The translations under genes and the position numbers were made by a program. 64,000 nt of DNA from Rhodococcus sp. P-2 (GTDB taxonomy: Bacteria; Actinomycetota; Actinomycetes; Mycobacteriales; Mycobacteriaceae). The DNA lies in the NCBI RefSeq assembly GCF_016598535.1, contig NZ_CP066779.1, positions 5,516,053-5,580,052 on the forward strand, given 5' to 3'. This document shows positions 1 through 64,000 of this stretch, piece after piece (positions within the stretch are counted from its first letter, which is position 1; every line of letters begins with the position of its first letter). Below the pieces are notes generated by a model. It did no database searches and was not told the DNA's origin. It saw only the letters and a list, made by a program, of their open reading frames with translations.

Positions 1-986
1 ACGGCGTTCCTACCGGCCAGTGTCGGTACACCGCCGAGATCCAAACAGACCACCGGCAGGCCCACGGCCGCTGCTTCGGCCGCCACCCAGCCGCCCGAAT
101 CGTGCATGCTCGGGAAGAGCAGAACGGAGGAGGCCCCCATCTCGCCCACCACTTCCGATCTGTCGCGCCACCCGCGAAGCGTGATCTGACCGCGGCGATA
201 CGGAAGCGACATCTCAATCCGCCCACGGGCGGGTCCCTCCCCGACAAAGGTCATGGACCACTCGGTGCCCAGCTGCTCGAGCGCATCCAGAATCAGATCG
301 ATTCCTTTGTACTGCAACAGTCTTCCTACGAACAAGAGTCTTCGTTTCGGCCTGGGTACCGTTTGCTTCTCGATTCCGTCGTAGTCCAGGACACAATTGG
401 GTTGGACGACGACGTTGCGTGCCCGCGGTGCGCCACGTCCGCTGTCGGAGTTCATCGCGATGAAAGTGTCGACTCGTCCTGACATGAAGATGTGTGTCAG
501 TGACCGAGCGGCTTTCGTCGAGCAGGTCCGAACTGCCGTGGTTGCCAGATACCGCAAACCGATGCGCTTGGCGAGTGGCATCGGCGGGTAGGTGTTGCCC
601 CCGGCAGGCCCCCATACGAGTCGTGCGCCGCCGGCTCCACCGAACAGCACCGGTGGGGGCAGCCAGTCGGACGCGAACGTTGCATGGTGCAGGACGTCGA
701 AGTGTGCCGCTTCACGACGAACGAACAGTGAAGTGTGCCAGAGCCATCGGAGATATCGACCGTACGATCCGGCTTCTTCCGCGGTCAAAGTCGCTATTCG
801 TACGACACGAACTTCGCAACCGAGCTGTTCACATTCTGATTCCAATGTGGGGGCCTCACCGGAGCGAGTCACCACCGTGATCGACTCACACAGTTCGGAA
901 GCCGCCGAGAGAAGCGCCCAACCCGCCCCGGATTCACTCCCCTGATTCGGATCGCAGGCGTATGCCGTCATCAACAACCGTGTCAT
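1..986 (-). CDS. Glycosyltransferase family 4, C-terminus cut off by window edge
   Basis: This frame opens at an ATG at 986 and stays open to the window edge (about 328 codons), so the gene is partial. The translation reads MTRLLMTAYACDPNQGSESG at the N-terminus, a GT-B start with a donor/acceptor Gly-rich loop. A second Rossmann half follows with LLFVGRLLQYKGIDL, FVGEGPARG and an SMHDSGGWVAAEAAAVGLPVV block, the E-x7-E region of GT4 enzymes. The ATG overlaps the TGA of the upstream GT2 gene by 4 nt (ATGA), so it is the last visible gene of EPS block A. It probably adds one sugar to the lipid-linked repeat unit at the cytoplasmic membrane face. Donor sugar unknown. Confidence 0.88.
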   Translation of the reverse strand, partial: MTRLLMTAYACDPNQGSESGAGWALLSAASELCESITVVTRSGEAPTLESECEQLGCEVRVVRIATLTAEEAGSYGRYLRWLWHTSLFVRREAAHFDVLHHATFASDWLPPPVLFGGAGGARLVWGPAGGNTYPPMPLAKRIGLRYLATTAVRTCSTKAARSLTHIFMSGRVDTFIAMNSDSGRGAPRARNVVVQPNCVLDYDGIEKQTVPRPKRRLLFVGRLLQYKGIDLILDALEQLGTEWSMTFVGEGPARGRIEMSLPYRRGQITLRGWRDRSEVVGEMGASSVLLFPSMHDSGGWVAAEAAAVGLPVVCLDLGGVPTLAGRNA

Positions 987-1879
987 CGCGCTACCTCGAG
1001 CCTCTGTGCGCGCGGCATCCGTGAACCGCGGTGGCCGAATTGCTCTGAGAACCAACCGATGTTTCGTGCACCGTTGTCGAGAACCACGCGTTTGATCCGT
1101 GGGCTGATCAGGGCAGCGGGGATCAAGGTCGCCGACGCGAGTACGAGCAAAGCGCGTTTGGCAATCTGAACCGTCAGCAGTGGCAGTCCGAGCTGTCCCT
1201 GACAGACCGCGAGGATTCGTCCGTTGTTGACGTACCGGGCGAAGAGCCAGGAGTTCCGACGCCGTTCCTCGTCGACGGGTTCGTACGCAAGCGCCTCGTC
1301 GCACCACAGCAGCCGGACACCGCCGGCACTCATCCGGAGCGTGAACTCGGTGTCCTCGCCGCCAGGTAGATCCCAGTCGTCACTGAAGTTCAAGCCGTTC
1401 AAAGCTTTCAGGTCCAACAACAGATTTCCAGCACCTGCCGACGCAACCGGCGTCCCGGTCGAATGTCGAACGCGAGTGTGCAATGGAAGTTCCGAGGCGG
1501 GCAGGCCCACCGGAATCACGGGACCGGCCACAGCACCTGCGTCGAAATCTGCGGCGCAGGTGAGGAGATTCGACAGCCAGTCGAAGTCGACGTACTCGTC
1601 GTCGTCGACGAAGATGATGTACCGACGATCTCGTGCACGGGCGAGATCGACCAGCGCACGTCGTGCCGGAGATACCCCGCCGAATCCGAGATGCAATCGT
1701 TCGATCCCGTCGGCGACACATATCGGCGTCGTGGATTCCGGATCGTTGTCGCCCACCACGATTTCGGCCTCGACGCCGGCGCCCTCGATCGACGCCTTGA
1801 CACTCTCGACGCACACAGCAAGTGAGGCTTCTCGACGGAACGTCAGAATCGCGACCATGACGCCGCTCAGGTTCTTCAT
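983..1879 (-). CDS. Glycosyltransferase family 2
   Basis: A 298-residue GT-A protein. The N-terminal VAILTFRREASLAVCVESV is the nucleotide-binding start of GT2, and FVDDDEYVDFDWL carries the DxD-type metal/donor site at about residues 90-100. GGEDTEFTLRMSAGG is the usual acceptor-side ED motif. A weakly hydrophobic C-terminal stretch (VQIAKRALLVLASATLIPAA) may attach it to the membrane. The ATG overlaps the TGA of the flippase gene by 4 nt, so it is translationally coupled within EPS block A. Family is clear; the linkage made is not predictable. Confidence 0.9.
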   Translation of the reverse strand: MKNLSGVMVAILTFRREASLAVCVESVKASIEGAGVEAEIVVGDNDPESTTPICVADGIERLHLGFGGVSPARRALVDLARARDRRYIIFVDDDEYVDFDWLSNLLTCAADFDAGAVAGPVIPVGLPASELPLHTRVRHSTGTPVASAGAGNLLLDLKALNGLNFSDDWDLPGGEDTEFTLRMSAGGVRLLWCDEALAYEPVDEERRRNSWLFARYVNNGRILAVCQGQLGLPLLTVQIAKRALLVLASATLIPAALISPRIKRVVLDNGARNIGWFSEQFGHRGSRMPRAQRLEVAR

Positions 1880-3087
1880 GAGAGATCAACTTTCGGTCGA
1901 GAGGCGTGATTCATCGAGACCAGGAGTGCGACGCTCGCGCTGACACACGCCGACAGCGCCAAGGCTCCAGCGACATAGACGGCATCGTCGGACAGTCCGG
2001 CCCCGAGAACGATCAGAAACTGCACCGGCAGCAGCACTGCGCGGAATGTGTTGAGGGTTCCGGTCTTGTCCAGGACGCGGATCGACGTGCCGACGCCCAG
2101 AAGAATCCCGTTGAACGCCACCGCCAGCCCGCACATCAGAATGACCGGTATCAAGTTCGGAAAGTGCGTCCCGACCAGATGATCCATCAATCGCACTCCC
2201 GAGAGTCGAATCTCGAGCGTGAGACAGATCAGCGAAACGCAGATGATCGAAACCCAGAAGACCTGCAAGCCCACTCGGCGACCGAGTGCCATGCACTCGG
2301 CCGGGCTCATCGCTTCGACACCACTGCCGAACTTGCGCATCAGAATTGGCGAGATGCCCGCGAACATCAAGGACAGTGGACCGAGCAGTGTCTGGGCAGT
2401 TCTGATCTCACCGATCATCGAGATCGACGCCACCACGGTCAGTATCAAGAACATCGCCTGCTGCGCAGCTGATCCCATCAATATCTCGATCGCAAACGGC
2501 ACGGATCTGTACCGGTGAGTGCGTGAGTACCTGATTGACGGCACCGGCGGTATCAGACGCATGGTTGCGTGACCGAGAACGAGCGCGACGAAGACACCGA
2601 CCGTATAGGTCACGAGTGCAAGTGTCAGATTCTCGACCAGGAAAGCTGCTATAAGGACGAACGATAGTGTCACGATCTGTATCGACGCAGAGATCCAACT
2701 CGCACCGTCGTGCATCAGCATCGTGCGTATCACGTCGAACACCACGAAACCAGCTGCAGCCAAGGCGTATACCGTGAGATTCATCGAGTCCGAGCCGGCA
2801 ATCAGGAACAGAGCCCACACCGATGTCACTGATACCGCCGCCAGCGCGATCGTGGGTGCCAACGCCGGTCCGAGCTCGTCGGTCCTCGCCCCTCGTGACA
2901 GCCAGACGTCGACGCCGATCGCTCGCCCCAGTGCCAGTGCCAACAGACCCGCCGATTGAATCACGGCAATCTGTCCGACTTCGATCGGACCGCCGAGTCG
3001 TGCCACCGAGGTGAGGACGACAAAAGTGAGGATGCTCGAAAGCGCCTGATCCGCCATGAATGTCACATGTCGAGTGCGATCGTTCAC
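1876..3087 (-). CDS. Wzx-like polysaccharide flippase / polytopic transporter
   Basis: A 403-residue, highly hydrophobic protein with about 12 predicted membrane segments, the size and layout of MATE/MOP-superfamily Wzx flippases. These move undecaprenyl-linked repeat units across the membrane. It starts at a GTG overlapping the stop of the preceding GT4 gene (GTGA). Neighbouring polymerase and glycosyltransferase genes support the assignment, since sequence conservation in this family is low. A second flippase lies at 15139-16350, so the locus probably exports two different glycans. Confidence 0.75.
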   Translation of the reverse strand: MNDRTRHVTFMADQALSSILTFVVLTSVARLGGPIEVGQIAVIQSAGLLALALGRAIGVDVWLSRGARTDELGPALAPTIALAAVSVTSVWALFLIAGSDSMNLTVYALAAAGFVVFDVIRTMLMHDGASWISASIQIVTLSFVLIAAFLVENLTLALVTYTVGVFVALVLGHATMRLIPPVPSIRYSRTHRYRSVPFAIEILMGSAAQQAMFLILTVVASISMIGEIRTAQTLLGPLSLMFAGISPILMRKFGSGVEAMSPAECMALGRRVGLQVFWVSIICVSLICLTLEIRLSGVRLMDHLVGTHFPNLIPVILMCGLAVAFNGILLGVGTSIRVLDKTGTLNTFRAVLLPVQFLIVLGAGLSDDAVYVAGALALSACVSASVALLVSMNHASRPKVDLS

Positions 3088-4295
3088 GATCTCACCTCGT
3101 TGATGAGCTCACGCATCGACGTCGCTGCCTTGCGGGATGTGAAGCGATTCGAGTAGTGGCGATATGCGGATTTACGTATCGCCGATCGGTCGTCCGCTCC
3201 GAAGATCCGGTCGAGGGCCTCGCGAATCGACGATTCATCCAAGGAATGGAGAGGCGTTCCGCCAGGTCCGACGATGTCCGCGAGAGCGCCGCTGGTTGCG
3301 TAGATGACCGGGGTGCCAACCGACATCGATTCGATCGCAACGCGTCCGAACGGCTCTGCCCATTGAGACGGCACCACGGACGCCGCACTGTCGCGGAGTA
3401 TCTCGATCACATCTTCGTGTGAAGTGAATCCGGCCAACGTGACGTTGTCGCGAGCTGCGCTGATGCTGGAGATCTCGGCGTACTGCGGTCCGTCACCGAG
3501 CACTGTGAGCGAGGGACTTCCCTCGTCCTGTGGCCAGTTGCGCACCAGGTCCAGGACACCCTTCTCCGGTGTCAGTCGGCTGACGCAGACAACCGAATCA
3601 GTGCTCCGAAACGCGGGTTTGTTTTCTTCGAATCCGAAGTTCGGACGAACCACGACGCGATCGGAATCGATCAGTGGTCCCTCGATCAGCCGCGCTGTCA
3701 TCGCGCTCGTTGCCACGAACCTGTGCTGCTTGCATCCCAAGACGCTCAGCTTGACTGCCGCAGCACTCAAGTAGCAGACAAGGCTCTGAAGTCGGCTGTT
3801 GCCGTAGCATCCGTTGCGGACACAGCTCGAGAAGTAGTTCGTGGAACCACATTCGGTGCACGTGCCATCCCCGCGCAACTTGGCTGACGGCGTGGCCAGG
3901 CGGTAGTTCCGAACCGCCTGCAGCGTAGGAATTCCGGCGGCTCGCGCAGCCACGAGCAACGAGGCCGAAAACGCAGGCCAGAGATTGTTGACGTAGACGA
4001 CGTCGGGCCGCTCCGAACGGATAATACGAAACGCGTCGACAAGTACCCGCGGGCTGAATACTGCTGTGACTGCCGCCCACGGTCCCCCGGAGATCTCGGA
4101 GTTGTCCGTGGTGCACCGAACCGTCTCGTATCCGATCGATTCGAGGAGCTTGGATTCGTTCGCAAAGCTCTGCTCCTCGCCACCCGGGTTCCGATAGATC
4201 GCATGGAACATCAAGGCTTTCGGCTGCGTGGATCCACCGGCGGGCGTTAGGGTCACATCAGGCTTCGAACGCGCTACATCGAACGTCTTGTACAT
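3084..4295 (-). CDS. Glycosyltransferase family 4 with four-cysteine insert
   Basis: 403 residues when started at 4295. This ATG follows a GAGGAGGT ribosome site and lies 1 nt after the stop of the polymerase gene; an upstream in-frame start at 4361 would overlap that gene and lacks such a site. The C-terminal half has VVCVSRLTPEKGVLDLV, TVLGDGP and a PSQWAEPFGRVAIESMSVG motif (E-x7-E), typical of GT4. Residues about 143-166 hold four Cys (C146, C149, C158, C163), a putative metal-binding insert known from some EPS-locus GT4 proteins. Cytoplasmic, adding a sugar to the block A repeat unit. Confidence 0.9.
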   Translation of the reverse strand: MYKTFDVARSKPDVTLTPAGGSTQPKALMFHAIYRNPGGEEQSFANESKLLESIGYETVRCTTDNSEISGGPWAAVTAVFSPRVLVDAFRIIRSERPDVVYVNNLWPAFSASLLVAARAAGIPTLQAVRNYRLATPSAKLRGDGTCTECGSTNYFSSCVRNGCYGNSRLQSLVCYLSAAAVKLSVLGCKQHRFVATSAMTARLIEGPLIDSDRVVVRPNFGFEENKPAFRSTDSVVCVSRLTPEKGVLDLVRNWPQDEGSPSLTVLGDGPQYAEISSISAARDNVTLAGFTSHEDVIEILRDSAASVVPSQWAEPFGRVAIESMSVGTPVIYATSGALADIVGPGGTPLHSLDESSIREALDRIFGADDRSAIRKSAYRHYSNRFTSRKAATSMRELINEVRS

Positions 4296-4296
4296 C

Positions 4297-5595
4297 TCAC
4301 CGACCTCCTCTTTGCTGCGTAGCGAGGCTGTACACATCGTTCGTGTCGGCACGCCGCGCACTGTGAGAGCGGTGCGTCGAGGGTCCGTACGGTGCCAGGA
4401 AGACCCATACGATCAACCACATGGCGCCGAAGAAGAGCGTCGATTCCGTCAAGTCCATCGAGAAGACGAGAACCATGATCGCGACGACGGCGATGTACTC
4501 CGTTCTGCTGCGAGCTCGCCCGAGCGCCGTGCTCAGAAGCAGGGAAAAGCCGGCCAACAGCAGCAGGAATCCGATCCAACCGATCTGCAGACGAATGTCG
4601 AGCATTCCGTTGTGCGCGCTGGTCGCCGGAAAGGACAGCTTGGACCGGATCATCTGTCCAACGGCGCTGTCAGGTGCCCAGACCGAGCCGAAGCCCCAGC
4701 CGAGCAGAGGCCGCTGTTCGGCGTAGTAGCCGGATACCGTCCAGAGATGTAGCCGGCCGGTCAACGTGACATCTCGCGAGAGTATCGCTGCGACATCGGG
4801 TCCGAGCACCTTCATCGCGCCGGACACCCCGATGTAGAGCCCGATGATCACCGTCGAGGCGAGGTGAGCGTTCGGAGTCCGTCGAAAACACTTCAGAGCA
4901 AGCACTGTCGCCAGTGCAATCCCAGCAGCGACGAGACTGGTCTGGCTCCGGGCTTCGAACAACACGATGCCCGCGACAGCAAGCGCCGCCACCCACGGTA
5001 TCCGCTTGACGTCGGGAAGCATGAGTATGACAGCAACGAGAACAACTTCGATCGCAGCCATTCGGCCCAAAGTGTTCTTGTGGGTGAAGATTCCGCGATA
5101 GGCAACGGCGCGGGTGTCCACGTCGATGCCAGTCGAAGGATCGAGAATCACTACGATCAGAGACAGGACGAGTAGTACCAGCAAGGTGATGGCCACAGTC
5201 CGCACTCGCACCGCGAAGGTCAACTCCCGGGCGACGATGATTCCCGTGATCGCCAGGCACACGATGACGATGCCGGCGACTGCGGAGTTCCGGGGTAGCG
5301 TCGACCAGTACCAGCTGGTCGCCGGAACGCAGGCCGCGATCAGAAGCGCGAAGACGGGCCAGGTCGCATTCCGTGAGTATCGCCGATCGAGGAAGTAGAC
5401 CAACGCCAGTGTCGCCGCGAGAACGGCCGAACCGTGTACGAGCAACGATCCGAGAGCTGTCTTCTGCGTGTACGCCTGAAAGGCTCCGCTCGCGCCGATG
5501 ACCGCGATCACCAATGCCGTTCGCAAGATCAGCGGATTGTTCGGTGCCTCATTTTCGCACGGCACCGGTGCCGCCTTCTGGTCAGTAGGCGCCAT
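4297..5595 (-). CDS. O-antigen ligase / Wzy-like polymerase
   Basis: About 432 residues with 10 or more membrane helices. The large extracytoplasmic loop carries GWGFGSVWAPDS and, further on, SAHNGMLDIRLQIGWIG, the H-N-x(n)-E/G signature of the O-antigen ligase (Wzy_C) family. It probably polymerises the flipped repeat unit outside the membrane. The ATG at 5595 is preferred over a GTG one codon earlier because of the better spacing from GGTGG. The first codons overlap the end of the initiating transferase gene by 14 nt, so it belongs to the block A operon. Confidence 0.83.
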   Translation of the reverse strand: MAPTDQKAAPVPCENEAPNNPLILRTALVIAVIGASGAFQAYTQKTALGSLLVHGSAVLAATLALVYFLDRRYSRNATWPVFALLIAACVPATSWYWSTLPRNSAVAGIVIVCLAITGIIVARELTFAVRVRTVAITLLVLLVLSLIVVILDPSTGIDVDTRAVAYRGIFTHKNTLGRMAAIEVVLVAVILMLPDVKRIPWVAALAVAGIVLFEARSQTSLVAAGIALATVLALKCFRRTPNAHLASTVIIGLYIGVSGAMKVLGPDVAAILSRDVTLTGRLHLWTVSGYYAEQRPLLGWGFGSVWAPDSAVGQMIRSKLSFPATSAHNGMLDIRLQIGWIGFLLLLAGFSLLLSTALGRARSRTEYIAVVAIMVLVFSMDLTESTLFFGAMWLIVWVFLAPYGPSTHRSHSARRADTNDVYSLATQQRGGR

Positions 5596-7105
5596 CACTT
5601 CCCACCACCGCCTTGAGCGTCTTCGCGACGATCATGACGTCGCCCATCATCGACCAGTTGTCGACGTAGGAAAGGTCAAGGCGGACAGTGTCTTCCCACG
5701 AAAGATCCGAACGTCCACTGACTTGCCACAGGCCGGTGACACCGGGCTTGACCAGCAGTCGGCGACTGACCGCACCGTCGTACATCTCGACCTCGCGCCG
5801 AAGCGGTGGCCGCGGTCCGACGACGCTCATCTCTCGCCGAAGGACGTTGACGAACTGGGGCAACTCGTCGATCGAGTACCGACGCATGAAACGACCGACA
5901 GTCGTCACCCGCGGATCGTCTCGCATCTTGAAAAGCACCCCGGCGCCTTCGTTCTCCTTCATCAGCGCCGTGACCTGAGAATCCGCATTCTGGACCATCG
6001 AGCGGAACTTGAGCATCGGGAACGGCTGCCCGTCCAACCCCATCCGCTCGGACTTGTAAAGAACCGGCCCCTTGCTCGTGAGCTTGACTGCGATCGCAGC
6101 CGCCAGAAGCACCGGACTGATCACGACGAGTACCACGGTTGCGAAGACGATGTCGAAGGTCGTCTTCGTGAACTTCTGTGCGCCGTGATAGCGCGGACGC
6201 TCGACATGGATCAGCGGAAATCCAGCGACCGGGCGCATCGACAGCCTCGGTCCGGACACGTCCAGAATCCCCGGTGCGACAACAAGGTCCACATGATCAC
6301 GCTCGAGTTCCCAGGCCAGTTTGCGCAGCCCTTCCGGTCCGAGTCGCTCCGACGCCGTCACCGCCACCGTGTCGGCCCCGACCTGTTCGAGTGCGTCGGC
6401 GACGCTGTGCTCGTCCCCGAGCACCGGAATGTCCCGGCCGTTCACTGTGACAACTTCGCCCACGTCTCCGCCGTAGCCAGGTACGCAGACGCCGACGACT
6501 CGGTATCCATGGGCATCGTCGCGCTCGAGGTTGCGTGCAAGATCGACAACCGCCCCTCGCACACCGACCACGAGAACTGCAGTTCGAAATTCACCTCGGG
6601 CCCGCTCACGAGCAATCACCCGTCGCCAGATCCAACGACTCGCGATCAAGGCGGTCAATCCCATCGGAAACGCAACTGCGAGGTACAGGCGCGCGATCTC
6701 CAGGTGAACGAGAAGGCTGGCGATCGCAATCAGTCCGAACAGGCGGAGCGTTCCGACAGCGATCAATCGGTACTCTTCAGGGCCGCTTCCGATCACCCGA
6801 GGAGATCTGGTGCGAAACACTCTCAGTACGGCGAACCAGCCGATGATCAGGGCGAAAGACAGTGCGGTGTAGCTCAAATGGCCGAACGCTTCACCGTCGA
6901 CGACATCCGCGTCGCTACCGAATCGCCACCATTGAGCCAGAAACACAACTGCCGCAACGATGATCGTGTCGGTGATCGCCAGGCGACGAAGATACGCAGA
7001 TTGCCATTTCCTGCGTGCGGACACTCCACCAGCCCGCTCCGGCGCTACTCGTCGGTGTTGTTGTGGCCGTTCGTTCGTAGGCGCGGCCATATCGAGAACC
7101 GTCAT
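5582..7105 (-). CDS. Polyprenyl-phosphate sugar-1-phosphate transferase (WcaJ/CpsE-like), copy 1
   Basis: 507 residues from the ATG at 7105. This start aligns with the N-terminus of the paralogue at 20093-21613; the longer frame to 7318 does not. The N-terminal third has about four to five membrane helices, the middle a CoA-binding-like nucleotide fold. The C-terminal 200 residues are the bacterial sugar transferase domain, with KFRSMVQNAD, FMRRYSIDELPQ, VGPRPPLRREV and GVTGLWQVSGR. The enzyme moves a hexose-1-phosphate from UDP- or GDP-sugar to undecaprenyl phosphate, the committed step of EPS repeat synthesis. First gene of block A; the intergenic stretch upstream should hold its promoter. 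Confidence 0.94.
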   Translation of the reverse strand: MTVLDMAAPTNERPQQHRRVAPERAGGVSARRKWQSAYLRRLAITDTIIVAAVVFLAQWWRFGSDADVVDGEAFGHLSYTALSFALIIGWFAVLRVFRTRSPRVIGSGPEEYRLIAVGTLRLFGLIAIASLLVHLEIARLYLAVAFPMGLTALIASRWIWRRVIARERARGEFRTAVLVVGVRGAVVDLARNLERDDAHGYRVVGVCVPGYGGDVGEVVTVNGRDIPVLGDEHSVADALEQVGADTVAVTASERLGPEGLRKLAWELERDHVDLVVAPGILDVSGPRLSMRPVAGFPLIHVERPRYHGAQKFTKTTFDIVFATVVLVVISPVLLAAAIAVKLTSKGPVLYKSERMGLDGQPFPMLKFRSMVQNADSQVTALMKENEGAGVLFKMRDDPRVTTVGRFMRRYSIDELPQFVNVLRREMSVVGPRPPLRREVEMYDGAVSRRLLVKPGVTGLWQVSGRSDLSWEDTVRLDLSYVDNWSMMGDVMIVAKTLKAVVGSDGAY

Positions 7106-7971
7106 GTGTTCAGATACCTTTCCCCATGCACAGAATTCGGCCTGAAGCTGTTCACCGGCCGAGGTCCATCGGACCGCCGTGCCGAATCCCGATACTTCGA
7201 CTGCGAAGCAACTGCTCCGCATCACTGCGTTCAGTGCGAATGGTCGCATTACGTGCGCCTTGTAGTTAGCCCGGCGACTATTGTCAGGCCTCGGCCCAAC
7301 GGTCGATTGATGCGGCATTGCCGCAGCTCACATCCCATGATTGAAGCAGAGTCCACTAACGACCCAAACACGGGACGATCGGCGATTTCTCCTCGCCCGC
7401 TGACGTCGCCAGCCTCGATATTGCCGGGACTCAGGACTTGGCAATTATTCGGCTAGCTGGTCAGTACCAGTGAGGAGTTTGCCACATTCCGGACAACGTG
7501 GCAATAGCGCTTTCCGAACTTCTTCCGGACTCCGGCATTGAACTCAGTTACTTACCCTCCAAGCAGGAAGGTGCGAACATTCCCCACTATTACCGTTGCG
7601 TACCTATAGTTTTCATTTCCGTGGTCAATTGGACTCCACGTTTGGACGGAAACAAGCACGCAGTTGGTAATCGCTCTGCAAACCATGCTTTGATGCGTTC
7701 AGCGTCGCCTCAACCCTGGACGATTGTCCGATACTTCGCCTATGGGTGTCTTACCTACGACGGGCCGACAATGCGCGAACCTGCGATCGGGTGACACCGA
7801 GAATTCGGACATGCGAAAGGAGGAGCCTGCTCCCTCAACGACAGTCTGCGAGGTCCTAAAATAGCTGCAGCACAGTTGAATTCGAGAGGTGCGAATTGTA
7901 TAGCCCCCCGGCTGCAAAGCGGGGACACCGCTACTGATGGCCATGGCCAGCGTGTGTGGCCACGTATAGGG
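7106..7971. other. Long non-coding stretch upstream of EPS block A
   Basis: About 870 nt with lower GC than its neighbours and no frame with convincing codon use or family similarity. It probably carries the promoter and a long leader for the minus-strand transferase gene at 5582-7105. I saw no clear riboswitch or strong terminator in it. Confidence 0.5.
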
Positions 7972-8340
7972 TCAACTGACGCTCGACACGCTGGTTGGCA
8001 CCCAGTAGCGGAGCGTGTCTCTCGAATAATCGACGTTGCGGGACAACTGATCAGCTGGGCGCAGGCTATCGAGAAAACCCCGCACGCTTCAATGGCCTTA
8101 CGCGAACCCGCGTTCGTTTCGTCGCAAGTCATCAAGACACGACCGAGGCCCACCGGTTGTGTGGCATACGTGAGCAACTCCCGCAGAGCAGTCGACGCTC
8201 TCCCTTTCCGGTGTTCCGACGGCCGGACCCCTTCTTACCGTCTCGAGCGATCCGCCAGTTGGTTGCCGGGACAATGTCGGGCCCGGCAACGCCGCCGGCT
8301 GCGCGAACAGCTCCTGCACCCTCTGTCCAAATCTATCGCG
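7972..8340 (-). pseudogene. Decayed GNAT N-acetyltransferase
   Basis: Reading the minus strand in changing frames recovers one GNAT-like protein. The pieces are RFGQRVQELFAQ (about 8338-8300), DIVPATNWRIARDGK (about 8290-8243), then VRPSEHRKGRASTALRELL and VLMTCDETNAGSRKAIEACG (about 8235-8085), and finally LSRNVDYSRDTLRYWVPTSV ending at a TGA at 7974-7972. R-x2-G-x-A (acetyl-CoA loop) and TCD-x2-N-x-GSRK-x-IEA are GNAT family motifs. At least two frameshifts, one in-frame stop and a missing N-terminal half make it non-functional. No intact copy is in the window. Confidence 0.72.
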
Positions 8341-8460
8341 GGATGCAACCAGATCGATCTACCCAACTACTGCGACGACCGATGAACCTGCATTCCGGCA
8401 ATGCGCGTCGCAGACTCAGAGGACCCGACTAGAGATTGCGTCCGATTCACCACATAGAGA

Positions 8461-8489
8461 AGGGCCCCCGAGCATTGCTCGGGGGCCCT
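8461..8489 (-). terminator. Hairpin terminator after the Wzc-like gene
   Basis: A perfect 14-bp palindromic stem (AGGGCCCCCGAGCA and its complement) with a minimal loop, about 30 nt past the stop of the kinase gene on the minus strand and followed there by TTCTCT. It separates block B transcription from the GNAT remnant and block A. Confidence 0.75.
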
Positions 8490-8520
8490 GTGAGGCGTCG
8501 GGTTTTAAAGTACGACCAAG

Positions 8521-9966
8521 TCAGATGACTGTCGACGTGACCTTTCGTTCGCCAACTGGATTGCTGTCCACGGAACCTCCCACGGCCACGTCAGCGACAA
8601 CCGGATCGGAATCGTAGTAGTACTTGTATTCGTAGGATCCACGGCCGTTCAGCGGGGTCATCGTGATGACGGTGCCGAGAATCGTCGCACCCACACTGTG
8701 GAGATTGCCGACCGCCCTGCTCAGCTGTTCCCTCTTCGTCGAGCCGTGACGCGCAATCACGAGCGCACCGTCCGCCAGAGCTGAAAGAACTGCAGCATCC
8801 GTAACAGGAAGCAACGGCGAGGCGTCGATGATGACGTAGTCGAACCTTCTGCGGAGGTCGGCAAAGACTGCATGAGCAGTGTCAGTGCCCAGCAATTCGC
8901 TCGGGTTCGGAGGAATCGGACCCGAGGCAAGAACCGTCAGGTCGGCATTGCTCGTAACTTGAAGTACGTCGTCCAGGTCTGCTTGCCCGGCCAGGACCGA
9001 ACTCAGACCGACGCTTCCGATAAGTCCAAGGTACTTCGAAACGCGAGGCTTACGAAGGTCACCTTCGACGAGACACACCTTCTTGCCTGCCTCGGCCAAC
9101 ACGAGTGCGATGTTGACCGCAGTCGTGGTCTTTCCCTCGGAGGGAAGAGAACTCGTGACGACGATGACACTCGGTGGGCGATCCACGGCCAGGAACTGCA
9201 GATTGGTTCGGAGCTCGCGGTACGCCTCGGCACTTGCGGAATTGCCCTCGTGGAAGTTGATCGCTTGATGAACTTCGCGTTCCTTGTCGAACGGAATTGT
9301 TCCCACCATCGCCGCGCCGGCGATGTCTTCGACCACCTTGCGCTCTTTGACGGTGTTGTCCAGGCGATCACGCACCACAGCCAACCCGATCCCCAGCAGA
9401 AGCCCGATCGCGGCACCGAGCGCCACGTTCCGCGATGTCTTCGGCGACACCGGTTCCGCGGGAGTTTGTGCTCGCTGCTCGACAACGACGCGCGCCGGCG
9501 CTGTGCCACCATTCGCAGGCGTACCCAGATCTTTGACCATGACGACAAACTCGTCCGACAGCGCATTTGCGATTTCACGTGCCAGTTCAGGCGACGCATC
9601 TTGCACACTCAAATCGAGAAGTACCGTGTCCGGCGCCGATGTCGCGGTCACCTTGGACGAAATCTCCGCAGCGGAAAGCCCGCCGAGCCGATCGGGCCCG
9701 ACTGAATCGATCGTTCTTTGTGCCAGTGTCTCGCCGGTAAGGAGCTTGGCGTAGGAAGTGACCAACTGCTGCGAGAGCTGGTTACCTTGGTAAGCCTCGT
9801 TCACGGTTGTTCCGGTAGAGGTCGACACGAACAGGCGCGTGGAAGCCTGGTAGACCGGCGTCGCAATCAACGAGGCGCCCAATGCGCCCAAGATCACGAC
9901 CACAGTGACGACAGCGACTATCTTCCACCGTGCCTGCAAAATCTTCAGGTAGTCCCGTACATCCAT
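8521..9966 (-). CDS. Wzc-like chain-length regulator and BY-kinase
   Basis: 481 residues from the ATG at 9966, which has AAGGAG 8 nt upstream. Residues 1-60 carry a Wzz motif and the first membrane helix; a second helix near residue 180 (VALGAAIGLLLGIGLAVV) closes the extracytoplasmic loop. The cytoplasmic kinase has Walker A (SLPSEGKTTTAVN), Walker A' (VCLVEGDLRKP, with E before G-D) and Walker B (YVIIDASPLL). The C-terminal tail has a tyrosine cluster YEYKYYY at about 445-451, the autophosphorylation site. It controls EPS chain length and export with Wzx/Wzy. Sensor and kinase are fused, as in Gram-negative Wzc. No cognate low-molecular-weight phosphatase was seen. Confidence 0.92.
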   Translation of the reverse strand: MDVRDYLKILQARWKIVAVVTVVVILGALGASLIATPVYQASTRLFVSTSTGTTVNEAYQGNQLSQQLVTSYAKLLTGETLAQRTIDSVGPDRLGGLSAAEISSKVTATSAPDTVLLDLSVQDASPELAREIANALSDEFVVMVKDLGTPANGGTAPARVVVEQRAQTPAEPVSPKTSRNVALGAAIGLLLGIGLAVVRDRLDNTVKERKVVEDIAGAAMVGTIPFDKEREVHQAINFHEGNSASAEAYRELRTNLQFLAVDRPPSVIVVTSSLPSEGKTTTAVNIALVLAEAGKKVCLVEGDLRKPRVSKYLGLIGSVGLSSVLAGQADLDDVLQVTSNADLTVLASGPIPPNPSELLGTDTAHAVFADLRRRFDYVIIDASPLLPVTDAAVLSALADGALVIARHGSTKREQLSRAVGNLHSVGATILGTVITMTPLNGRGSYEYKYYYDSDPVVADVAVGGSVDSNPVGERKVTSTVI

Positions 9967-10606
9967 CGTCGAATCTCCTTCGGCTCGAACACGTATCACG
10001 TCTTCGAGTAGTAATCGACAGCCGCTGTCGAGCCGCTGCACTCAATGCAGGCTGAACGAGGCAGCCAATCTTCTATCGCGCGTCCCTGCGTCCCAGCGCG
10101 AGGTATTTGCCGAAACAGCCAGGGGGGAGAAGCCTTCACGGCATCTCACACATCTCACTTCCTGGCCGATACATGATCGGGAAGCGGCGAACACGCGACA
10201 CTGACAAACCCGCGACACTGACATCGGGTCCACTCGCACATCGCGCAGAGCAGACACAACGTGCAGCCAGGCTGAACTCTACTGCGTCATTGGTCTTTTC
10301 ACCACCGCAACGGAGCCTCGGAACGCCCTCGGTATCGTCAATCGACCGCGCCGACCGCGAAAGGGTCACATACCATGGCGAGCCGTAGGACCAACGTCCG
10401 TCGTCGACCAACTACATAACTTGCCGCCGGAAGTTGATGCACACCAACCGAACAAGGCAACATGCCCCTCACCATGCGACGCACGAGCTGCGATCCCAGC
10501 ATCTCCCCCGGTCACAGCTCGCTCGCTGACAGACTTTGGTCCCGGGCGCACGGCCACTTCCCCTCGATGCCTACAACAACCCAGCCTCCGTGAAGGTTTC
10601 ACCGGT
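9967..10606. other. Intergenic region, promoter of the Wzc-like gene
   Basis: 640 nt between the stop of ugd and the kinase start, both on the minus strand. The gap suggests the kinase has its own promoter. It holds the 13-bp direct repeat described separately. No convincing gene was found on either strand. Confidence 0.55.
10194..10223. repeat. 13-bp direct repeat in the Wzc promoter region
   Basis: CGCGACACTGACA occurs at 10194-10206 and again at 10211-10223, offset by 17 bp. It lies about 230 nt upstream of the kinase start. It may be a tandem operator; no known regulator consensus was matched. Confidence 0.6.
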
Positions 10607-11932
10607 TTACGGCCTTCCGAGACCTCGGTAGGTCCACCCTGCGTCGCGCCAGGTGGTCGGTTCCAGGCAGTTACGTCCGTCGATGATGACCTTCTTGCGG
10701 ACGACAGCTTCGAGGTCCGACGGCAACAGCTTTCGAAACTCGGTCCACTCGGTCAGAACCAAGACGACGTCAGCGCCTGCGCACGCGTCAAGTGCGCTCG
10801 AAGTGTAAGTGAGGGTGGGGAACAACGCCTTCGAGTTTCCCATTGCTTTCGGGTCATAGACATTGACGGCAGCGCCTTGCAGCTGAATCTGGCCGGCAAC
10901 GTTCAGCGCAGGTGAGTCACGCACGTCGTCGGAGTCAGGCTTGAAGGCGGCACCGAGAACCGCAACGTTGGCTCCTAGCAGCGAACCACACGCTTCTCGA
11001 GCCAGTTCGACCATCCGAGTGCGGCGACGCATGTTGATATTGTCGACTTCGCGTAGGAAAGTGAGTGCTTGATCTGCTCCCAGCTCACCCGCACGTGCCA
11101 TGAAAGCACGGATGTCCTTCGGTAGGCAGCCACCACCGAAACCGATTCCGGCGTTGAGGAATCGCCTACCGATTCTCTCGTCGTGGCCGATGGCATCGGC
11201 GAGAACTGTCACATCCGCGCCTGACGCCTCGCACACCTCCGAGATCGCATTGATGAACGAGATCTTCGTCGCCAGAAATGCATTGGCTGACGCTTTGACC
11301 AACTCCGAAGTCGCAAGGTCGGTCACGACAAAGGGAATACCTTCGTTCAAGAGCTGCTCGTACACTTCACGCGCAACCGATTCCGCACGTCCGGGTCGAT
11401 GGCGGTCGACCCCGAGCACAAGCCGGTCCGGGTGAAGCGTGTCTTTCACCGCGTAGCCTTCTCGGAGAAATTCCGGATTCCACGCCACCTCGACGTCTTG
11501 TCCGGCAGGCGCCAGTTCGCGTGCCCGCGCACCCAGTCGCTCTGCTGTGCCCACTGGCACAGTTGATTTCCCGAAAATAACGGTCGGCCTGGTCAAGAGG
11601 GGCGCGAGCGTCTCGATCACCGAATCGACGAAACGCATGTCGGCCGCGAACTCCCCCTTCTTCTGCGGCGTGCCGACGCCGAGGAAATGGATGTCGGCGA
11701 ACTCTGCGGCTTCCTCGTAGGAGGCGGTGAATCGAAGACGTCCCGCGGCTATGTTGCGGCGCAGCACTTCCTCGAGTCCCGGTTCGTAGAAGGGAACCTC
11801 CCCAGCTTCGAGCATGGCGAGCTTGTTCGGATCAACATCCACCCCGAGAACCTCGTGGCCCAACTCGGCCATGCACGCAGCATGTGTCGCCCCGAGGTAG
11901 CCGGTGCCGAATACCGCAATACGAGAAGTCAT
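10607..11932 (-). CDS. ugd: UDP-glucose 6-dehydrogenase
   Basis: 441 residues, full length for the family. It oxidises UDP-glucose to UDP-glucuronate with two NAD+ through a covalent thiohemiacetal. Visible are the N-terminal dinucleotide fold (VFGTGYLG, residues 7-14), STVPVGTAERLG, EFLREG (about 154-159) and the catalytic cysteine in GFGGGCLPKD (C269). The C-terminal UDP-binding domain ends with VIIDGRNCL. The gene is 52 nt after fcl on the same strand. With galU (27324-28247) supplying UDP-glucose, it indicates a glucuronate-containing acidic polymer. Confidence 0.96.
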   Translation of the reverse strand: MTSRIAVFGTGYLGATHAACMAELGHEVLGVDVDPNKLAMLEAGEVPFYEPGLEEVLRRNIAAGRLRFTASYEEAAEFADIHFLGVGTPQKKGEFAADMRFVDSVIETLAPLLTRPTVIFGKSTVPVGTAERLGARARELAPAGQDVEVAWNPEFLREGYAVKDTLHPDRLVLGVDRHRPGRAESVAREVYEQLLNEGIPFVVTDLATSELVKASANAFLATKISFINAISEVCEASGADVTVLADAIGHDERIGRRFLNAGIGFGGGCLPKDIRAFMARAGELGADQALTFLREVDNINMRRRTRMVELAREACGSLLGANVAVLGAAFKPDSDDVRDSPALNVAGQIQLQGAAVNVYDPKAMGNSKALFPTLTYTSSALDACAGADVVLVLTEWTEFRKLLPSDLEAVVRKKVIIDGRNCLEPTTWRDAGWTYRGLGRP

Positions 11933-11984
11933 AACGATGTCTGCCTGTCGAAGTCGGGTTTACGTCGAATAATGCTGTAGTACT

Positions 11985-12953
11985 TCATGTCCTGATCGAA
12001 TCGACATTCTGTCGATACCACTCCACGGTCGATGCGATCCCCGCACGAAGGTCAATCGTGGGCTGCCACCCCAAATCTCGAAGCTTCCCGATGTCGAGCA
12101 ACTTCCGCGGCGTCCCGTCAGGTTTCGAATGATCCCATTCGATCTCGCCGTCGAACCCGATCTCGTCAGCCACGATCGCGGAGATCTCCGCGATACTCTG
12201 GTCCTCGCCCGTACCGACATTGACGTGTTCTGCTCCGTCATAGTGGTCTAGCAAGTGAAGGCAGGCATCCGCCATGTCGTCGACGTGGAGAAACTCGCGC
12301 CTCGGCGTCCCGCTGCCCCAGTTCACGACTGACGCAACTCCATCACGGCGCGCGTCGTCGAAGCGCCTGATGAGGGCCGGCAGCACATGAGAGCCCTTGG
12401 CGGAGAAGTTGTCACCCGGGCCGTAGAGATTGGTCGGCATCGCGGAGATCCACGGACGCCCGAACTGCTTTCGAACGGCCTGTACCTGCAGGATTCCCGC
12501 GATCTTTGCGATGGCATATGCATCGTTCGTCGGTTCCAAATGACCGGTCAGAAGATATTCTTCGCGAATCGGTTGAGGAGCGAATTTCGGGTAGATGCAC
12601 GATGATCCGAGGAACAGCAGGCGATCTACGTCGAATTCGGCCGCCGCGTCCATCACGTTCACCTGGATGCGAAGGTTGTCGGAGATGAAGTCCACCGGCA
12701 GTGTGCTGTTCGCCAGGATCCCGCCGACTCTGGCTGCCGCGAGAACCACGTTCTTCGGCCTCTCAGCAGCGAAGAATTCGAACACTGCACCGCGGTCGCG
12801 AAGATCTAGTTCGGCAGACGTGCGACCGACAAGGCGACTAAAACCGTCGGCTTCCAACCGACGCCAAATCGCTGAACCCACGAGGCCACGATGACCCGCG
12901 ACGTACACCGCGTCGCTCCGATCGAGGGGCTTCTGCGCGTACTCCCCCGTCAT
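11985..12953 (-). CDS. fcl: GDP-L-fucose synthase
   Basis: 322 residues from the ATG at 12953, which overlaps the gmd TGA by 4 nt; an earlier in-frame start at 12968 would overlap gmd by 19 nt. It is an NADPH-dependent epimerase-reductase that converts GDP-4-keto-6-deoxymannose to GDP-L-fucose. The SDR fold shows [14 protein letters not shown] at the N-terminus, [17 protein letters not shown] (active-site Ser/Cys region) and the Y-x3-K pair in [21 protein letters not shown] and [14 protein letters not shown]-type motifs (here [14 protein letters not shown]) are characteristic of Fcl/WcaG. Coupled to gmd. Confidence 0.95.
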
Positions 12954-13981
12954 CGAGCGTGCTCCCAATCCACCAGGTTCGGACGGTCGATCCAGGGCTT
13001 GCCCTCACACGTCAGAGCCTCGATGTCCGCATCGACCATGATTCGAGCCAGCTCAGGGGTATGCACAGTCGCCTTCCAGCCGAGCTTCTGCTCCGCCTTA
13101 CCGGCATCTCCGATCAACGCATCTACTTCCGTCGGCCGCAGATAGCGCTCGTCGAAGCGCACGTGATCTTCCCAGTTCAGGCCGGCGTGCTCGAAGGCCA
13201 CCGTCAGGAAATCCTTGACCGAGTAGTTGCCGCCTGTCGCGAGCACGTAATCGTCCGGTTCGTCGGCCTGCAGCATTCTCCACATTCCCTCCACGTACTC
13301 CGGCGCATAGCCCCAGTCGCGGATTGCATCGAGATTGCCCATGTACAAATGGCTTTCCAGACCGGCCTTGATCCGTGCCACCGCTCGCGTGATCTTACGA
13401 GTGACGAATGTTTCGCCTCGCCGGGGAGATTCGTGGTTGAACAGAATTCCGTTCACGGCAAAGATCCCGTACGCCTCGCGGTAGTTCTTGGTGATCCAGT
13501 ACGAGTACACCTTCGCAGCACCGTACGGCGATCGCGGGTAGAAGGGAGTCTGCTCGTCCTGCGGAGGCGGTGTCGCACCGAACATCTCGGAACTGGACGC
13601 CTGGTAGAACCTGCATTCGAGACCAGCCATCCGGACTGCTTCGAGCAACCTGATCGACCCGATTCCCGTCGTGTCACCGGTGTGTTCCGGCTCGTCGAAA
13701 CTCACCCGCACATGGGACTGCGCTGCGAGGTTGTAGACCTCGTCCGGGCGTATCTGTGCGAGAAGAGTGACCAAACGCGCCCCGTCGCTGAGATCGCCGT
13801 AATGAAGGAACAGTTTTGCATCCGGCGTGTGGGGATCCACATACATGTGATCGATTCGAGCTGTATTGAACGTGGACGATCTACGAATAAGTCCGTGGAC
13901 CTCGTACCCCTTGCTCAACAACAGTTCGGCCAGGTATGAACCGTCTTGGCCTGTAATTCCGGTAATCAGTGCACGTTTCAC
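12950..13981 (-). CDS. gmd: GDP-mannose 4,6-dehydratase
   Basis: 343 residues from a GTG at 13981 ([19 protein letters not shown]), preceded by GGAG at proper spacing. Longer in-frame starts to 14062 would add an unrelated N-terminus. The enzyme converts GDP-mannose to GDP-4-keto-6-deoxy-D-mannose, the first step to GDP-fucose. Motifs are [13 protein letters not shown] (NADP loop), [24 protein letters not shown] (Y-x3-K) and [16 protein letters not shown], which is diagnostic for GMD. GDP-mannose-forming genes (manB/manC) are not in the window. Confidence 0.96.
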
Positions 13982-14081
13982 TTGAAACTCCGTCCTCGAA
14001 GCAGATACTTGTCTGCGAGTAGTCATCGGCCGAATTGTGTTGTGTGGGAATAGCGAACCCACAAACAGAACTGAGAAACCC

Positions 14082-15146
14082 TCACGGCATTACTGCCCCC
14101 TTGATCCGCGATCTCAAGTCCTCCAGTTCCGCGGCAGCGGAATCCATTCCGCGAAAGATACGGATAGATTCGTCGTGCCCGAGATTCAAGCTGCCACCCG
14201 TCGCATCGTCCATCCAGGAGGCCTGCGGCGCGAGTACCGGTTCCAGTGAATCCCTCAGCTTCGGTACCGAACTGGTGCCCGACATCACCGGTATCGATCC
14301 GCCTCGAGCGCTCAGGATCAAGACATGGAGGCGGTCACTGATGGTTACGGCAGCGCGCTCGTACAGGGCGCGGACAGCGAACTCCTGTTGCCGATGGGTC
14401 ACGTCATCGTCCCATCCCACGTACGGAATACCCAGCGTTGCAGCAACTTCGCGATTGTGGCTGTCGTCCTCGGCAACTTGGCAGCAGGCCACCAGATTCA
14501 AACCGATTGCCTCGACCTGACTCTGGATCGACCGAAGAACCGCGTAGTTCACCGGCCGGTCATGCCGAAGTGAAAGCAAGGCTATTTCTCGGCGCGCAGA
14601 TTCTCGGCCTGCAGACTTCGCTCCGTCGGATAGGCCGGCCCGGAACGCGAGATCGGGATAGAACCGACTCTTACCTCGCAGGTACTCACACGTCCTTTTG
14701 TCACGTGCCGCGTAGACGTCGGCTAGACCGACGAGGATCTTCTCGGGTACTGCCGCCATTGAGCTTCGCACCTCGATCGACCGTCCCAAAACGAGGACTC
14801 GTGTACCGAACATACGAAGCACCGCAAAGACTGTCACCAACAACGAGTGCTTGACGACGCTGGCTGCCGAGGCCCCCAGAACCGCCGGCCCAGGTGCCAT
14901 CACGATCACTGCCCGCCTTCGGCGCACCGTATCGGACCAAATCGCTCGCCAGAAGCTGATACCCGAATCCATGACCTCGTCGGTTGGTTCCCAATCGAAG
15001 GCATCGACGTACTCCGCGCTCATGCTGCCCGAAAAGACAACGGGTCTGAATCCCAGTTCACGCATGTAGTCGACTGCTGTTCGGCGTATCTCGATGTCAC
15101 CCAGATTGCCCTGAGCTGCTGCAATACTCATGAAGAACCTACGCAT
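14082..15146 (-). CDS. Polysaccharide pyruvyl transferase family protein
   Basis: 354 residues. The N-terminal [20 protein letters not shown] matches the start of the polysaccharide pyruvyltransferase (WcaK/CsaB) family, whose members transfer pyruvate from phosphoenolpyruvate as a ketal onto a sugar. The C-terminal block [20 protein letters not shown] has the family's S-x-R-[LF]-H motif with the catalytic His. The start overlaps the end of the flippase gene by 8 nt. It would make the polymer more acidic. Confidence 0.87.
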
Positions 15147-16350
15147 GGGGATCCCTCCTCATTGCAACGACAACGACACAAGTCAGCAATGCGGTTTGAA
15201 ATACATAGCTGAGCGAGAGCGACCACCCCGCTCCGAGCGCCCCGTAACGGGGGGCAGCCAGCACGATTCCGACGAGGCAGATCAAGGTGCTCACAACCGT
15301 TATGTAGGAGACAATTTCAACTCTGCCTGTACCTTGCAGAATCGCATTCAATTGGGACGAGATCGCCGCGAAGATCAAACTGAAGCAGACGACCTGCATT
15401 ACCGGTACCGCGTCTACGTATGCATCGCCCAAAATCGGTGGAACGAGTACAGGTATGACAGCTGCGATCACACCGAAGATCACCGCGCTTGCGATGCATA
15501 CGTACATCGCGGGTCGCAGAATTCCCTGGGTGATTCGCCCGGTGGTCGAGCGCGCCGCCGCAGGCATGAGTACTGCCGCAAATGATGTGGGGATCAGCCG
15601 CAACGGAGTGGTGATACGACTCGTCACGCCGTAGATTCCGGAGACGGCCGGCGACGTGACAAGTCCAACCAGCAGTACGTCGAAGTTGCGCGTCTGAGTA
15701 GCAACGGAATTCAACCAGAAGTGGGAAGACTTGCCAATGATCGACTTGTACGAGCGCCTCGATCTGACACGAGTGATCGCCGGTTCGAGCTGAATGGCCA
15801 CGAAGACAGCGATCATCGAAGAGAACGCGAGGCCGACGGAATACCAGAACACTGCGTCGACTCCTGCGAGCCAAGCGGCCCCGACAAAAACCAGAGCAAG
15901 TGCTCGCCGGAGGAGCAACGACACCGCGTTCTGCCAGGTATTCCCGTCAGCGAGTGGTAGCGAGAGCAGGGTCTCGACGTAATTGTCCAGAACAACCCAC
16001 GCTGCCAACGGCACAACGAACCAAAGCGTCGGCTCGAAGACCGCGGCTACAGCCGCGGTCAATGCCAGCAATGCACCAACGGCCAGGTTGGCGCGGCGCG
16101 AGAACTCCAACGTCGACGCGATGAGGGGTTCCTGGTCACCCAACGCACGGATCCGAACCAGAAATGGGGTGAACCCGAAGTTCAGAACGGTCTGAAGCAC
16201 CAGTCCGACACCATAGGCCGCAGCGAAGATTCCAAAGCCGGACGGACCGGAGACGCGTGCGAGTAGGACCATACTCAGTGCCTGAATCAACGCTCCGACA
16301 AGACGTCCGCCGGCGATTCCCGTGAACTGAACCACCAGGGGGTTTGTCAT
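15139..16350 (-). CDS. Wzx-like flippase, copy 2
   Basis: 403 residues from the ATG at 16350 (GAAGGTG just upstream); the frame extends far upstream but overlaps the acetyltransferase gene with non-membrane sequence. It begins MTNPLVVQFTGIAGGRLVGA and has about 12 membrane segments, as in the MOP-superfamily polysaccharide exporters. It probably flips the block B lipid-linked repeat unit. Similarity to the flippase at 1876-3087 is structural rather than obvious in sequence. Confidence 0.82.
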   Translation of the reverse strand: MTNPLVVQFTGIAGGRLVGALIQALSMVLLARVSGPSGFGIFAAAYGVGLVLQTVLNFGFTPFLVRIRALGDQEPLIASTLEFSRRANLAVGALLALTAAVAAVFEPTLWFVVPLAAWVVLDNYVETLLSLPLADGNTWQNAVSLLLRRALALVFVGAAWLAGVDAVFWYSVGLAFSSMIAVFVAIQLEPAITRVRSRRSYKSIIGKSSHFWLNSVATQTRNFDVLLVGLVTSPAVSGIYGVTSRITTPLRLIPTSFAAVLMPAAARSTTGRITQGILRPAMYVCIASAVIFGVIAAVIPVLVPPILGDAYVDAVPVMQVVCFSLIFAAISSQLNAILQGTGRVEIVSYITVVSTLICLVGIVLAAPRYGALGAGWSLSLSYVFQTALLTCVVVVAMRRDPHA

Positions 16351-16420
16351 CACCTTCACGTTCCACCGCCCAGGCACTCGAACGACTGCGGAACCCCGGC
16401 GCAGCGGGGCCGTGCGCCCT

Positions 16421-16960
16421 TCATGGTCGTCCGATCGACGAAACCGGGGCGCGGACGATCGAACTCGCCGGAACATCAGATGTAACGAGGGAATTTGCGC
16501 CGATAACCGAGTGGTCTCCGATCGACGTACCGCGAAGAACTGTGGACCTGGCCGCAATCCACACACCGTCGCCGATGACGATCGGTCCGTTGTCGAACTC
16601 GAAAGTCCGTGACTTTCTGCTGTGACTGCCCGCGCACAGTAAAACGTCTTGCGACACACAACTGTTCGACCCGATACTCACTGGTTCGAGATTGAGGATC
16701 CAAGCTCCCTCACCCACCCAAGTGTTATCACCGATCGACAGCTTCCACGGCCAATGGATCTTCACGCCGTGCCGAATCAGGACTGCCTCACCGATCTGAG
16801 CGCCGAACAGTCTGAGAATGGCCACTCGTATGCGTGCCGGCACGAACCAGGCCCGGAACAGTGGTGCCACTGCGAGCCACGCGACCTGCACTGACGCCGG
16901 ACGTCCCTTGTCGTATCCTGCCCCGGTGAATTCGCCGAGGGAGAGCTGCGGGTGTGTCAT
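16421..16960 (-). CDS. WcaF-like O-acetyltransferase
   Basis: 179 residues. The left-handed beta-helix signature is clear: IGEAVLIRHGVKIHWPWKLS, IGDNTWVGEGAWILNLEPVS, IGSNSCVSQDVLLCAGSH, then IGDGVWIAARSTVLRGTSIG. HSR in GSHSRKSRTFEF carries the catalytic His region of WcaF. Members transfer acetyl from acetyl-CoA to a sugar of colanic-acid-type EPS. The ATG overlaps the stop of the WcaI-like gene by 4 nt. Confidence 0.88.
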   Translation of the reverse strand: MTHPQLSLGEFTGAGYDKGRPASVQVAWLAVAPLFRAWFVPARIRVAILRLFGAQIGEAVLIRHGVKIHWPWKLSIGDNTWVGEGAWILNLEPVSIGSNSCVSQDVLLCAGSHSRKSRTFEFDNGPIVIGDGVWIAARSTVLRGTSIGDHSVIGANSLVTSDVPASSIVRAPVSSIGRP

Positions 16961-18246
16961 AGCGCTCGGGCTTGCGTCGGTCGAGTGGGCGAACTGTCTC
17001 GATTGATGAGCCCGTCGAAGAGGTCACCGAAGGCGGTGGTGGCAGAGCCGGGAGACAAGGTTTCGTGCACGTACTCCCTCCCGTTTCGCGCGAGTTGATC
17101 GGCACGGACGGGGTCGGACACCAGCATCTCTATCTCACGTACCAATGCTTCCGGATTTCCGGCGTCAACACGTACTCCCGCCCCGGACAGAGCGATCTCC
17201 TCACCGGAGGCACTGTCCGAAGATGTAGCCGCGACGACGGGTACCCCTGAAGCGAAATACGATGTGAGTTTGCTCGGAACAGCCATACTGCGAAGATCGG
17301 CCAACTCGTTGAGAAGTAATGCGTCCGCGGCCCGCAGCACATCGGTGAAGTCTTCGCCCCCAACAGGATCCATGAATTCTATCCCGGCGCATCCGTCGGA
17401 CAGCTCTTCGAGATGGGCCCGCTGATTCCCGTCCCCCATCAGCACGAATTTGATGTCGGACTGCCGTGACCCGAGTAAATGCGCGGCGTCCACCACGTTC
17501 TCGAGCCCTTGCTTGGCACCCATATTGCCGGCATGCAGAACTATCTTCTGTTCCGGCCCCCAGCCCAATCGCTTACGCGTATCTTCTCGGGCGCACGCAG
17601 ACCGGGAGAGATCCAGGTGGGTCCAGTTCCTGATGACTGTGACGCTGCTCGAGTCGACTCCGAGGATGTCCTGAGCATGCTTCGCAAACCGAGGATGGAT
17701 CACGACGACGTGATCGGACTTTCGCAAGATCCAGGATTCTGCTCGATCGACGAGTGACGACAGGCCTCCGCTCAGCTGACCGGTCTCGGACGCGCCCAGT
17801 CCGTAGAAGTCCTGCACCCACAGCACCACGGGTGTGCGCGACCGAAGGAGCCTGGTCCTGATGACAAATGCCGCCGAGGACAAAAGTGTGGGACTTAAAC
17901 ACAGTATGAGGTCTGCTCGATGGAAAAGAGTTGCCCAGGTCGCCCTCAAAGCGAAGCTTGCCTCCATCAGAATTCTTCGCAGAAAGCTGGGATTCCGAGG
18001 GATGTAGTGACGAAGTCTTTGCACTGTCAGATTTTCTGACTGCTCTACGGAAGACAGACCTGAGAAGCCATCCATTTTTCGCCAGAATGGATAGTGCGGA
18101 TACCCTGTCACCACTCTGACGTCAGCACCAGCATCCGCTATCGCATTTGCCAAACCCTCCGTGTAGGGAGCGATACCGGTTGGCTCAGGAGAATAGTTGA
18201 TTCCCACGATCAGGATTTTATTTCCCTGATTATCCATCGTGCTCAT
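16957..18246 (-). CDS. WcaI-like glycosyltransferase (GT4)
   Basis: 429 residues. The N-terminus KILIVGINYSPEPTGIAPYT and VVTGYPHYPFWRK is the WcaI signature, in a family that includes colanic-acid fucosyl/glycosyltransferases. The C-terminal half has VLHAGNMGAKQGLENVVDAA, FVLMGDGNQRAHLEEL and PSKLTSYFASGVPVVAA, the donor-binding part of GT4. Cytoplasmic or membrane-edge. It lies 18 nt after the hexapeptide acyltransferase gene and is coupled to the WcaF-like gene. It could add fucose made by gmd/fcl; that is inference. Confidence 0.88.
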   Translation of the reverse strand: MSTMDNQGNKILIVGINYSPEPTGIAPYTEGLANAIADAGADVRVVTGYPHYPFWRKMDGFSGLSSVEQSENLTVQRLRHYIPRNPSFLRRILMEASFALRATWATLFHRADLILCLSPTLLSSAAFVIRTRLLRSRTPVVLWVQDFYGLGASETGQLSGGLSSLVDRAESWILRKSDHVVVIHPRFAKHAQDILGVDSSSVTVIRNWTHLDLSRSACAREDTRKRLGWGPEQKIVLHAGNMGAKQGLENVVDAAHLLGSRQSDIKFVLMGDGNQRAHLEELSDGCAGIEFMDPVGGEDFTDVLRAADALLLNELADLRSMAVPSKLTSYFASGVPVVAATSSDSASGEEIALSGAGVRVDAGNPEALVREIEMLVSDPVRADQLARNGREYVHETLSPGSATTAFGDLFDGLINRDSSPTRPTQARAL

Positions 18247-18264
18247 TTCCCTTTTTCAGCTCAC

Positions 18265-18822
18265 TCAGGACGGTAGTCCGTGCACAGCTTGCAGGTGTGC
18301 ACTTCTCTGCGTGTCACTCTCGAATCGTTCGCCGACTTTCCGTGCCGGCACTCCGACATTCACCGAGAAACTCTCGACGTCATTGGTCACGACCGAACCG
18401 GCTCCGATAACTGCACCGTCACCTATCTTCACACCGCTCAATATCACCGAACAGGCACCTATCCATACATCTGTTCCAATTTCGACAGAATCGCGGGCAC
18501 CAGGCTCACGGTCCCCCACCCACGTCGACGCGAGCATCGGAATACCCACCTCGTTGATCGCGTGGTCTTCGCGCCCCACGATGTAGACGTTCATGCCGAT
18601 CATGACGTGGGATCCGATGGAACCGTCTACCTGAATAACGGTCCTCGGTCCGACGCTGACATTATCGCCGATATTCAGTCGGTGTGGCGCACTGACGATA
18701 GCTCCGCGGCCGGCATCGAAGTCGCGCCCTACTGAAACATTGCCGTTCGATATCGCGAGTCCATTCATAATTCCGCGAAGGGCTCGCCTGACACCTGACG
18801 GTAGGCGTGATCGGTTGCTCAT
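18265..18822 (-). CDS. Hexapeptide-repeat O-acyltransferase
   Basis: 185 residues from the ATG at 18822, which overlaps the TGA of the GT4 gene (ATGA); an earlier start at 18846 is less likely. Left-handed beta-helix repeats are visible from about residue 40: IGDNVSVGPRTVIQVDGSIG, IGTDVWIGACSVILSGVKIG and DGAVIGAGSVVTNDV, with the usual VGVPARKVGERF end. GREDHAIN holds the likely catalytic His. Probably O-acetylates a sugar of the block B repeat; the acceptor is unknown. Confidence 0.87.
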   Translation of the reverse strand: MSNRSRLPSGVRRALRGIMNGLAISNGNVSVGRDFDAGRGAIVSAPHRLNIGDNVSVGPRTVIQVDGSIGSHVMIGMNVYIVGREDHAINEVGIPMLASTWVGDREPGARDSVEIGTDVWIGACSVILSGVKIGDGAVIGAGSVVTNDVESFSVNVGVPARKVGERFESDTQRSAHLQAVHGLPS

Positions 18823-19994
18823 CGTACGACCATCTCCTTGGGCCATCCCTCTTTGTCGAATTCGACGACCTGACCTCGCAACGCAGCAGAGATCCCCGAC
18901 GCCATGGTTTCGGCGGAATAGAGATCCCCGACCTTCGCTGAAACTTTCTCCGCTGAAACGGGATTGGCGACAAGGTGGAGGAAGTACTCTCGCAGCGCCA
19001 CAGCCAGCGACTCCTCGGTCGTCGGCGAGTAACTCTGCATAGGACCGACAGCAGCAAGTTCGATCTCGGGGGCGTGCGGGGCGTCCTCGGGGTACAGCAT
19101 CGGGACTCCGAATCCCAAGCTCTGAGTGACACTCAACCCGACGTATCCAGGAGAGATCGACATGATTGATCGTGCGTAGATTTCAGCAAGTTCGATCGGA
19201 CTTTCAATACGTCCGTGTACCACAACGGACTCTTCTAGACCTAGATCGACAATTTGCCGTTCTATCGTTTCCACTGCATTTCCGAAACCTACGATTTCCA
19301 ACACGGCGCCCTCGTCTACGAGGCCTGATCGGTGGAAAGCAGGAACCAATTGATCGACGTTCTTCTCGGCAACCAATCGGCCGACATAGACTATTGATTT
19401 ACGCGATTCACCGATGTTGCCAGCGTTGATGTCAGCGCGTTTGTACAAAGAATTGGGTGCAACCCAAACTGGTTGGCCTGGAACCTCGAGCTTGGCTGGG
19501 ACCACACTGGCATACCCGTAAAGAATGGTCCCCTGAGACAAGCGGCGCATCGTTCGCCGAAGGAAGGCCGTCTTCGACGAAGAACCTTGCCTGGGGTGCA
19601 AATGCCCCCATAGAAGCGTACGGCGACGCGCTATTCGTCGAAGGACCAAAATACTCCACGATGTGAGACTACGGGGGTTCAAATCCAGGATAGTTACGGA
19701 AGCTGATAGCGGATTTCTCCAAGAACCCACCTGAAGAAGAATCTTGTCACCGAAGATTCCGATCCGTCGAACGCGGTCGTAGAAATCCTTGTCGATGCCA
19801 GTTCGCACCGTGGAGTCCAGCCCGTAGTCCGAAGCCAGGATATCGAGATTTCCTTCTTCCATCTCACGCAACACCTCGATGCACGGATTCCGATAGGTTG
19901 GAATCACCGCCAGATACATCGAGTATTTTGTTGATGACATCGAGCCTGCTCTCCCAAAGTTCTCATCGAGCAACACCGATTGGCCAGTGTGCAT
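18819..19994 (-). CDS. Glycosyltransferase family 4
   Basis: 391 residues from the ATG at 19994 (AAGGGA 8 nt upstream); an ATG at 19940 is an alternative that removes an 18-residue leader. The C-terminal half shows SIVYVGRLVAEKNVDQLVPA, LEIVGFGNAVETIERQI and PGYVGLSVTQSLGFGVPMLY, where the usual E-x7-E acceptor region is altered (PGYVGLSVTQSLG). A central hydrophobic segment could touch the membrane. Part of EPS block B, 98 nt after the second initiating transferase. Confidence 0.8.
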   Translation of the reverse strand: MHTGQSVLLDENFGRAGSMSSTKYSMYLAVIPTYRNPCIEVLREMEEGNLDILASDYGLDSTVRTGIDKDFYDRVRRIGIFGDKILLQVGSWRNPLSASVTILDLNPRSLTSWSILVLRRIARRRTLLWGHLHPRQGSSSKTAFLRRTMRRLSQGTILYGYASVVPAKLEVPGQPVWVAPNSLYKRADINAGNIGESRKSIVYVGRLVAEKNVDQLVPAFHRSGLVDEGAVLEIVGFGNAVETIERQIVDLGLEESVVVHGRIESPIELAEIYARSIMSISPGYVGLSVTQSLGFGVPMLYPEDAPHAPEIELAAVGPMQSYSPTTEESLAVALREYFLHLVANPVSAEKVSAKVGDLYSAETMASGISAALRGQVVEFDKEGWPKEMVVR

Positions 19995-20092
19995 TTCGCA
20001 GTTCCCTTGCTTCGGATCCCAGGCAGAGTTCGCCGGGAATGACGAATCGGATTCGCTGTACGAATACCAACACGAAAGACTGACTGGACGGA

Positions 20093-21613
20093 TCAGTATG
20101 CGCCGTCACTCGCCATTACGGCTTTGAGCGTCTTCACGACGATCATCACGTCACCGACCATCGACCAGTTGTCGACATAGGACAGATCCAGCCGAACGGT
20201 TTCTTCCCACGAAAGATCCGAGCGCCCGCTCACCTGCCACAAACCGGTGATACCCGGTTTGACCAACAGTCGCCTTTTCACAGCCCCGTCGTATGCCTCT
20301 ACCTCACGCCTCAACGGTGGCCTCGGACCAACAACGCTCATCTCGCGACGGAGCACGTTGACGAACTGAGGCAACTCGTCGATCGAGAACTTTCGAATGA
20401 CGCGCCCCACCTTGGTAACCCGAGGATCGTCACGCATCTTGAACAGAACGCCGGCGCCCTCGTTATCCGATAGCAGGCTGTCCACCTGCGTATCTGCGTT
20501 CTGAACCATCGATCGGAACTTCAGCATCGGAAAAGGAACCCCGTCCAATCCCATTCGCTCCGACCGATAGAGCACAGGACCCCGACTGGTGAACTTGACT
20601 GCCAACGCTGTCACGATCAACACGGGACTGATCAGAATGAGAATGAGAGATGCGAAAACGACGTCGAAGGCAGTCTTGGCGAACCGTTGAGCACCATGGT
20701 ATCGCGGGCGTTCGACGTGAATCAGCGGAAGGCCCGCCACCGGCCGCATCGACAGTCGCGGACCGGAAACATCCAGGATTCCCGGTGCCACAACAAGATC
20801 GACGTCCTTGCACTCCAGATCCCACGCCAGCTTCCGCATACCGTCGTAGCCGAGGTGTTCCGTCGCCGTAACCGCAACCGCATCTGCACCGACCAAATCG
20901 AGTGCGTCAGTCACGTCGTGCTCGTCCCCGAGGACCGGTATTTCGTTGCCGTCGACCACTATGACTCTGTCGCGACGACCTAGTTGACTGGGTTGGCAGA
21001 CGCCCACTACTCGGTACCCGTCACCGGGAGCCCGTTCGAAGGTCTGGGCCATCTTCTTGACTGCGACCGGGCTTCCCACGACCAAAACGGACGTCTGGAA
21101 ATCGCCGCGAGACCTTTTCCGCGCGATCACCTTTCGCCAAATCCAGCGGCTTGCCATCAGCGCGGTCAGACCGACCGGAAATGCGAAGGCCAGATAGAGC
21201 CGTGCGATGTCCAACTGCAACAGCAGGCTGACAATCGCAATGAGCCCGAAGAGGCGAACTGTCGCGACGAAGATTCGTCTGTACTCTTCGGGGCCGCTGC
21301 CGATCACGCGAATCGATCGAGTGCGGAAGATCCCCAAAGACGATAACCACATCGCCGCCAATGCAATTGACACACCGGTGTAGCTGAGTTGCCCGAGGAT
21401 TCCGGGGCTTACCGCACGGCCGTCTCCGCCGAATCGTAGCCATTGAGCCATGAAGACCGTCGCCACGATGATCACCGAATCGCCCAGGAACAGCCTTCTG
21501 CGGTATGCCGTTTCCCATTCCCTCCGAGAAGTCGATCCGCGGCGGAGGTCGGGCACTGCGCGGGGAAGCGTGTGCTTGGTCTTGCCCAGTGTGGACACGT
21601 CGAGCGCCGTCAC
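20093..21613 (-). CDS. Polyprenyl-phosphate sugar-1-phosphate transferase (WcaJ/CpsE-like), copy 2
   Basis: 506 residues from a GTG at 21613 with GGAAGGG upstream. Organisation is as in the copy at 5582-7105: N-terminal helices, central nucleotide-fold domain, and C-terminal transferase domain with KFRSMVQNAD, IRKFSIDELPQ, VGPRPPLRREV and GITGLWQVSGR. The C-terminal 250 residues are nearly identical to copy 1, while the first 45 differ. It probably starts the block B repeat unit by loading hexose-1-phosphate onto undecaprenyl phosphate. It is the first gene of block B and reads away from the divergent promoter region at 21614-22462. Confidence 0.94.
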   Translation of the reverse strand: MTALDVSTLGKTKHTLPRAVPDLRRGSTSRREWETAYRRRLFLGDSVIIVATVFMAQWLRFGGDGRAVSPGILGQLSYTGVSIALAAMWLSSLGIFRTRSIRVIGSGPEEYRRIFVATVRLFGLIAIVSLLLQLDIARLYLAFAFPVGLTALMASRWIWRKVIARKRSRGDFQTSVLVVGSPVAVKKMAQTFERAPGDGYRVVGVCQPSQLGRRDRVIVVDGNEIPVLGDEHDVTDALDLVGADAVAVTATEHLGYDGMRKLAWDLECKDVDLVVAPGILDVSGPRLSMRPVAGLPLIHVERPRYHGAQRFAKTAFDVVFASLILILISPVLIVTALAVKFTSRGPVLYRSERMGLDGVPFPMLKFRSMVQNADTQVDSLLSDNEGAGVLFKMRDDPRVTKVGRVIRKFSIDELPQFVNVLRREMSVVGPRPPLRREVEAYDGAVKRRLLVKPGITGLWQVSGRSDLSWEETVRLDLSYVDNWSMVGDVMIVVKTLKAVMASDGAY

Positions 21614-22462
21614 GTGATCAGTCCCTTCCTCATTCGTGGAATCCGTGTGTCATTGAATCCGTGTGTCGTTGACAGGTGTTGAGCGTGATTCACCAGATTC
21701 GAGCAATCCACTGGAACAGCAAATTGCTCGCTTCGATTCGAAGAGTGCAATTGTTCGAGAATCGGAACGCTCTCACGCTCCGATTGGATTACATTTCAGC
21801 ACTGTCCGAGCCCAGGATCAAACGCAAAGTCATCCCAGTTCAGGCCTGTAGCCGCCCGCACCCCCACCTATTCCAATGTGGCGCCAGCGCAAGCGCTTTG
21901 CCTATCGCCCTTCGGAGGCGGATCGACTGGAACAACAGGATGAGAGATCGATTCAGAAGCAACTATCGCGTTACCTCGACGAAAGTGTGACGAACGGAAG
22001 GACCTTACTCGCCAGTAGGCGGTTGCCACAGGGCATCGCATTACCGATACCGCCTGAATAGAGGATCATTTCCATTGGTAACCAACGCTATGACTTTCGC
22101 CGACAGAAGGTGCCTGCGCCGTTGGGGACCTACGTCCCCGGCAGGGATCTTGGTCCCTATTGCCGATCCGATGTGCAATTCGAAGGCGAATAGCCCTACA
22201 GCCCTTGCTGATACAGGCATCAACATCGGAACGAGAACAGGTCGATCGTCCAGTTCGCAGCAAATCGGCCTCGAAAAGAAATTTTCCTTCGTCTCAACAT
22301 GTGAGATTTTTGTTCGGCTTCGGCTATCCCACATCGCCCGGTGTTCGGATTCGCACCTTGCGATCGATCACGTAAGGTCGACAAAAGTCGGGTTCGCTGA
22401 CACAACCTCGCTGCAGCCGACACGGCCGGAGTAGACGACCAGTTCGAATAGGACTACATATC
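21614..22462. other. Divergent promoter region between block B and the 22463 gene
   Basis: About 850 nt, lower in GC than the flanks, with no credible gene. It lies between divergent starts at 21613 (minus) and 22463 (plus). It contains the pair of DosR-like boxes listed separately. Short frames within it show no family features. Confidence 0.6.
22122..22157. promoter_or_regulatory. Two DosR/DevR-like boxes
   Basis: GGGACCTACGTCCC at 22125-22138 and GGGATCTTGGTCCC at 22144-22157, centres 19 bp apart. The first also has the TTG flank of the mycobacterial DosR consensus TTSGGGACTWWAGTCCCSAA. Both half sites of box 1 are exact and box 2 has one mismatch. They lie about 310 nt before the 22463 start and 510 nt before the 21613 start. 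Binding is inferred from the motif only. Confidence 0.5.
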
Positions 22463-23929
22463 TTGAAGATTCGCGACCTACGCACGCAGTCGGGAATTAT
22501 CCCCCGCCTCACAGTACGTTGGCTGATGATTGCAGCCGCGACAATCTTTGCTTTCTGGCCCACCTGGACCAATTTGTGGAGGAGCACCGCAAGCGGTACC
22601 GCCATCGGCTACGTTTTCGTCCTGCCCCTTCTCTGCCTGATAGCCGCAGTCGGAACAGATTTGCGACGAGGCCCGGACCTTCCGATCCACGACCGCGAGA
22701 CCGACAAGATTGTCGGCGGTATCGGCTTACTTGTCTCTCTGGGTTTACAAGCACTCCTCATGCCACGTTTTGCCGAGAACTATGAACTGATGCATATCGA
22801 TGTAATCGCCGCATGGGTATTCGTTTGGAGCGCAGCGGTTCTCATGTTCGGTCTGCGTCCGGTGAATCGCTACTGGGCAATCTGGGTTGTTCCAATCGTT
22901 CTGGCGCCGCTCATCTACCGCACGCTGGCAACTGAACTCGGCGGCACACGATTCGACTACAGCATCATCATGGTGTTGGTCGCTTCGGCCGCAACGACGA
23001 TCGCCGTCAGTAGGACCTGGAGACGGGGATTCGCCGGGTTCGTCGGCTCGTCCATCCTGGGTGCTGCTTTGGTCTACTACCTCTCCAGTCACTACCCGAC
23101 TGCACCCTTGTTCAGCGTCCAGCTGCTACCAGCACTAGGTAGCGCGTTACTGGTAGGCGGGTTCTTCTACCTGTACGAGCGACGAGGAAGGTCATGGAAG
23201 CCGTTCGAGCGTCCGCTCCGGAATCCTTCGACGTCAACCAGCAACTGGACGATCCTGGTGGTGTTCGCCGCGGCGATCGTGATGTTCTTTACGCCGGTCC
23301 CCACCGCTCAGAGCGTTCCGGTCTCGGTAGGCCCGCCGGCGACTGCCGATCCACGCCTCGTCCTCCCCGTTGGTTGGCATGAAATCTCGACCAATGAATA
23401 CGATTGGCCGAGAAAATACTTCGGTTCCACTTCGGCACTCACTCGCCAGACGATTCGTGCTGATACGCCCAATCCTGCCTGGGACACCCAGATGCGCCCA
23501 CGCACCGTCCAAATGGACGTTGTTCAAGTGCGTCGCCCCTCTACCCTGTCTGTCTATCCGAGCAATACAACCTATGATCTCCAGAACGCACGTGTCAGTC
23601 CCACCGTACGAGTTGAGTTGAGTCGTGGAGTTGTCGCGGAAATGTACACAGTTGTCGACGACTCCCTCCTACTCACTTGGAGCAACCTCAATTTCGTGTG
23701 GACACGCGGCGACGGTGCCGCACAACGCGTCACACTCTTGACGGTGGACAATCATGAGCCGAATGCCTTGTTCCCCGAACCGAAACCATCGATGGCTTCG
23801 AATGGAAGCAACACCTTGGCCGTTCTACTCAGAGGCCGGATATCGACTGTAGACAGCGAATCTCAGTACAAGGATCTAGGTATGCTCCAGTCACTCGGAA
23901 GGCTCGTCGTGGAGGCACAGAAGTGGTAG
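22463..23929 (+). CDS. Polytopic membrane protein with large C-terminal extracytoplasmic domain
   Basis: 488 residues from a TTG (GGA 9 nt upstream). Residues about 15-260 contain roughly eight membrane helices; one more near 275-290 (WTILVVFAAAIVMFFTPV) precedes a soluble domain of about 190 residues, probably outside the cell. The layout recalls exosortase proteins fused to an EpsI-type domain, but the exosortase Cys-Arg-His catalytic triad is not visible. No function is assigned. It overlaps the following GT2 gene by 7 nt, so it is likely a partner of that glycan synthase. Confidence 0.8.
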   Translation: MKIRDLRTQSGIIPRLTVRWLMIAAATIFAFWPTWTNLWRSTASGTAIGYVFVLPLLCLIAAVGTDLRRGPDLPIHDRETDKIVGGIGLLVSLGLQALLMPRFAENYELMHIDVIAAWVFVWSAAVLMFGLRPVNRYWAIWVVPIVLAPLIYRTLATELGGTRFDYSIIMVLVASAATTIAVSRTWRRGFAGFVGSSILGAALVYYLSSHYPTAPLFSVQLLPALGSALLVGGFFYLYERRGRSWKPFERPLRNPSTSTSNWTILVVFAAAIVMFFTPVPTAQSVPVSVGPPATADPRLVLPVGWHEISTNEYDWPRKYFGSTSALTRQTIRADTPNPAWDTQMRPRTVQMDVVQVRRPSTLSVYPSNTTYDLQNARVSPTVRVELSRGVVAEMYTVVDDSLLLTWSNLNFVWTRGDGAAQRVTLLTVDNHEPNALFPEPKPSMASNGSNTLAVLLRGRISTVDSESQYKDLGMLQSLGRLVVEAQKW

Positions 23930-25374
23930 ATCCCGAACTCTCGCTTGAGAGTGAAAGCTCTGAAGAATTCAAACGGGCCGCACTCCACGACGCTGTGAAC
24001 GGACTGCGTGAACGCAAACCGATTTCATCGGCATCAGTTGCGTTCTATCCGTGGCAGCGCAACATCCTGCTCCTGATTCTCGTGGCCACCATGGTGTGTC
24101 TGATCTTCTTCCTTACTCCCACGCTCATCGTTCTCACCTTGGCATGCACGATCGGGTACGTGTGGGCGATGGTGGATCGACTCGTGCTGTTCACACGAGG
24201 TTTGGATGCTTCCTCGATCGTGACGATCAGCGATCAAGAGGCAAGCTCGCTTTCAGATGAAGAACTCCCGCACTACACAATCCTTGTTCCGGCATACAAC
24301 GAACCGGAAGTAGTCGGAGACCTGATTTCCGCGATGCGAGCGATCGACTACCCCTCGGACAAATTGCAGGTGCTGTTGCTCCTCGAAGAGGATGACACTG
24401 TCACTATCGAAGCTGCGACTGCCGCCGGAGTCGATGCTGTGGTGAGTATCTTGAAGGTCCCTGCTGCAGATCCCCGCACCAAACCCAAAGCCTGTAACTA
24501 CGGATTGCACTTCTCTACGGGCGAGATAATCACCATCTACGACGCCGAGGACTCTCCGGATCCGCTCCAGTTACGCCGTGTGGTGGCAACTTTCGCAAAA
24601 CTTCCATCGAATACTGCGTGCGTTCAGGCGAAACTCGCATTTCACAACGGAACTCAGAATTTGTTGACCGCATGGTTCACGGCCGACTACGCCCTCTGGT
24701 TCAATTTCATCCTCCCGGGGCTGATGCGCAGTCAGTCACCGATTCCTCTGGGGGGCACGTCCAATCACCTTCGACGAAGTGTGCTCGACGAGATCGGCGC
24801 CTGGGATCCCTTCAACGTCACGGAGGACGCAGATCTGGGAGTTCGCATCGCCGAGAGCGGCTACCGGACCGCTGTTCTGAACTCGACGACGTTGGAGGAG
24901 GCCAACAGCGACACGATCAACTGGATCCGACAACGCTCACGCTGGTACAAGGGCTACCTGCAGACTTGGTTGGTTCACATGCGTCAACCCGTGAAACTGT
25001 GGCGCGGACTCGGCACGGTCGGATTTCTACGCTTCACGATCTTGATGGCGGGGACACCCGTCGTGGCGACGCTGAACATGGCATTCTGGCTGATCAGTCT
25101 CGGTTGGATCCTCGGCCAGCCTGAGGTCATCCACGACGTATTTCCCAACTACGTCTACTTTCCGGCACTCGTGTCGCTCGTTTTCGGTAACGCGGCAGTC
25201 CTTTACATGAACTTGGTGGCGTGCCGCGAGACGCGGAATCCCATGCTGCTGATTGCCTGCCTCACCGCTCCGCTCTACTGGGTACTGATGAGCATCGCTG
25301 CCATAAAAGGCACCTATCAGTTGATACGCAATCCGTCTTACTGGGAGAAAACCTTCCACGGATTGAACACGTAA
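23923..25374 (+). CDS. BcsA/XagB-like processive glycosyltransferase (GT2)
   Basis: 483 residues starting at a GTG inside the previous gene. Two N-terminal helices (about 45-85) precede the GT-A domain: TILVPAYNEPEVVGDL, YDAEDSPDP (DxD), PLGGTSNHLRRSVL, TEDADLGVR and QRSRWYKGYLQTW (the Q-x2-R-W motif of processive synthases). Three to four C-terminal helices follow, giving a synthase-and-pore layout. There is no PilZ domain, so cyclic-di-GMP control as in cellulose synthase is not expected. It probably makes a beta-linked surface glycan. A BcsB-like gene lies 6 kb away. Confidence 0.9.
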   Translation: MVDPELSLESESSEEFKRAALHDAVNGLRERKPISSASVAFYPWQRNILLLILVATMVCLIFFLTPTLIVLTLACTIGYVWAMVDRLVLFTRGLDASSIVTISDQEASSLSDEELPHYTILVPAYNEPEVVGDLISAMRAIDYPSDKLQVLLLLEEDDTVTIEAATAAGVDAVVSILKVPAADPRTKPKACNYGLHFSTGEIITIYDAEDSPDPLQLRRVVATFAKLPSNTACVQAKLAFHNGTQNLLTAWFTADYALWFNFILPGLMRSQSPIPLGGTSNHLRRSVLDEIGAWDPFNVTEDADLGVRIAESGYRTAVLNSTTLEEANSDTINWIRQRSRWYKGYLQTWLVHMRQPVKLWRGLGTVGFLRFTILMAGTPVVATLNMAFWLISLGWILGQPEVIHDVFPNYVYFPALVSLVFGNAAVLYMNLVACRETRNPMLLIACLTAPLYWVLMSIAAIKGTYQLIRNPSYWEKTFHGLNT

Positions 25375-25376
25375 CC

Positions 25377-26657
25377 TCAGTTCCCGATCGGAGATTGTTG
25401 CGCCGGTTGAGCTTTGGAGCTCGCGGTCTGATCGCTGTCGGTCGAAAGACATGCAAACGCGAGTACGACCGGTAGCCAGTAGTATGCCTGCTCGAAAAAT
25501 GCCGATGTCAGAGCGAACGTCATCATCGAGACCAGAACGCCGGCGGCGGCGGCGTTCTTGCCGGACTTCATCGATCTGAACGCAACCAATGCCGTCGCGC
25601 AGATGATCAGTGCCACAGCCAGGGCAAGCACAACCCCGCCTTGGTACCAGGATCGTAGAAATACATTGTGGACGACTGTGACGTTGTCGAACGAGGCCGC
25701 ATTGGCCGCGTTCAAACCCACCCCGGAGAGCGGATGCGCACGAATAGAATCCCAAGCGAATCCGTAAGTGTCGTTACGGATCTCCAGAGTGCTGACGGCC
25801 TTGGTCTGCCCGGTGACCTGAAGGTATCGATCGGCCGGCGTCTCCAGGTGCTTTCCGAACTCGGTGTAGGTGATTGCGATCCAGAAGAGAACGGAGGCAC
25901 CGGCAAAACTCTTGACGATGGTGGTGATCTTCACTCGCGAAGAAATTGCCACGACGATCAATCCGATCGCGCACGCCGACAACGAACTCAAACTACCGGT
26001 TGCCAGCAGCCCCACCGCATTCACAATCGAGATCAGCACCAGAACGACCCGATTTCCTACCTTTTGCACTGCAGCTCCCAGGCACAGAATCAGCGCAAGT
26101 GAGGACATGATGCCCAGAACGTTCGGGTGACCTGCCAGACCTGGAGCACGACCGTTCACAACACCGAAACCGAAGACGGATGAACCCGCCAATTGGACAG
26201 CGGCGACCAGAGCAGAAACCGATTGGCTTGCTATGAACGCAATGCATACCCGCCTGACAAAATTCGGATCGCGCCGGACATTGGCGACCATCACAAATAT
26301 TCCGAGCCCTAGAACAATGAAAAGTTGGATTCCAACGTAAAGATTTCCGGTGATATCACTGCCACGCGTCGCTGTTATCGTGGCGACGAGAGCGGCGTAG
26401 CCGGCGATCAACCAGACGCCTACAAACTGCGGCCGAGCAACTCGTCCCAGCGCTACTGACGCCACGATGACCGCAAGCACTGCCATCGCCCACAACTGCG
26501 TGACGGCGCCGGGCAACGAGCGGTATATCGGAACTACGATCGCGATGGCCATCCACACGGCGGTAGTCGGCGACAAAGGAATTCTGCCTGTTCGCCCTGC
26601 CGTCGGAGCGGCATCATCCCGAAGGCCTTCAGGTCTGACTTCACTCGGCGTTGTCAC
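25377..26657 (-). CDS. O-antigen ligase / Wzy-like polymerase, copy 2
   Basis: 426 residues from a GTG (GGGAAC upstream), with about 10-12 membrane helices. The extracytoplasmic loop ends in HPLSGVGLNAANAASFDNVT and VVHNVFLRSWYQGGVVLALA, the Wzy_C H-N motif followed by a G-rich helix. It is convergent with the GT2 gene, with only 2 nt between the stops and no hairpin. It is the likely polymerase for block B, which otherwise lacks one. Confidence 0.85.
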   Translation of the reverse strand: MTTPSEVRPEGLRDDAAPTAGRTGRIPLSPTTAVWMAIAIVVPIYRSLPGAVTQLWAMAVLAVIVASVALGRVARPQFVGVWLIAGYAALVATITATRGSDITGNLYVGIQLFIVLGLGIFVMVANVRRDPNFVRRVCIAFIASQSVSALVAAVQLAGSSVFGFGVVNGRAPGLAGHPNVLGIMSSLALILCLGAAVQKVGNRVVLVLISIVNAVGLLATGSLSSLSACAIGLIVVAISSRVKITTIVKSFAGASVLFWIAITYTEFGKHLETPADRYLQVTGQTKAVSTLEIRNDTYGFAWDSIRAHPLSGVGLNAANAASFDNVTVVHNVFLRSWYQGGVVLALAVALIICATALVAFRSMKSGKNAAAAGVLVSMMTFALTSAFFEQAYYWLPVVLAFACLSTDSDQTASSKAQPAQQSPIGN

Positions 26658-26891
26658 TGAGTTCCCGCTTCCGACAATCGAATTTTTTGCATTTCACCCT
26701 CAATTTCACCCTTCGCCGACGCCGGGCTGAATAATCCCCGCTCAGCGCAGAAGTCCGCCTCTGTCGGCGACGTCGCGTAACTGCAAATAAGCGAATCGTC
26801 GTCGTAAAACTTTGCCACGACATGGCAGATATCCAATTGTCCTCGACTCGTGGCCGAAAGGAAGTGGCATATACCTCTCGGCTCAGGCAAT

Positions 26892-27224
26892 ATGACCGCT
26901 ATGAGTGGTTTCTCCGCATGGGTCGAGAATCAACTGGAACTTCGCTCGTTCGGCGACATCCAGGAAGCTGCGCGTGCGCTGAAGATTCGACCTTCCGAGC
27001 TCAGTCGATGGCTGTCGGCCAAGCGCCCTCCCACGCAGGACACGATGCGGACGGCATGCCAGGTCTTCGACGCTCCGATCATGGAGGTCCTCGTAGCCGC
27101 CGGTTATCTGACCTCGGAGGAAGCGGAGCCGGGAACGACTCCACCGTCGGTCATCGCGACGATTGCGACACAGTCCCTGGTGGACGAACTCACCCGACGC
27201 GGTATCGCCCAACGCAGCGAATGA
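26892..27224 (+). CDS. XRE-family helix-turn-helix regulator
   Basis: 110 residues if started at the ATG at 26892; frames from 26850 or 26901 are also possible. The HTH is at about residues 20-45: FGDIQEAARALKIRPSELSRW, then LSAKRPPTQDTMRTACQVF, typical of XRE/Cro folds. The rest is a short helical tail. Cytoplasmic DNA-binding protein. It sits between a polymerase gene and galU and could regulate the EPS locus, but nothing in the sequence shows its target. Confidence 0.8.
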   Translation: MTAMSGFSAWVENQLELRSFGDIQEAARALKIRPSELSRWLSAKRPPTQDTMRTACQVFDAPIMEVLVAAGYLTSEEAEPGTTPPSVIATIATQSLVDELTRRGIAQRSE

Positions 27225-27263
27225 CTCCGGGCTACCGACATTCACATACGCACTAACCGAAAA

Positions 27264-27285
27264 TGGTGCGAATTCTCTTGCACCA
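27264..27285. terminator. Weak hairpin between convergent XRE gene and galU
   Basis: TGGTGC and GCACCA form a 6-bp stem with a 10-nt loop, in the 99-nt gap between the convergent stops. There is no clear U-tract, so terminator function is uncertain. Confidence 0.3.
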
Positions 27286-27323
27286 CAACATATTTCGACC
27301 TCACCTGTCATGGACGGCATTCT

Positions 27324-28247
27324 TCAGTACGTCAACTGCGGATCCGGCTGATCCAATCGTTCCTTGAGCCAGACTCGCAACTCCGGACCGTACTCGGTGC
27401 GGCTGAGCGCATGGTCGAGAGAAGCCCGCAGAAAGCCACCCGGGTTACCCAGATCATGGCGGGTTCCGTGATGGACGACGACGTGAACCGGATGCCCCTC
27501 CGCGATCAACAGCGCTATCGCATCCGTCAGCTGCAGCTCGCCACCTTGCCCAGGCGAGATTCGCCGGAGCGCATCGAACACGGCGCGATCGAGCACATAG
27601 CGTCCGGCTGCGGCGAGGGTGGACGGAGCATCCACGGGGTCCGGCTTCTCGACCATGCCGACGACTGCGAGCACGTCTGGGTCATCGCCTTCTTCCGGCG
27701 CGCGGACGTCGAATACGCCGTACGCACCCACACGATCGGGCGCGACGTCGAACGCGCACAGCACAGAACCACCACGCTCGGCGCGTACCTTCGCCATCGT
27801 GTCGAGAACGCCGCAGGGGTGGACCAGATCGTCGGGAAGCAACACCGCGAACGAGTCCTCGTCCGCATCCAGCACCGATTCGACGAGACCGACAGCGTGT
27901 CCCAATCCCAGCGGAGACTCTTGCACAACCGGCTCCACCGAGATCAGACCTGGAGCCCGACGCACACGCTCTAGTAGATGATGCTTCCCGCTGGCGGCGA
28001 GCTTGCCCTCGAGCACCAGATCCTCGACGAAATGCCCGACGACCGATGCCTTGCCCGGCGCTGTCACGATCACCAGACGTTCCGCGCCTGCTTGCGCCGC
28101 TTCACTTGCGACGAGCTCGATCCCGGGTGTATCGACCACGGGGAGCAACTCTTTCGGAACCGTCTTGGTGGCCGGCAGGAAACGTGTCCCCATCCCGGCG
28201 GCCGGCACCACTGCAGTCTTGAAAGGCCGTTCAGCGCACCCAGTCAT
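27324..28247 (-). CDS. galU: UTP--glucose-1-phosphate uridylyltransferase
   Basis: 307 residues, the usual bacterial GalU length. The N-terminus FKTAVVPAAGMGTRFLPATK and VPKELLPVVDTPGIE is the nucleotidyltransferase signature; ESPLGLGHAV and FAVLLPDDLV mark UTP and metal binding; VEKPDP and GGELQLTDAIALL are GalU-specific. It makes UDP-glucose from UTP and glucose-1-phosphate, feeding ugd, glucosyltransferases and OtsA. Monocistronic, with a long intergenic region upstream. Confidence 0.95.
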   Translation of the reverse strand: MTGCAERPFKTAVVPAAGMGTRFLPATKTVPKELLPVVDTPGIELVASEAAQAGAERLVIVTAPGKASVVGHFVEDLVLEGKLAASGKHHLLERVRRAPGLISVEPVVQESPLGLGHAVGLVESVLDADEDSFAVLLPDDLVHPCGVLDTMAKVRAERGGSVLCAFDVAPDRVGAYGVFDVRAPEEGDDPDVLAVVGMVEKPDPVDAPSTLAAAGRYVLDRAVFDALRRISPGQGGELQLTDAIALLIAEGHPVHVVVHHGTRHDLGNPGGFLRASLDHALSRTEYGPELRVWLKERLDQPDPQLTY

Positions 28248-28819
28248 CGTTCACCTTTCCGCTCACGCGATGCTCCACACACTTACCGTTACGCGCATGC
28301 AGCGGTCGTCCCCTCATTTCGACGACCGAAAGCTCACATCGCATGTACAGCCTGCGCACAAGGTCTACCGGGCAGCCGATGCTGTCGCAAGTTGACCCGA
28401 ACTCGGAATTCGTTGCGCGCGAGAGCTACACACCACCCCTCGTTGTCACTTCTACGAGATGCACAACGCGCTCCGCTCACTGCCCGTTACCGCAGCGAAC
28501 GGTTGTCGCCCTTTTTCGACGTTGACCACGGCGGGACGTGGCTACTGGCCAAAGAGACAGGTACGACGCAACTTACGAGCTCAGCACCTCGACCGGACCG
28601 TCCCCAGTCGACCCGGACGTAGGTCCTGGAGGCGTCGCGCAAATGGTCCCGTGCGACTCCACCGGCCTTCAAGTTCGGTTATCCGCAGGTGAATGCCTCT
28701 GAATGCCATTGAATACGAACGAAATACGGGTATCGAGTAACGATGCCAGGTTCAGGTTGTTATCAAATCGTGACCATGCTCCCACTTGGCGGAACTCCCA
28801 GTGGACTACTAGCAGTGTC
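28248..28819. other. Intergenic region upstream of galU
   Basis: 572 nt between the galU start and the end of the GH5-like gene, both minus strand. It should contain the galU promoter. Only weak inverted repeats were seen (around 28795) and no gene. Confidence 0.5.
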
Positions 28820-29968
28820 CTAGCTTGCCAGTGAAGCGATCACGTCGAAGAGTGGATCGTCAGGCCCGATGTCCATCGTGCATTCGTTAGGCCGTGGATC
28901 CGGTACGAATGCCCACAGGAGAGCGCCGGCCGTGCCGGCCGCCTTCTGCCCCGTCAGCTTCGTCTCGATATTCGTGGCTCTGGTCGCCAGTGATTCACAA
29001 CTACCCGCCAATTCGCCTGTCTCGGCGACCAACAACGGCTTCCCGACGTTCGTCGCCTGCTCGATACGTCGTGCCAGTCCGTTCCACTGGTCGCCCGGAA
29101 GCGGCACCCCGTCGGCTCCGTAGTCGTGATACTGCAGAACGTCGACGAAGTCGGACTCGCTCAGGTATTGGTAGTCGTCACCCGCAGTGCCGCACTGACC
29201 GCCCCCGACGTATCCGGCCGTGATCAGAGTGTTCGGATCGATCGCTCGAAGTTCGGCGCCTGCCGTGTCCAAGAAGTCCCGCAACACCTGCGCGGAATCA
29301 GACGGGCACGTTCTTGTCCACCAGTTGCAGGCGGCATCGGTACACAGGCTCGGTTCCGGCTCCCCCACCAATTCCCACGCCGCGACGGAAGGCTCGTTCT
29401 TCCAGCGGTCGACGGCGGTGTGCATCCAGTCCTGGAAGCTCATGGTGGCTCGACCTGGGATCAGGTTCGCGACCTTCCAGTCGTCGGTGTACCAGTCCCT
29501 GGATTTGAACAGCCCGTCATCGCACCCGCTGTCCTGGGGTGAGAGCACCGGAATCGTGAACTGGTTGTGCCGCGCGGCAGCGTCGAACACGGCATCCATC
29601 GGTCCGAAATCCATCTCTCCGGACAACTTGTTCACCGCGAGCGCCTGGAAGGCGTTGAAACGCGTGACGGAGTTCGGCGGCAGCGAACCGAAGTACGCGT
29701 CGAGGTCGACCATCGCGCCACAGCCGAAGTTCACCGACCAATCGGTGGCCAGTTGATAGGCATTCAGCCCGGTAGGCCACCACGGCTGTCCGTCGAGCGT
29801 CAGTCCGCTCGACGACGCTCCGACCCGGACCGTCTTAGGCGAATCGGCAACCACCGGCGTCGTGAACATTCCTGTCACCACCGCGACGGTTGCGAAGCCG
29901 ACTACAGCGGCAGCGATACGGCGACGCACTGTGCGTCGCACACGCGGACGCGCTTCTTCAGAAGACAT
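28820..29968 (-). CDS. Secreted GH5-like glycoside hydrolase
   Basis: 382 residues. An Arg-rich N-terminus and hydrophobic core (about 19-38) ending VVADS form a signal peptide or membrane anchor. The mature part is a TIM-barrel glycosidase of clan A type: WPTGLNAYQL near the N-terminus, AAWELVGEPEPS with acid/base E203, and PLLVAETGEL with nucleophile E316. It probably cuts a beta-mannan or beta-glucan outside the cell. Last gene of a three-gene set with the GT-C and BcsB-like genes, where it may trim the polymer as BcsZ does in cellulose systems. Confidence 0.83.
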   Translation of the reverse strand: MSSEEARPRVRRTVRRRIAAAVVGFATVAVVTGMFTTPVVADSPKTVRVGASSSGLTLDGQPWWPTGLNAYQLATDWSVNFGCGAMVDLDAYFGSLPPNSVTRFNAFQALAVNKLSGEMDFGPMDAVFDAAARHNQFTIPVLSPQDSGCDDGLFKSRDWYTDDWKVANLIPGRATMSFQDWMHTAVDRWKNEPSVAAWELVGEPEPSLCTDAACNWWTRTCPSDSAQVLRDFLDTAGAELRAIDPNTLITAGYVGGGQCGTAGDDYQYLSESDFVDVLQYHDYGADGVPLPGDQWNGLARRIEQATNVGKPLLVAETGELAGSCESLATRATNIETKLTGQKAAGTAGALLWAFVPDPRPNECTMDIGPDDPLFDVIASLAS

Positions 29969-30014
29969 CTACAACCATCCACGTCATACGGACAATCCTC
30001 CCACACGAATTGCC

Positions 30015-31748
30015 TCATCGACCCGTTTGACGTTCACCGGTGACGCGATACAAACGCCAGGCCGAAGGGTCCATCCCGCCGTCGTTGGGTACCTCGAGCA
30101 CGAGCGCTCCCACACCGCCGGCACCGGTGTCGTACATCGTCGGATAGCGCCGATTGACCGCGTCCGACACACCGCGACCGGTATTCGGAACCGACAGGAT
30201 GTATTCGACGTGATGTTCGGCCGGGTTGTTCAGTACGCGCACGAAGTCCGCATCGGAGGGCACGACGAATTGCCGAGGGTTGTTCGACGACGCCACGACG
30301 GCATAGCTCTGCACGGTGTCGAGCAGAACCGATCCCTCCGGCAGAGCCAAGTCGTCCAGGTACCTGGCAATGCGACGCTCGGCCGCAAACGTGCGCAGAT
30401 TCGTCTGCTCCTCGAGGTTCTGCCGGCCCGGAATGATCGCGCTGGCAATGGAATGCTCGAGCACTGCGATCCGCGCATTACCCATCGCGACAAACGTGAC
30501 CAGCGTCGAGCCGACCAGCAAGCACAGAGAGATCACAAGAGGTAGAGACGGTCCCGCCTGCTCGGGGTACGTCGACACCGAGCGCGACGCAGCAGCCCCC
30601 GGTCGACGCGTGACGACCGGCGCTCCGCGAGGAGCGATCAAGACGACCAACACGAAACACAGCGGAATGATCGAAATGTAGAAGCGCAGTAGGGGAAACG
30701 TCGATCCCATCACGTACAGCAAGGTTTGGGCGCCGAGGATGGCGCCGAACAACACAAGAGGCACGACCACTTCGGTGTCCCGCCGCCGAAGTGCGTAGAT
30801 GACGGCCAGGACCGCGAACACCGGGAGCGCCGGCCCGAGGACGGCCATTTCGGTAATCGAGAACCCGAGGCGTGCAATCGGTGAGTCGGTTCCGGCACCA
30901 GCCTGCTCCAGGATGGAACTGTTTCCGTACACCGACGAGAACTGTTGGAACGCTTGACCGGTGATGAGCCAACTGGCAAACGACCACAAGGCGAAGGCAA
31001 GGAATCCCGGCATCATCACGACGGCACCGTCGAGCGCTGCTGCCCAGAGCCGCAAGCCAGGTCCCGCGCCCTCGCCCCGCTCCTCCGCGGTCGGGCGGAA
31101 ACGAAGCCAACTCACCACGGTCACCAGCACCACTGCGACAAACAGCGGTGCCAATGCGTCGTAGCGGGTCAGGTACGCCAGAGCGAACGCGAGGCCGGCA
31201 CCGATGAGGTCGTGGACGTCGTCGCTTCGCATCCACCGAATCAGTCGACGTGTCGCCCACAGAACGAAGAAGAGGAACGGAGCTTCGCTCATTCCGCTCG
31301 CCGCGTACATGACGATCATCGGATTGGCAGCGAACAGCACGGTCAAGATGACGGTGACCCATCGCGTACACCCACGGTCACGACTGATCCCGCGGATCTG
31401 AATCACAGCACCAGCCATGAAGGCCGCGGACATCACGACCGCAGTGATGTTCCACCGCAGCAGATCCGGCCACCAATGACCCATCAGGCCCATCGGAATC
31501 TGGACTGCCGCCGTCAACGGGGTGAACACGAATCCGATCGCCGCGAAGTGCGGATCACGGCTGAGCAACATCGCCGATACCGCGGCGACGCGACTGAGCG
31601 AATCGGTGAAGATGAACCCGATACCCGCGTTCATCCACACGCCCAACGCGGTGTAAATCGCGAAGAGGACGACGAACATCGGCCAGGGCTTCCGGCCCGG
31701 TAGATCGTGGACCGCGACGGACAGGGCCGGGCGATCGATGACGGTCAC
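30015..31748 (-). CDS. Polytopic GT-C glycosyltransferase (ArnT/GT39-like)
   Basis: 577 residues with about 11 membrane helices and a C-terminal extracytoplasmic domain of about 150 residues. The first loop holds FTDSLSRVAAVSAM, where an acidic residue in loop 1 is the usual catalytic position of GT-C enzymes. ALAYLTRYDALAPLF is another family-like segment. It would use a polyprenyl-phosphate sugar to glycosylate an exported acceptor. The start overlaps the stop of the BcsB-like gene by 4 nt. Acceptor and sugar unknown. Confidence 0.82.
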   Translation of the reverse strand: MTVIDRPALSVAVHDLPGRKPWPMFVVLFAIYTALGVWMNAGIGFIFTDSLSRVAAVSAMLLSRDPHFAAIGFVFTPLTAAVQIPMGLMGHWWPDLLRWNITAVVMSAAFMAGAVIQIRGISRDRGCTRWVTVILTVLFAANPMIVMYAASGMSEAPFLFFVLWATRRLIRWMRSDDVHDLIGAGLAFALAYLTRYDALAPLFVAVVLVTVVSWLRFRPTAEERGEGAGPGLRLWAAALDGAVVMMPGFLAFALWSFASWLITGQAFQQFSSVYGNSSILEQAGAGTDSPIARLGFSITEMAVLGPALPVFAVLAVIYALRRRDTEVVVPLVLFGAILGAQTLLYVMGSTFPLLRFYISIIPLCFVLVVLIAPRGAPVVTRRPGAAASRSVSTYPEQAGPSLPLVISLCLLVGSTLVTFVAMGNARIAVLEHSIASAIIPGRQNLEEQTNLRTFAAERRIARYLDDLALPEGSVLLDTVQSYAVVASSNNPRQFVVPSDADFVRVLNNPAEHHVEYILSVPNTGRGVSDAVNRRYPTMYDTGAGGVGALVLEVPNDGGMDPSAWRLYRVTGERQTGR

Positions 31749-33706
31749 TGTCCGCGACGCCGAGCCACGAGCACACCACCGACGGCGACAGCGATCAGAA
31801 CCACGGTCCCGAATCCGATCCAGCCGATCGTGACCGCGCTCAGTCCGGTCTCCTCTTCGGCCGAGGTCGCAGTGCCCAACGGGGCGACGTTGACTCCGAC
31901 GTCGAACGGCTCTCCTCCGCGCGGTGCGACCAGGAGATCACCGGTCAGTTCTGCGAACCGGTCCTTTCCACCTTCCAACCAGTTGAGCAGGCCGTCGGCA
32001 TCGGCCGCATCACTCGCAGATGTCAGCGCCACCACTTCGTTGTGCGAACCCGAAACCACCTGCAAGGCACCGTACTGTCCACCGAATTCCAGACCCTGCA
32101 AGCGCAGGAGCCCTTGATCTGCGGTGTCCATGGGTAGAGCCACCGGAGTGGGCAGCGTCCCGTCCGCCGCGATCAACAACGCCGGCAGAGAGCTGGTCGC
32201 CGCGTCACCGAACGGGAGCACACGCGGTTGCAACGGAAGATAGCTCAACCGCTGCATCGTGACGACGAGGCGCTGCGCTCGAATGAGATCTGCGAAATCA
32301 CCGTGACTCAAACCGACATCGAGTGTGGGCAGCATCGACTGCGGCAATGCCTCGAATCCTCCAGGTGTCGGCGGGAATCCGGTAGTGGACGTGATGGTGC
32401 TGGCCGGATCGACAGTGAGCGAAGACGGGCTACTGGTGCCGCACTGGAAGTCGCCGGTGACATCCATCGACACCTCGAACGTCAAGTCGCGACGCAGGAG
32501 TTCGTTCGGAACATCGACGCCGATGTCGAAGCGCCCAGTCTCGTTCACCGTCTGCGAGGCGAGCCGTGTATCCCCCAGCGAGATCGACAGTTCTCCGTTG
32601 CGCGAATTCGGCAGCGGCACATAGGAACCGATCATCCGGATCGACACGTCCTTCATCGGACGGCCAAGTTGAGACTGACTGAACGGGACGTCGACCTCGA
32701 TGTGATTGAGACCGGAGGCCGTCAACGTTCCGAGCTTCAGCTCACCGACGGTGATGGCGTCCTGGGAAATCTGGGCAACTGTGTTGTCCGGCGACGCCAG
32801 CGCTCTGCTCGCCGCCCAGTAGCCGTCGAAGTTCGCCGCCAAGAGACTGACTTGAGGAACGAGAGTCTTGTCGTCCCCCGAAATCCGCAGCACGGGTGAA
32901 CCATTCGGAGTCGCCGCGAGATCGATGCCGGCGTCCCCACTGTTGCCGATCACTACAGCCCGCTCGAACAGTCCCGGCTCGGCGGACGGTAAGCTCTGGC
33001 CGTTCGGCAGCTGCTCCACCACCACGGCGTCAGGCTGACTTCCGTACTTGTTGACAATCGCCGCACTCAGTTGCAAAGCCGCACTCTGCTGCGACCTTGC
33101 TGAACCATCCGTGACGTAGATGGTCGCCTTCCTCAAAATCGGCGGAAAGAAGGTTGCAACAGTCATAGGCTGCTGCTCGGCACCGTCGTAGGTGACAAAG
33201 GCGTCCCGGAGTGCAAGGGGCTGGTATCTCGTTCGGTCGTAACAGCGGTCGTCGACGGGAACGAGATGAGCGATCATCGACACGGTCACGCTGCGGTCGA
33301 CCACTTCGAGACCTTGCAGGGGAACCGAAATCGGCAGTCCGGTTCCGGCTTGCCCGGCGTCGAAGTCGACACGGCTCACCAATCTGCCGTCGGCAGTCAC
33401 TTCGAGCCAACCTCTACTGAAGTCGGTCGGGGCAGTCAGGATTCCGGTCACGGCTGTTGCAGTGAGTCCGTCCGGTACCGGCACGGTCACCAACACGGGT
33501 GCGTCATCGGAGGAGAACACGATGTCCGTCCCTCGGCCGAGTTCGGTGAAGGAGATCGGAGTTGTGGCTGCGGCGGCGACCGACGTATCCGTGTCGTCCT
33601 CGAAATCCTGGGCCGAGGCGACACTGCCGAGCGGAAGTAACAAAGTCACCGCGACAGCCACCGGCATTGCCAGCGCGCGCGTCAGCCAGGTTCGAGAGTG
33701 GCCCAT
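31745..33706 (-). CDS. BcsB-like exported glycan-synthase accessory protein
   Basis: 653 residues from the ATG at 33706, which has GAGGAG 8 nt upstream; a start at 33742 would precede this site. A signal peptide (about 1-33, ending SVASAQ) leads into a long all-beta extracytoplasmic region with carbohydrate-binding-like and flavodoxin-like alternation, as in BcsB. A C-terminal helix follows (TIGWIGFGTVVLIAVAVGGV) and then RRRGQ, anchoring the protein. In cellulose systems BcsB guides the nascent chain outside the membrane. The nearest catalytic partner is the GT2 at 23923-25374. Confidence 0.78.
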   Translation of the reverse strand: MGHSRTWLTRALAMPVAVAVTLLLPLGSVASAQDFEDDTDTSVAAAATTPISFTELGRGTDIVFSSDDAPVLVTVPVPDGLTATAVTGILTAPTDFSRGWLEVTADGRLVSRVDFDAGQAGTGLPISVPLQGLEVVDRSVTVSMIAHLVPVDDRCYDRTRYQPLALRDAFVTYDGAEQQPMTVATFFPPILRKATIYVTDGSARSQQSAALQLSAAIVNKYGSQPDAVVVEQLPNGQSLPSAEPGLFERAVVIGNSGDAGIDLAATPNGSPVLRISGDDKTLVPQVSLLAANFDGYWAASRALASPDNTVAQISQDAITVGELKLGTLTASGLNHIEVDVPFSQSQLGRPMKDVSIRMIGSYVPLPNSRNGELSISLGDTRLASQTVNETGRFDIGVDVPNELLRRDLTFEVSMDVTGDFQCGTSSPSSLTVDPASTITSTTGFPPTPGGFEALPQSMLPTLDVGLSHGDFADLIRAQRLVVTMQRLSYLPLQPRVLPFGDAATSSLPALLIAADGTLPTPVALPMDTADQGLLRLQGLEFGGQYGALQVVSGSHNEVVALTSASDAADADGLLNWLEGGKDRFAELTGDLLVAPRGGEPFDVGVNVAPLGTATSAEEETGLSAVTIGWIGFGTVVLIAVAVGGVLVARRRGQ

Positions 33707-34011
33707 CAGCGTGTCTCCTCGACATTTCTTGTTTCCGCGCAATCACCAAACACAAATCACGAGTAGCAATCTCGCCAGTTCGTGACGGTCGCAGGTCCGA
33801 TCGCACCATTACGGACAAACGAACCATAACGACCAATTTGTGCGTTTGGCTAATTATCCCGACCGGCGAGACTTTTGTTACGGCGCGTCACATGATTAGC
33901 AATCGCTGCCGCTGGGAAGCCGAAAGAAACCGTCCGAAAGCCCGTCAGTACGCCTGAACGTCCGTCCAGTCTGAACACTTCGCGGGCGGATAAATCTCAG
34001 ATAAGGATGCT
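33707..34011. other. Divergent promoter region
   Basis: 305 nt between the BcsB-like gene (minus) and the 34012 gene (plus). It is AT-richer in the middle (33720-33900). No gene or clear operator was recognised. Confidence 0.5.
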
Positions 34012-34734
34012 GTGACGATCAATTCGATCATCCCCACCGGCAAGAGCGCGATCGGAAAGCTGGTCGGCGCGCCTTTGCACTTCGCATCATCGCTACGTAT
34101 GGCCAGGGTTTTTCACCCTCACGGGATCGAACTGAAGGGAACGTTGAAGCCGGCCACCCCTTGGTGGCCGGTATCGGAGTCCTCGACGATTTCCGTCACC
34201 GCTCGAATGTCGAAAGCCCTCGGAACACCGGGAGACCTACCCGACATACTCGGCCTGGCGCTTCGGTTGCACGAGGTCGGCGCCGATGAAAATCCGTGGG
34301 ACATTCTTCTCGCAACATCAGGACTTTCTACCTTCTCGAAAATGTTTCCAGCTCCGGCTTTCTCGTGGAACGGCGCGCGATACAGCACACTGGTTCCTTA
34401 CTCACGCGCAGGCGGTGCGGCGGCGTGGCTGATCGTGACACCGCGCGGCGTCCACCCGACCGGCACTTCTTTGTCGGCATTGAAAACGGCGGTCGATCAT
34501 TCCCCTCTGCACTTCTCCGTGTACCTCGCGAGAATTCAACTTCAGTTGATACCGATCGGGCATCTCTGTCTCGACGAGGTCGAGGACCACCCGGATTGCC
34601 TCCAGCCGTCCTTCGATCCGGTTCTGAACAGGCCCGCCCACATGCGCATGCTTCCGGAGTGGCTCGCAGAAACGCGCAAGTTCGCGTATCGCGGTAGCCG
34701 CAACGGCCGAGGAGACACACAAAAGCGCGGTTGA
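34012..34734 (+). CDS. Catalase-fold-like protein of unknown function
   Basis: 240 residues from a GTG with AAGGA upstream. The central part (FHPHGIELKGTL, VTARMSKALGTPGDLPDILG, LALRLHEVGADENPWDILLA) follows the pattern of small catalase-superfamily proteins, with R-x-S and D-x2-G-x-A-[LV]-[RK] motifs. Residues for haem binding cannot be confirmed. No signal peptide or membrane segment. It is convergent with csbD through a shared hairpin. Its position at the head of the stress region fits an oxidative-stress role, which is inference. Confidence 0.7.
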   Translation: MTINSIIPTGKSAIGKLVGAPLHFASSLRMARVFHPHGIELKGTLKPATPWWPVSESSTISVTARMSKALGTPGDLPDILGLALRLHEVGADENPWDILLATSGLSTFSKMFPAPAFSWNGARYSTLVPYSRAGGAAAWLIVTPRGVHPTGTSLSALKTAVDHSPLHFSVYLARIQLQLIPIGHLCLDEVEDHPDCLQPSFDPVLNRPAHMRMLPEWLAETRKFAYRGSRNGRGDTQKRG

Positions 34735-34757
34735 CCGGACTTGCCGATCAACCGCGC
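34725..34757. terminator. Bidirectional hairpin between convergent genes
   Basis: GCGCGGTTGA and TCAACCGCGC form a perfect 10-bp stem with a 13-nt loop. The left arm includes the stop codon of the 34012 gene, and the right arm lies 10 nt beyond the csbD stop. It can serve both strands. Confidence 0.7.
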
Positions 34758-34767
34758 CGATGCTCAC

Positions 34768-34965
34768 TCAGCTTGTGAACTTGTCCTTGATATCCGAGAC
34801 CTTGTCACTGACGGTGTCTCCGGCCTTCTTGACCTTTGCCTCGCCCTGATCGGCAACACCTTCGGCCGCCAGATCATCGTTGCCCGTGGCATTTCCGAGC
34901 TTTTCCTTCGCCTCGCCGATGAGATCCTCAGCGCGGTGCTTTGCCTTGTCGATGAAGTCAGACAT
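34768..34965 (-). CDS. CsbD-family stress protein
   Basis: 65 residues from the ATG at 34965 (AAGGAG 6 nt upstream). It begins MSDFIDKAKHRAEDLIGEAK, with KLGNATGNDDLAAEGVADQ, the CsbD family pattern: a small, charged, mostly helical protein. Family members are general-stress (sigma-B type) proteins of unknown biochemistry. The SigF gene in the same window makes SigF control plausible. Two 12-bp direct repeats lie just upstream. Confidence 0.92.
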   Translation of the reverse strand: MSDFIDKAKHRAEDLIGEAKEKLGNATGNDDLAAEGVADQGEAKVKKAGDTVSDKVSDIKDKFTS

Positions 34966-34981
34966 GTATTTCTCCTTCTTT

Positions 34982-35018
34982 GATTCGGTCGTGCATACGG
35001 CCGTGGGATTCGGTCGTG
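34982..35018. repeat. 12-bp direct repeats upstream of csbD
   Basis: GATTCGGTCGTG occurs at 34982-34993 and 35007-35018 (offset 25 bp), followed by a degenerate third copy, GATTCAGTCGA, from 35019. They lie 17-65 nt upstream of the csbD start, a position suited to an operator or a duplicated leader element. Confidence 0.65.
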
Positions 35019-35054
35019 GATTCAGTCGAACTCGAACAGCGTGGAAAAAATGTG

Positions 35055-35318
35055 TCAGCGTTTTCCGGTGACTGCCTTGACCAGGAACAGCAAGATGACA
35101 GCGCCGAGGAGGCAAGTGAGGAAGCTGAAGATCCAGCCGGCGCCCTCGACATCTACGCCGAAGACTCGAAGCAGGAAACCACCGATCAGGCCGCCGATGA
35201 CACCGACAACGATGTTGAGGAAGATCCCCTGCTGCGCATCGGTTTTCATGATCTTACTGCCGATCCAACCCGCCAGTCCACCGATGATGATCCAGGCGAT
35301 GATACCGAGAGGAAGCAT
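35055..35318 (-). CDS. GlsB/YeaQ/YmgE-family membrane stress protein
   Basis: 87 residues with AAGGAG before the ATG at 35318. Three helices: LGIIAWIIIGGLAGWIGSKI, NIVVGVIGGLIGGFLLRVFG, and a C-terminal FLTCLLGAVILLFLVKAV. The paired GG-x2-GG glycine motifs are the transglycosylase-associated (YeaQ) family signature. Members are induced by envelope and general stress, and the fold has no known enzyme activity. It fits the neighbouring csbD and Asp23 genes. Confidence 0.92.
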   Translation of the reverse strand: MLPLGIIAWIIIGGLAGWIGSKIMKTDAQQGIFLNIVVGVIGGLIGGFLLRVFGVDVEGAGWIFSFLTCLLGAVILLFLVKAVTGKR

Positions 35319-35415
35319 TTGAACTCCTTAGAGTAAAGAGGGACGGCGCAATGAGAGACTGCCGGTGAAGGGAGAGTTCCGAGCGATCGGCCCGCGCAAC
35401 TAGACCGTGATCGCG

Positions 35416-35435
35416 GGTTGTGTTTGCACACAACC
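35416..35435. promoter_or_regulatory. 8-bp inverted repeat upstream of the YeaQ-like gene
   Basis: GGTTGTGT, a TTGC spacer, then ACACAACC, a perfect palindrome about 100 nt upstream of the start. Its size suits a dimeric repressor or activator site. It has no U-tract, so a terminator is less likely. Confidence 0.45.
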
Positions 35436-35539
35436 GGAGTCTCCGCCGCACGCGCGGGGGATCGTGCACTCAGTAGCAGCCACATTGTCTGCTTACATTT
35501 CTATCAGGTGTTCACGACAGAACCAAAATGACTGGCGAT

Positions 35540-35746
35540 TCACCACATACGAGAAACGACACTCACCGACGCACACATGATCAGCGTCACGAAGATCGCG
35601 ATCGTCACCGAGGTAACGGTCGAGAGGAGCACCGTGACACACAGTGCCACAGCAACATCCATGACTCTGTGGACGATCGGGAGGTCTACCAATACCCGGT
35701 CGTCCGGAGGCTCAAACCTCGATCGATCAGAGAGTTCTCGGCTCAT
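35540..35746 (-). CDS. Small membrane protein at the end of the Asp23 operon
   Basis: 68 residues from the ATG at 35746, overlapping the AmaP-like gene by 20 nt. An acidic/basic N-terminal third (MSRELSDRSRFEPPDD) precedes two hydrophobic stretches, VMDVAVALCVTVLLSTV and TIAIFVTLIMCASVSVV. Similar small membrane genes accompany Asp23 loci in other actinobacteria. Function unknown; the overlap supports that it is real. Confidence 0.6.
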   Translation of the reverse strand: MSRELSDRSRFEPPDDRVLVDLPIVHRVMDVAVALCVTVLLSTVTSVTIAIFVTLIMCASVSVVSRMW

Positions 35747-36311
35747 CGCGTTTCGCACTTTCCACGGCGATGTGGGTTCTGGTCGCGACGGAGGGATCAC
35801 CGACCACCACAGCGACTTGATCCCCCGTGCCGGTGACACGAGAAATCAACTCGGACAGTGTTTCCGATCCGGATACGACGCTACGTCTCAGTATCACCCG
35901 TAGCTCGACAATGCGAACTCCGCGATCGACCAACGCCTTTCCTCGGACACGCAATACTTCGTCGAAGTCCTCCAGCGATGCGCTCGCTCCTTCCGCCACT
36001 GCACCCAGATCCGCGGTGATGGAATTGTGCGAGTTCGACCCTGGGACCGTGATCTCCTTCACCCGCCGCAGCGGCACATGCGAGATCAACCACCGCAATG
36101 CGAGGAGGACAAGTAGTACTCCCACGCCTCCGACAGCCCACGGCCACCACGAGTGATCGACAAGATCTTCAGCCCACGGGATCTCGATACGCGCAGGGAG
36201 ATCCTTGATCACGTCGAGATTCCACAGGATCGCTGCGACTCCCAGCACTACCGCGAGCATCCCCACTACGCATGTCGCCACGCGATCAATCGCCGTCGCC
36301 GTCCGAGTCAT
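35727..36311 (-). CDS. AmaP-like Asp23 membrane anchor
   Basis: 194 residues. Two N-terminal membrane segments (about 10-30 and 60-80) precede an Asp23-like alpha/beta domain with EITVPGSNSHNSITADLGAV and RIVELRVILRRSVVSG. In Firmicutes AmaP anchors Asp23 at the membrane under envelope stress; the same role is likely here. The start overlaps the DUF6286 stop (ATGA). Confidence 0.78.
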   Translation of the reverse strand: MTRTATAIDRVATCVVGMLAVVLGVAAILWNLDVIKDLPARIEIPWAEDLVDHSWWPWAVGGVGVLLVLLALRWLISHVPLRRVKEITVPGSNSHNSITADLGAVAEGASASLEDFDEVLRVRGKALVDRGVRIVELRVILRRSVVSGSETLSELISRVTGTGDQVAVVVGDPSVATRTHIAVESAKRDEPRTL

Positions 36312-36880
36312 GACATCGATCCCGTCTGAATACGAACCTTGATTCGCGGCGATGGTGACAGTGACCCGGTCAAGTCCCCCAGCACCGCACGGATTTCCGA
36401 TTCAGCGGTTGCGGCTCCATCGGGTGTGACCGAGGCCTTCACTTCGAGCTTGCGCCGAGTCGCGTGCGACGAAGCAGATCGAACCTGCGCCAGTGACTCG
36501 ACGCGAACCGATGCTATCGCCGCTACATCGGCGGGATCGATCCATGTATTCGTGACTCCGACCAAGGCATTGGCAGTCTTTCGTCGCGGTTTGAGTCCGA
36601 CGATCACGAACCACAGTCCGAGAACGACGGCTGCGATCCCGGCCGGCAACATCCAACCCTGGTACGTGAGCCCGTCCACATATGTGGCAGCCCTTGGTAT
36701 CCACTGCGAGCCGGTGATCACGCCGGTGTCCACCAGTGCGTCGCGGACGCCGACCACGCCGAGTGCAAGTAGCGCCGCCGCGATGAGAAATCCAGTAACG
36801 GCCGATCCGGGCGTCGCAAGGGGAACAGGAGCAGCAGCCCTCGAGGCCGTGGATGGTGGTGCGACCTTTTCCGCAGTCAT
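36308..36880 (-). CDS. DUF6286-type membrane protein
   Basis: 190 residues. A Pro/Ala-rich cytoplasmic N-terminus leads into two membrane helices (SAVTGFLIAAALLALGVVGV and GWMLPAGIAAVVLGLWFVIV), then a basic turn and a soluble Asp23-like domain ending in RIKVRIQTGSM. Proteins of this kind are fixed members of actinobacterial Asp23 operons. Coupled by ATGA to the genes on both sides. Biochemical role unknown. Confidence 0.78.
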   Translation of the reverse strand: MTAEKVAPPSTASRAAAPVPLATPGSAVTGFLIAAALLALGVVGVRDALVDTGVITGSQWIPRAATYVDGLTYQGWMLPAGIAAVVLGLWFVIVGLKPRRKTANALVGVTNTWIDPADVAAIASVRVESLAQVRSASSHATRRKLEVKASVTPDGAATAESEIRAVLGDLTGSLSPSPRIKVRIQTGSMS

Positions 36881-37269
36881 CGCACTTTCCTTCCCTCGTC
36901 ACTCTTGGTCGATGCGGGGAGAACGCTCACGATCGCGACGTCCACGCCGTCCACGTCCAGGCCCGATACGGACTGCAACTGCGTTGTCACGTTCTCTCGC
37001 ACCGCGGTACCGATCACCGACAAGGATCCGGGCCACTCGATCGCGATGTCGACCTTGGCCCGTACCCGCTTGCCGGATACCAGCACTCGCGCCCTCGGCA
37101 ATTCGCGCCCGGTCAGTTTGTCCATGCCGCCGGCGTGATGACGCACCCCCGGGGTTCCGCGCGTCGCCTCGAGAACCAACTTCTGCGCGACTCTGTCTCG
37201 AATCGTCAGCGTTCCGCGATCGCCCGGCTCACCTAGCGCAGACAACTCCGGTCCAACTGTCTCAGCCAC
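36877..37269 (-). CDS. Asp23/Gls24-family envelope stress protein
   Basis: 130 residues from a GTG overlapping the stop of the 59-residue membrane protein gene. The Asp23 pattern is visible: LTIRDRVAQKLVLEATRGTP, PGVRHHAGG, VRAKVDIAIEWPGSLSVIGT and VRENVTTQLQSVSGLDVDGV. Soluble; probably assembles under the membrane with the AmaP-like protein. Confidence 0.85.
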   Translation of the reverse strand: MAETVGPELSALGEPGDRGTLTIRDRVAQKLVLEATRGTPGVRHHAGGMDKLTGRELPRARVLVSGKRVRAKVDIAIEWPGSLSVIGTAVRENVTTQLQSVSGLDVDGVDVAIVSVLPASTKSDEGRKVR

Positions 37270-37441
37270 GCCCGCGGCCCTTCAACATCACACCGAGATC
37301 GAACTCGCCGTCACGCTGACCACCGACGAGGTATCCGATCACGCCGAGAACCAACGCGATGAGGAATCCGGTGAAACCGCCTGCAGCAGCCGCGACTCCG
37401 AGGAGTAGTCCTGCCAGTAGGCCGACAGTCGAGGTGGTCAT
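37262..37441 (-). CDS. 59-residue DUF2273-like membrane protein
   Basis: A short gene read by eye: ATG at 37441 with GGAGG 8 nt upstream, TGA at 37264-37262. The protein is one or two glycine-rich helices (VGLLAGLLLGVAAAAGGFTG, then FLIALVLGVIGYLVGG) followed by a short charged tail. Firmicute asp23 operons carry a small DUF2273 membrane protein in the same place. Overlap with the next gene and the strong ribosome site support it. Confidence 0.8.
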   Translation of the reverse strand: MTTSTVGLLAGLLLGVAAAAGGFTGFLIALVLGVIGYLVGGQRDGEFDLGVMLKGRGRG

Positions 37442-37479
37442 GTGAATCCTCCGTTGTGGATGTTGTTCGATGGTGCGGG

Positions 37480-37746
37480 TCAGATTTCGGTATAGGTCCT
37501 GGCACCCGGAAACCGAGCGCGCACCCGCGTGTACTGGGCCCGAACGGGTTTGGATATCTGTCGCATCGTGCCGCGCAGCGTCGTGCGCACAACCACACCG
37601 ATCGGGGATGCGAAGTCCCGGTCGACTCGTGCGAGCGCTCGATTGAGCGCGTCCGCAGATCCGCCCACGTCGGGGTGGTAGTTCCTGATCGCCTCTCGGC
37701 GTGCGGATCGCCGATCAGGAACTGAACCTCGAGAGTGCTCAGGCAT
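37480..37746 (-). CDS. Small J-domain-like protein
   Basis: 88 residues from the ATG at 37746, overlapping the upstream Asp23-like gene by 8 nt. RREAIRNYHPDVGGSADALN contains the HPD tripeptide of DnaJ J-domains at residues 24-26, with a helix before and after, but helix I is very short and no other DnaJ domain is present. The C-terminal half is basic. It may be a truncated co-chaperone-like protein or a structural mimic. Function unknown. Confidence 0.65.
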   Translation of the reverse strand: MPEHSRGSVPDRRSARREAIRNYHPDVGGSADALNRALARVDRDFASPIGVVVRTTLRGTMRQISKPVRAQYTRVRARFPGARTYTEI

Positions 37747-38023
37747 CGTGCGCACGACCGACTACGTCTTCCACGGTCACGTTCACTGGGCCTGCAACGA
37801 GTCCCGAAACGGCTTGGCGGATACGTAAAGCCGTATCGCGAACGGCGGCGTCGACGAAGATGCACACATGGATGTCCGTCGACGACTCCGTCACCCGCAC
37901 GCCGACGACGCGACGACCGGGGAGGTACGTGCCAACCTCGCCGAACATTCCGGCATGAAGCGAGGCGACCCCAGGCACCCGCGTCACAGCCGCCGCGATG
38001 GTGTCAGCGATTTCGGAACTCAC
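37739..38023 (-). CDS. Short Asp23-like protein
   Basis: 94 residues from a GTG that overlaps the stop of the Asp23 gene upstream (GTGA). AAAVTRVPGVASLHAGMFGE, VVGVRVTESSTDIHVCIFVD and RIRQAVSGLVAGPVNVTVED keep the beta-alpha-beta order of Asp23 in a reduced form. Probably a partner subunit of the neighbouring Asp23 proteins. Confidence 0.72.
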   Translation of the reverse strand: MSSEIADTIAAAVTRVPGVASLHAGMFGEVGTYLPGRRVVGVRVTESSTDIHVCIFVDAAVRDTALRIRQAVSGLVAGPVNVTVEDVVGRAHDA

Positions 38024-38484
38024 TGCACCCGTGCAGTCTTGGGCTCGCCGGTTTCGTCGTCACTGCCCTCGTCAAGGTGGACGTCGTGAACCGTGATGTT
38101 CACCTCGGTCACCTCGAGACCGGTCATCCGTTCGAGCGCCGCGATGACGTTGCGACGAATGCCGGTGGCCAGATCGGCGAGCGATACGCCGTACTCGGCC
38201 ACGATGTCGATGTCGACCGCTGCCTGCTTTTCGCCGACCTCGACCGATACTCCCTGGGAGTGGTTGACACTCGCGCCGGGGATCCGCTCACGCAGTGCCC
38301 CGACGACTCGGGACGCTCCGCCGCCGACGTCGTACACGCCGCTCACCTCTCGCGTAGCGATGCCGGCAATCTTCGAGACAACGGTGTCGGCGATCGACGT
38401 CTTTCCTTGCGAGCTCACGAGAGCCGAGTCGTTCGATGATGCAACATCCTTCGTAGATGCTGTCGCAACCTGCGTGCTGACCAT
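38020..38484 (-). CDS. Asp23/Gls24-family envelope stress protein
   Basis: 154 residues from the ATG at 38484, which has AGGAGG 8 nt upstream; an ATG two codons earlier sits too close to it. The Asp23 core starts near residue 30: TSIADTVVSKIAGIATREVS, GVYDVGGGASRVVG, VDIDIVAEYGVSLADLATGI and RRNVIAALERMTGLEVTEVN. A Ser/Thr-rich N-terminal leader precedes it. First gene of the minus-strand Asp23 operon, divergent from the ECF sigma factor. Confidence 0.9.
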   Translation of the reverse strand: MVSTQVATASTKDVASSNDSALVSSQGKTSIADTVVSKIAGIATREVSGVYDVGGGASRVVGALRERIPGASVNHSQGVSVEVGEKQAAVDIDIVAEYGVSLADLATGIRRNVIAALERMTGLEVTEVNITVHDVHLDEGSDDETGEPKTARVQ

Positions 38485-38669
38485 TGTCATCTCCTCCTGT
38501 TGATCGATCTACCTGTGTAGTCGCGACTCGAACGCAAAACCGAATGCCTCAGCCGGGTGACGTGCATCACTGACACTTGTTAGTTACTGTCCGTAACATT
38601 CAACGCCCCGGCCGCGCGAACAATCTTCGAACGCAGCCGAGTATCCGCATTTCTGCGAGAGGAGCGACT

Positions 38670-39248
38670 GTGGCGTTACCGCACACACAGGGGCTCGCCG
38701 AAGCACCTGACGGCTTGGACCCTGCAACGGTGGACGCCGCGATACTCGGCGACCGAGAAGCATTCGAGTCACTCGTGCACTACTACGGCCCCGCGCTCCA
38801 CCGATATGCGCGTCGAATGCTCGCGGACGAAGGCGACATTCTCGAGGTAGTCCAGGACACCTTCGTTGCCGCGTGGCGCCGCCTCGATTCATTTCGTGGC
38901 GAATCGTCGATGCGAACATGGCTTTTCGCTATCTGTTCCCGAAAGATCGTGGACAGCTATCGAATCAAGCGGGCTCAACCGATCGACGACAAGCTGCTCG
39001 ATCCTCTCGTGCCGTCTCCCGAGGCCGGTCCGTTCGACGCGACCTCGAACTCCGCGTTCCTGGAAGCTCTGGAAGAAGCCTTGGGTGAATTGCCTTATCG
39101 CCAGCGTGCAGCCTGGACACTACGAGAGGTGGAGATGCTCACGTTCGTTCAAATCGGCAAGATTCTGAGACTCACTCCGGATTCGGTGCGCGGGCATCAC
39201 CATCGCGCACGGGCTAACCTGAGTGAACGAATGACGAGGTGGCGATGA
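38670..39248 (+). CDS. ECF-family RNA polymerase sigma factor
   Basis: 192 residues from a GTG with AGAGGAG 7 nt upstream; the frame runs open to 38577 but without a ribosome site. Region 2 is at about 20-90 (AFESLVHYYGPALHRYARRM, VQDTFVAAWRRLDSFRG, WLFAICSRKIVDSYR) and region 4 at about 130-190 (LGELPYRQRAAWTLREVEML, then IGKILRLTPDSVRGHHHRAR). It probably directs transcription of the flanking Asp23 genes, being divergent from one set and coupled to an Asp23-like gene by ATGA. Confidence 0.92.
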   Translation: MALPHTQGLAEAPDGLDPATVDAAILGDREAFESLVHYYGPALHRYARRMLADEGDILEVVQDTFVAAWRRLDSFRGESSMRTWLFAICSRKIVDSYRIKRAQPIDDKLLDPLVPSPEAGPFDATSNSAFLEALEEALGELPYRQRAAWTLREVEMLTFVQIGKILRLTPDSVRGHHHRARANLSERMTRWR

Positions 39249-39736
39249 CTGAATCACGAACCGACGCATTGATGGCGCACGCATCCGACGTCCTGCGGAA
39301 CGCTCCCGAGCCAGGATGGGATCGAATCAGCGACAAGGTGATCCGGGCACTGCGGTCGACCTCGGCGTCCAGTTGGCCGCTCGATGCACATGCGTCCGAG
39401 GGTCCACGTCTCGGCACGGTGTCGGTGAGCGATCACGTACTCCGCACCCATTTGGCCGCCGAGATCCGTTCTCGACACCACTGCTCGCCGAGCAGTATCG
39501 AGTTCTTCGTCGACGGCCACGAAATACGTTCACTACGTATCGAACTGACAGCGCCGTACGGAGTGGATCTGGCCGAACTGTCGGACCGGGTACGGTTCAC
39601 CGTCGTCGACGTCGTTCACTTGATCCTCGGCGACATGGACCCACCGGTCTCTGCAGAGAGCGTCCACATCGCCGTAGTCGACATCGTGGATGATCTACCT
39701 GCCGAGGAGAACACCAAAAGCCACTCCGAACACTAG
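39245..39736 (+). CDS. Asp23-like protein coupled to ECF sigma factor
   Basis: 163 residues from the ATG at 39245 (ATGA overlap with the sigma factor). An N-terminal helical part (about 1-50) precedes an Asp23-like core: VSDHVLRTHLAAEIRSRHHC, IRSLRIELTAPYGVDLAELS and DRVRFTVVDVVHLILGD. Position directly after an ECF gene is where an anti-sigma factor usually sits, so it may modulate the sigma factor; no zinc-binding anti-sigma motif is present. Confidence 0.72.
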   Translation: MTESRTDALMAHASDVLRNAPEPGWDRISDKVIRALRSTSASSWPLDAHASEGPRLGTVSVSDHVLRTHLAAEIRSRHHCSPSSIEFFVDGHEIRSLRIELTAPYGVDLAELSDRVRFTVVDVVHLILGDMDPPVSAESVHIAVVDIVDDLPAEENTKSHSEH

Positions 39737-39772
39737 GTGTTTGTTCGGCAAGTGTTTGGGAACCCGGCACTC

Positions 39773-39931
39773 ATGACCACTCCCCCACCACCGGATCCGG
39801 GCCCGGTCCCCGATCCGGGGCCGCCGACACCACCCGCCCCGACACCACCCGATCCGCTGAATCCACCACCTGTGCCGCCGACTCCAACACCACCGAATCC
39901 GTATCCCCCGGATCCCATCCCCCAGATCTGA
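39773..39931 (+). CDS. Short proline-rich peptide
   Basis: 52 residues, about half proline, in PDPGP/PTPP repeats; a cell-wall or disordered peptide would look like this. GGAAC lies about 10 nt upstream of the ATG. The opposite strand is also open and Gly-rich, so low-complexity DNA may create both frames. Reality uncertain. Confidence 0.4.
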   Translation: MTTPPPPDPGPVPDPGPPTPPAPTPPDPLNPPPVPPTPTPPNPYPPDPIPQI

Positions 39932-39956
39932 AGTCAGCGAGAATCTGAAGCCACGG

Positions 39957-39988
39957 GGCCTCAGTAGTCAGGTGGCCTCAGTAGTCAG
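39957..39988. repeat. 15-bp tandem repeat at a gene end
   Basis: GGCCTCAGTAGTCAG at 39957-39971 and 39974-39988. The second copy covers the stop codon of the minus-strand 39985 gene. GGTGGC at 39971 can pair with GCCACC at 39988-39993, so the duplication may also form a weak terminator. Confidence 0.65.
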
Positions 39989-40242
39989 CCACCGAGTTCG
40001 GCGATCATCTCGCTCAACGATTCCGCGGCGATACGTAGTTCACCTTCGTCGGGGTTGTCGTGCGAGGACGGTAGGCGTTCGGCCAACTGCTCACGAGTGA
40101 CAAGCGAGATACCATCGAGGCCGAACCCTTCTTCGTCGGGGACGTAGATCTCGATCTCGCCACCGACCGCTACCAATTCCGAATGGGGGCCGCTGCCGAG
40201 CAGTGCACGCAGGTGTTCGGTCGTCACGGTCATATGGTTCAC
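39985..40242 (-). CDS. Small acidic hypothetical protein
   Basis: 85 residues from a GTG at 40242 (GGAG 7 nt upstream); an ATG three codons later is an alternative. Visible segments are EHLRALLGSGPHSELVAVGG, EIEIYVPDEEGFGLDGISLV and ESLSEMIAELGG. No recognised domain; acidic and soluble. Lone gene between the sigma/Asp23 pair and the STAS operon. Confidence 0.65.
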   Translation of the reverse strand: MNHMTVTTEHLRALLGSGPHSELVAVGGEIEIYVPDEEGFGLDGISLVTREQLAERLPSSHDNPDEGELRIAAESLSEMIAELGG

Positions 40243-40402
40243 GTGAAATCTCCTGCTTCGGTGACAGCTGACTTTGCTGGTACGGGCTCGACGTGGCGTA
40301 CTGACTCGACGTGACGCACTACCACCTACTGAGTACCCCTCGCGGGTGAGCAGGAAACGACAAGTACATGAACAACGACTTCCCGAAGGAAACGCACACA
40401 CC

Positions 40403-40591
40403 ATGACTGAACAGAATTCCACCGACCACGCGGATCAGACGGACGAGCCGCAGACCACCGACACCGATCATGGTCCCGGAACCGGCTCCGATGCAGCGCA
40501 CAAAGACGTTCAGACCGATCCGTCGGGCGAGCGAACCTGGGCCGACGAGGGTGGAGCTACGACCACCGGCCCGGCGACCGACACCGACTGA
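40403..40591 (+). CDS. Small disordered acidic protein
   Basis: 62 residues rich in D, T, E and G, starting MTEQNSTDHADQTDEPQTTD, with AAGGA about 10 nt before the ATG. No hydrophobic core is visible, so it should be intrinsically disordered, like several stress-induced hydrophilins. Function unknown. Confidence 0.6.
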   Translation: MTEQNSTDHADQTDEPQTTDTDHGPGTGSDAAHKDVQTDPSGERTWADEGGATTTGPATDTD

Positions 40592-40598
40592 TCCCGCA

Positions 40599-40626
40599 GG
40601 GACTTAGTCATCGGGACCAAGGTCCC
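40599..40626. promoter_or_regulatory. DosR-like box and half box upstream of STAS-otsA
   Basis: GGGACCAAGGTCCC at 40613-40626 has both exact half sites of the DosR palindrome (GGGAC-N4-GTCCC). A single GGGACTTAGTC lies at 40599-40609. The sites are about 225 nt upstream of the STAS gene. The palindrome could alternatively be a short terminator for the 40403 gene. Confidence 0.42.
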
Positions 40627-40770
40627 GTGGGTCGACGCTCACGGGTCCTTGAAATCCGTACGGATCTAACGCTTTTCACCTGGGTTTTCGCGATGCGGTA
40701 AGGTAGGCACTCAGCACGGTTGAGTACCCAGCCGTTGAAGACGAGCACGGTTCGTGCGTTGCTTCCCGTG

Positions 40771-40832
40771 CCGTTTCCCGGTTTCGAACGAAACCGTTTC
40801 GAACCAGACCGTTCGAACGAACCGTTTCGAGC
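40771..40832. repeat. CCGTTTCGAA-type tandem repeats in the STAS leader
   Basis: About five related copies (CCGTTTCCCG, GTTTCGAAC, CCGTTTCGAAC, CCGTTCGAAC, CCGTTTCGAGC) at roughly 12-15 bp steps, ending 18 nt before the STAS ATG. TTCGAA is self-complementary, so the copies can form alternative hairpins in the mRNA leader or a regulator array. Confidence 0.6.
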
Positions 40833-40850
40833 AATCCGTCAGGAGTTTCG

Positions 40851-41270
40851 ATGAACGAGTTTTCGAGAACTACAGATGAGCGTACGGACAGTCCCCCCAC
40901 ATTCACCACGACGTGTGCGGAAAACATTCAGTCGCTCGTGGTCAGCGGTGAGATCGACGTCCGGTCCCGAGCTGATTTCGCTGCTTGCGTCGACGACCTG
41001 ATCGGTGAGCGTCACCCGTTCGTACTCGACTGCTCGGACGTCCAGTTCATCTCCGTCGGAGGTCTTTCCATCATCGAGACTCTGTCGGCCAAGGCACGAA
41101 GGCTCGGCGTACCTTGGACGCTCGTCGCAGCGCACCCCGTCAGGCGCCCGCTCTCTCTTCTGAAAATGGACGCCGACATCGTGTTCACCGACTCGACAGC
41201 CGAGGCGGTCACGTACCTGTCCTCGACGCCCGTCCTGGACGAGACCCTGGCGGAGCCGATGTCGGCGTGA
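40851..41270 (+). CDS. STAS-domain protein (anti-anti-sigma-like)
   Basis: 139 residues with AGGAG before the ATG. The STAS fold is seen from about residue 25: [40 protein letters not shown] and [17 protein letters not shown]. In canonical anti-anti-sigma factors the loop reads D-S-S-G with a phosphorylated Ser; here it is S-V-G-G, so the phosphoacceptor seems absent. It may bind an RsbW-type kinase without phospho-control. Coupled by GTGA to otsA. Confidence 0.85.
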
Positions 41271-42754
41271 GTACCGATCTCGAAAAGCTCTCCGAATTCG
41301 TCGTCGTCGCAAACCGACTGCCCGTCGATCTCGAAACCGACGAAGACGGAGGCAAGAACTGGAAGCGAAGTCCGGGTGGACTCGTTACTGCGCTCGAACC
41401 CATCCTGCGACAGCGAGACGGCGCTTGGGTCGGCTGGCCGGGGGTCGCGGACGAGAAGGTCGATCCGATAGTGGTTGACGGCCTTCGCCTGTTTCCCGTC
41501 GAGCTCACCTCTCAGGACCTCGCCGAGTACTACGAGGGATTCTCCAACGACACGTTGTGGCCGCTCTACCACGACGTTCTGGTGGCTCCGACGTTCGAAC
41601 GGTCGTGGTGGCACACGTACGTCGCGGTCAACCAGCGGTTCGCCGAGGAAACCGCCCGTTGCGCCGCGGACGGAGCCACCGTCTGGGTGCAGGACTATCA
41701 ATTGCAACTCGTGCCGGCAATGTTGCGCGAGCTGCGCCCGGACCTGACGATCGGGTTCTTTCTTCACATTCCGTTTCCTCCTGTCGAGCTCTTCATGCAG
41801 CTTCCGTGGCGCAAGGAGATCGTCAAGGGCATGCTGGGCGCCGATCTGATCGGCTTCCACTTACCTGGTGGCGCAAACAATTTCCTGTTCTTGGCCCGCA
41901 AACTACTCGGCCTCAAGACAACGACCGCAGGCGTCGGTGTTCGAAGTGCGCTCGGGCATGTGGATTTCGATTCTCGCGTCGTCAAGGTGGGAGCCTTTCC
42001 GATCTCCGTCGATTCGGCCGAGCTCGAGCGGCAGTCGAAGAGCGAATCGGTCCTGCGCCGCGCACGCGAATTGAAGGAAGAGCTCGGAAATCCCGAGAAA
42101 ATCCTGCTGGGAGTCGACCGCCTGGACTACACCAAGGGCATCGATCTACGGTTGCAAGCCCTCAAGGAACTCCTCGACGAGGGCCGTTTGGATCCGGAGA
42201 AGTACACGATGGTGCAGCTCGCGACGCCCAGTCGTGAACGCGTGCAACACTATATCGACCTTCGCAGTGTCATCGAGGAACAGGTGGGCCGCATCAACGG
42301 CGACCACAGTCAGATCGGCCGCCCCGTAGTTCACTACCTGTATCAACCGGTCGACCGTGAAGAACTGATCGCGTTGTTCGTCGCTGCCGACGTCATGCTC
42401 GTGACGCCGATGCGCGACGGGATGAATCTGGTGGCCAAGGAGTACGTAGCCTGCCGAAGCGACCTGGGAGGCGCTCTCGTTCTCAGCGAGTTCACCGGCG
42501 CTGCAATGGAATTACGACAGTCGTATCTGGTCAACCCGCACGATCTGGACGGCGTGAAGAATACGATTCTGACCGCGGTTCATCAGGATCCGAAAGAGGG
42601 CCGTCGCCGGATGGCTGCGCTGCATCGGCAGGTCATGACGCACGATGTGCATCAGTGGGCCGAGTCGTTCCTGACCGCGCTTGCCCCACCCGGACCGCTT
42701 CCGGACGATCAGTTCGTCACGGAGCGTGAGTCGGACTTTGCGCGCAACAACTGA
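41267..42754 (+). CDS. otsA: Alpha,alpha-trehalose-phosphate synthase
   Basis: 495 residues from a GTG at 41267 overlapping the STAS stop. GT20 family: joins UDP-glucose and glucose-6-phosphate to trehalose-6-phosphate. Seen are [83 protein letters not shown] and [15 protein letters not shown], all catalytic-core motifs of OtsA. Cytoplasmic. Trehalose serves as osmoprotectant and mycolate carrier in this group. STAS coupling suggests stress control. Confidence 0.96.
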
Positions 42755-42891
42755 CCCTCGCGGGCTTGCGTCAAGGGCGCTCGGAGACTCGAGCTAGGAT
42801 TGGTTTCAGTTCATCGTCAAGCAGCGGCTGCGAACTGATCTCCTCGACATAGCCGTGCAATGCTGCATCGGCCCAGAAAGACAGGCCGACC

Positions 42892-43269
42892 ATGCCCCTC
42901 ACGATGAAGTACTCCGAGACCTACAACGACGCACTCATCGCGCTCGCCGCCGCTACTCATCGGCCGGCCAACGTGGTGAATCTGTTCGGCGAGTACGCCA
43001 TTCGTGTCGATCTCGAGTACAACCGTTACCTGCTGGCGACAAACACCGCGGCCGGACTCTCCGATCGACCCGACAACGGGGAATCGTGGCTGGTGCGGTT
43101 CTTCCAATCCGAGAACACCGACACTGCGGATCGCCTTCTCGCGGAGGCGTCGCACCAATGGTTGGTCGATGCTCTGGACGCCGCGTTCGAACAGATCGAA
43201 GCGGCGGGCAACAAGATCTCCGCCGACGCGGACTTCGGCGACCCTACCCGCACCGAAACTCCATCCTGA
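42892..43269 (+). CDS. Hypothetical protein
   Basis: 125 residues, starting MPLTMKYSETYNDALIALAA; the fifth codon is another possible start. The sequence is mixed helical with VVNLFGEYAIRVDLEYNRYL in the middle and an acidic C-terminus. No known domain recognised, no signal or membrane helix. It stands alone after otsA and converges on the MerR-type gene. Confidence 0.68.
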   Translation: MPLTMKYSETYNDALIALAAATHRPANVVNLFGEYAIRVDLEYNRYLLATNTAAGLSDRPDNGESWLVRFFQSENTDTADRLLAEASHQWLVDALDAAFEQIEAAGNKISADADFGDPTRTETPS

Positions 43270-43294
43270 ACAGCATCGTCTCCCGCGGGCGTCA

Positions 43295-43597
43295 CTAGTC
43301 GTTCTCGGCGGTCAACTGGCTGATTCGAGCCGCTAAGACTGCATTCTCTGCCTCCAGGGACAGAATCAGACGAATTCCGACAAGATTGACCCCATCGTCG
43401 ATCAGCGCGGTGATGCGTCCGAGCGTATCCAGGTCGGCCTCGCTGTACCGACGCGTACCACCGTCCGTGCGGGTAGGGGTGAGTAGACCCCTTCGCTCGT
43501 AAAGGCGCAGCGTCTGAGGTCCTACCCCGGACAGCTCTGACATCACTGAGATCCCGTATACGCCGCGCAGCGCCCGGGTCTGGGATTCCGACGTCAC
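43295..43597 (-). CDS. MerR-family regulator, HspR-like
   Basis: 100 residues from a GTG with AGGAGG 5 nt upstream. The MerR HTH spans residues 12-60: GVYGISVMSELSGVGPQTLR, LYERRGLLTPTRTDGGTRRY and EADLDTLGRITALI. GVNLVGIRLILSLEAE follows, the dimerisation helix seen in HspR. HspR represses dnaK-type heat shock operons, but no dnaK, grpE or dnaJ is nearby, so its target here is unknown. Confidence 0.87.
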   Translation of the reverse strand: MTSESQTRALRGVYGISVMSELSGVGPQTLRLYERRGLLTPTRTDGGTRRYSEADLDTLGRITALIDDGVNLVGIRLILSLEAENAVLAARISQLTAEND

Positions 43598-43955
43598 TGG
43601 AACCTCCTAGTTCGGTGTCGGCTGTCTCGATCGGCGTTATCCGACCTTAGCATCATCACGCAGTGAATCTGACGCGGGGAACATAGATTCAAGCGTGTCC
43701 AGGGCCACTGACGGCAAAAATTGGAGTGCCAGAAATGCATGTAAATGCAGCTCAAGTCCCATTTCAACGAGATCGCAGAGCTAGCTCCCCTTCGCCACCG
43801 AGCCGAAGCAGCCTTGCCAATTATCTACATCGGCTGATATAGATTTTGTAGCACCTGAAAGCGCCATAACCGGAGCTCGATGGTGCAGAACACCCAGACG
43901 TCGGAGTCGGTGGTTCAGCCGACTCCCTCACGGCACACTCTTCACCGGGAGCAAG
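43598..43955. other. Divergent intergenic region
   Basis: 358 nt between the MerR gene (minus) and the 52-residue gene (plus). AT-rich around 43660-43770. No clear HAIR element (CTTGAGT-N7-ACTCAAG) was found; only a CTCAAGT half site near 43752. No gene seen. Confidence 0.45.
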
Positions 43956-44114
43956 ATGACGACGATCGACATCCCGCCCACACAGGGCGAGAGCAACACC
44001 GGCATCGGATTCACTGTCGCAAGCGCGACTTTGACAACCGAAGAGGTCAAGCGCCGAATCGCGATGATGTACGGCGACCCGGTGACAGAGGAGCCGGTAG
44101 CACTCGCGCACTGA
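43956..44114 (+). CDS. 52-residue conserved-looking small protein
   Basis: Read by eye: ATG at 43956 with GGGAG 5 nt before, TGA at 44112-44114. The peptide begins MTTIDIPPTQGESNTGIGFT and contains LTTEEVKRRIAMMYGDPVTE, a plausible amphipathic helix. Codon use is typical of the region. Function unknown. It precedes dps on the same strand with a hairpin between them. Confidence 0.6.
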   Translation: MTTIDIPPTQGESNTGIGFTVASATLTTEEVKRRIAMMYGDPVTEEPVALAH

Positions 44115-44151
44115 ACCTGTCCGACACGCGATCCGATTGACGATGGCGCGA

Positions 44152-44174
44152 GATCGCCCCGTTTGCGGGCGATC
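44152..44174 (+). terminator. Hairpin in the dps leader
   Basis: GATCGCCC and GGGCGATC form an 8-bp stem with a 7-nt loop, 38 nt after the small gene and 24 nt before the dps ATG. It may end the small transcript or shape the dps leader. No U-tract. Confidence 0.45.
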
Positions 44175-44198
44175 CCCATCACGACGAGAGGAAAACAT

Positions 44199-44744
44199 AT
44201 GTCCGAGTTCACCGTACCGGGACTGAGCAGCGCAGACGGTTCGTCCGTCGCCGATATTCTGCAGGAACGCCTCAGCGCCTACAACGATCTTCACCTCACG
44301 CTCAAGCACGTTCACTGGAACGTCGTGGGCCCCAACTTCATCGGCGTCCACGAGATGATCGACCCCCAGGTGGAGTTGGTCCGCGGCTACGCCGACGATG
44401 TGGCCGAACGTATCGCGGCACTGGGTAACTCGCCCAAGGGCACCGCGGGAGCGATCGAGCGGGACCGCACGTGGGACGACTACTCCGTCGGCCGAGACGA
44501 CGCCCGCGCGCACCTCGCTGCGCTCGACCTCGTTTACACCGGGGTCATCACCGACAGTCGCACAGCAATTGACAGCGTCGGCAAAATCGATCCGATCACC
44601 GAAGACATGTTGATCGGCCAGACGGCACAGTTGGAAAAGTTCCAGTGGTTCGTTCGTGCACACCTCGAGAACTCGGGTGGCAGCCTCGTACACGAAGGCG
44701 CGTCCACCGAGCAGGATGCCGCAGATGAGGCACGCCAGAGCTGA
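44199..44744 (+). CDS. dps: Dps-family DNA-binding ferritin-like protein
   Basis: 181 residues from the ATG at 44199 (GAGAGGAAAA upstream). The four-helix ferritin fold is evident: LQERLSAYNDLHLTLKHVHW, NVVGPNFIGVHEMIDPQVEL (inter-subunit ferroxidase His, Asp and Glu), YADDVAERIAALG and AQLEKFQWFVRAHL. Dps dodecamers store iron, use up hydrogen peroxide and coat DNA in stationary phase. The C-terminal tail is acidic rather than Lys-rich, so strong DNA binding is not assured. Followed by a 14-bp hairpin. Confidence 0.95.
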   Translation: MSEFTVPGLSSADGSSVADILQERLSAYNDLHLTLKHVHWNVVGPNFIGVHEMIDPQVELVRGYADDVAERIAALGNSPKGTAGAIERDRTWDDYSVGRDDARAHLAALDLVYTGVITDSRTAIDSVGKIDPITEDMLIGQTAQLEKFQWFVRAHLENSGGSLVHEGASTEQDAADEARQS

Positions 44745-44754
44745 TGCACCGTCC

Positions 44755-44789
44755 GCGATTTCGGCCGATCGGGGGTCGGCCGAAATCGC
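44755..44789 (+). terminator. Hairpin after dps
   Basis: GCGATTTCGGCCGA pairs perfectly with TCGGCCGAAATCGC (14 bp, 7-nt loop), starting 10 nt after the dps stop. It lacks a U-tract, as many actinobacterial terminators do. Confidence 0.65.
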
Positions 44790-44817
44790 ACCCCCCACAA
44801 CAGGAAAGGGCAAGAGC

Positions 44818-44952
44818 ATGTCTGCGGACTCGCGCGGCACGTCGGCACAGACACGTCGCGAGTATCAGATGTTCGTGTTGCAGCAGCGTTTGTTGTTCGG
44901 ATCGATCGTGGCAGGCACCGCCCTTGGAGTTCTCGCGATCAACTACTTCTGA
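44818..44952 (+). CDS. 44-residue single-helix membrane protein
   Basis: Read by eye: ATG at 44818 after GGAAAGGGC, TGA at 44950-44952. A hydrophilic N-terminus (MSADSRGTSAQTRREYQMFV) is followed by a C-terminal helix, FGSIVAGTALGVLAINYF. The shape is that of a small tail-anchored protein. Function unknown; it lies between dps and the PAS-ANTAR gene. Confidence 0.55.
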   Translation: MSADSRGTSAQTRREYQMFVLQQRLLFGSIVAGTALGVLAINYF

Positions 44953-45000
44953 AATATCAGGGGCCGCAGCCGTCGAAGACAGGACAGAAACGACACAATC

Positions 45001-45672
45001 ATGAGTTCGAGCACTCTCCGCTCGATCGTTCGTAGCGATCGCTTTGCGGCAAGCACTTCTTCTCTTCTGCTCGTGGACAGCGATTTTCGCATCCAGGGCG
45101 CAAACGACGAGTACCTTGCCGTATCCGGCCGCAGCCTCGATCAGTTGCACGGAGTGGAGGTGTTCGAAGCCTTCCCCGACAATCCCGACGACTCGTTTGC
45201 CGACGGAATCTTCTCGTTGACAGCGTCATTCGAGCGCACGATGCACTCCAGAACTCGGGACGCACTGCCGACTCAGCGTTACGATGTGCGCGACGAGCGA
45301 GGCAGCGGGCTGTTTGTCACGCGCTATTGGAATACGGTCAATTCCTCTGTCACCGATGATGACGGCAGGGTTATCGGAGTGCTTCATCGTGTGTACGAGG
45401 TTCTACGACCGCGGGCTCAGCAGTCCAGTTCGGCGTCAGACGTACTTGCCCGCCTTCGCGCGGAGAACGACGAACTGAGAAGAGCTTTGGACTCTCGGCC
45501 AGTGATCGAGCAGGCCAAGGGATTACTGATGGCAGAGCGCGAGTGCTCTGCCGACCACGCCTTCGACTTTCTGGTTCAGATGTCGCAGGAATGGAACGTC
45601 AAGGTGCGCGACATCGCCGGTGGTCTTGTCGCCGCAGCAGAAAGACGTGCCGTGGATCAAAAGAATTCCTGA
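45001..45672 (+). CDS. PAS-ANTAR RNA-binding regulator
   Basis: 223 residues. An N-terminal PAS-like sensor (about 20-140: LLLVDSDFRIQGANDEYLAV, RVIGVLHRVYEVLRP) is joined by a short coiled coil (LARLRAENDELRRALDSR) to a C-terminal ANTAR domain (VIEQAKGLLMAERECSADHA, then LVQMSQEWNVKVRDIAGGLV). ANTAR proteins bind paired stem-loops in mRNA and prevent termination. There is no receiver domain, so the PAS ligand or a partner protein must give the signal. The ribosome site is weak. Confidence 0.9.
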   Translation: MSSSTLRSIVRSDRFAASTSSLLLVDSDFRIQGANDEYLAVSGRSLDQLHGVEVFEAFPDNPDDSFADGIFSLTASFERTMHSRTRDALPTQRYDVRDERGSGLFVTRYWNTVNSSVTDDDGRVIGVLHRVYEVLRPRAQQSSSASDVLARLRAENDELRRALDSRPVIEQAKGLLMAERECSADHAFDFLVQMSQEWNVKVRDIAGGLVAAAERRAVDQKNS

Positions 45673-45757
45673 CGACCGGGATTCAAAAGTTGTACGGCTG
45701 GGTAATGACCGACCAGAGGTACCCCCGAAATCTTCCCCGCGAGGGAGGAGCCTCGAA

Positions 45758-45785
45758 GGTCCCGCCGGTTCAGGCCGGCGGGACC
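45758..45785 (+). terminator. Strong hairpin between PAS-ANTAR gene and whiB-like gene
   Basis: GGTCCCGCCGG pairs with CCGGCGGGACC (11 bp) around a 6-nt loop TTCAGG, 86 nt after the ANTAR stop and 72 nt before the whiB-like start. It may be a terminator. The hexaloop lacks the A1/G4 pattern of known ANTAR targets. Confidence 0.55.
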
Positions 45786-45856
45786 GAGCTTTGCCTCAAC
45801 ACCCGACCTGGATCCTCGATCCGAGTCGAGTACGCCACGCAGCGAAGGGAACGTCC

Positions 45857-46174
45857 ATGTTCATGCGCTCCTACACATCTCCCAGGCCCCTTGCCGACGA
45901 GTGGGATTGGCAGCTGTCCGGCACCTGCCGCGACACCGATCCCGCCCTGTTCTACGACGACACGAACGAGCGCGGCTCCAGGCGAGCGAAGCGCGAGAGT
46001 TCGGCGAAGCTGGTGTGCGCCAGATGTCCTGTCGTGCAGAGATGCCTCGTGCACGCCATCCAGACCGGGGAACCCCACGGCATTTGGGGCGGCATGACGG
46101 CGACCGAACGAGAATCGTTGCGTAAAAGTCGAACTGAACCACTGATCAGTGCCGCGGCGAGCTCACCGGAATAG
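45857..46174 (+). CDS. WhiB-family iron-sulfur regulator
   Basis: 105 residues from the ATG at 45857 (GAAGGGAA upstream); the frame extends earlier but without WhiB similarity. Four cysteines, C24 and the C-x2-C-x5-C group C54, C57, C63, bind a [4Fe-4S] cluster. GIWGG at 75-79 is the family turn, followed by a basic DNA-binding tail (TERESLRKSR). WhiB-like proteins sense redox or NO and bind sigma factors. No close subclass can be fixed from sequence alone. Confidence 0.93.
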   Translation: MFMRSYTSPRPLADEWDWQLSGTCRDTDPALFYDDTNERGSRRAKRESSAKLVCARCPVVQRCLVHAIQTGEPHGIWGGMTATERESLRKSRTEPLISAAASSPE

Positions 46175-46183
46175 GTAGCAACC

Positions 46184-46621
46184 TCAAGGTCTGGCCTCGT
46201 GGTGTCGCAAACCGTGCGTGCGGCGTCGCTCCTTCATCTCGGCTTCGAAGAGGTGCGATACTCCACCGGCCAGCTTGTCACGCACCACCTGCTCGCATTC
46301 GCGAAAGAAGGACCAGTAGTTCTCGTCGAACTCTTCGACGAGCTGGAAGGTCCAGCGCCCTTCGACCACGTTCCGGCCCATCAACTCGCCCTCGATCTGA
46401 TCGGCCAGCTCGTCGTTACCGCTGGATCGCAGTAACTCGACGACCTCGTCGAGCATGAGATCCGCATGTCCGATCAGCTGATGGAAGTCGTACAGAGCGC
46501 CGCGCGCCCGCTCCACCGTTTCGAGGGCGTTCGACAACACCCCCGCTGCCTTCACCTCGTCGTCCGTGACGCCTTCCGGTCGTGTGTGTACGGGGATCTG
46601 CCTGTCCGCCTGAGTGCCCAT
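46184..46621 (-). CDS. Hypothetical helical protein
   Basis: 145 residues from the ATG at 46621; the frame to 46681 adds an unlikely leader. Mostly helical: ALETVERARGALYDFHQLIG, LMLDEVVELLRSSGNDELAD, WTFQLVEEFDENYWSFFREC. Highly charged, soluble, basic at the end (EMKERRRTHGLRHHEARP). No domain recognised. Convergent with the whiB-like gene (9 nt between stops) and divergent from the rsbW-like gene. Confidence 0.72.
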   Translation of the reverse strand: MGTQADRQIPVHTRPEGVTDDEVKAAGVLSNALETVERARGALYDFHQLIGHADLMLDEVVELLRSSGNDELADQIEGELMGRNVVEGRWTFQLVEEFDENYWSFFRECEQVVRDKLAGGVSHLFEAEMKERRRTHGLRHHEARP

Positions 46622-46724
46622 GAAACGGACGTACCCGAACGGGTCACAAATGAAAGATGGGAATCGGTACGAGCGCACCACAGGTGATGTGTCTCACAAT
46701 TCATCCTCTAGTTCGAGTAAAGAG

Positions 46725-46751
46725 GATTACTTCGCCGCGCGAAGGGTAATC
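46725..46751 (+). promoter_or_regulatory. Imperfect inverted repeat before the rsbW-like gene
   Basis: GATTACTTCGC can pair with GCGAA-gg-GTAATC around CGC, ending 7 nt before the ATG, so the right arm abuts the GAAGG ribosome site. It contains GGGTAA, similar to a SigF -10, but no GTTT at 15-17 nt upstream. Could control translation or be an operator. Confidence 0.35.
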
Positions 46752-46758
46752 GAAGGCC

Positions 46759-47292
46759 ATGAATACTTCCGGGGTAGAGATGGCTGGCACGCATGGCCGG
46801 TACCGTTCCTTGCCTCGGTCCGCCGGAATTACGCCACATCTACCTACAGGAAGCCCCTTGATCCCTCTGTCGAGTCCGACCGAAGCCGAACTTACTCACG
46901 ACTCCATCGCCTCGCTCCGCGTCCGAGCGTCCTACTCCCAACTGCCGACTCTGCGCGGGATCACTCGCACTGTTGCCAACAACACCGGGTTGGATGTCGA
47001 CGGAACAGCCGATCTTGCTCTGGCGATGGACGAAGTCGCGAGCATCCTCATCGGCCATGCGATACCGTCCAGCGACTTGACCTGCCGATTCGAGACCTAC
47101 GGTCGCACACTGCGGATCGTCGTATCGGTGATTGCGCACTCCGAAATACCCGACAAGTCCCACAGCTTCGGATGGTTCGTTCTCGAAGCACTGGTCGACT
47201 CGGTCCGTTTGGAACAATCGGAAATCGACGCGGACGGTCACATCACCCTGACGATGACGCTTGAAAAGGGCTTGCTCCAGGAGCGTGCGTGA
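46759..47292 (+). CDS. RsbW/UsfX-like anti-sigma factor
   Basis: 177 residues; an ATG seven codons later is an alternative start. The GHKL/HATPase-like fold is visible: LRVRASYSQLPTLRGITRTV, DVDGTADLALAMDEVASILI (N-box region) and SFGWFVLEALVDSVRLEQ. The ATP-lid motifs are degenerate, as in mycobacterial UsfX. It holds SigF inactive and is released by STAS partners; two STAS proteins are in this window. It overlaps the sigma gene by GTGA. Confidence 0.85.
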   Translation: MNTSGVEMAGTHGRYRSLPRSAGITPHLPTGSPLIPLSSPTEAELTHDSIASLRVRASYSQLPTLRGITRTVANNTGLDVDGTADLALAMDEVASILIGHAIPSSDLTCRFETYGRTLRIVVSVIAHSEIPDKSHSFGWFVLEALVDSVRLEQSEIDADGHITLTMTLEKGLLQERA

Positions 47293-48071
47293 CCGCTGTC
47301 CCACCGGACAAGAAGGACCAGTACGAACTAGCTGTCGAACTGTTCGTCTCGATGGCTTCGCTTCCGCCTGACGATCCGACCCGAGAAAAGATCACCAACT
47401 CGATCATCGAACTGTGCCTACCACTGGCCACCCACGTCGCTCGCCGCTACCAGGGGCGCGGCCAGCCATTCGAGGACTTGGAACAAGTTGCGCGCGTGGG
47501 TTTGGTACAGGCTGTGCAGCGATTCGACGTAGACAAAGGGTCAGATTTCCTGTCGTTCGCAGTCCCCACCGTAATGGGTGAGGTACGCAAGCACTTTCGC
47601 GATCACGGCTGGTCCGTGCGCGTGCCTCGCAGCCTTCAGGAACGACACCTTGCCCTCAACCGGGCGCTCACGTCGTTGTCGCAGACGCTCGGCCGTGCAC
47701 CGACAGTCGCGGAACTCGCCAAGGAGCTCGACATAGAGCCGGACGAGGTCGAACAGGGGTTGACCGCCGGAAATTCGTATCGAACGACCCCGCTCGACAC
47801 GGCGTCCGCCGGCGACGGGAGCGGACTGACCCTGATCGATACTTTGGGACAGTACGACGAAGCGATCAGTCGGATCGACAATCACGAAACCCTGCGGCCC
47901 GCGCTCCTGGCACTACCGGAGCGCGAGCGCACGATCGTCGTTCTCAGATTCTTCGGACATCTCACCCAATCCCAGATCGCCGACAAGGTCGGCATCTCTC
48001 AGATGCATGTATCGAGAATCCTCACTCAGACTCTGAAGCAGCTACGGACCGAGATGGGTGAAATCTTCTGA
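47289..48071 (+). CDS. sigF: SigF/SigB-family general stress sigma factor
   Basis: 260 residues from a GTG overlapping the anti-sigma stop. Region 2: IIELCLPLATHVARRYQGRG, FEDLEQVARVGLVQAVQRFD, FLSFAVPTVMGEVRKHFRDH and WSVRVPRSLQE. Region 3 has LGRAPTVAELAKELDIEPDE; region 4 has LPERERTIVVLRFFGHLTQS and IADKVGISQMHVSRILTQTL. It directs stationary-phase and envelope-stress transcription in this group. It probably reads several stress genes around it, though their promoters are not all evident. Confidence 0.95.
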   Translation: MTAVPPDKKDQYELAVELFVSMASLPPDDPTREKITNSIIELCLPLATHVARRYQGRGQPFEDLEQVARVGLVQAVQRFDVDKGSDFLSFAVPTVMGEVRKHFRDHGWSVRVPRSLQERHLALNRALTSLSQTLGRAPTVAELAKELDIEPDEVEQGLTAGNSYRTTPLDTASAGDGSGLTLIDTLGQYDEAISRIDNHETLRPALLALPERERTIVVLRFFGHLTQSQIADKVGISQMHVSRILTQTLKQLRTEMGEIF

Positions 48072-48087
48072 AGGTACGTCTCGCGGA

Positions 48088-48336
48088 TCAAATGTATTCC
48101 TGTGCAAGACGTTCCATCTCATCTCGATCGATGAGGCCGGGCTGGCCGATGTCGAGAGCCTCGAGATACTTGTTGGCGAGGCGATAATCGTGCCCCCAAC
48201 GACCGTGCTCGCCGTCCTCCTCGGCGCGCTGAACACTGGAACCGGGCGGAACTTCGTCCCTCAGTCCGTTGGTCTGCGCGCCGATCAATGTGTCCAGCTT
48301 GGTCGAGATGGCCGTGAGTGCATCGCGGTCGTTCAT
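48088..48336 (-). CDS. Small hypothetical protein
   Basis: 82 residues, AAGGGA upstream of the ATG at 48336. MNDRDALTAISTKLDTLIGA is a helix, followed by a polar middle with WGHDYRLANKYLEALDIGQP and an acidic end. No domain recognised. Convergent with sigF, 16 nt between stops. Confidence 0.65.
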   Translation of the reverse strand: MNDRDALTAISTKLDTLIGAQTNGLRDEVPPGSSVQRAEEDGEHGRWGHDYRLANKYLEALDIGQPGLIDRDEMERLAQEYI

Positions 48337-48650
48337 CTGAATCCCTTCGTCAGGTGACGCTGATCCCCCACCATACCGAAGTGTCTGTCCAAAAACATTG
48401 CACCGCTTAATGTTCGACTACAAGCCTGGACCGATCCAAGCCCTCGAGCTACACTGAGCGGTACCGAGGTTGAGAATACAGCCGGGGCTGAAGCCGCTGG
48501 CGCTCGGTTCGCATCAAGGCTCTGGATCAGGTCAAATTTTCCTGCGTACATCCATTGGGCTCGATGCTTTCCACACCTGGACTCTTTCACTTTCCGTGCC
48601 GTCAGGTCGGTCGTCAGCCTTTCGATGAAAGCACACAGACCGGATCTGCC
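48337..48650. other. Divergent intergenic region
   Basis: 314 nt between the 48088 gene (minus) and the STAS gene (plus). Only short imperfect inverted repeats (around 48480-48510) were seen. No gene. Confidence 0.45.
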
Positions 48651-49088
48651 ATGAATCTGAATGATCTCGACCATGCACCGATCGATTTCGTCGATCCCTC
48701 AACACAATTGGGGCCGATCGTGGACACACAAGGCTTCGCAGCCTGGCGGATAACACCCTCGACAGTCCTGATCCAGGTCGACGTCGACCTCGACAAACTG
48801 TCCGCGCCAGAACTACGAGAACTTCTCGACTCGTACGCAGCGGAGTGGTCGCGCGTCGTTCTCGACCTGTCCAATTCACTGTTCGTCGGTGCGGTCTGCC
48901 TCGAACTGTTCGCCGAACTGAACTCCCGTTCGCGAGCCCACGATTTCCAGTGGTCCGTCATCGGGTCACACCCGCTTCGACGCTTGCTCCGGGCCGCACG
49001 GGCAGAAGAGGAATTTCCGGTCACCAACTCTGTCGAGGGAGCCATGCGCGCACTCGACGAAGCCGAGCAGTCGCTCGAAGCCTCCTGA
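48651..49088 (+). CDS. Divergent STAS-domain protein
   Basis: 145 residues from the ATG at 48651. The STAS order is kept: VLIQVDVDLDKLSAPELREL, WSRVVLDLSNSLFVGAVCLE and FQWSVIGSHPLRRLLRAARA. The loop that carries the phospho-Ser in anti-anti-sigma factors reads F-V-G-A-V-C, with no Ser or Thr. It may be a constitutive partner of the RsbW-like protein. Monocistronic, ribosome site weak. Confidence 0.75.
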   Translation: MNLNDLDHAPIDFVDPSTQLGPIVDTQGFAAWRITPSTVLIQVDVDLDKLSAPELRELLDSYAAEWSRVVLDLSNSLFVGAVCLELFAELNSRSRAHDFQWSVIGSHPLRRLLRAARAEEEFPVTNSVEGAMRALDEAEQSLEAS

Positions 49089-49174
49089 CGCCACGCCTGC
49101 ACCGGCGTCGAGCGCCGCACGCTCGCAGCGACTAAGGTTCGTCGGGCTGTCCGACGAGCTGAGAGAGACCGAGA

Positions 49175-50152
49175 ATGACAATCGCCAAGCGCCTCGATGC
49201 CTTGCAACAGAAGCATCCGGCACTGGGGTTCCCGATAGCGGTCCTCTACAAGTTCCTCGACGATCAAGGTGTTTATCTCGCCGCGCTGATCGCTTACTAC
49301 GGTTTCGTCTCGCTCTTTCCTCTTCTTCTGTTGCTCTCGACCATTCTCGGCTTCGTGCTCTCGGGCAACCCCGAGCTTCAGCAACAGATCTTGGACTCCG
49401 CGCTGCATCAGTTTCCGGTAATCGGTGACGACCTGGGCAATGCGCAACAGATCGGCGGCGGTGTCACAGGGCTGGTGATCGGAATCGTCGGTGGTCTCTA
49501 CGGTGGCCTCGGCGTCGCTCTGGCTTGCCAGAATGCAATGAACACGGTGTGGTCGGTGCCCCGAAACATGCGACCGGATCCCATCCGCGGTCGTCTTCAA
49601 GGGTTACTGCTCCTCGGCACGATCGGTCTCGCGATCGTGGGGACCACCGCTGTCTCCAACATCGGCGGTGCGCTTCATCTGGGCGGTTCGTTCAGCTTCC
49701 TGCTGACCCTTGCGGTAGTCGTATTGAATGCGGGCATCTTCATCGTCGCTTTCCGGCTCACCTGCGCCCGCCCGCTCTCGGTGGCCGATGTGGCACCCGG
49801 AGCGATCGCCGCTGCTGTTCTCTGGCAAGCACTTCAGTCCTTCGGTGCCCTTTACGTGACATCCGTGGTGCGAGGCGCCTCCACCACCAATGGCGTCTTC
49901 GCCATCGTTCTGGGTTTGTTGGCCTTCTTGTTCCTCGCTGCCGCCTCGATCGTCATGTGCGCGGAAATCAACGTCGTGCGAGTCGACAAACTCCATCCGC
50001 GGGCGTTGTTGGCTCCGTTCACCGACAACACCGAACTCATCGAAGGCGATCGGCGCACCTTCGCCGATCAAGCAAAGGCGCAACGCGCGGTTCCTCACGA
50101 GAACATCCATGTGACGTTCGACGGGCGCACCAAACCCGACGATTCGGACTGA
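49175..50152 (+). CDS. YihY/BrkB-family membrane protein
   Basis: 325 residues with six helices: YLAALIAYYGFVSLFPLLLL, VTGLVIGIVGGLYGGLGVAL, LLLGTIGLAIVGTTAVSNIG and three more to about residue 270, then a charged cytoplasmic tail. AYYGFVSLFPLLLL and VARNAMNTVW-type sequence (here ACQNAMNTVWSVPRNMRPD) are YihY family marks. Once annotated as ribonuclease BN, the family is now regarded as a membrane protein of unclear transport role. Confidence 0.9.
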   Translation: MTIAKRLDALQQKHPALGFPIAVLYKFLDDQGVYLAALIAYYGFVSLFPLLLLLSTILGFVLSGNPELQQQILDSALHQFPVIGDDLGNAQQIGGGVTGLVIGIVGGLYGGLGVALACQNAMNTVWSVPRNMRPDPIRGRLQGLLLLGTIGLAIVGTTAVSNIGGALHLGGSFSFLLTLAVVVLNAGIFIVAFRLTCARPLSVADVAPGAIAAAVLWQALQSFGALYVTSVVRGASTTNGVFAIVLGLLAFLFLAAASIVMCAEINVVRVDKLHPRALLAPFTDNTELIEGDRRTFADQAKAQRAVPHENIHVTFDGRTKPDDSD

Positions 50153-50468
50153 TCTCGACCCCGATCGAGTTGGGTATTTGGTCCCCTCCTGGGTATCGGG
50201 GTGGCATTCTGCGCCGCGAATCCAGATTTAACACAAGTGTTGTCATTTCGCGCTGCATCGAAGCGACGAATACATCACAGCAGGTAAACGCGCATAGTTG
50301 AACAATCACCTGCTTCCGACGCGGTCCCGGAACGGGACAAAGCCGTCAAATACTGCAACTCGCCATGCATGTAATTGGAGACAGAAAAAGAAGAGCATGG
50401 CAGGATCAGGTGTGAGACCGGACTCTCGATGGGAGGGCTCGGCTCGATGGATCCAGGAGAATTTGGTT
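50153..50468 (+). promoter_or_regulatory. cspA promoter and leader region
   Basis: 316 nt before the cold-shock gene. It holds two GGGTAT motifs (50172-50177, 50191-50196) that resemble SigF -10 elements; GTTG, not GTTT, lies 18 nt before the second. A small palindrome AACACAAGTGTT is at 50230-50241. A long untranslated leader is usual for cold-shock genes. No gene was seen here. Confidence 0.4.
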
Positions 50469-50672
50469 ATGGCTCAGGGCAGTGTCAAGTGGTTCAACGG
50501 TGAAAAGGGCTTCGGATTCATCGAGCAGGAAGGTGGCGGACCGGATGTGTTCGTTCACTACTCGGAGATCCAGGGCAGCGGCTACAAGTCCCTCGACGAG
50601 GGCCAGAAGGTCGAGTTCGAGATCGGACAGGGCCAGAAGGGCCCCCAGGCTCAGAACGTTCGCGCCATCTGA
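50469..50672 (+). CDS. cspA: CspA-family cold-shock protein
   Basis: 67 residues from the ATG at 50469 (AGGAG 9 nt upstream); the frame is open upstream but not conserved. [20 protein letters not shown] carries RNP1 (KGFGFI), and DVFVHYSEI carries RNP2 (VFVHY). OB-fold RNA chaperone that binds single-stranded RNA and DNA. Followed by a strong terminator. Confidence 0.97.
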
Positions 50673-50699
50673 GTTCGATCCCAGTCTGACTTCAGACTG

Positions 50700-50744
50700 A
50701 AAAGGCTGGACGCTGCACCGCATGGTGCCGGCATCCAGCCTTTT
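50700..50744 (+). terminator. Strong terminator after cspA
   Basis: AAAAGGCTGGA and TCCAGCCTTTT form an 11-bp stem with an inner GCACC/GGTGC hairpin, then CTT. The arms give U- or A-tracts on both strands, so it can also serve the convergent CDGSH gene. Confidence 0.85.
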
Positions 50745-50803
50745 CTTGGTTTCCGAGTCTTCCTGGTCTACCTGGCCTTCTTGGACTCTGAGTCTGGTAC
50801 CGG

Positions 50804-51043
50804 CTAGGTCGCTCGCGCTCGCTTCTTCTTGTGTGAGCTGTCGCAGAACGGCGCGATACCGGTTCGTCCGCATCGACACAAAGCAACTGTGGAGCGCTTG
50901 TTCTCGATCGGAGTGCCGTCGTCACGGAGCAACTCGAAGTCACCACGCACCAGCAGCGGGCCGTCCGAGCAGGCGGTTATGGTGGTCTTGTTACCGGGAA
51001 CACTCGGTGTTTCGGCAGATGACGATTCGGGAAACGCGGTCAT
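50804..51043 (-). CDS. CDGSH-type iron-sulfur protein
   Basis: 79 residues. The C-terminal part CRCGRTGIAPFCDSSH has C56, C58, C67 and H71, the 3Cys-1His ligands of a [2Fe-2S] CDGSH cluster (here CDSSH). The N-terminal half is a short beta extension (PLLVRGDFELL). Redox or cluster-transfer role. Its ATG directly abuts the ATG of the next gene on the other strand (CATATG). Confidence 0.9.
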   Translation of the reverse strand: MTAFPESSSAETPSVPGNKTTITACSDGPLLVRGDFELLRDDGTPIENKRSTVALCRCGRTGIAPFCDSSHKKKRARAT

Positions 51044-52093
51044 ATGTCCTCTTCACTTCTCGATTCGGCCACTGGCGTGCCCACTTCCATGCCTGTTCCA
51101 CAGGCGCGCGGCCCACTGAGCGCCACTCTTGTTTCCATTCTGCGCTCCTCGGCCGATCCGAGGGAGCTTACGGCTGCCACCGACGCCTACGAGGATGCAC
51201 GGTCCATCGACCCCACCTACGACATTCTTCGAGACGACGACGCTCAGTTGACCCTGACGCTCCTCTACGAGCTTCATTTGCAGGGAATCGAGAACGTCTC
51301 GGACGAGTGGGAGTGGAATCCGGATCTGCTCGCCGTGCGCTCTCGGCTCGAAGCGCGCTTCGAGTCCGGCATCGCGGAACTTGTGGGAGAGGTTCCGTCC
51401 TCCGGCGACGTGGTGGCCGACCTGTGGGCGATGACCGCTCCCAGCGCCGGCCCCGGTCTTGCGTCCTTCATGGCGAAGGACGCCACGGTCGATCAGTTCG
51501 CGGAGGTGCTGATTCACCGTTCGCTCAATCAGCTCCGTGAAGCGGATGTGCACACCCTCGGAATTTCGCGGCTCTCCGGTGCCGTCAAGGCGGCACTCGT
51601 CGAAGTGCAGAGCGACGAGTACGGAGGCGGCCGCGCCGAGCGTATGCATTCGCGTCTTTTTGCCGACACCATGCGGGCTGTCGGTCTGTCGGACCGCTAC
51701 GGCCATTACATCGATGCTGTTCCCGCGGTCACCTTGGCGTCGTTGAATGCTCTCTCGCTCTTCGGTTTTCATCGTCGACATCTCGGAACGCTGGTCGGGC
51801 ACCTGTGCGCCGTCGAGACCACGTCGGCGCTGCCGAGCAAGCGCTACAGTGCCGGACTGCGCCGACTCGGATTCGGTTCGGACGCGACACTGTTCTACGA
51901 CGAGCACGTGGAAGCAGATTCGGTTCACGAACAGATCGCCGTTCGCGAACTTGCCGGCGGTCTTGCTTCTTCGCAGCCGCACCGCACTGATGACATCTTG
52001 TTCGGCGCCGCAGCGTGCCTCGCGTTCGACGACCTTCTCGGCGATCACCTCACATCGAGCTGGGAGAAGGGCGAGACTTCGTTGCGCGAATGA
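51044..52093 (+). CDS. Haem-oxygenase-fold iron-containing redox enzyme
   Basis: 349 residues from the ATG at 51044; a start at 51089 (MPVPQARGPLSATLVSILRS) is possible and would fit the conserved part better. Helical motifs with metal-ligand residues: LTLLYELHLQGIENVSDEWE, VQSDEYGGGRAERMHSRLFA (E-x3-H type) and FYDEHVEADSVHEQIAVREL. This is the pattern of TenA/HO-like diiron proteins of actinobacteria. Substrate unknown. The divergent CDGSH protein may be its electron or cluster partner. Confidence 0.83.
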   Translation: MSSSLLDSATGVPTSMPVPQARGPLSATLVSILRSSADPRELTAATDAYEDARSIDPTYDILRDDDAQLTLTLLYELHLQGIENVSDEWEWNPDLLAVRSRLEARFESGIAELVGEVPSSGDVVADLWAMTAPSAGPGLASFMAKDATVDQFAEVLIHRSLNQLREADVHTLGISRLSGAVKAALVEVQSDEYGGGRAERMHSRLFADTMRAVGLSDRYGHYIDAVPAVTLASLNALSLFGFHRRHLGTLVGHLCAVETTSALPSKRYSAGLRRLGFGSDATLFYDEHVEADSVHEQIAVRELAGGLASSQPHRTDDILFGAAACLAFDDLLGDHLTSSWEKGETSLRE

Positions 52094-52721
52094 TCACGAG
52101 TTGTTCGATTTCCTGACCTGTGGTGATCAGCCCTCGCGCCTCCAGCATGGTGCGCCGCTCGCGCATCACGGGCCCGAAGGGAATGTACTTCCGGGCCGAA
52201 ATCTCCACGGCCATACCGTGTTCCTCGAGTATGGCCTCGGTCTTGTCGACCCCACACAGTACCGACTGCAGGAGAAGAAGTGTGCCGCCGGGGACGAGCA
52301 CTTCGTGAACCGTGGCCGCGATCCTGTCGATCAGGGCACGACCGTCCTTGCCTGCGTCCCAAGCCCGTTCGATTCCAGCGGTAGGGAGATCATCTGCAAG
52401 CGCAGGGACGTACGGCGGGTTGGAGATCACCAGATCGAAGAGTTCCCCGTGCACCGCGCCGGTGAGGTCCCCACGACGGGAGTCGATCAAGGTTCCGTTG
52501 AGGATCCCGTTGAGACGAGCGTTGGCACACGCTCGGCGAGATATGTCGACCGCGACGACGTGACCTGCGCCGGCCGCGGATGCCGCGACGGCAAGGGCGC
52601 CGGTCCCCGTGCACAGATCCAGCACCCGACTGCGAGCGGTGAGGTGCTCGAACAGCAGCGCATCCGCCAGTAACGACGTGTCGTGTTGCGGTGGATACAC
52701 ACCAGGTAGACGCAGGATCAT
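52050..52721 (-). CDS. MTQ2/HemK-like SAM-dependent methyltransferase
   Basis: 223 residues; the ATG at 52721 has GAGGAG at better spacing than one codon earlier. Class I SAM fold: VLDLCTGTGALAVAASAAGA (SAM loop), VVAVDISRRACANARLNGIL and FDLVISNPPYVPALADDLP with the NPPY motif that marks methylation of Gln or Asn amide nitrogen. It could modify a release factor or another protein. The last 44 nt overlap tail-to-tail with the haem-oxygenase-fold gene. Confidence 0.9.
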   Translation of the reverse strand: MILRLPGVYPPQHDTSLLADALLFEHLTARSRVLDLCTGTGALAVAASAAGAGHVVAVDISRRACANARLNGILNGTLIDSRRGDLTGAVHGELFDLVISNPPYVPALADDLPTAGIERAWDAGKDGRALIDRIAATVHEVLVPGGTLLLLQSVLCGVDKTEAILEEHGMAVEISARKYIPFGPVMRERRTMLEARGLITTGQEIEQLVIIRATKSRPSPSSM

Positions 52722-52857
52722 CATCGGCTCCTCTTTTTCAGGCGACATCGCACATCGCTGCGTGCGGCTACCCAGGAACCTCGGATTTCATGCAACATCG
52801 AAGCATCAACCGCCTGGAACGGTTACATCGTCGCAGTTTGCGGAGTAGACCTGAGTC

Positions 52858-53625
52858 ATGACAGGCAATGCGGACACTCCACAGGGAGCCGCGGCGTTTG
52901 CTTCCGCAGCAGATTCGCTCGACACTCTCGCCGAAGCGATCGCCGGACTCCGGTCCACTCTGAACACGGACGAGCATCTCGACTCCATGCTCCAACGTCT
53001 GGCCGAGACTGCTGTCAAAGCCCTGCCGGATGCCGATGCTGTCAGCGTGACGGTGCTGTCCGCCGATGGCCCACGAACTGCCGCATCCACCGCGGACTAC
53101 CTTTCCGAAATAGACGACGCCCAGCACTCTGCCGATCGTGGTCCGTGCGTTGACGCCGCGCGCACTGTGTCGTCGGTACGGGCAAAGGTGGGTGATCACG
53201 AGGACACATGGCCGGAATTCACCGCCGAGGCCCGCAAACAAGGCGTCCGGTCCTACTTGTCCGTGCCGATCACCATGGGAGAAGGCAGCACCGAACTACT
53301 CGGCGCTTTCAACGTCTACGGATTCGCGTCGACAGAGTTCAAGCCCTTCGACGAGGAGTTGATGAAATTGTTCACCGCCGGTGCGGGCGCAGCGATCGCA
53401 GATTCACGACGCTGGCGTCAGGCGCACGAACACATCGAACAACTGCACTGCGCCATGGAATCTCGGGCCGAGATCGAACAGGCCAAGGGCGTCCTGATCG
53501 CCGTCCACGGTATCGACGCCGACGAAGCATTCAGCCGTCTCGTGCAGCAATCGCAGCACACCAACGTGAAACTGCACGAGGTTGCCCGGATGCTCGTCGA
53601 TTCGGTGCGCCACCGCCGGTTCTGA
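52858..53625 (+). CDS. GAF-ANTAR RNA-binding regulator
   Basis: 255 residues. GAF domain at about 35-180 (LDSMLQRLAETAVKALPDAD, SADRGPCVDAARTVSSVRAK, VRSYLSVPITMG) followed by ANTAR at about 195-250 (MESRAEIEQAKGVLIAVHGI, LVQQSQHTNVKLHEVARMLV). This is a common actinobacterial architecture for a ligand-controlled antiterminator. The GAF ligand is not predictable. Second ANTAR protein in the window, unlike the first in its sensor. Confidence 0.93.
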   Translation: MTGNADTPQGAAAFASAADSLDTLAEAIAGLRSTLNTDEHLDSMLQRLAETAVKALPDADAVSVTVLSADGPRTAASTADYLSEIDDAQHSADRGPCVDAARTVSSVRAKVGDHEDTWPEFTAEARKQGVRSYLSVPITMGEGSTELLGAFNVYGFASTEFKPFDEELMKLFTAGAGAAIADSRRWRQAHEHIEQLHCAMESRAEIEQAKGVLIAVHGIDADEAFSRLVQQSQHTNVKLHEVARMLVDSVRHRRF

Positions 53626-53826
53626 AAGAACGCCGGTGACAAAACCCCGTTTTGTACCCCGAAGGTGCAGTTCCCAAACGCATCCAGAGATGTTTCACCG
53701 AAACAGTTTTCGACCTGCGTAACTGCTGGCGGTCGCGCGGCGGCACTCGTCCGAAATGTGGTTATCTGTTGAGAACCGGGACGAAAGAAGACCCGACCGT
53801 ACCAGGGTGAGGAAAGGATCGTCACT

Positions 53827-54531
53827 GTGCCAATCGACCAGGTTCTTGTCGTAGTTCCCGCCCACAACGAAGCCGAAGACCTTCCCAACTGCCTTCGCGC
53901 ACTCGCAACAGCGGCATCGGCTTGCGTTGTCCCCGTCCGACTTGTTGCCGTCCTCGACAACTGTTCGGACGGAACCGCGGGGGTCGTCCCCGACGGAGTG
54001 GAAGTACTGCGCGTCGAGCATCAGAACGTCGGACGTTCGCGAGCGACGGGCTTCTCCGCGTTCGGCTCAGATTTGGGCGCCTCAGCGTGGTTCACCACCA
54101 CCGATGCCGATTCGGTGGTCGGCCCTACGTGGATTGCGCGCCAATTGGAATATGCGCGTACAGCGGATGTCGTCGCGGGAACCGTGCGCATCGCCGACTG
54201 GGAAGGTCATCCACACTCCGTCCGCGAACGATACGAACGTATGTATCACGAGCATCCGTACGGTCGACACGGTCACGTCCACGGTGCCAACCTCGGTGTC
54301 CGCGCCGACATGTACTGGAGCGTCGGAGGATTCTCCGATCTCGAAGAAGACGAGGACGTCGATCTCGTCCGGCGGTTGAGCGAAGCTGGTGCCTGTATCG
54401 CATGGGCCGAAGACATTGCGGTCACCACGTCTGCACGTCTCGACGGCCGAACTCCGGGCGGTTTTGCCGGACATATCCGTAACCTGGGTGGTACGACCGC
54501 CGATAACGAAGAAGCGGAGCTGGCACGATGA
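53827..54531 (+). CDS. Glycosyltransferase family 2 (first gene of NodS/PIG-L operon)
   Basis: 234 residues from a GTG (AAAGGA upstream). Compact GT-A enzyme: VLVVVPAHNEAEDLPNCLRA, VLDNCSDGTAG, WFTTTDADSVVGPTWIARQL (DxD) and GHVHGANLGVRADMYWSVGG, then LEEDEDVDLVRRLSEAG. No membrane segments, so it acts on a soluble or membrane-edge acceptor. Coupled by ATGA to the acyl-CoA-dehydrogenase-like gene. Product unknown. Confidence 0.9.
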   Translation: MPIDQVLVVVPAHNEAEDLPNCLRALATAASACVVPVRLVAVLDNCSDGTAGVVPDGVEVLRVEHQNVGRSRATGFSAFGSDLGASAWFTTTDADSVVGPTWIARQLEYARTADVVAGTVRIADWEGHPHSVRERYERMYHEHPYGRHGHVHGANLGVRADMYWSVGGFSDLEEDEDVDLVRRLSEAGACIAWAEDIAVTTSARLDGRTPGGFAGHIRNLGGTTADNEEAELAR

Positions 54532-55466
54532 AACGACTACACACACTCCTGGACGCAGGTGGACTGTACTTGCCGTTGCCCGGCGGCGGCGCGACGGCCG
54601 CACGATGGACTTCCCTGGCAGAACTCACTCGAGAGAACGTGGTCCTCGGCCGAATGGCTGAGGCCCACACCGATGCAGTCGCGATACTCACCGAACTCGA
54701 CGGACCCGATCCCGAACCGGGTCAGCTGTGGGGAGTGTGGGCAGCCGAGCCACCCGAACCAGTGGTGAATGCATCTGAGCACGTGGGAATCTGGACGCTC
54801 ACCGGTCGCAAGTTGTGGTGTTCGGGCGCCAACACCTGCACGCATGCACTGATCACCGCGTTGGTCGACGGTGTCCCCTCGCTCTTCGCGGTCGAGCTCG
54901 GGCTACCTGGGGTACATCCCGTTCCCGATTCGTGGAAGGCCGTTGGCATGGCCGAAAGCGACTCCAGCGCAGTCGATTTCGACATGGTTCCGGCAATACC
55001 GGTCGGGACGGCAGGCGACTACCTGAGCCGGCCGGGGTTCTGGCACGGCGCGATAGGAGTGGCCGCATGCTGGTACGGCGGTGCCTGCGGCGTCGCAGAT
55101 CCGTTGTACGACAAGGCCGCAAGCAGCGAGGATCCCTATGTACTCGCGCACCTCGGTGCGGTCGACGCGGCGTTGGCCGCGGCCCGCAACGCGCTCGCAG
55201 TCGCGGCGGCGGAGATCGACGCCGACCCTTTCGACGAAAATGCCGAGGCCATGCAACGGGCACTGCGTGTGCGGGCAATCGTCGAGCGCGCCGCCACCGA
55301 GACCCTGGATCGGGTGGGACGCGCTCTCGGGGCTGCGCCGCTCTGCATGGACGCCGAGCATGCCGCCCGCGTCGCCGACCTCACCGTCTACTTGCGGCAG
55401 AGCCACGCCGAGAAGGATCTCGCAGAACTGGGCCGGATTGCGGCCAAGGGGAAACGGCCGTGGTGA
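54528..55466 (+). CDS. Acyl-CoA dehydrogenase-like flavoprotein
   Basis: 312 residues, shorter than the usual 380 of acyl-CoA dehydrogenases, with the N-terminal helical domain reduced. The middle beta region has LTGRKLWCSGANTCTHALIT (FAD contact) and the C-terminal helices have LGAVDAALAAARNALAVAAA and ATETLDRVGRALGAAPLCMD. The catalytic Glu could not be placed, so it may work on an acyl or amino-sugar substrate other than acyl-CoA. Overlaps both neighbours (ATGA, GTGA). Confidence 0.82.
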   Translation: MKRLHTLLDAGGLYLPLPGGGATAARWTSLAELTRENVVLGRMAEAHTDAVAILTELDGPDPEPGQLWGVWAAEPPEPVVNASEHVGIWTLTGRKLWCSGANTCTHALITALVDGVPSLFAVELGLPGVHPVPDSWKAVGMAESDSSAVDFDMVPAIPVGTAGDYLSRPGFWHGAIGVAACWYGGACGVADPLYDKAASSEDPYVLAHLGAVDAALAAARNALAVAAAEIDADPFDENAEAMQRALRVRAIVERAATETLDRVGRALGAAPLCMDAEHAARVADLTVYLRQSHAEKDLAELGRIAAKGKRPW

Positions 55467-56218
55467 ACTCGAAACTGTTCGCGCAGAAGCCCGTCGACGA
55501 CGGTGGCACCCCCGAATCGACGTGGCGGGAGTGGGGACGCAGGTTTCCGGAACTGGACCTGAGCGGGTGCTCGCGATTGATCGTCGTCGCACCTCATCCT
55601 GACGACGAAATCCTCGGCCTGGGTGGAACCGCACTCCTGGCAACACTTTCCGGAATCAATGTCCACGTGGTGTCCGTCACCGACGGCGGCGCTTCACATC
55701 CCGACTCACCGACGGTGACTCAGCCCGAGATGGAACAACTTCGACGGTCCGAGTCGGATCGAGCGGCGCGTGTGCTCGGGATTCCCGCGCCGGTTCGATT
55801 GAGCATCCCGGACGGGAAGATCGGCGAGAACCGGCGAGAGTTGACCGACCGCCTCAGATCGATTCTCGGTGATTCCTCGGCCGATACCTGGTGCGCCTCG
55901 ACGTGGCGAGGGGACGGCCACCCGGATCATGAAGCCACCGGTGACGCTGCGGCAAGGGCGTGCGCGGATACCGGAGCACGATTGATCGAGTACCCCATCT
56001 GGGCGTGGCATTGGGCCGCGCCGGATCATGCGGCAGTCCCGTGGGACAGAGCAAGAAGAGTGACCTTGCCCTCCGACGTGCAGGCTGCAAAATCTGCTGC
56101 CACCAATGAGTTCACTTCACAGATCGCCCCGCTTTCCGATCACCCCGCGGATGCGCCCATCCTCCCCCGACACGCGATGGAACGACTACTGCGACCGTAC
56201 GAGACGGTGTTCGTATGA
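55463..56218 (+). CDS. PIG-L (GlcNAc-PI de-N-acetylase) family deacetylase
   Basis: 251 residues from a GTG overlapping the previous stop. Zinc-binding motif LIVVAPHPDDEILGLGG (H45, D47-D48, E49) and RGDGHPDHEATGDAA (H153, H156) are the PIG-L/MshB signature. These enzymes remove the acetyl group from an N-acetylglucosamine-type sugar. MshB proper makes mycothiol; this copy sits in a different operon and probably deacetylates the product of the adjacent GT2. Confidence 0.92.
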   Translation: MNSKLFAQKPVDDGGTPESTWREWGRRFPELDLSGCSRLIVVAPHPDDEILGLGGTALLATLSGINVHVVSVTDGGASHPDSPTVTQPEMEQLRRSESDRAARVLGIPAPVRLSIPDGKIGENRRELTDRLRSILGDSSADTWCASTWRGDGHPDHEATGDAAARACADTGARLIEYPIWAWHWAAPDHAAVPWDRARRVTLPSDVQAAKSAATNEFTSQIAPLSDHPADAPILPRHAMERLLRPYETVFV

Positions 56219-56829
56219 GCGATCGTGAACTGCCCGTGGATTACTTCGCCAAGATGTATGCCGCACAGTCCGACCCATGGGATTTCGAATCCCGCTGGTA
56301 CGAGCAGCGAAAGTACGCGCTCAGTGTCGCCATGCTCCCGAAACCTCGATACCGCCGCGCGTTCGAACCTGGGTGCTCGATCGGGGTTCTCACCGAGAAG
56401 TTGGCCGAGCGCTGCGACAGCGTTCTCGCCACCGACATCGTCCCCGTCGCACTGGAGAATGCTCGCGCGCGGCTTTCCGGTCGTGACGCCGAATTTCGTC
56501 TCTGGGCTTTGGGTGACGACTGGCCCGACGAGACCTTCGACCTCGTCGTCGTCAGCGAGGTCGGCTACTACCTCACCTTCGAAAAGCTCACCGAGGCAAT
56601 GCTGCACGTCGTCGAGCACCTCGAGCCTGGCGGAACGCTGCTGTGCGCCCATTGGCGTCACGTCGTACCGGAGTATCCGCAAAACGGTGACGCCGTTCAT
56701 TCGGCTGTGCGCCAGACGCCGGGGTTGGCGCAGTTCGCGTCGTACCAGGACGAGGACGTGCTGATCGATGTCTTCGTGAAAGGTCCACCGTCACCACCAT
56801 CGGTAGCTCGTTCCGAAGGTTTGATCTAG
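56215..56829 (+). CDS. NodS-like SAM-dependent methyltransferase
   Basis: 204 residues, ATGA overlap with the deacetylase. It begins LPVDYFAKMYAAQSDPWDFE, SRWYEQRKYALSVAMLP, then FEPGCSIGVLTEKLAERCDS (SAM loop) and FDLVVVSEVGYYLTFEKLTE, the NodS family pattern. NodS N-methylates the free amine of a deacetylated chitooligosaccharide. The operon order, deacetylase then methyltransferase, fits the same chemistry. Ends at a strong terminator. Confidence 0.9.
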   Translation: MSDRELPVDYFAKMYAAQSDPWDFESRWYEQRKYALSVAMLPKPRYRRAFEPGCSIGVLTEKLAERCDSVLATDIVPVALENARARLSGRDAEFRLWALGDDWPDETFDLVVVSEVGYYLTFEKLTEAMLHVVEHLEPGGTLLCAHWRHVVPEYPQNGDAVHSAVRQTPGLAQFASYQDEDVLIDVFVKGPPSPPSVARSEGLI

Positions 56830-56836
56830 AACCCCT

Positions 56837-56876
56837 GTGCGCGGTTGAGGAGTGTGGGGACTCCTCAACCGCGCAC
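56837..56876. terminator. Strong bidirectional hairpin
   Basis: GTGCGCGGTTGAGGAGT pairs perfectly with ACTCCTCAACCGCGCAC (17 bp, 6-nt loop), between the convergent ends of the methyltransferase (56829) and tatA-like (56881) genes. Confidence 0.85.
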
Positions 56877-56880
56877 GGGG

Positions 56881-57057
56881 TCAGTCTCGCTTCTCCAACG
56901 CGAGGTCCGTATCCGAGTGCAGTTCACCGACTTCGGACTTCAGGATCCGCATCGACCGGCCGAGGCCGCGGGCCGCGTCGGGCAGCTTCTTCGAACCGAA
57001 CAGCACCACGAGCACTACTGCGACGATCGCCCAGTGGGTCGGGCTCAGCGCGCCCAT
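56881..57057 (-). CDS. TatA/E-like Sec-independent translocase subunit
   Basis: 58 residues from the ATG at 57057, overlapping the RidA gene stop by 1 nt. Short N-terminus, one helix ([20 protein letters not shown]), the F-G-x-K-K-L-P hinge of TatA, then an amphipathic helix ([16 protein letters not shown]) and an acidic tail. It forms or assists the Tat pore for folded proteins. Shorter than the usual TatA (80-100 residues), so it may be an accessory copy devoted to the Tat substrate two genes upstream. Confidence 0.92.
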
Positions 57058-57728
57058 CAGGCGGGTTCCTTGCCCTCGGGGTACACCGCATCGACCTCTA
57101 CCTCGACGAGCCAACCGGCAACCGGCAGTCCGGCAACCTCGAGCGCGAAGCGGGTGGGGCGGGCGCTGTTGCGCTCGATCGGAGCGATCGGCTCGGCAGT
57201 GCCCATCGGAACCAGCTCCGTATCACCGGTGTCGAGATTGGTATTGGCGAAGAACTGGCGGTACGCGCGATTCCATCCTGTGTAGTCGGCCTTGTCCGAC
57301 CCCGGCGCGTTGTCCAGGAAGACGCGCATCGTCACGACGTCTTCGAGACTCAATCCCTGGGCTTCGAGGTTGTCGCGGATCTTCTTGAGTACGTTGATGC
57401 CCTGCGCCTCGGTGACGGTGACCCCGGCAGGCAGAACTCCACCGGAGAACTGGCCGTCGATGTACGACTCCGGCGAACCTTCCGGCGCCGCCTTGTTTCC
57501 TGCCGACGGGCCGATGCCGCTGGTCTTGTAGATCGCGGTGTCGCCGCCGATCGCGACACCCTGAGCGATCATCGGGTTGGCCTGCCCCGCTTCGAGAATC
57601 GATTTGGAGACGAACGAACTCGATGTGGTCTCGGCGTCCGCCTCGTCAGACGAGCAGGCAGTGGCGAACCCCAGTAGCGCGGTGGCGGCGAATGCCGCTG
57701 CAAGGACCTTGGTGCTGCGAGATTTCAT
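57057..57728 (-). CDS. RidA-family lipoprotein
   Basis: 223 residues from the ATG at 57728 (GGAGG upstream). A lipoprotein signal peptide ends in a lipobox FATAC (Cys about 26). The RidA/YjgF domain fills the rest: [60 protein letters not shown] and [20 protein letters not shown], with the Arg and Glu regions of the active site. RidA hydrolyses reactive enamines and imines. An exported form is unusual; it would treat the products of the adjacent amine oxidase outside the cell. Confidence 0.88.
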
Positions 57729-57766
57729 GATGTGACCTCCAGAAATGTGATGGAAAATGAAGCACG

Positions 57767-59557
<1,791 letters not shown>

Positions 59558-59585
59558 TTACAGAACCGGACTAGCGTGACGCGAC

Positions 59586-61097
59586 ATGTCCGCTCTCACC
59601 GAAGCCATCGCGCGGTCCTTCACCACGCGCGAGAAGCAGCCCCCGGCGCGATCGCCGCTGCGCGCGTTGGGCCGTCGGCAACTCTCCGGCGCGGAGGTGC
59701 TGGCCCAGTCGGTGGCAACCACTGCTCCCGCGGTGTCGATGGTCGTTCTGCCCGTCACCATGCTGACACACGGCCGATTGTTGAGCGGGATGATCACCAT
59801 CATCGCGGCCACCGTGCTGGTGACGCTCATAGCGTTCTGCGTTTCACAGTTCACGCGCCGAATGGCAGCATCAGGTGGGCTGCACAGCTTCGTCTTTCGT
59901 GGACTGGGCACCCGGGCAGCATTGACCACCGGCATCGCCATGTTGGTCAAATACGTCGGAAGCGCGGTGATGACGCTCTACCACGGAGGACAGGCCGCAA
60001 TCGCATTGCTCGGCTTCGCGGGTGTGCACGTGGACAAGACTTTTCACGTCATCGCGCTCTATCTGGGGATAGCCCTGCTGATTCTCGGTGCCCTCGTTCG
60101 GGGTGTCAGATTTGCCGCTCTCGCGATCCTCGTCGTCGAAAGCTGTTCACTGCTGTTCATAGTCGGGCTCATGGTCCTGGGCGGTTCCGGAAGCCAACAG
60201 GCACAGATCGTTCCGCCCAGCTCCGGCCACGGATTACTGCTCACCGCCCTGGCTGCCGTGTTCGCTCTCGCCGGATTCGAGAGCGCGGCCTTCTTCGGCC
60301 CCGAAGCTCGTCGTCCGCTGGTAACCGTCACCCGCACAGTTCTTCTCACCCCGATCATCTGTGGATCGCTCTTCATCTTCGCGGGCTGGGCCGCTTGGTC
60401 CGGACGCAGTGACACTCTGGTCAACGCCTATCTTCACGGAACGGCGACAGGTGTGAGCCCCGCCGTCGTGATCGCGCTCAACGTCGGTCTGGGGTGCTCG
60501 TGGCTGGCGTCGTCGATGGCGTCGTCCAATGCTGCGTCACGCCTGGTCTATTCGTTCGGCGTCGAGCGGCTACTCCCCCGCCGGTTCGCCTCGGTTCACC
60601 GTGCCTTCCGCACGCCGTACTTTGCCTTGACCGCCGTCGTCTGCACAGTCCTGGTAGGCGGTGGAACTTTTGCCGTTCTCGGACGCGGAGAGATTTTCGA
60701 CGATGTCCGGCTGACGGTTCGCGGCGCCGTCATCGTGGCGTATGCACTGGTGGCGATCGCATCCGTGGTCTTCCTGACACGGATCGGTGAGCACACTCCC
60801 GGCGTTCTCGCGGCCGCGTCGTGTGGAAGTGGCGCCGGCGCGATAGTCCTCGGATACCTGGTTTACGCCAACACGATCGACCACGCGTACGTTGCACCGA
60901 TTGCCGTACTCGTGATCCTGACCTCGGGCACACTCTGGCAGTTCTACCTGCGACGCCGAAGCCCCAAAAGTCTGCTGCACGTCGGAGCTTTCGACAGCCC
61001 CGAAACCGAGGACGTACTACCCGGAGCTGGGGTGTTCGCCACCGACGCAGCCGGAAACATCGTGCTGGTGGGCGAGCCGACTGCCGGCGCCCGCTGA
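59586..61097 (+). CDS. APC-superfamily amino acid/amine permease
   Basis: 503 residues with about 12 helices. LRALGRRQLSGAEVLAQSVA followed by TTAPAVSMVVLPVTML is the APC start with the unwound first helix. The conserved FALAGFESAAFFGPEARRPL (helix 6 and its E-x-x-x-P/R pattern) is the substrate-site region. Divergent from the amine oxidase, 214 nt between starts, so probably imports the same amine or its product. It overlaps the IclR gene by 1 nt (TGATG). Confidence 0.88.
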   Translation: MSALTEAIARSFTTREKQPPARSPLRALGRRQLSGAEVLAQSVATTAPAVSMVVLPVTMLTHGRLLSGMITIIAATVLVTLIAFCVSQFTRRMAASGGLHSFVFRGLGTRAALTTGIAMLVKYVGSAVMTLYHGGQAAIALLGFAGVHVDKTFHVIALYLGIALLILGALVRGVRFAALAILVVESCSLLFIVGLMVLGGSGSQQAQIVPPSSGHGLLLTALAAVFALAGFESAAFFGPEARRPLVTVTRTVLLTPIICGSLFIFAGWAAWSGRSDTLVNAYLHGTATGVSPAVVIALNVGLGCSWLASSMASSNAASRLVYSFGVERLLPRRFASVHRAFRTPYFALTAVVCTVLVGGGTFAVLGRGEIFDDVRLTVRGAVIVAYALVAIASVVFLTRIGEHTPGVLAAASCGSGAGAIVLGYLVYANTIDHAYVAPIAVLVILTSGTLWQFYLRRRSPKSLLHVGAFDSPETEDVLPGAGVFATDAAGNIVLVGEPTAGAR

Positions 61098-61849
61098 TGG
61101 TGGGCCGACCCCGCGATCTCGGTGGGCACGAACCCCGAGCCGTTCAGCGCGCCCTTGCCCTGCTCGAGTCGGCAGCCAGGCTCGGATCGGGAGCCACCGC
61201 CAAAGACATTGCAGCCCTGGCCGACATCCCACCTGCCACCGCGTATCGGTTGCTCAACATCCTTGTCGCCGACGGCTACCTGGTTCGGATCGCCGACCTC
61301 TCCGGCTTCGCGCTGGGCCGACGCACCCGCGAATTGGCCGGGGCTGCCGCCGAACCCACACCCGTCGACAACTCGGTGCTCCTCGAAGAACTCCGCGAAC
61401 AGCTGAGGTTCGGCGTCTATCTCGCGTCGTTTGCAGAGAACAGAATTCGACTTGTGGATCGCGATCCCGACCACGAGCTCAGCGGTGAACGAACACTGGT
61501 CACAGCCGTTCACGCATCAGCTATCGGGAAGCTGCTCCTCGCCAGCCGACCCGAATTGGCCGAGACCCCATTGCGAAAGGTCACCGCACACACCATCACC
61601 GACGGCGACGCGTTGGAACTCGAACTCTCGCGGATCCGGCGCGGTGAGCCCGCCCGTGAGGTCGACGAGATTCGTGTCGGACGCTCTGCCGTCGCCGTCC
61701 CGATCCACGACGCGGAAAGGTGTGTCGTCGGTGCCTTGGCTGCGATAGGTCCGACCGGCAGACTTTCCGTGAACGACGCAGACCTGGTGGCGCTCTTGCG
61801 GGAGTACGCGGAACGCATCGTTGCTCCGACGATGTCGAAAGCAAGCTGA
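61097..61849 (+). CDS. IclR-family transcriptional regulator
   Basis: 250 residues from the ATG at 61097, inside the permease stop. N-terminal winged HTH at about 12-75: AVQRALALLESAARLGSGAT, IAALADIPPATAYRLLNILV, ADGYLVRIADLSGFALG. The C-terminal ligand domain has LVTAVHASAIGKLLLASRPE, VDEIRVGRSAVAVPIHDAE and VGALAAIGPTGRLS. It probably controls the permease and the divergent oxidase operon in response to an amine-derived ligand. Confidence 0.93.
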   Translation: MVGRPRDLGGHEPRAVQRALALLESAARLGSGATAKDIAALADIPPATAYRLLNILVADGYLVRIADLSGFALGRRTRELAGAAAEPTPVDNSVLLEELREQLRFGVYLASFAENRIRLVDRDPDHELSGERTLVTAVHASAIGKLLLASRPELAETPLRKVTAHTITDGDALELELSRIRRGEPAREVDEIRVGRSAVAVPIHDAERCVVGALAAIGPTGRLSVNDADLVALLREYAERIVAPTMSKAS

Positions 61850-61851
61850 AA

Positions 61852-63381
61852 TCACAGGCCGAAAACGCGTTTGGCAAAGCCGAGATGCTCGTCGGCCCAG
61901 CCGATGACGCCCAGAGTGGAGTCGAGATTCTGCGGCGGCGTGCGTACCAAGGTGTCGCGTCGGACGAGTCGGCCGAAATCGACCTGCGCTCGGTCGAACT
62001 GGACCCCGGCTGTGACCATGATGTTCGCCAGCTCGTGCGCCATCACCCCGTACGCGACTGTTGTGGGATGAACACCGTCGAGCGAGAAGAGGCCGCCCGA
62101 AGCGCGGCCACCGCGACCGTCTGCGGAGAGGAACAGTGAGTCCGGCACGGGTTGCAGATCGGTCAGTGCCTTGGGGAGGGGGTACGGCGTCCACCATGAC
62201 GGCCGCGCATTGACATCGGTGACGTAGCGCCGTGAAGCCACGCGCTCGAGCAACCCGGCAATATCGCAGAGGTACCAGTCCTTCCCCACCCGACGGGCAT
62301 TCGCCACGGCTTGCTCGATTCCGTCGTTGTACATGTCGATTGCGGTATCGACGGCCCACGCCTGCGCGCCGGTGATGTGTTGATCGCGCTGAGGGTCGAA
62401 GTCGGTGTCGCGCACCCATGGTCGCGCGTAATACGGGAAATATCGTGATCCGATTTCGATCTTGCCGCCGAGCCCGTGGGCGATCGGCGCGATGGTCACA
62501 TGCGGGACCGTGCAAAGAATGACGTGCTGGGCGTTGATCTTGCGGATCGCGGCCAGCACCTCGGTGTACTCCGACGCGAAGTGCTCCGGCTGCCACACCG
62601 TGTAATCGCGCTTACCATCCGGGTCGCGGAAGTTGTTGCCACTCCACTCGACCCGAAGTTCGGTGACGGTGCGGAGCGCATTGTTGGCACCGAGGAAGAC
62701 GATCAGAGTTTCGATGCCTTCCTTGCCCAGCTCCGCTGCTGCGTCGAACGCCGTCATGCGCTTCTCTGCCTCGGAGCCTCGCGGCAGAACTCTCAGTGCG
62801 GCACGCTCGCCGTTGTTCTCGACGATCTGGCTGATCAGGTCGTCGTGTGGTTGGTGAAGGGCCGCTTCACACCCCTGCGCGGTCTTGGTCAGAGCATCAC
62901 GAAGGTCCCACCCGTACACCGAAAGATTGTGATTGACGGCAGAGAAAGTCGGCGCCTCGCTGCCCGGTCCGCGTTCCCAGTAGTCCTCCACCTGGTCCAT
63001 GAACCCACGTGCAGCAAAGAGCGCGAGCGGAACCTCCCAGAGGTCGAGCCGCGGTCCGAAGCGCTCTTCGAGGGTGCGGAGCAGCAGTTCGATGTTGAGT
63101 GGGAGCCCGCCCGGGCCGCCGTATCGGGGAAAGCGGAACTGATCGAGCCAGCCCAACTGGTGAGCAATGATCGACGGGTACGACAGCTCGGTATTGAAGA
63201 CCGCCCCGCTCTGAAATCCCTGCGACAGCGAATCGCCGATGACCACCAACCTGTGGGGAGCATCGCCCCCAGGCGGAATAACCGGAATACCCAGGGTGGG
63301 ATCGAACTGCGGAATCCTGGGTCCCCCGGCGGCTGCGGCCACGACGTCGTCGGGAGTATCGGATGGAAGTTCCACGCCCAC
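61852..63381 (-). CDS. SGNH/GDSL-family hydrolase
   Basis: 509 residues, long for the family. Start at a GTG (GGAGG upstream); another GTG two codons later has better spacing. LVVIGDSLSQGFQSGA has nucleophile S51; LIVFLGANNALRTV is block III; SLDGVHPTTVAYGVMAHELA has D435 and H438. No clear signal peptide. Esterase or lipase acting on an unknown substrate. Convergent with the IclR gene, 2 nt between stops. Confidence 0.88.
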   Translation of the reverse strand: MGVELPSDTPDDVVAAAAGGPRIPQFDPTLGIPVIPPGGDAPHRLVVIGDSLSQGFQSGAVFNTELSYPSIIAHQLGWLDQFRFPRYGGPGGLPLNIELLLRTLEERFGPRLDLWEVPLALFAARGFMDQVEDYWERGPGSEAPTFSAVNHNLSVYGWDLRDALTKTAQGCEAALHQPHDDLISQIVENNGERAALRVLPRGSEAEKRMTAFDAAAELGKEGIETLIVFLGANNALRTVTELRVEWSGNNFRDPDGKRDYTVWQPEHFASEYTEVLAAIRKINAQHVILCTVPHVTIAPIAHGLGGKIEIGSRYFPYYARPWVRDTDFDPQRDQHITGAQAWAVDTAIDMYNDGIEQAVANARRVGKDWYLCDIAGLLERVASRRYVTDVNARPSWWTPYPLPKALTDLQPVPDSLFLSADGRGGRASGGLFSLDGVHPTTVAYGVMAHELANIMVTAGVQFDRAQVDFGRLVRRDTLVRTPPQNLDSTLGVIGWADEHLGFAKRVFGL

Positions 63382-63405
63382 TCACCTCCGGAAAAGTCCA
63401 GCTGG

Positions 63406-63612
63406 TCAGCTGATCAGTGGTGGCTTACGCCGATCGGCATTGTCCTGATCCGATTGCTTCTCTATGGACCTGACAACCTCGTCGGCCCACTGTTGATTTC
63501 GGCCGTCGAATTCTGCGCGGTCCCGGCGCGCGATACCGCGTCCGACCAGGATGGCAATCGGAATGGAACACACGACCCATACGAGTAGTACGCCTCCGAC
63601 AATCCACCACAT
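63406..63612 (-). CDS. Small single-helix membrane protein
   Basis: 68 residues. One N-terminal helix (MWWIVGGVLLVWVVCSIPIA) and a charged cytoplasmic tail (RRDRAEFDGRNQQWADEVV). No domain recognised. Lies 24 nt upstream of the SGNH hydrolase on the same strand, so probably cotranscribed. Confidence 0.65.
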   Translation of the reverse strand: MWWIVGGVLLVWVVCSIPIAILVGRGIARRDRAEFDGRNQQWADEVVRSIEKQSDQDNADRRKPPLIS

Positions 63613-63703
63613 ACTCAGTAATTGTGCCCGATTCGCCGACCGTTGTGCTCCAGGTCGAAACTTCTGTCCGAATCGTGGCGTTCAATTGAGGTGAGCTCGC
63701 AGG

Positions 63704-63988
63704 TCAGTAGCGATCGGCGTCGACAGTTTCGCGGACCTTACGGACCTGATTCCAACCACGAGCGGCGATGCCGAAGGCAACAAGCGACATCAGATCCGAG
63801 ACCGTCAGACCGTGTTCTCGATTCAACGACCACAAGACCTGACCTTCCAGCGGGCCGTTGAAGAAGAGCCACGCCACTCCTGCGCAGACGGTCGCAACAA
63901 CACTGGCCTTCGACGGCTTCATCAAGCACACGGTGCTGGTCACGAACAACAAGTTCATGAAAACCAGACCGTAGAAAATTCCGATCAT
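63704..63988 (-). CDS. Small three-helix membrane protein
   Basis: 94 residues. Helices at about 1-20 (MIGIFYGLVFMNLLFVTSTV), 28-45 (SVVATVCAGVAWLFFNGPLE) and 63-78, then a basic tail (ARGWNQVRKVRETV). Complete within the window; its start is 13 nt from the edge. No family recognised. Confidence 0.65.
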   Translation of the reverse strand: MIGIFYGLVFMNLLFVTSTVCLMKPSKASVVATVCAGVAWLFFNGPLEGQVLWSLNREHGLTVSDLMSLVAFGIAARGWNQVRKVRETVDADRY

Positions 63989-64000
63989 GCGACTCCCCCC

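Follow-up and report, generated by a model that had tools for sequence, protein, structure and literature searches.

In Nod factor synthesis, an amino sugar is de-N-acetylated and N-methylated by the NodB and NodS steps, whereas in mycothiol and bacillithiol synthesis (MshA-MshB and BshA-BshB) glycosyl transfer by a GT4 enzyme is followed by deacetylation by a PIG-L protein, yielding stress-related small molecules. A third group of relevant enzymes has the acyl-CoA dehydrogenase (ACAD) fold: the class D flavin monooxygenases DszC, TdsC and MsuC, together with KijD3 and DnmZ, which we take, in part from the titles of their PDB entries, to act on amino sugars. Finally, ACICU_02432-02435 of Acinetobacter baumannii, beside blsA, brings together in one operon the same four families as the locus described here (PMC5660220, PMC6240043). 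The sections of these two papers available to us assign no function to it, and those of the BlsA paper (PMC8987720) do not mention it.

The window, a 64-kb stretch of the Rhodococcus sp. P-2 contig NZ_CP066779.1, contains on its plus strand genes for a GT2 glycosyltransferase (53827-54531; 234 aa, with a GT-A type fold and intact DAD and ED motifs), an ACAD-like flavoprotein (54528-55466; 312 aa), a PIG-L/LmbE zinc deacetylase (55460-56218, with GTG at 55463 as an alternative start; 252 aa) and a NodS-like class I SAM methyltransferase (56215-56829; 204 aa, DPW..WYE and ExGCS motifs). The GT2 matches Pfam PF00535 (2.6e-13), the deacetylase belongs to the PIG-L family (1.1e-25, 91.1 bits against a cut-off of 28.2) and the methyltransferase to NodS (PF05401; 1.1e-15, 58.5 bits against a gathering score of 24). 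For the flavoprotein, the ACAD middle domain scored 31.3 bits, under its gathering score of 33.3, and N- or C-terminal ACAD Pfam domains were absent at E 0.01. None of the four proteins reached an NCBIfam equivalog cut-off. An earlier note on this DNA had described all four genes as overlapping by ATGA or GTGA and expressed as one unit. Coordinates and junction letters agree with the overlaps (ATGA, then GTGA if the PIG-L gene starts at GTG 55463, then ATGA); the genes do behave as one functional unit, and in Rhodococcus sp. P-2 they would presumably share a single transcript.

The hairpin that the same note placed at the operon end is a perfect 17-bp inverted repeat with a 6-nt loop (56837-56876), and it separates the operon from a tatA-like gene that runs convergently (Pfam TatA_B_E). 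As RNA, this segment folds into a 21-pair stem (z = -6.7, 200 shuffles). Since it lacks a T-run, a terminator scan gave no terminator-like site there and the downstream gene is convergent, one-way and bidirectional termination are equally likely. Scanning 53500-57100 gave no sigma-70-type promoter. With GTTT-N14-18-GGGTA, the SigF-type consensus, there were three matches in the window against a chance mean of 0.6; the one at 53655-53679 was rejected as the operon promoter because it lies on the minus strand. Also upstream, an inverted repeat (TGTTTC-ACC-GAAACA, 53691-53705), of which TGTTTCAC is retained in three aligned near relatives, is a possible operator, its single copy being no more than the chance expectation of 1.6 (two mismatches allowed).

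The set is kept together in other genomes. Of the 80 best named loci retrieved as flavoprotein relatives, 67 contain all four genes, as do all 20 loci read within the genus, our own included. It is not specific to actinobacteria, a point missed by the earlier note, as it also occurs in Pseudomonadota, Deinococcota and a Nostoc, and it persists while gene order varies between several arrangements. Pairwise distances among the four proteins correlate at 0.82-0.92 across 75 complete loci, shared ancestry being uncorrected in these values. Within the phylum the flavoprotein is sparse, present at E 1e-20 in only 12 of 197 genomes (own included); five of the other 11 loci show all four genes in a view limited to 1.5-kb flanks, in which one locus (L124) has the ACAD gene alone and another (L125) lacks PIG-L. 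Looser arrangements exist as well: the PIG-L gene lies 3 kb off on the opposite strand in a Cupriavidus plasmid, the GT2 match is broken across two frames in a Pandoraea plasmid, and in D. radiodurans a helicase gene separates PIG-L from the methyltransferase, with no glycosyltransferase annotated within the stretch read. The methyltransferase occurs away from ACAD and PIG-L genes at L179 (by tblastn), at L182 and L183 (to the extent of their annotation) and at four nodS loci. Like the incomplete loci, this scatter counts against the reading proposed below. A phage origin was rejected: a search of viral_contigs found no relative, and two 'phage' records that matched are 232-306 kb Acinetobacter contigs and probably host DNA.

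The pattern of loss also links the genes. Among the 13 of 80 named loci with an incomplete set, eight carry altered active-site residues in the remaining genes, compared with none of the 67 complete loci, where, as in the window protein, the HPDD(E) and HPDH zinc site is intact. Among mycobacterial loci that lost part of the set, such changes occur in eight of 12. The pattern amounts to seven losses (sign test p 0.03-0.06), with sites picked after the alignment had been seen.

The window is a general-stress island, which the earlier note had also missed. On the same strand upstream of the operon lie genes for a Dps-type ferritin (44199-44744), an RsbW-like ATPase (46759-47292; Pfam HATPase_c_2 at 25.4 bits, just below the cut-off of 27.4), a SigB/SigF-type sigma factor (47289-48071), a STAS protein (48648-49088), a BrkB/YihY protein (within 48648-52093), a cold-shock protein (50466-50672) and an iron-containing redox enzyme (51044-52093; PF14518). 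Another member of PF14518 is encoded near the four genes in an Acinetobacter plasmid. Elsewhere, catalase, otsA/otsB, Ku/LigD or CsbD genes are often close by; in Sulfitobacter, for instance, the set adjoins a catalase gene. Stress genes were found at 21 of 62 loci and in one of 40 control stretches, mostly Rhodococcus-type (Fisher p 1.2e-4), and at 14 of 62 loci when the topoisomerase IB query was dropped (p 0.004). The enrichment is mainly mycobacterial (15/24 loci, against 6/38 others); set against these mostly Rhodococcus-type controls, the non-mycobacterial loci alone gave p 0.054, so that beyond mycobacteria the enrichment is weak. In A. baumannii, ACICU_02432-02435, which we equate with the operon by annotation and gene order only, fell 31-62-fold together with otsAB and a catalase, in colistin-dependent mutants whose expression changed very broadly (PMC5660220 Table 2, from the part of that paper available to us). 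This counterpart differs in that its GT2 gene is last, not first, and its proteins are 30-37% identical to ours (locus L113). The available part of another report describes EcfG-dependent glycosyltransferases 3505-3509 of Sphingomonas melonis (PMC6599016), without identifying them as the four-gene set.

Taken together, we put at about one in two the probability that this is a widely shared general-stress operon making a small soluble amino-sugar metabolite, most likely a glycoside induced by stress. We infer that the GT2 would transfer an N-acetylhexosamine, probably from UDP-GlcNAc, onto a small acceptor, after which the PIG-L enzyme would strip the acetyl group, the NodS-like enzyme would methylate the freed amine and the flavoprotein would oxidise the product. 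The metabolite would build up under stress along with catalase, Dps and trehalose, and may protect the cell. Alternatively, the GT2 and its partners might turn trehalose or another osmolyte into an amino-sugar derivative, and the role would then be osmotic or desiccation protection, not redox. Consistent with such a compatible solute, the set is flanked by otsA and otsB in one plasmid (Comamonas), lies close to otsAB in another (Acinetobacter ursingii) and occurs with treZ in a third (Paracoccus), besides the joint fall of otsAB in A. baumannii. However, two proteobacterial OtsA and OtsB queries gave no match (E 1e-6) at any of the 80 named actinobacterial loci, whereas catalase was matched in 11 of the 62 loci tested, and we consider this product possible but unlikely.

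Regarding the sugar chemistry, the earlier note had proposed NodC-NodB-NodS logic. Its NodB- and NodS-like part is plausible: the methyltransferase profile matches NodS (3ofj, 8.8e-32) and that of PIG-L matches diacetylchitobiose deacetylase (1.5e-22), albeit with a PIG-L rather than a NodB fold. A further link to sugars is found in Deinococcus, where the ACAD is fused to a GH1-like domain. NodC-like synthesis is not supported. In a confident model the GT2 is predicted to form a single compact fold lacking any membrane domain, unlike a membrane-embedded processive synthase; its structure matches are diffuse, the best E-value coming at TM 0.65, and it scored 43.3 and 43.5 bits against the MftF and TIGR04283 arsenosugar glycosyltransferase equivalogs (cut-offs 280 and 182). 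A chito-oligosaccharide signal resembling Nod factors is very improbable even with four nodS rows grouping with the stress-cluster methyltransferases (support 98/96), as the set has no NodC-like membrane synthase or NodA-type gene, adds a flavoprotein, lies in a stress rather than a signalling context, and its methyltransferase reaches 67.2 bits against the NodS equivalog cut-off of 300 (NF041650).

The thiol pathways were rejected, and neither of two outcomes that the earlier note had named as refuting it, a set scattered in other genomes or a match to mycothiol synthesis, was observed. The deacetylase scored 19, 23.8, 52.1 and 46.8 bits against the MshB, Mca, BshB1 and BshB2 equivalogs (cut-offs 224, 277, 182.5 and 195), while MshB and Mca proteins passing these cut-offs are encoded elsewhere in the genome; the operon, moreover, has a GT2 instead of a GT4 enzyme and no cysteine ligase, and adds a methyltransferase and a flavoprotein. 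No characterised pathway matched the set, and a search of mostly open-access literature found no report of its function.

The founding PIG-L enzymes act on GlcNAc-PI, which would fit a surface product: the GT2 could decorate a lipid-linked acceptor, with deacetylation and methylation to follow. Genes for a family-1 glycosyltransferase and UDP-galactopyranose mutase follow the set in Deinococcus AJ005, and three extra glycosyltransferase-type genes precede it in Novosphingobium. A GH domain related to that of the Deinococcus fusion lies beside glf and glycosyltransferases in S. meliloti, without the set. An uncharacterised Novosphingobium protein showed no similarity to the Deinococcus extension. 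Against a surface glycan or glycolipid, the highest 19-aa hydropathy values (GT2 2.01, ACAD 1.66, PIG-L 1.34, methyltransferase 0.78) stay below the membrane yardstick of 2.77, the GT2 stretch corresponding, in the confident model, to a helix and a strand of the protein core, and the conserved set includes no flippase, ligase or polymerase. We therefore regard surface modification as rather improbable, and the surface lipid suggested by the earlier note as unsupported.

The predicted model of the flavoprotein (pLDDT 93) has the helical, barrel and four-helix domains of the ACAD fold and aligns to many ACAD-fold entries at Z values near 30, but the protein starts without the ~36-45 N-terminal residues that bacterial members of this fold have; compared with class D monooxygenase entries it is shorter (312 against 395-453 aa), lacks the N-terminal helices and is 16-21% identical in structure searches. 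The earlier note had overlooked that it leans towards DszC/MsuC-type flavin monooxygenases. MsuC and DszC take Foldseek ranks 1-5, and a CSG(A/S) motif is common to the protein, DszC, TdsC and MsuC: DszC and TdsC share its (F/W)CSG and W..xGM motifs, and MsuC shares CSGA. Profile searches gave DszC at 1.8e-13, with the true ACAD 1rx0 close after at 7.9e-13; the top match (5z8t/5gj7) lacks the CSGA motif, and the DszC equivalog gave 20 of 850 bits. Structural alignment of the model does not tell monooxygenases from dehydrogenases (Z 30.7 for TdsC, 30.2 for human SCAD). A ColB1-like enzyme that dehydrogenates an acyl or amino-acyl group borne by the sugar or by a carrier protein would agree with VIA-align, which ranks ColB1 equal to TdsC at Z 30.7, and with ColB1 being among the best profile matches (1.1e-7). 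This role is nevertheless quite improbable, given that DszC or other monooxygenase-type entries lead the sequence profiles and that the set has no carrier protein or acyl-CoA enzyme; a DszC/KijD3-type monooxygenase is more likely than an acyl-CoA dehydrogenase.

Going further, and as a speculation of low probability, the product might be a glucosaminyl glycoside that is both N-methylated and N-oxygenated, hence a hydroxylamine or nitrone sugar, serving as a sugar-borne radical scavenger in Actinomycetota, Pseudomonadota, Deinococcota and at least one cyanobacterium. It would represent a class of small-molecule stress protectant beside mycothiol and bacillithiol, and rhizobial NodS would have been recruited from its methyltransferase. 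More generally, the grouping of these four enzymes across several phyla, repeatedly inside general-stress islands, points to a stress metabolite that has yet to be described. The set is carried by bacteria known to survive drying or radiation (Acinetobacter, Deinococcus) and by non-tuberculous mycobacteria, and the predicted enzyme chemistry is narrow enough for laboratory strains to be searched by comparative metabolomics.

The four genes, on the plus strand, are present in the window as earlier described: a GT2 glycosyltransferase (53827-54531), an acyl-CoA-dehydrogenase (ACAD)-like flavoprotein (54528-55466), a PIG-L deacetylase (55460-56218) and a methyltransferase (MT; 56215-56829). Their junctions are ATGA, GTGA and ATGA in order, and a perfect 17-bp hairpin (56837-56876; RNA fold z -6.7), at which no T-run was found, separates the operon from a convergent tatA-like gene. 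The earlier note had proposed a coupled four-gene set with overlapping junctions and a terminal hairpin, and all of these elements were found as stated. Upstream of the operon lies the inverted repeat TGTTTCACCGAAACA (53691-53705), whose first half is kept in R. globerulus. The source genome is a single contig of 6.34 Mb, and by ACAD protein the closest named records are Rhodococcus qingshengii and R. erythropolis (99%). The convergent minus-strand group (56884-59518) comprises the tatA-like gene (Pfam TatA_B_E) and genes for a RidA-family protein and a flavin amine oxidase; by eye, the RidA-family protein has a lipoprotein-like start and the oxidase a twin-arginine-like one, and the group is possibly an exported amine-oxidising unit.

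The set is conserved and widely spread. Within the genus, the ACAD gene occurs in 21 of 28 genomes, and the order GT2-ACAD-PIGL-MT was seen at all 20 loci examined, our own included. In the GTDB species collection, a pattern scan gave 458 relatives of the window ACAD; among the best 80, 64 loci have the window gene order, three (Geodermatophilaceae) have GT2 last and 13 are incomplete (12 mycobacterial and one at a contig end). Phylum-wide, ACAD was found at E 1e-20 in 12/197 genomes, again counting our own, with a shuffled gene order (for instance GT2-PIGL-ACAD-MT, L122; ACAD-MT-PIGL-GT2, L121). Plasmid records extend the range to Kitasatospora, Streptomyces, Acinetobacter, Pandoraea, Cupriavidus, Comamonas, Paracoccus, Novosphingobium, Bradyrhizobium, Methylobacterium, Sulfitobacter, Deinococcus and Nostoc. 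In the 75 loci that are complete, distance matrices built for the four proteins show correlations of 0.82-0.92, with no correction for shared ancestry.

We compared PIG-L and ACAD motif positions that are invariant in all 67 complete named loci, and found them altered in 8 of the 13 incomplete ones (Fisher p 4e-8 overall; mycobacteria alone, 8/12 incomplete vs 0/17 complete, p 1e-4). Three mycobacterial loci lacking GT2 and MT (L048, L053, L110) have HHDHDY in place of HDDHDH in PIG-L, the last His of HPDH being Tyr and the first Asp of HPDD being His. In L065, L076, L083, L085 and L092, ACAD Ser99 is Ala or Pro, and the GT2 of L083 has a broken DAD motif. The ACAD tree contains seven changes to incompleteness; in independent pairs, site change accompanies loss in 5-6 of the 7 and opposes it in none (sign test p 0.03-0.06). 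This pattern supports, and does not prove, since the sites were inspected after alignment, that the four gene products act together.

The GT2 (PF00535) has a compact predicted structure (pLDDT 91), with the WrtF fucosyltransferase as top Foldseek match by E-value (TM 0.65); its hydrophobicity peak (19-aa mean 2.01 from residue 25) maps to a helix and a strand in the core of the model. Both PIG-L zinc motifs (HPDD and HPDH) are intact, and against solved structures the family profile is closest to diacetylchitobiose deacetylases (1.5e-22), followed by PH0499, TT1542, MshB and GlcNAc-malate deacetylase. The closest solved relatives of the MT are 4isc (3.7e-60) and NodS 3ofj (8.8e-32), then phosphoethanolamine N-methyltransferases. 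In an unrooted tree of 32 MT sequences, four nodS rows fall on a long branch inside a 13-member group (support 98/96) whose other rows are alphaproteobacterial, Deinococcus and Nostoc, nearly all from the set; the placement is no more than suggestive of a recruitment of NodS from this MT family.

The flavoprotein model (pLDDT 93) has an ACAD fold without the first helices, the chain starting at about residue 36-69 of aligned bacterial ACAD-fold entries. Its broad profile ranked 5z8t/5gj7, TdsC, MsuC and DszC at the top; true ACADs followed closely (1rx0, 7.9e-13), KijD3 was matched at 5e-11, and an actinobacterial profile placed DszC first and included ColB1. The window GRKLWCSGA resembles GTKHFCSGA (DszC), GTKAFCSGS (TdsC) and GKKSFCSGA (MsuC); 5z8t lacks this CSGA-type motif. 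Counted along the printed alignment, Ser99 aligns with DszC Ser163, which we take to lie near the flavin. Structural comparison alone does not distinguish a monooxygenase from a dehydrogenase.

A sugar link comes from Deinococcus, where seven plasmid records annotated as ACAD, D. radiodurans included, carry an additional 400-aa N-terminal domain; Deinococcus fusions of a GH1-like domain to this ACAD lie at L007:6591-8954, L184:3036-5285 and L186:5929-8268. The D. radiophilus domain has a weak match to GH1 beta-glucosidases (22 bits, 6.6e-5), well under the cut-off, and that of AJ005 gave no GH1 match; the two, when aligned, share NE and ETG motifs, presumably the GH1 catalytic motifs. Some Deinococcus and Azospirillum plasmids carry related domains labelled beta-glucosidase, and in S. 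meliloti (L185) such a domain is joined to one of GT4 type. The fusion and its relatives tie the flavoprotein to carbohydrate.

The window also encodes a Dps-type ferritin, STAS, BrkB/YihY and cold-shock proteins, a PF14518 iron redox enzyme, and an RsbW-like ATPase (scoring under the Pfam threshold) whose gene immediately precedes that of a SigB/F-type sigma factor. The PF14518 gene and, after it, a convergent gene for a small methyltransferase (PF05175) span 51044-52748; each protein has a match close to the operon in 6 of the best 80 named loci, and a PF14518 protein also adjoins the set on an Acinetobacter plasmid. A set of 19 stress-protein queries found matches in 21 of the 62 loci that span 16 kb or more, compared with 1 of 40 control regions, each of 17 kb, drawn from nine genomes that carry ACAD (p 1.2e-4). 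This enrichment leans on mycobacteria (15/24 loci) and the topoisomerase IB query: non-mycobacterial loci alone gave 6/38 (p 0.054) and omission of that query 14/62 (p 0.004), all p values being optimistic given related loci and controls unmatched by genus. These subset tests weaken the enrichment; they leave the annotated neighbours and the published expression data untouched, and the odds given to the best reading stay as they were. One or more of catalase, Ku/LigD, otsA/otsB or treZ, CsbD, and Dps or ferritin occur in 10 of 12 annotated plasmid regions selected from ACAD matches (L004-L012, L178, L184, L186), none being annotated in L184 and L186; in Comamonas, otsA and otsB flank the set.

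In A. baumannii L113 (NZ_CP077849.1; filed as plasmid pDETAB15 but probably a chromosome, since it is 3.66 Mb), the order reads DUF2171-ACAD-PIGL-MT-GT2-BOF-BLUF, and annotation and gene order match this set to ACICU_02432-02435. A published study describes these genes as glycosyltransferase, SAM methyltransferase, LmbE and ACAD-related, marked as one operon, and down 31- to 62-fold in two colistin-dependent mutants, together with otsA/otsB, a catalase, ACICU_02431 and ACICU_02436 (PMC5660220); another places the same neighbours beside blsA (PMC6240043).

None of the four proteins reached an NCBIfam equivalog cut-off. The earlier note's view of a coupled set outside any described pathway holds, and its NodC-NodB-NodS chemistry holds in part: NodB- and NodS-like steps are plausible, and NodC-like synthesis and a lipid product are not supported. 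Stress context, wide spread and the monooxygenase affinity of the flavoprotein are additions to that account. Our best reading, with a probability of about 0.5, is a general-stress operon in which glycosyl transfer, de-N-acetylation, N-methylation and flavin-dependent oxidation, with donor, acceptor, order and product all putative, would yield a soluble amino-sugar glycoside.
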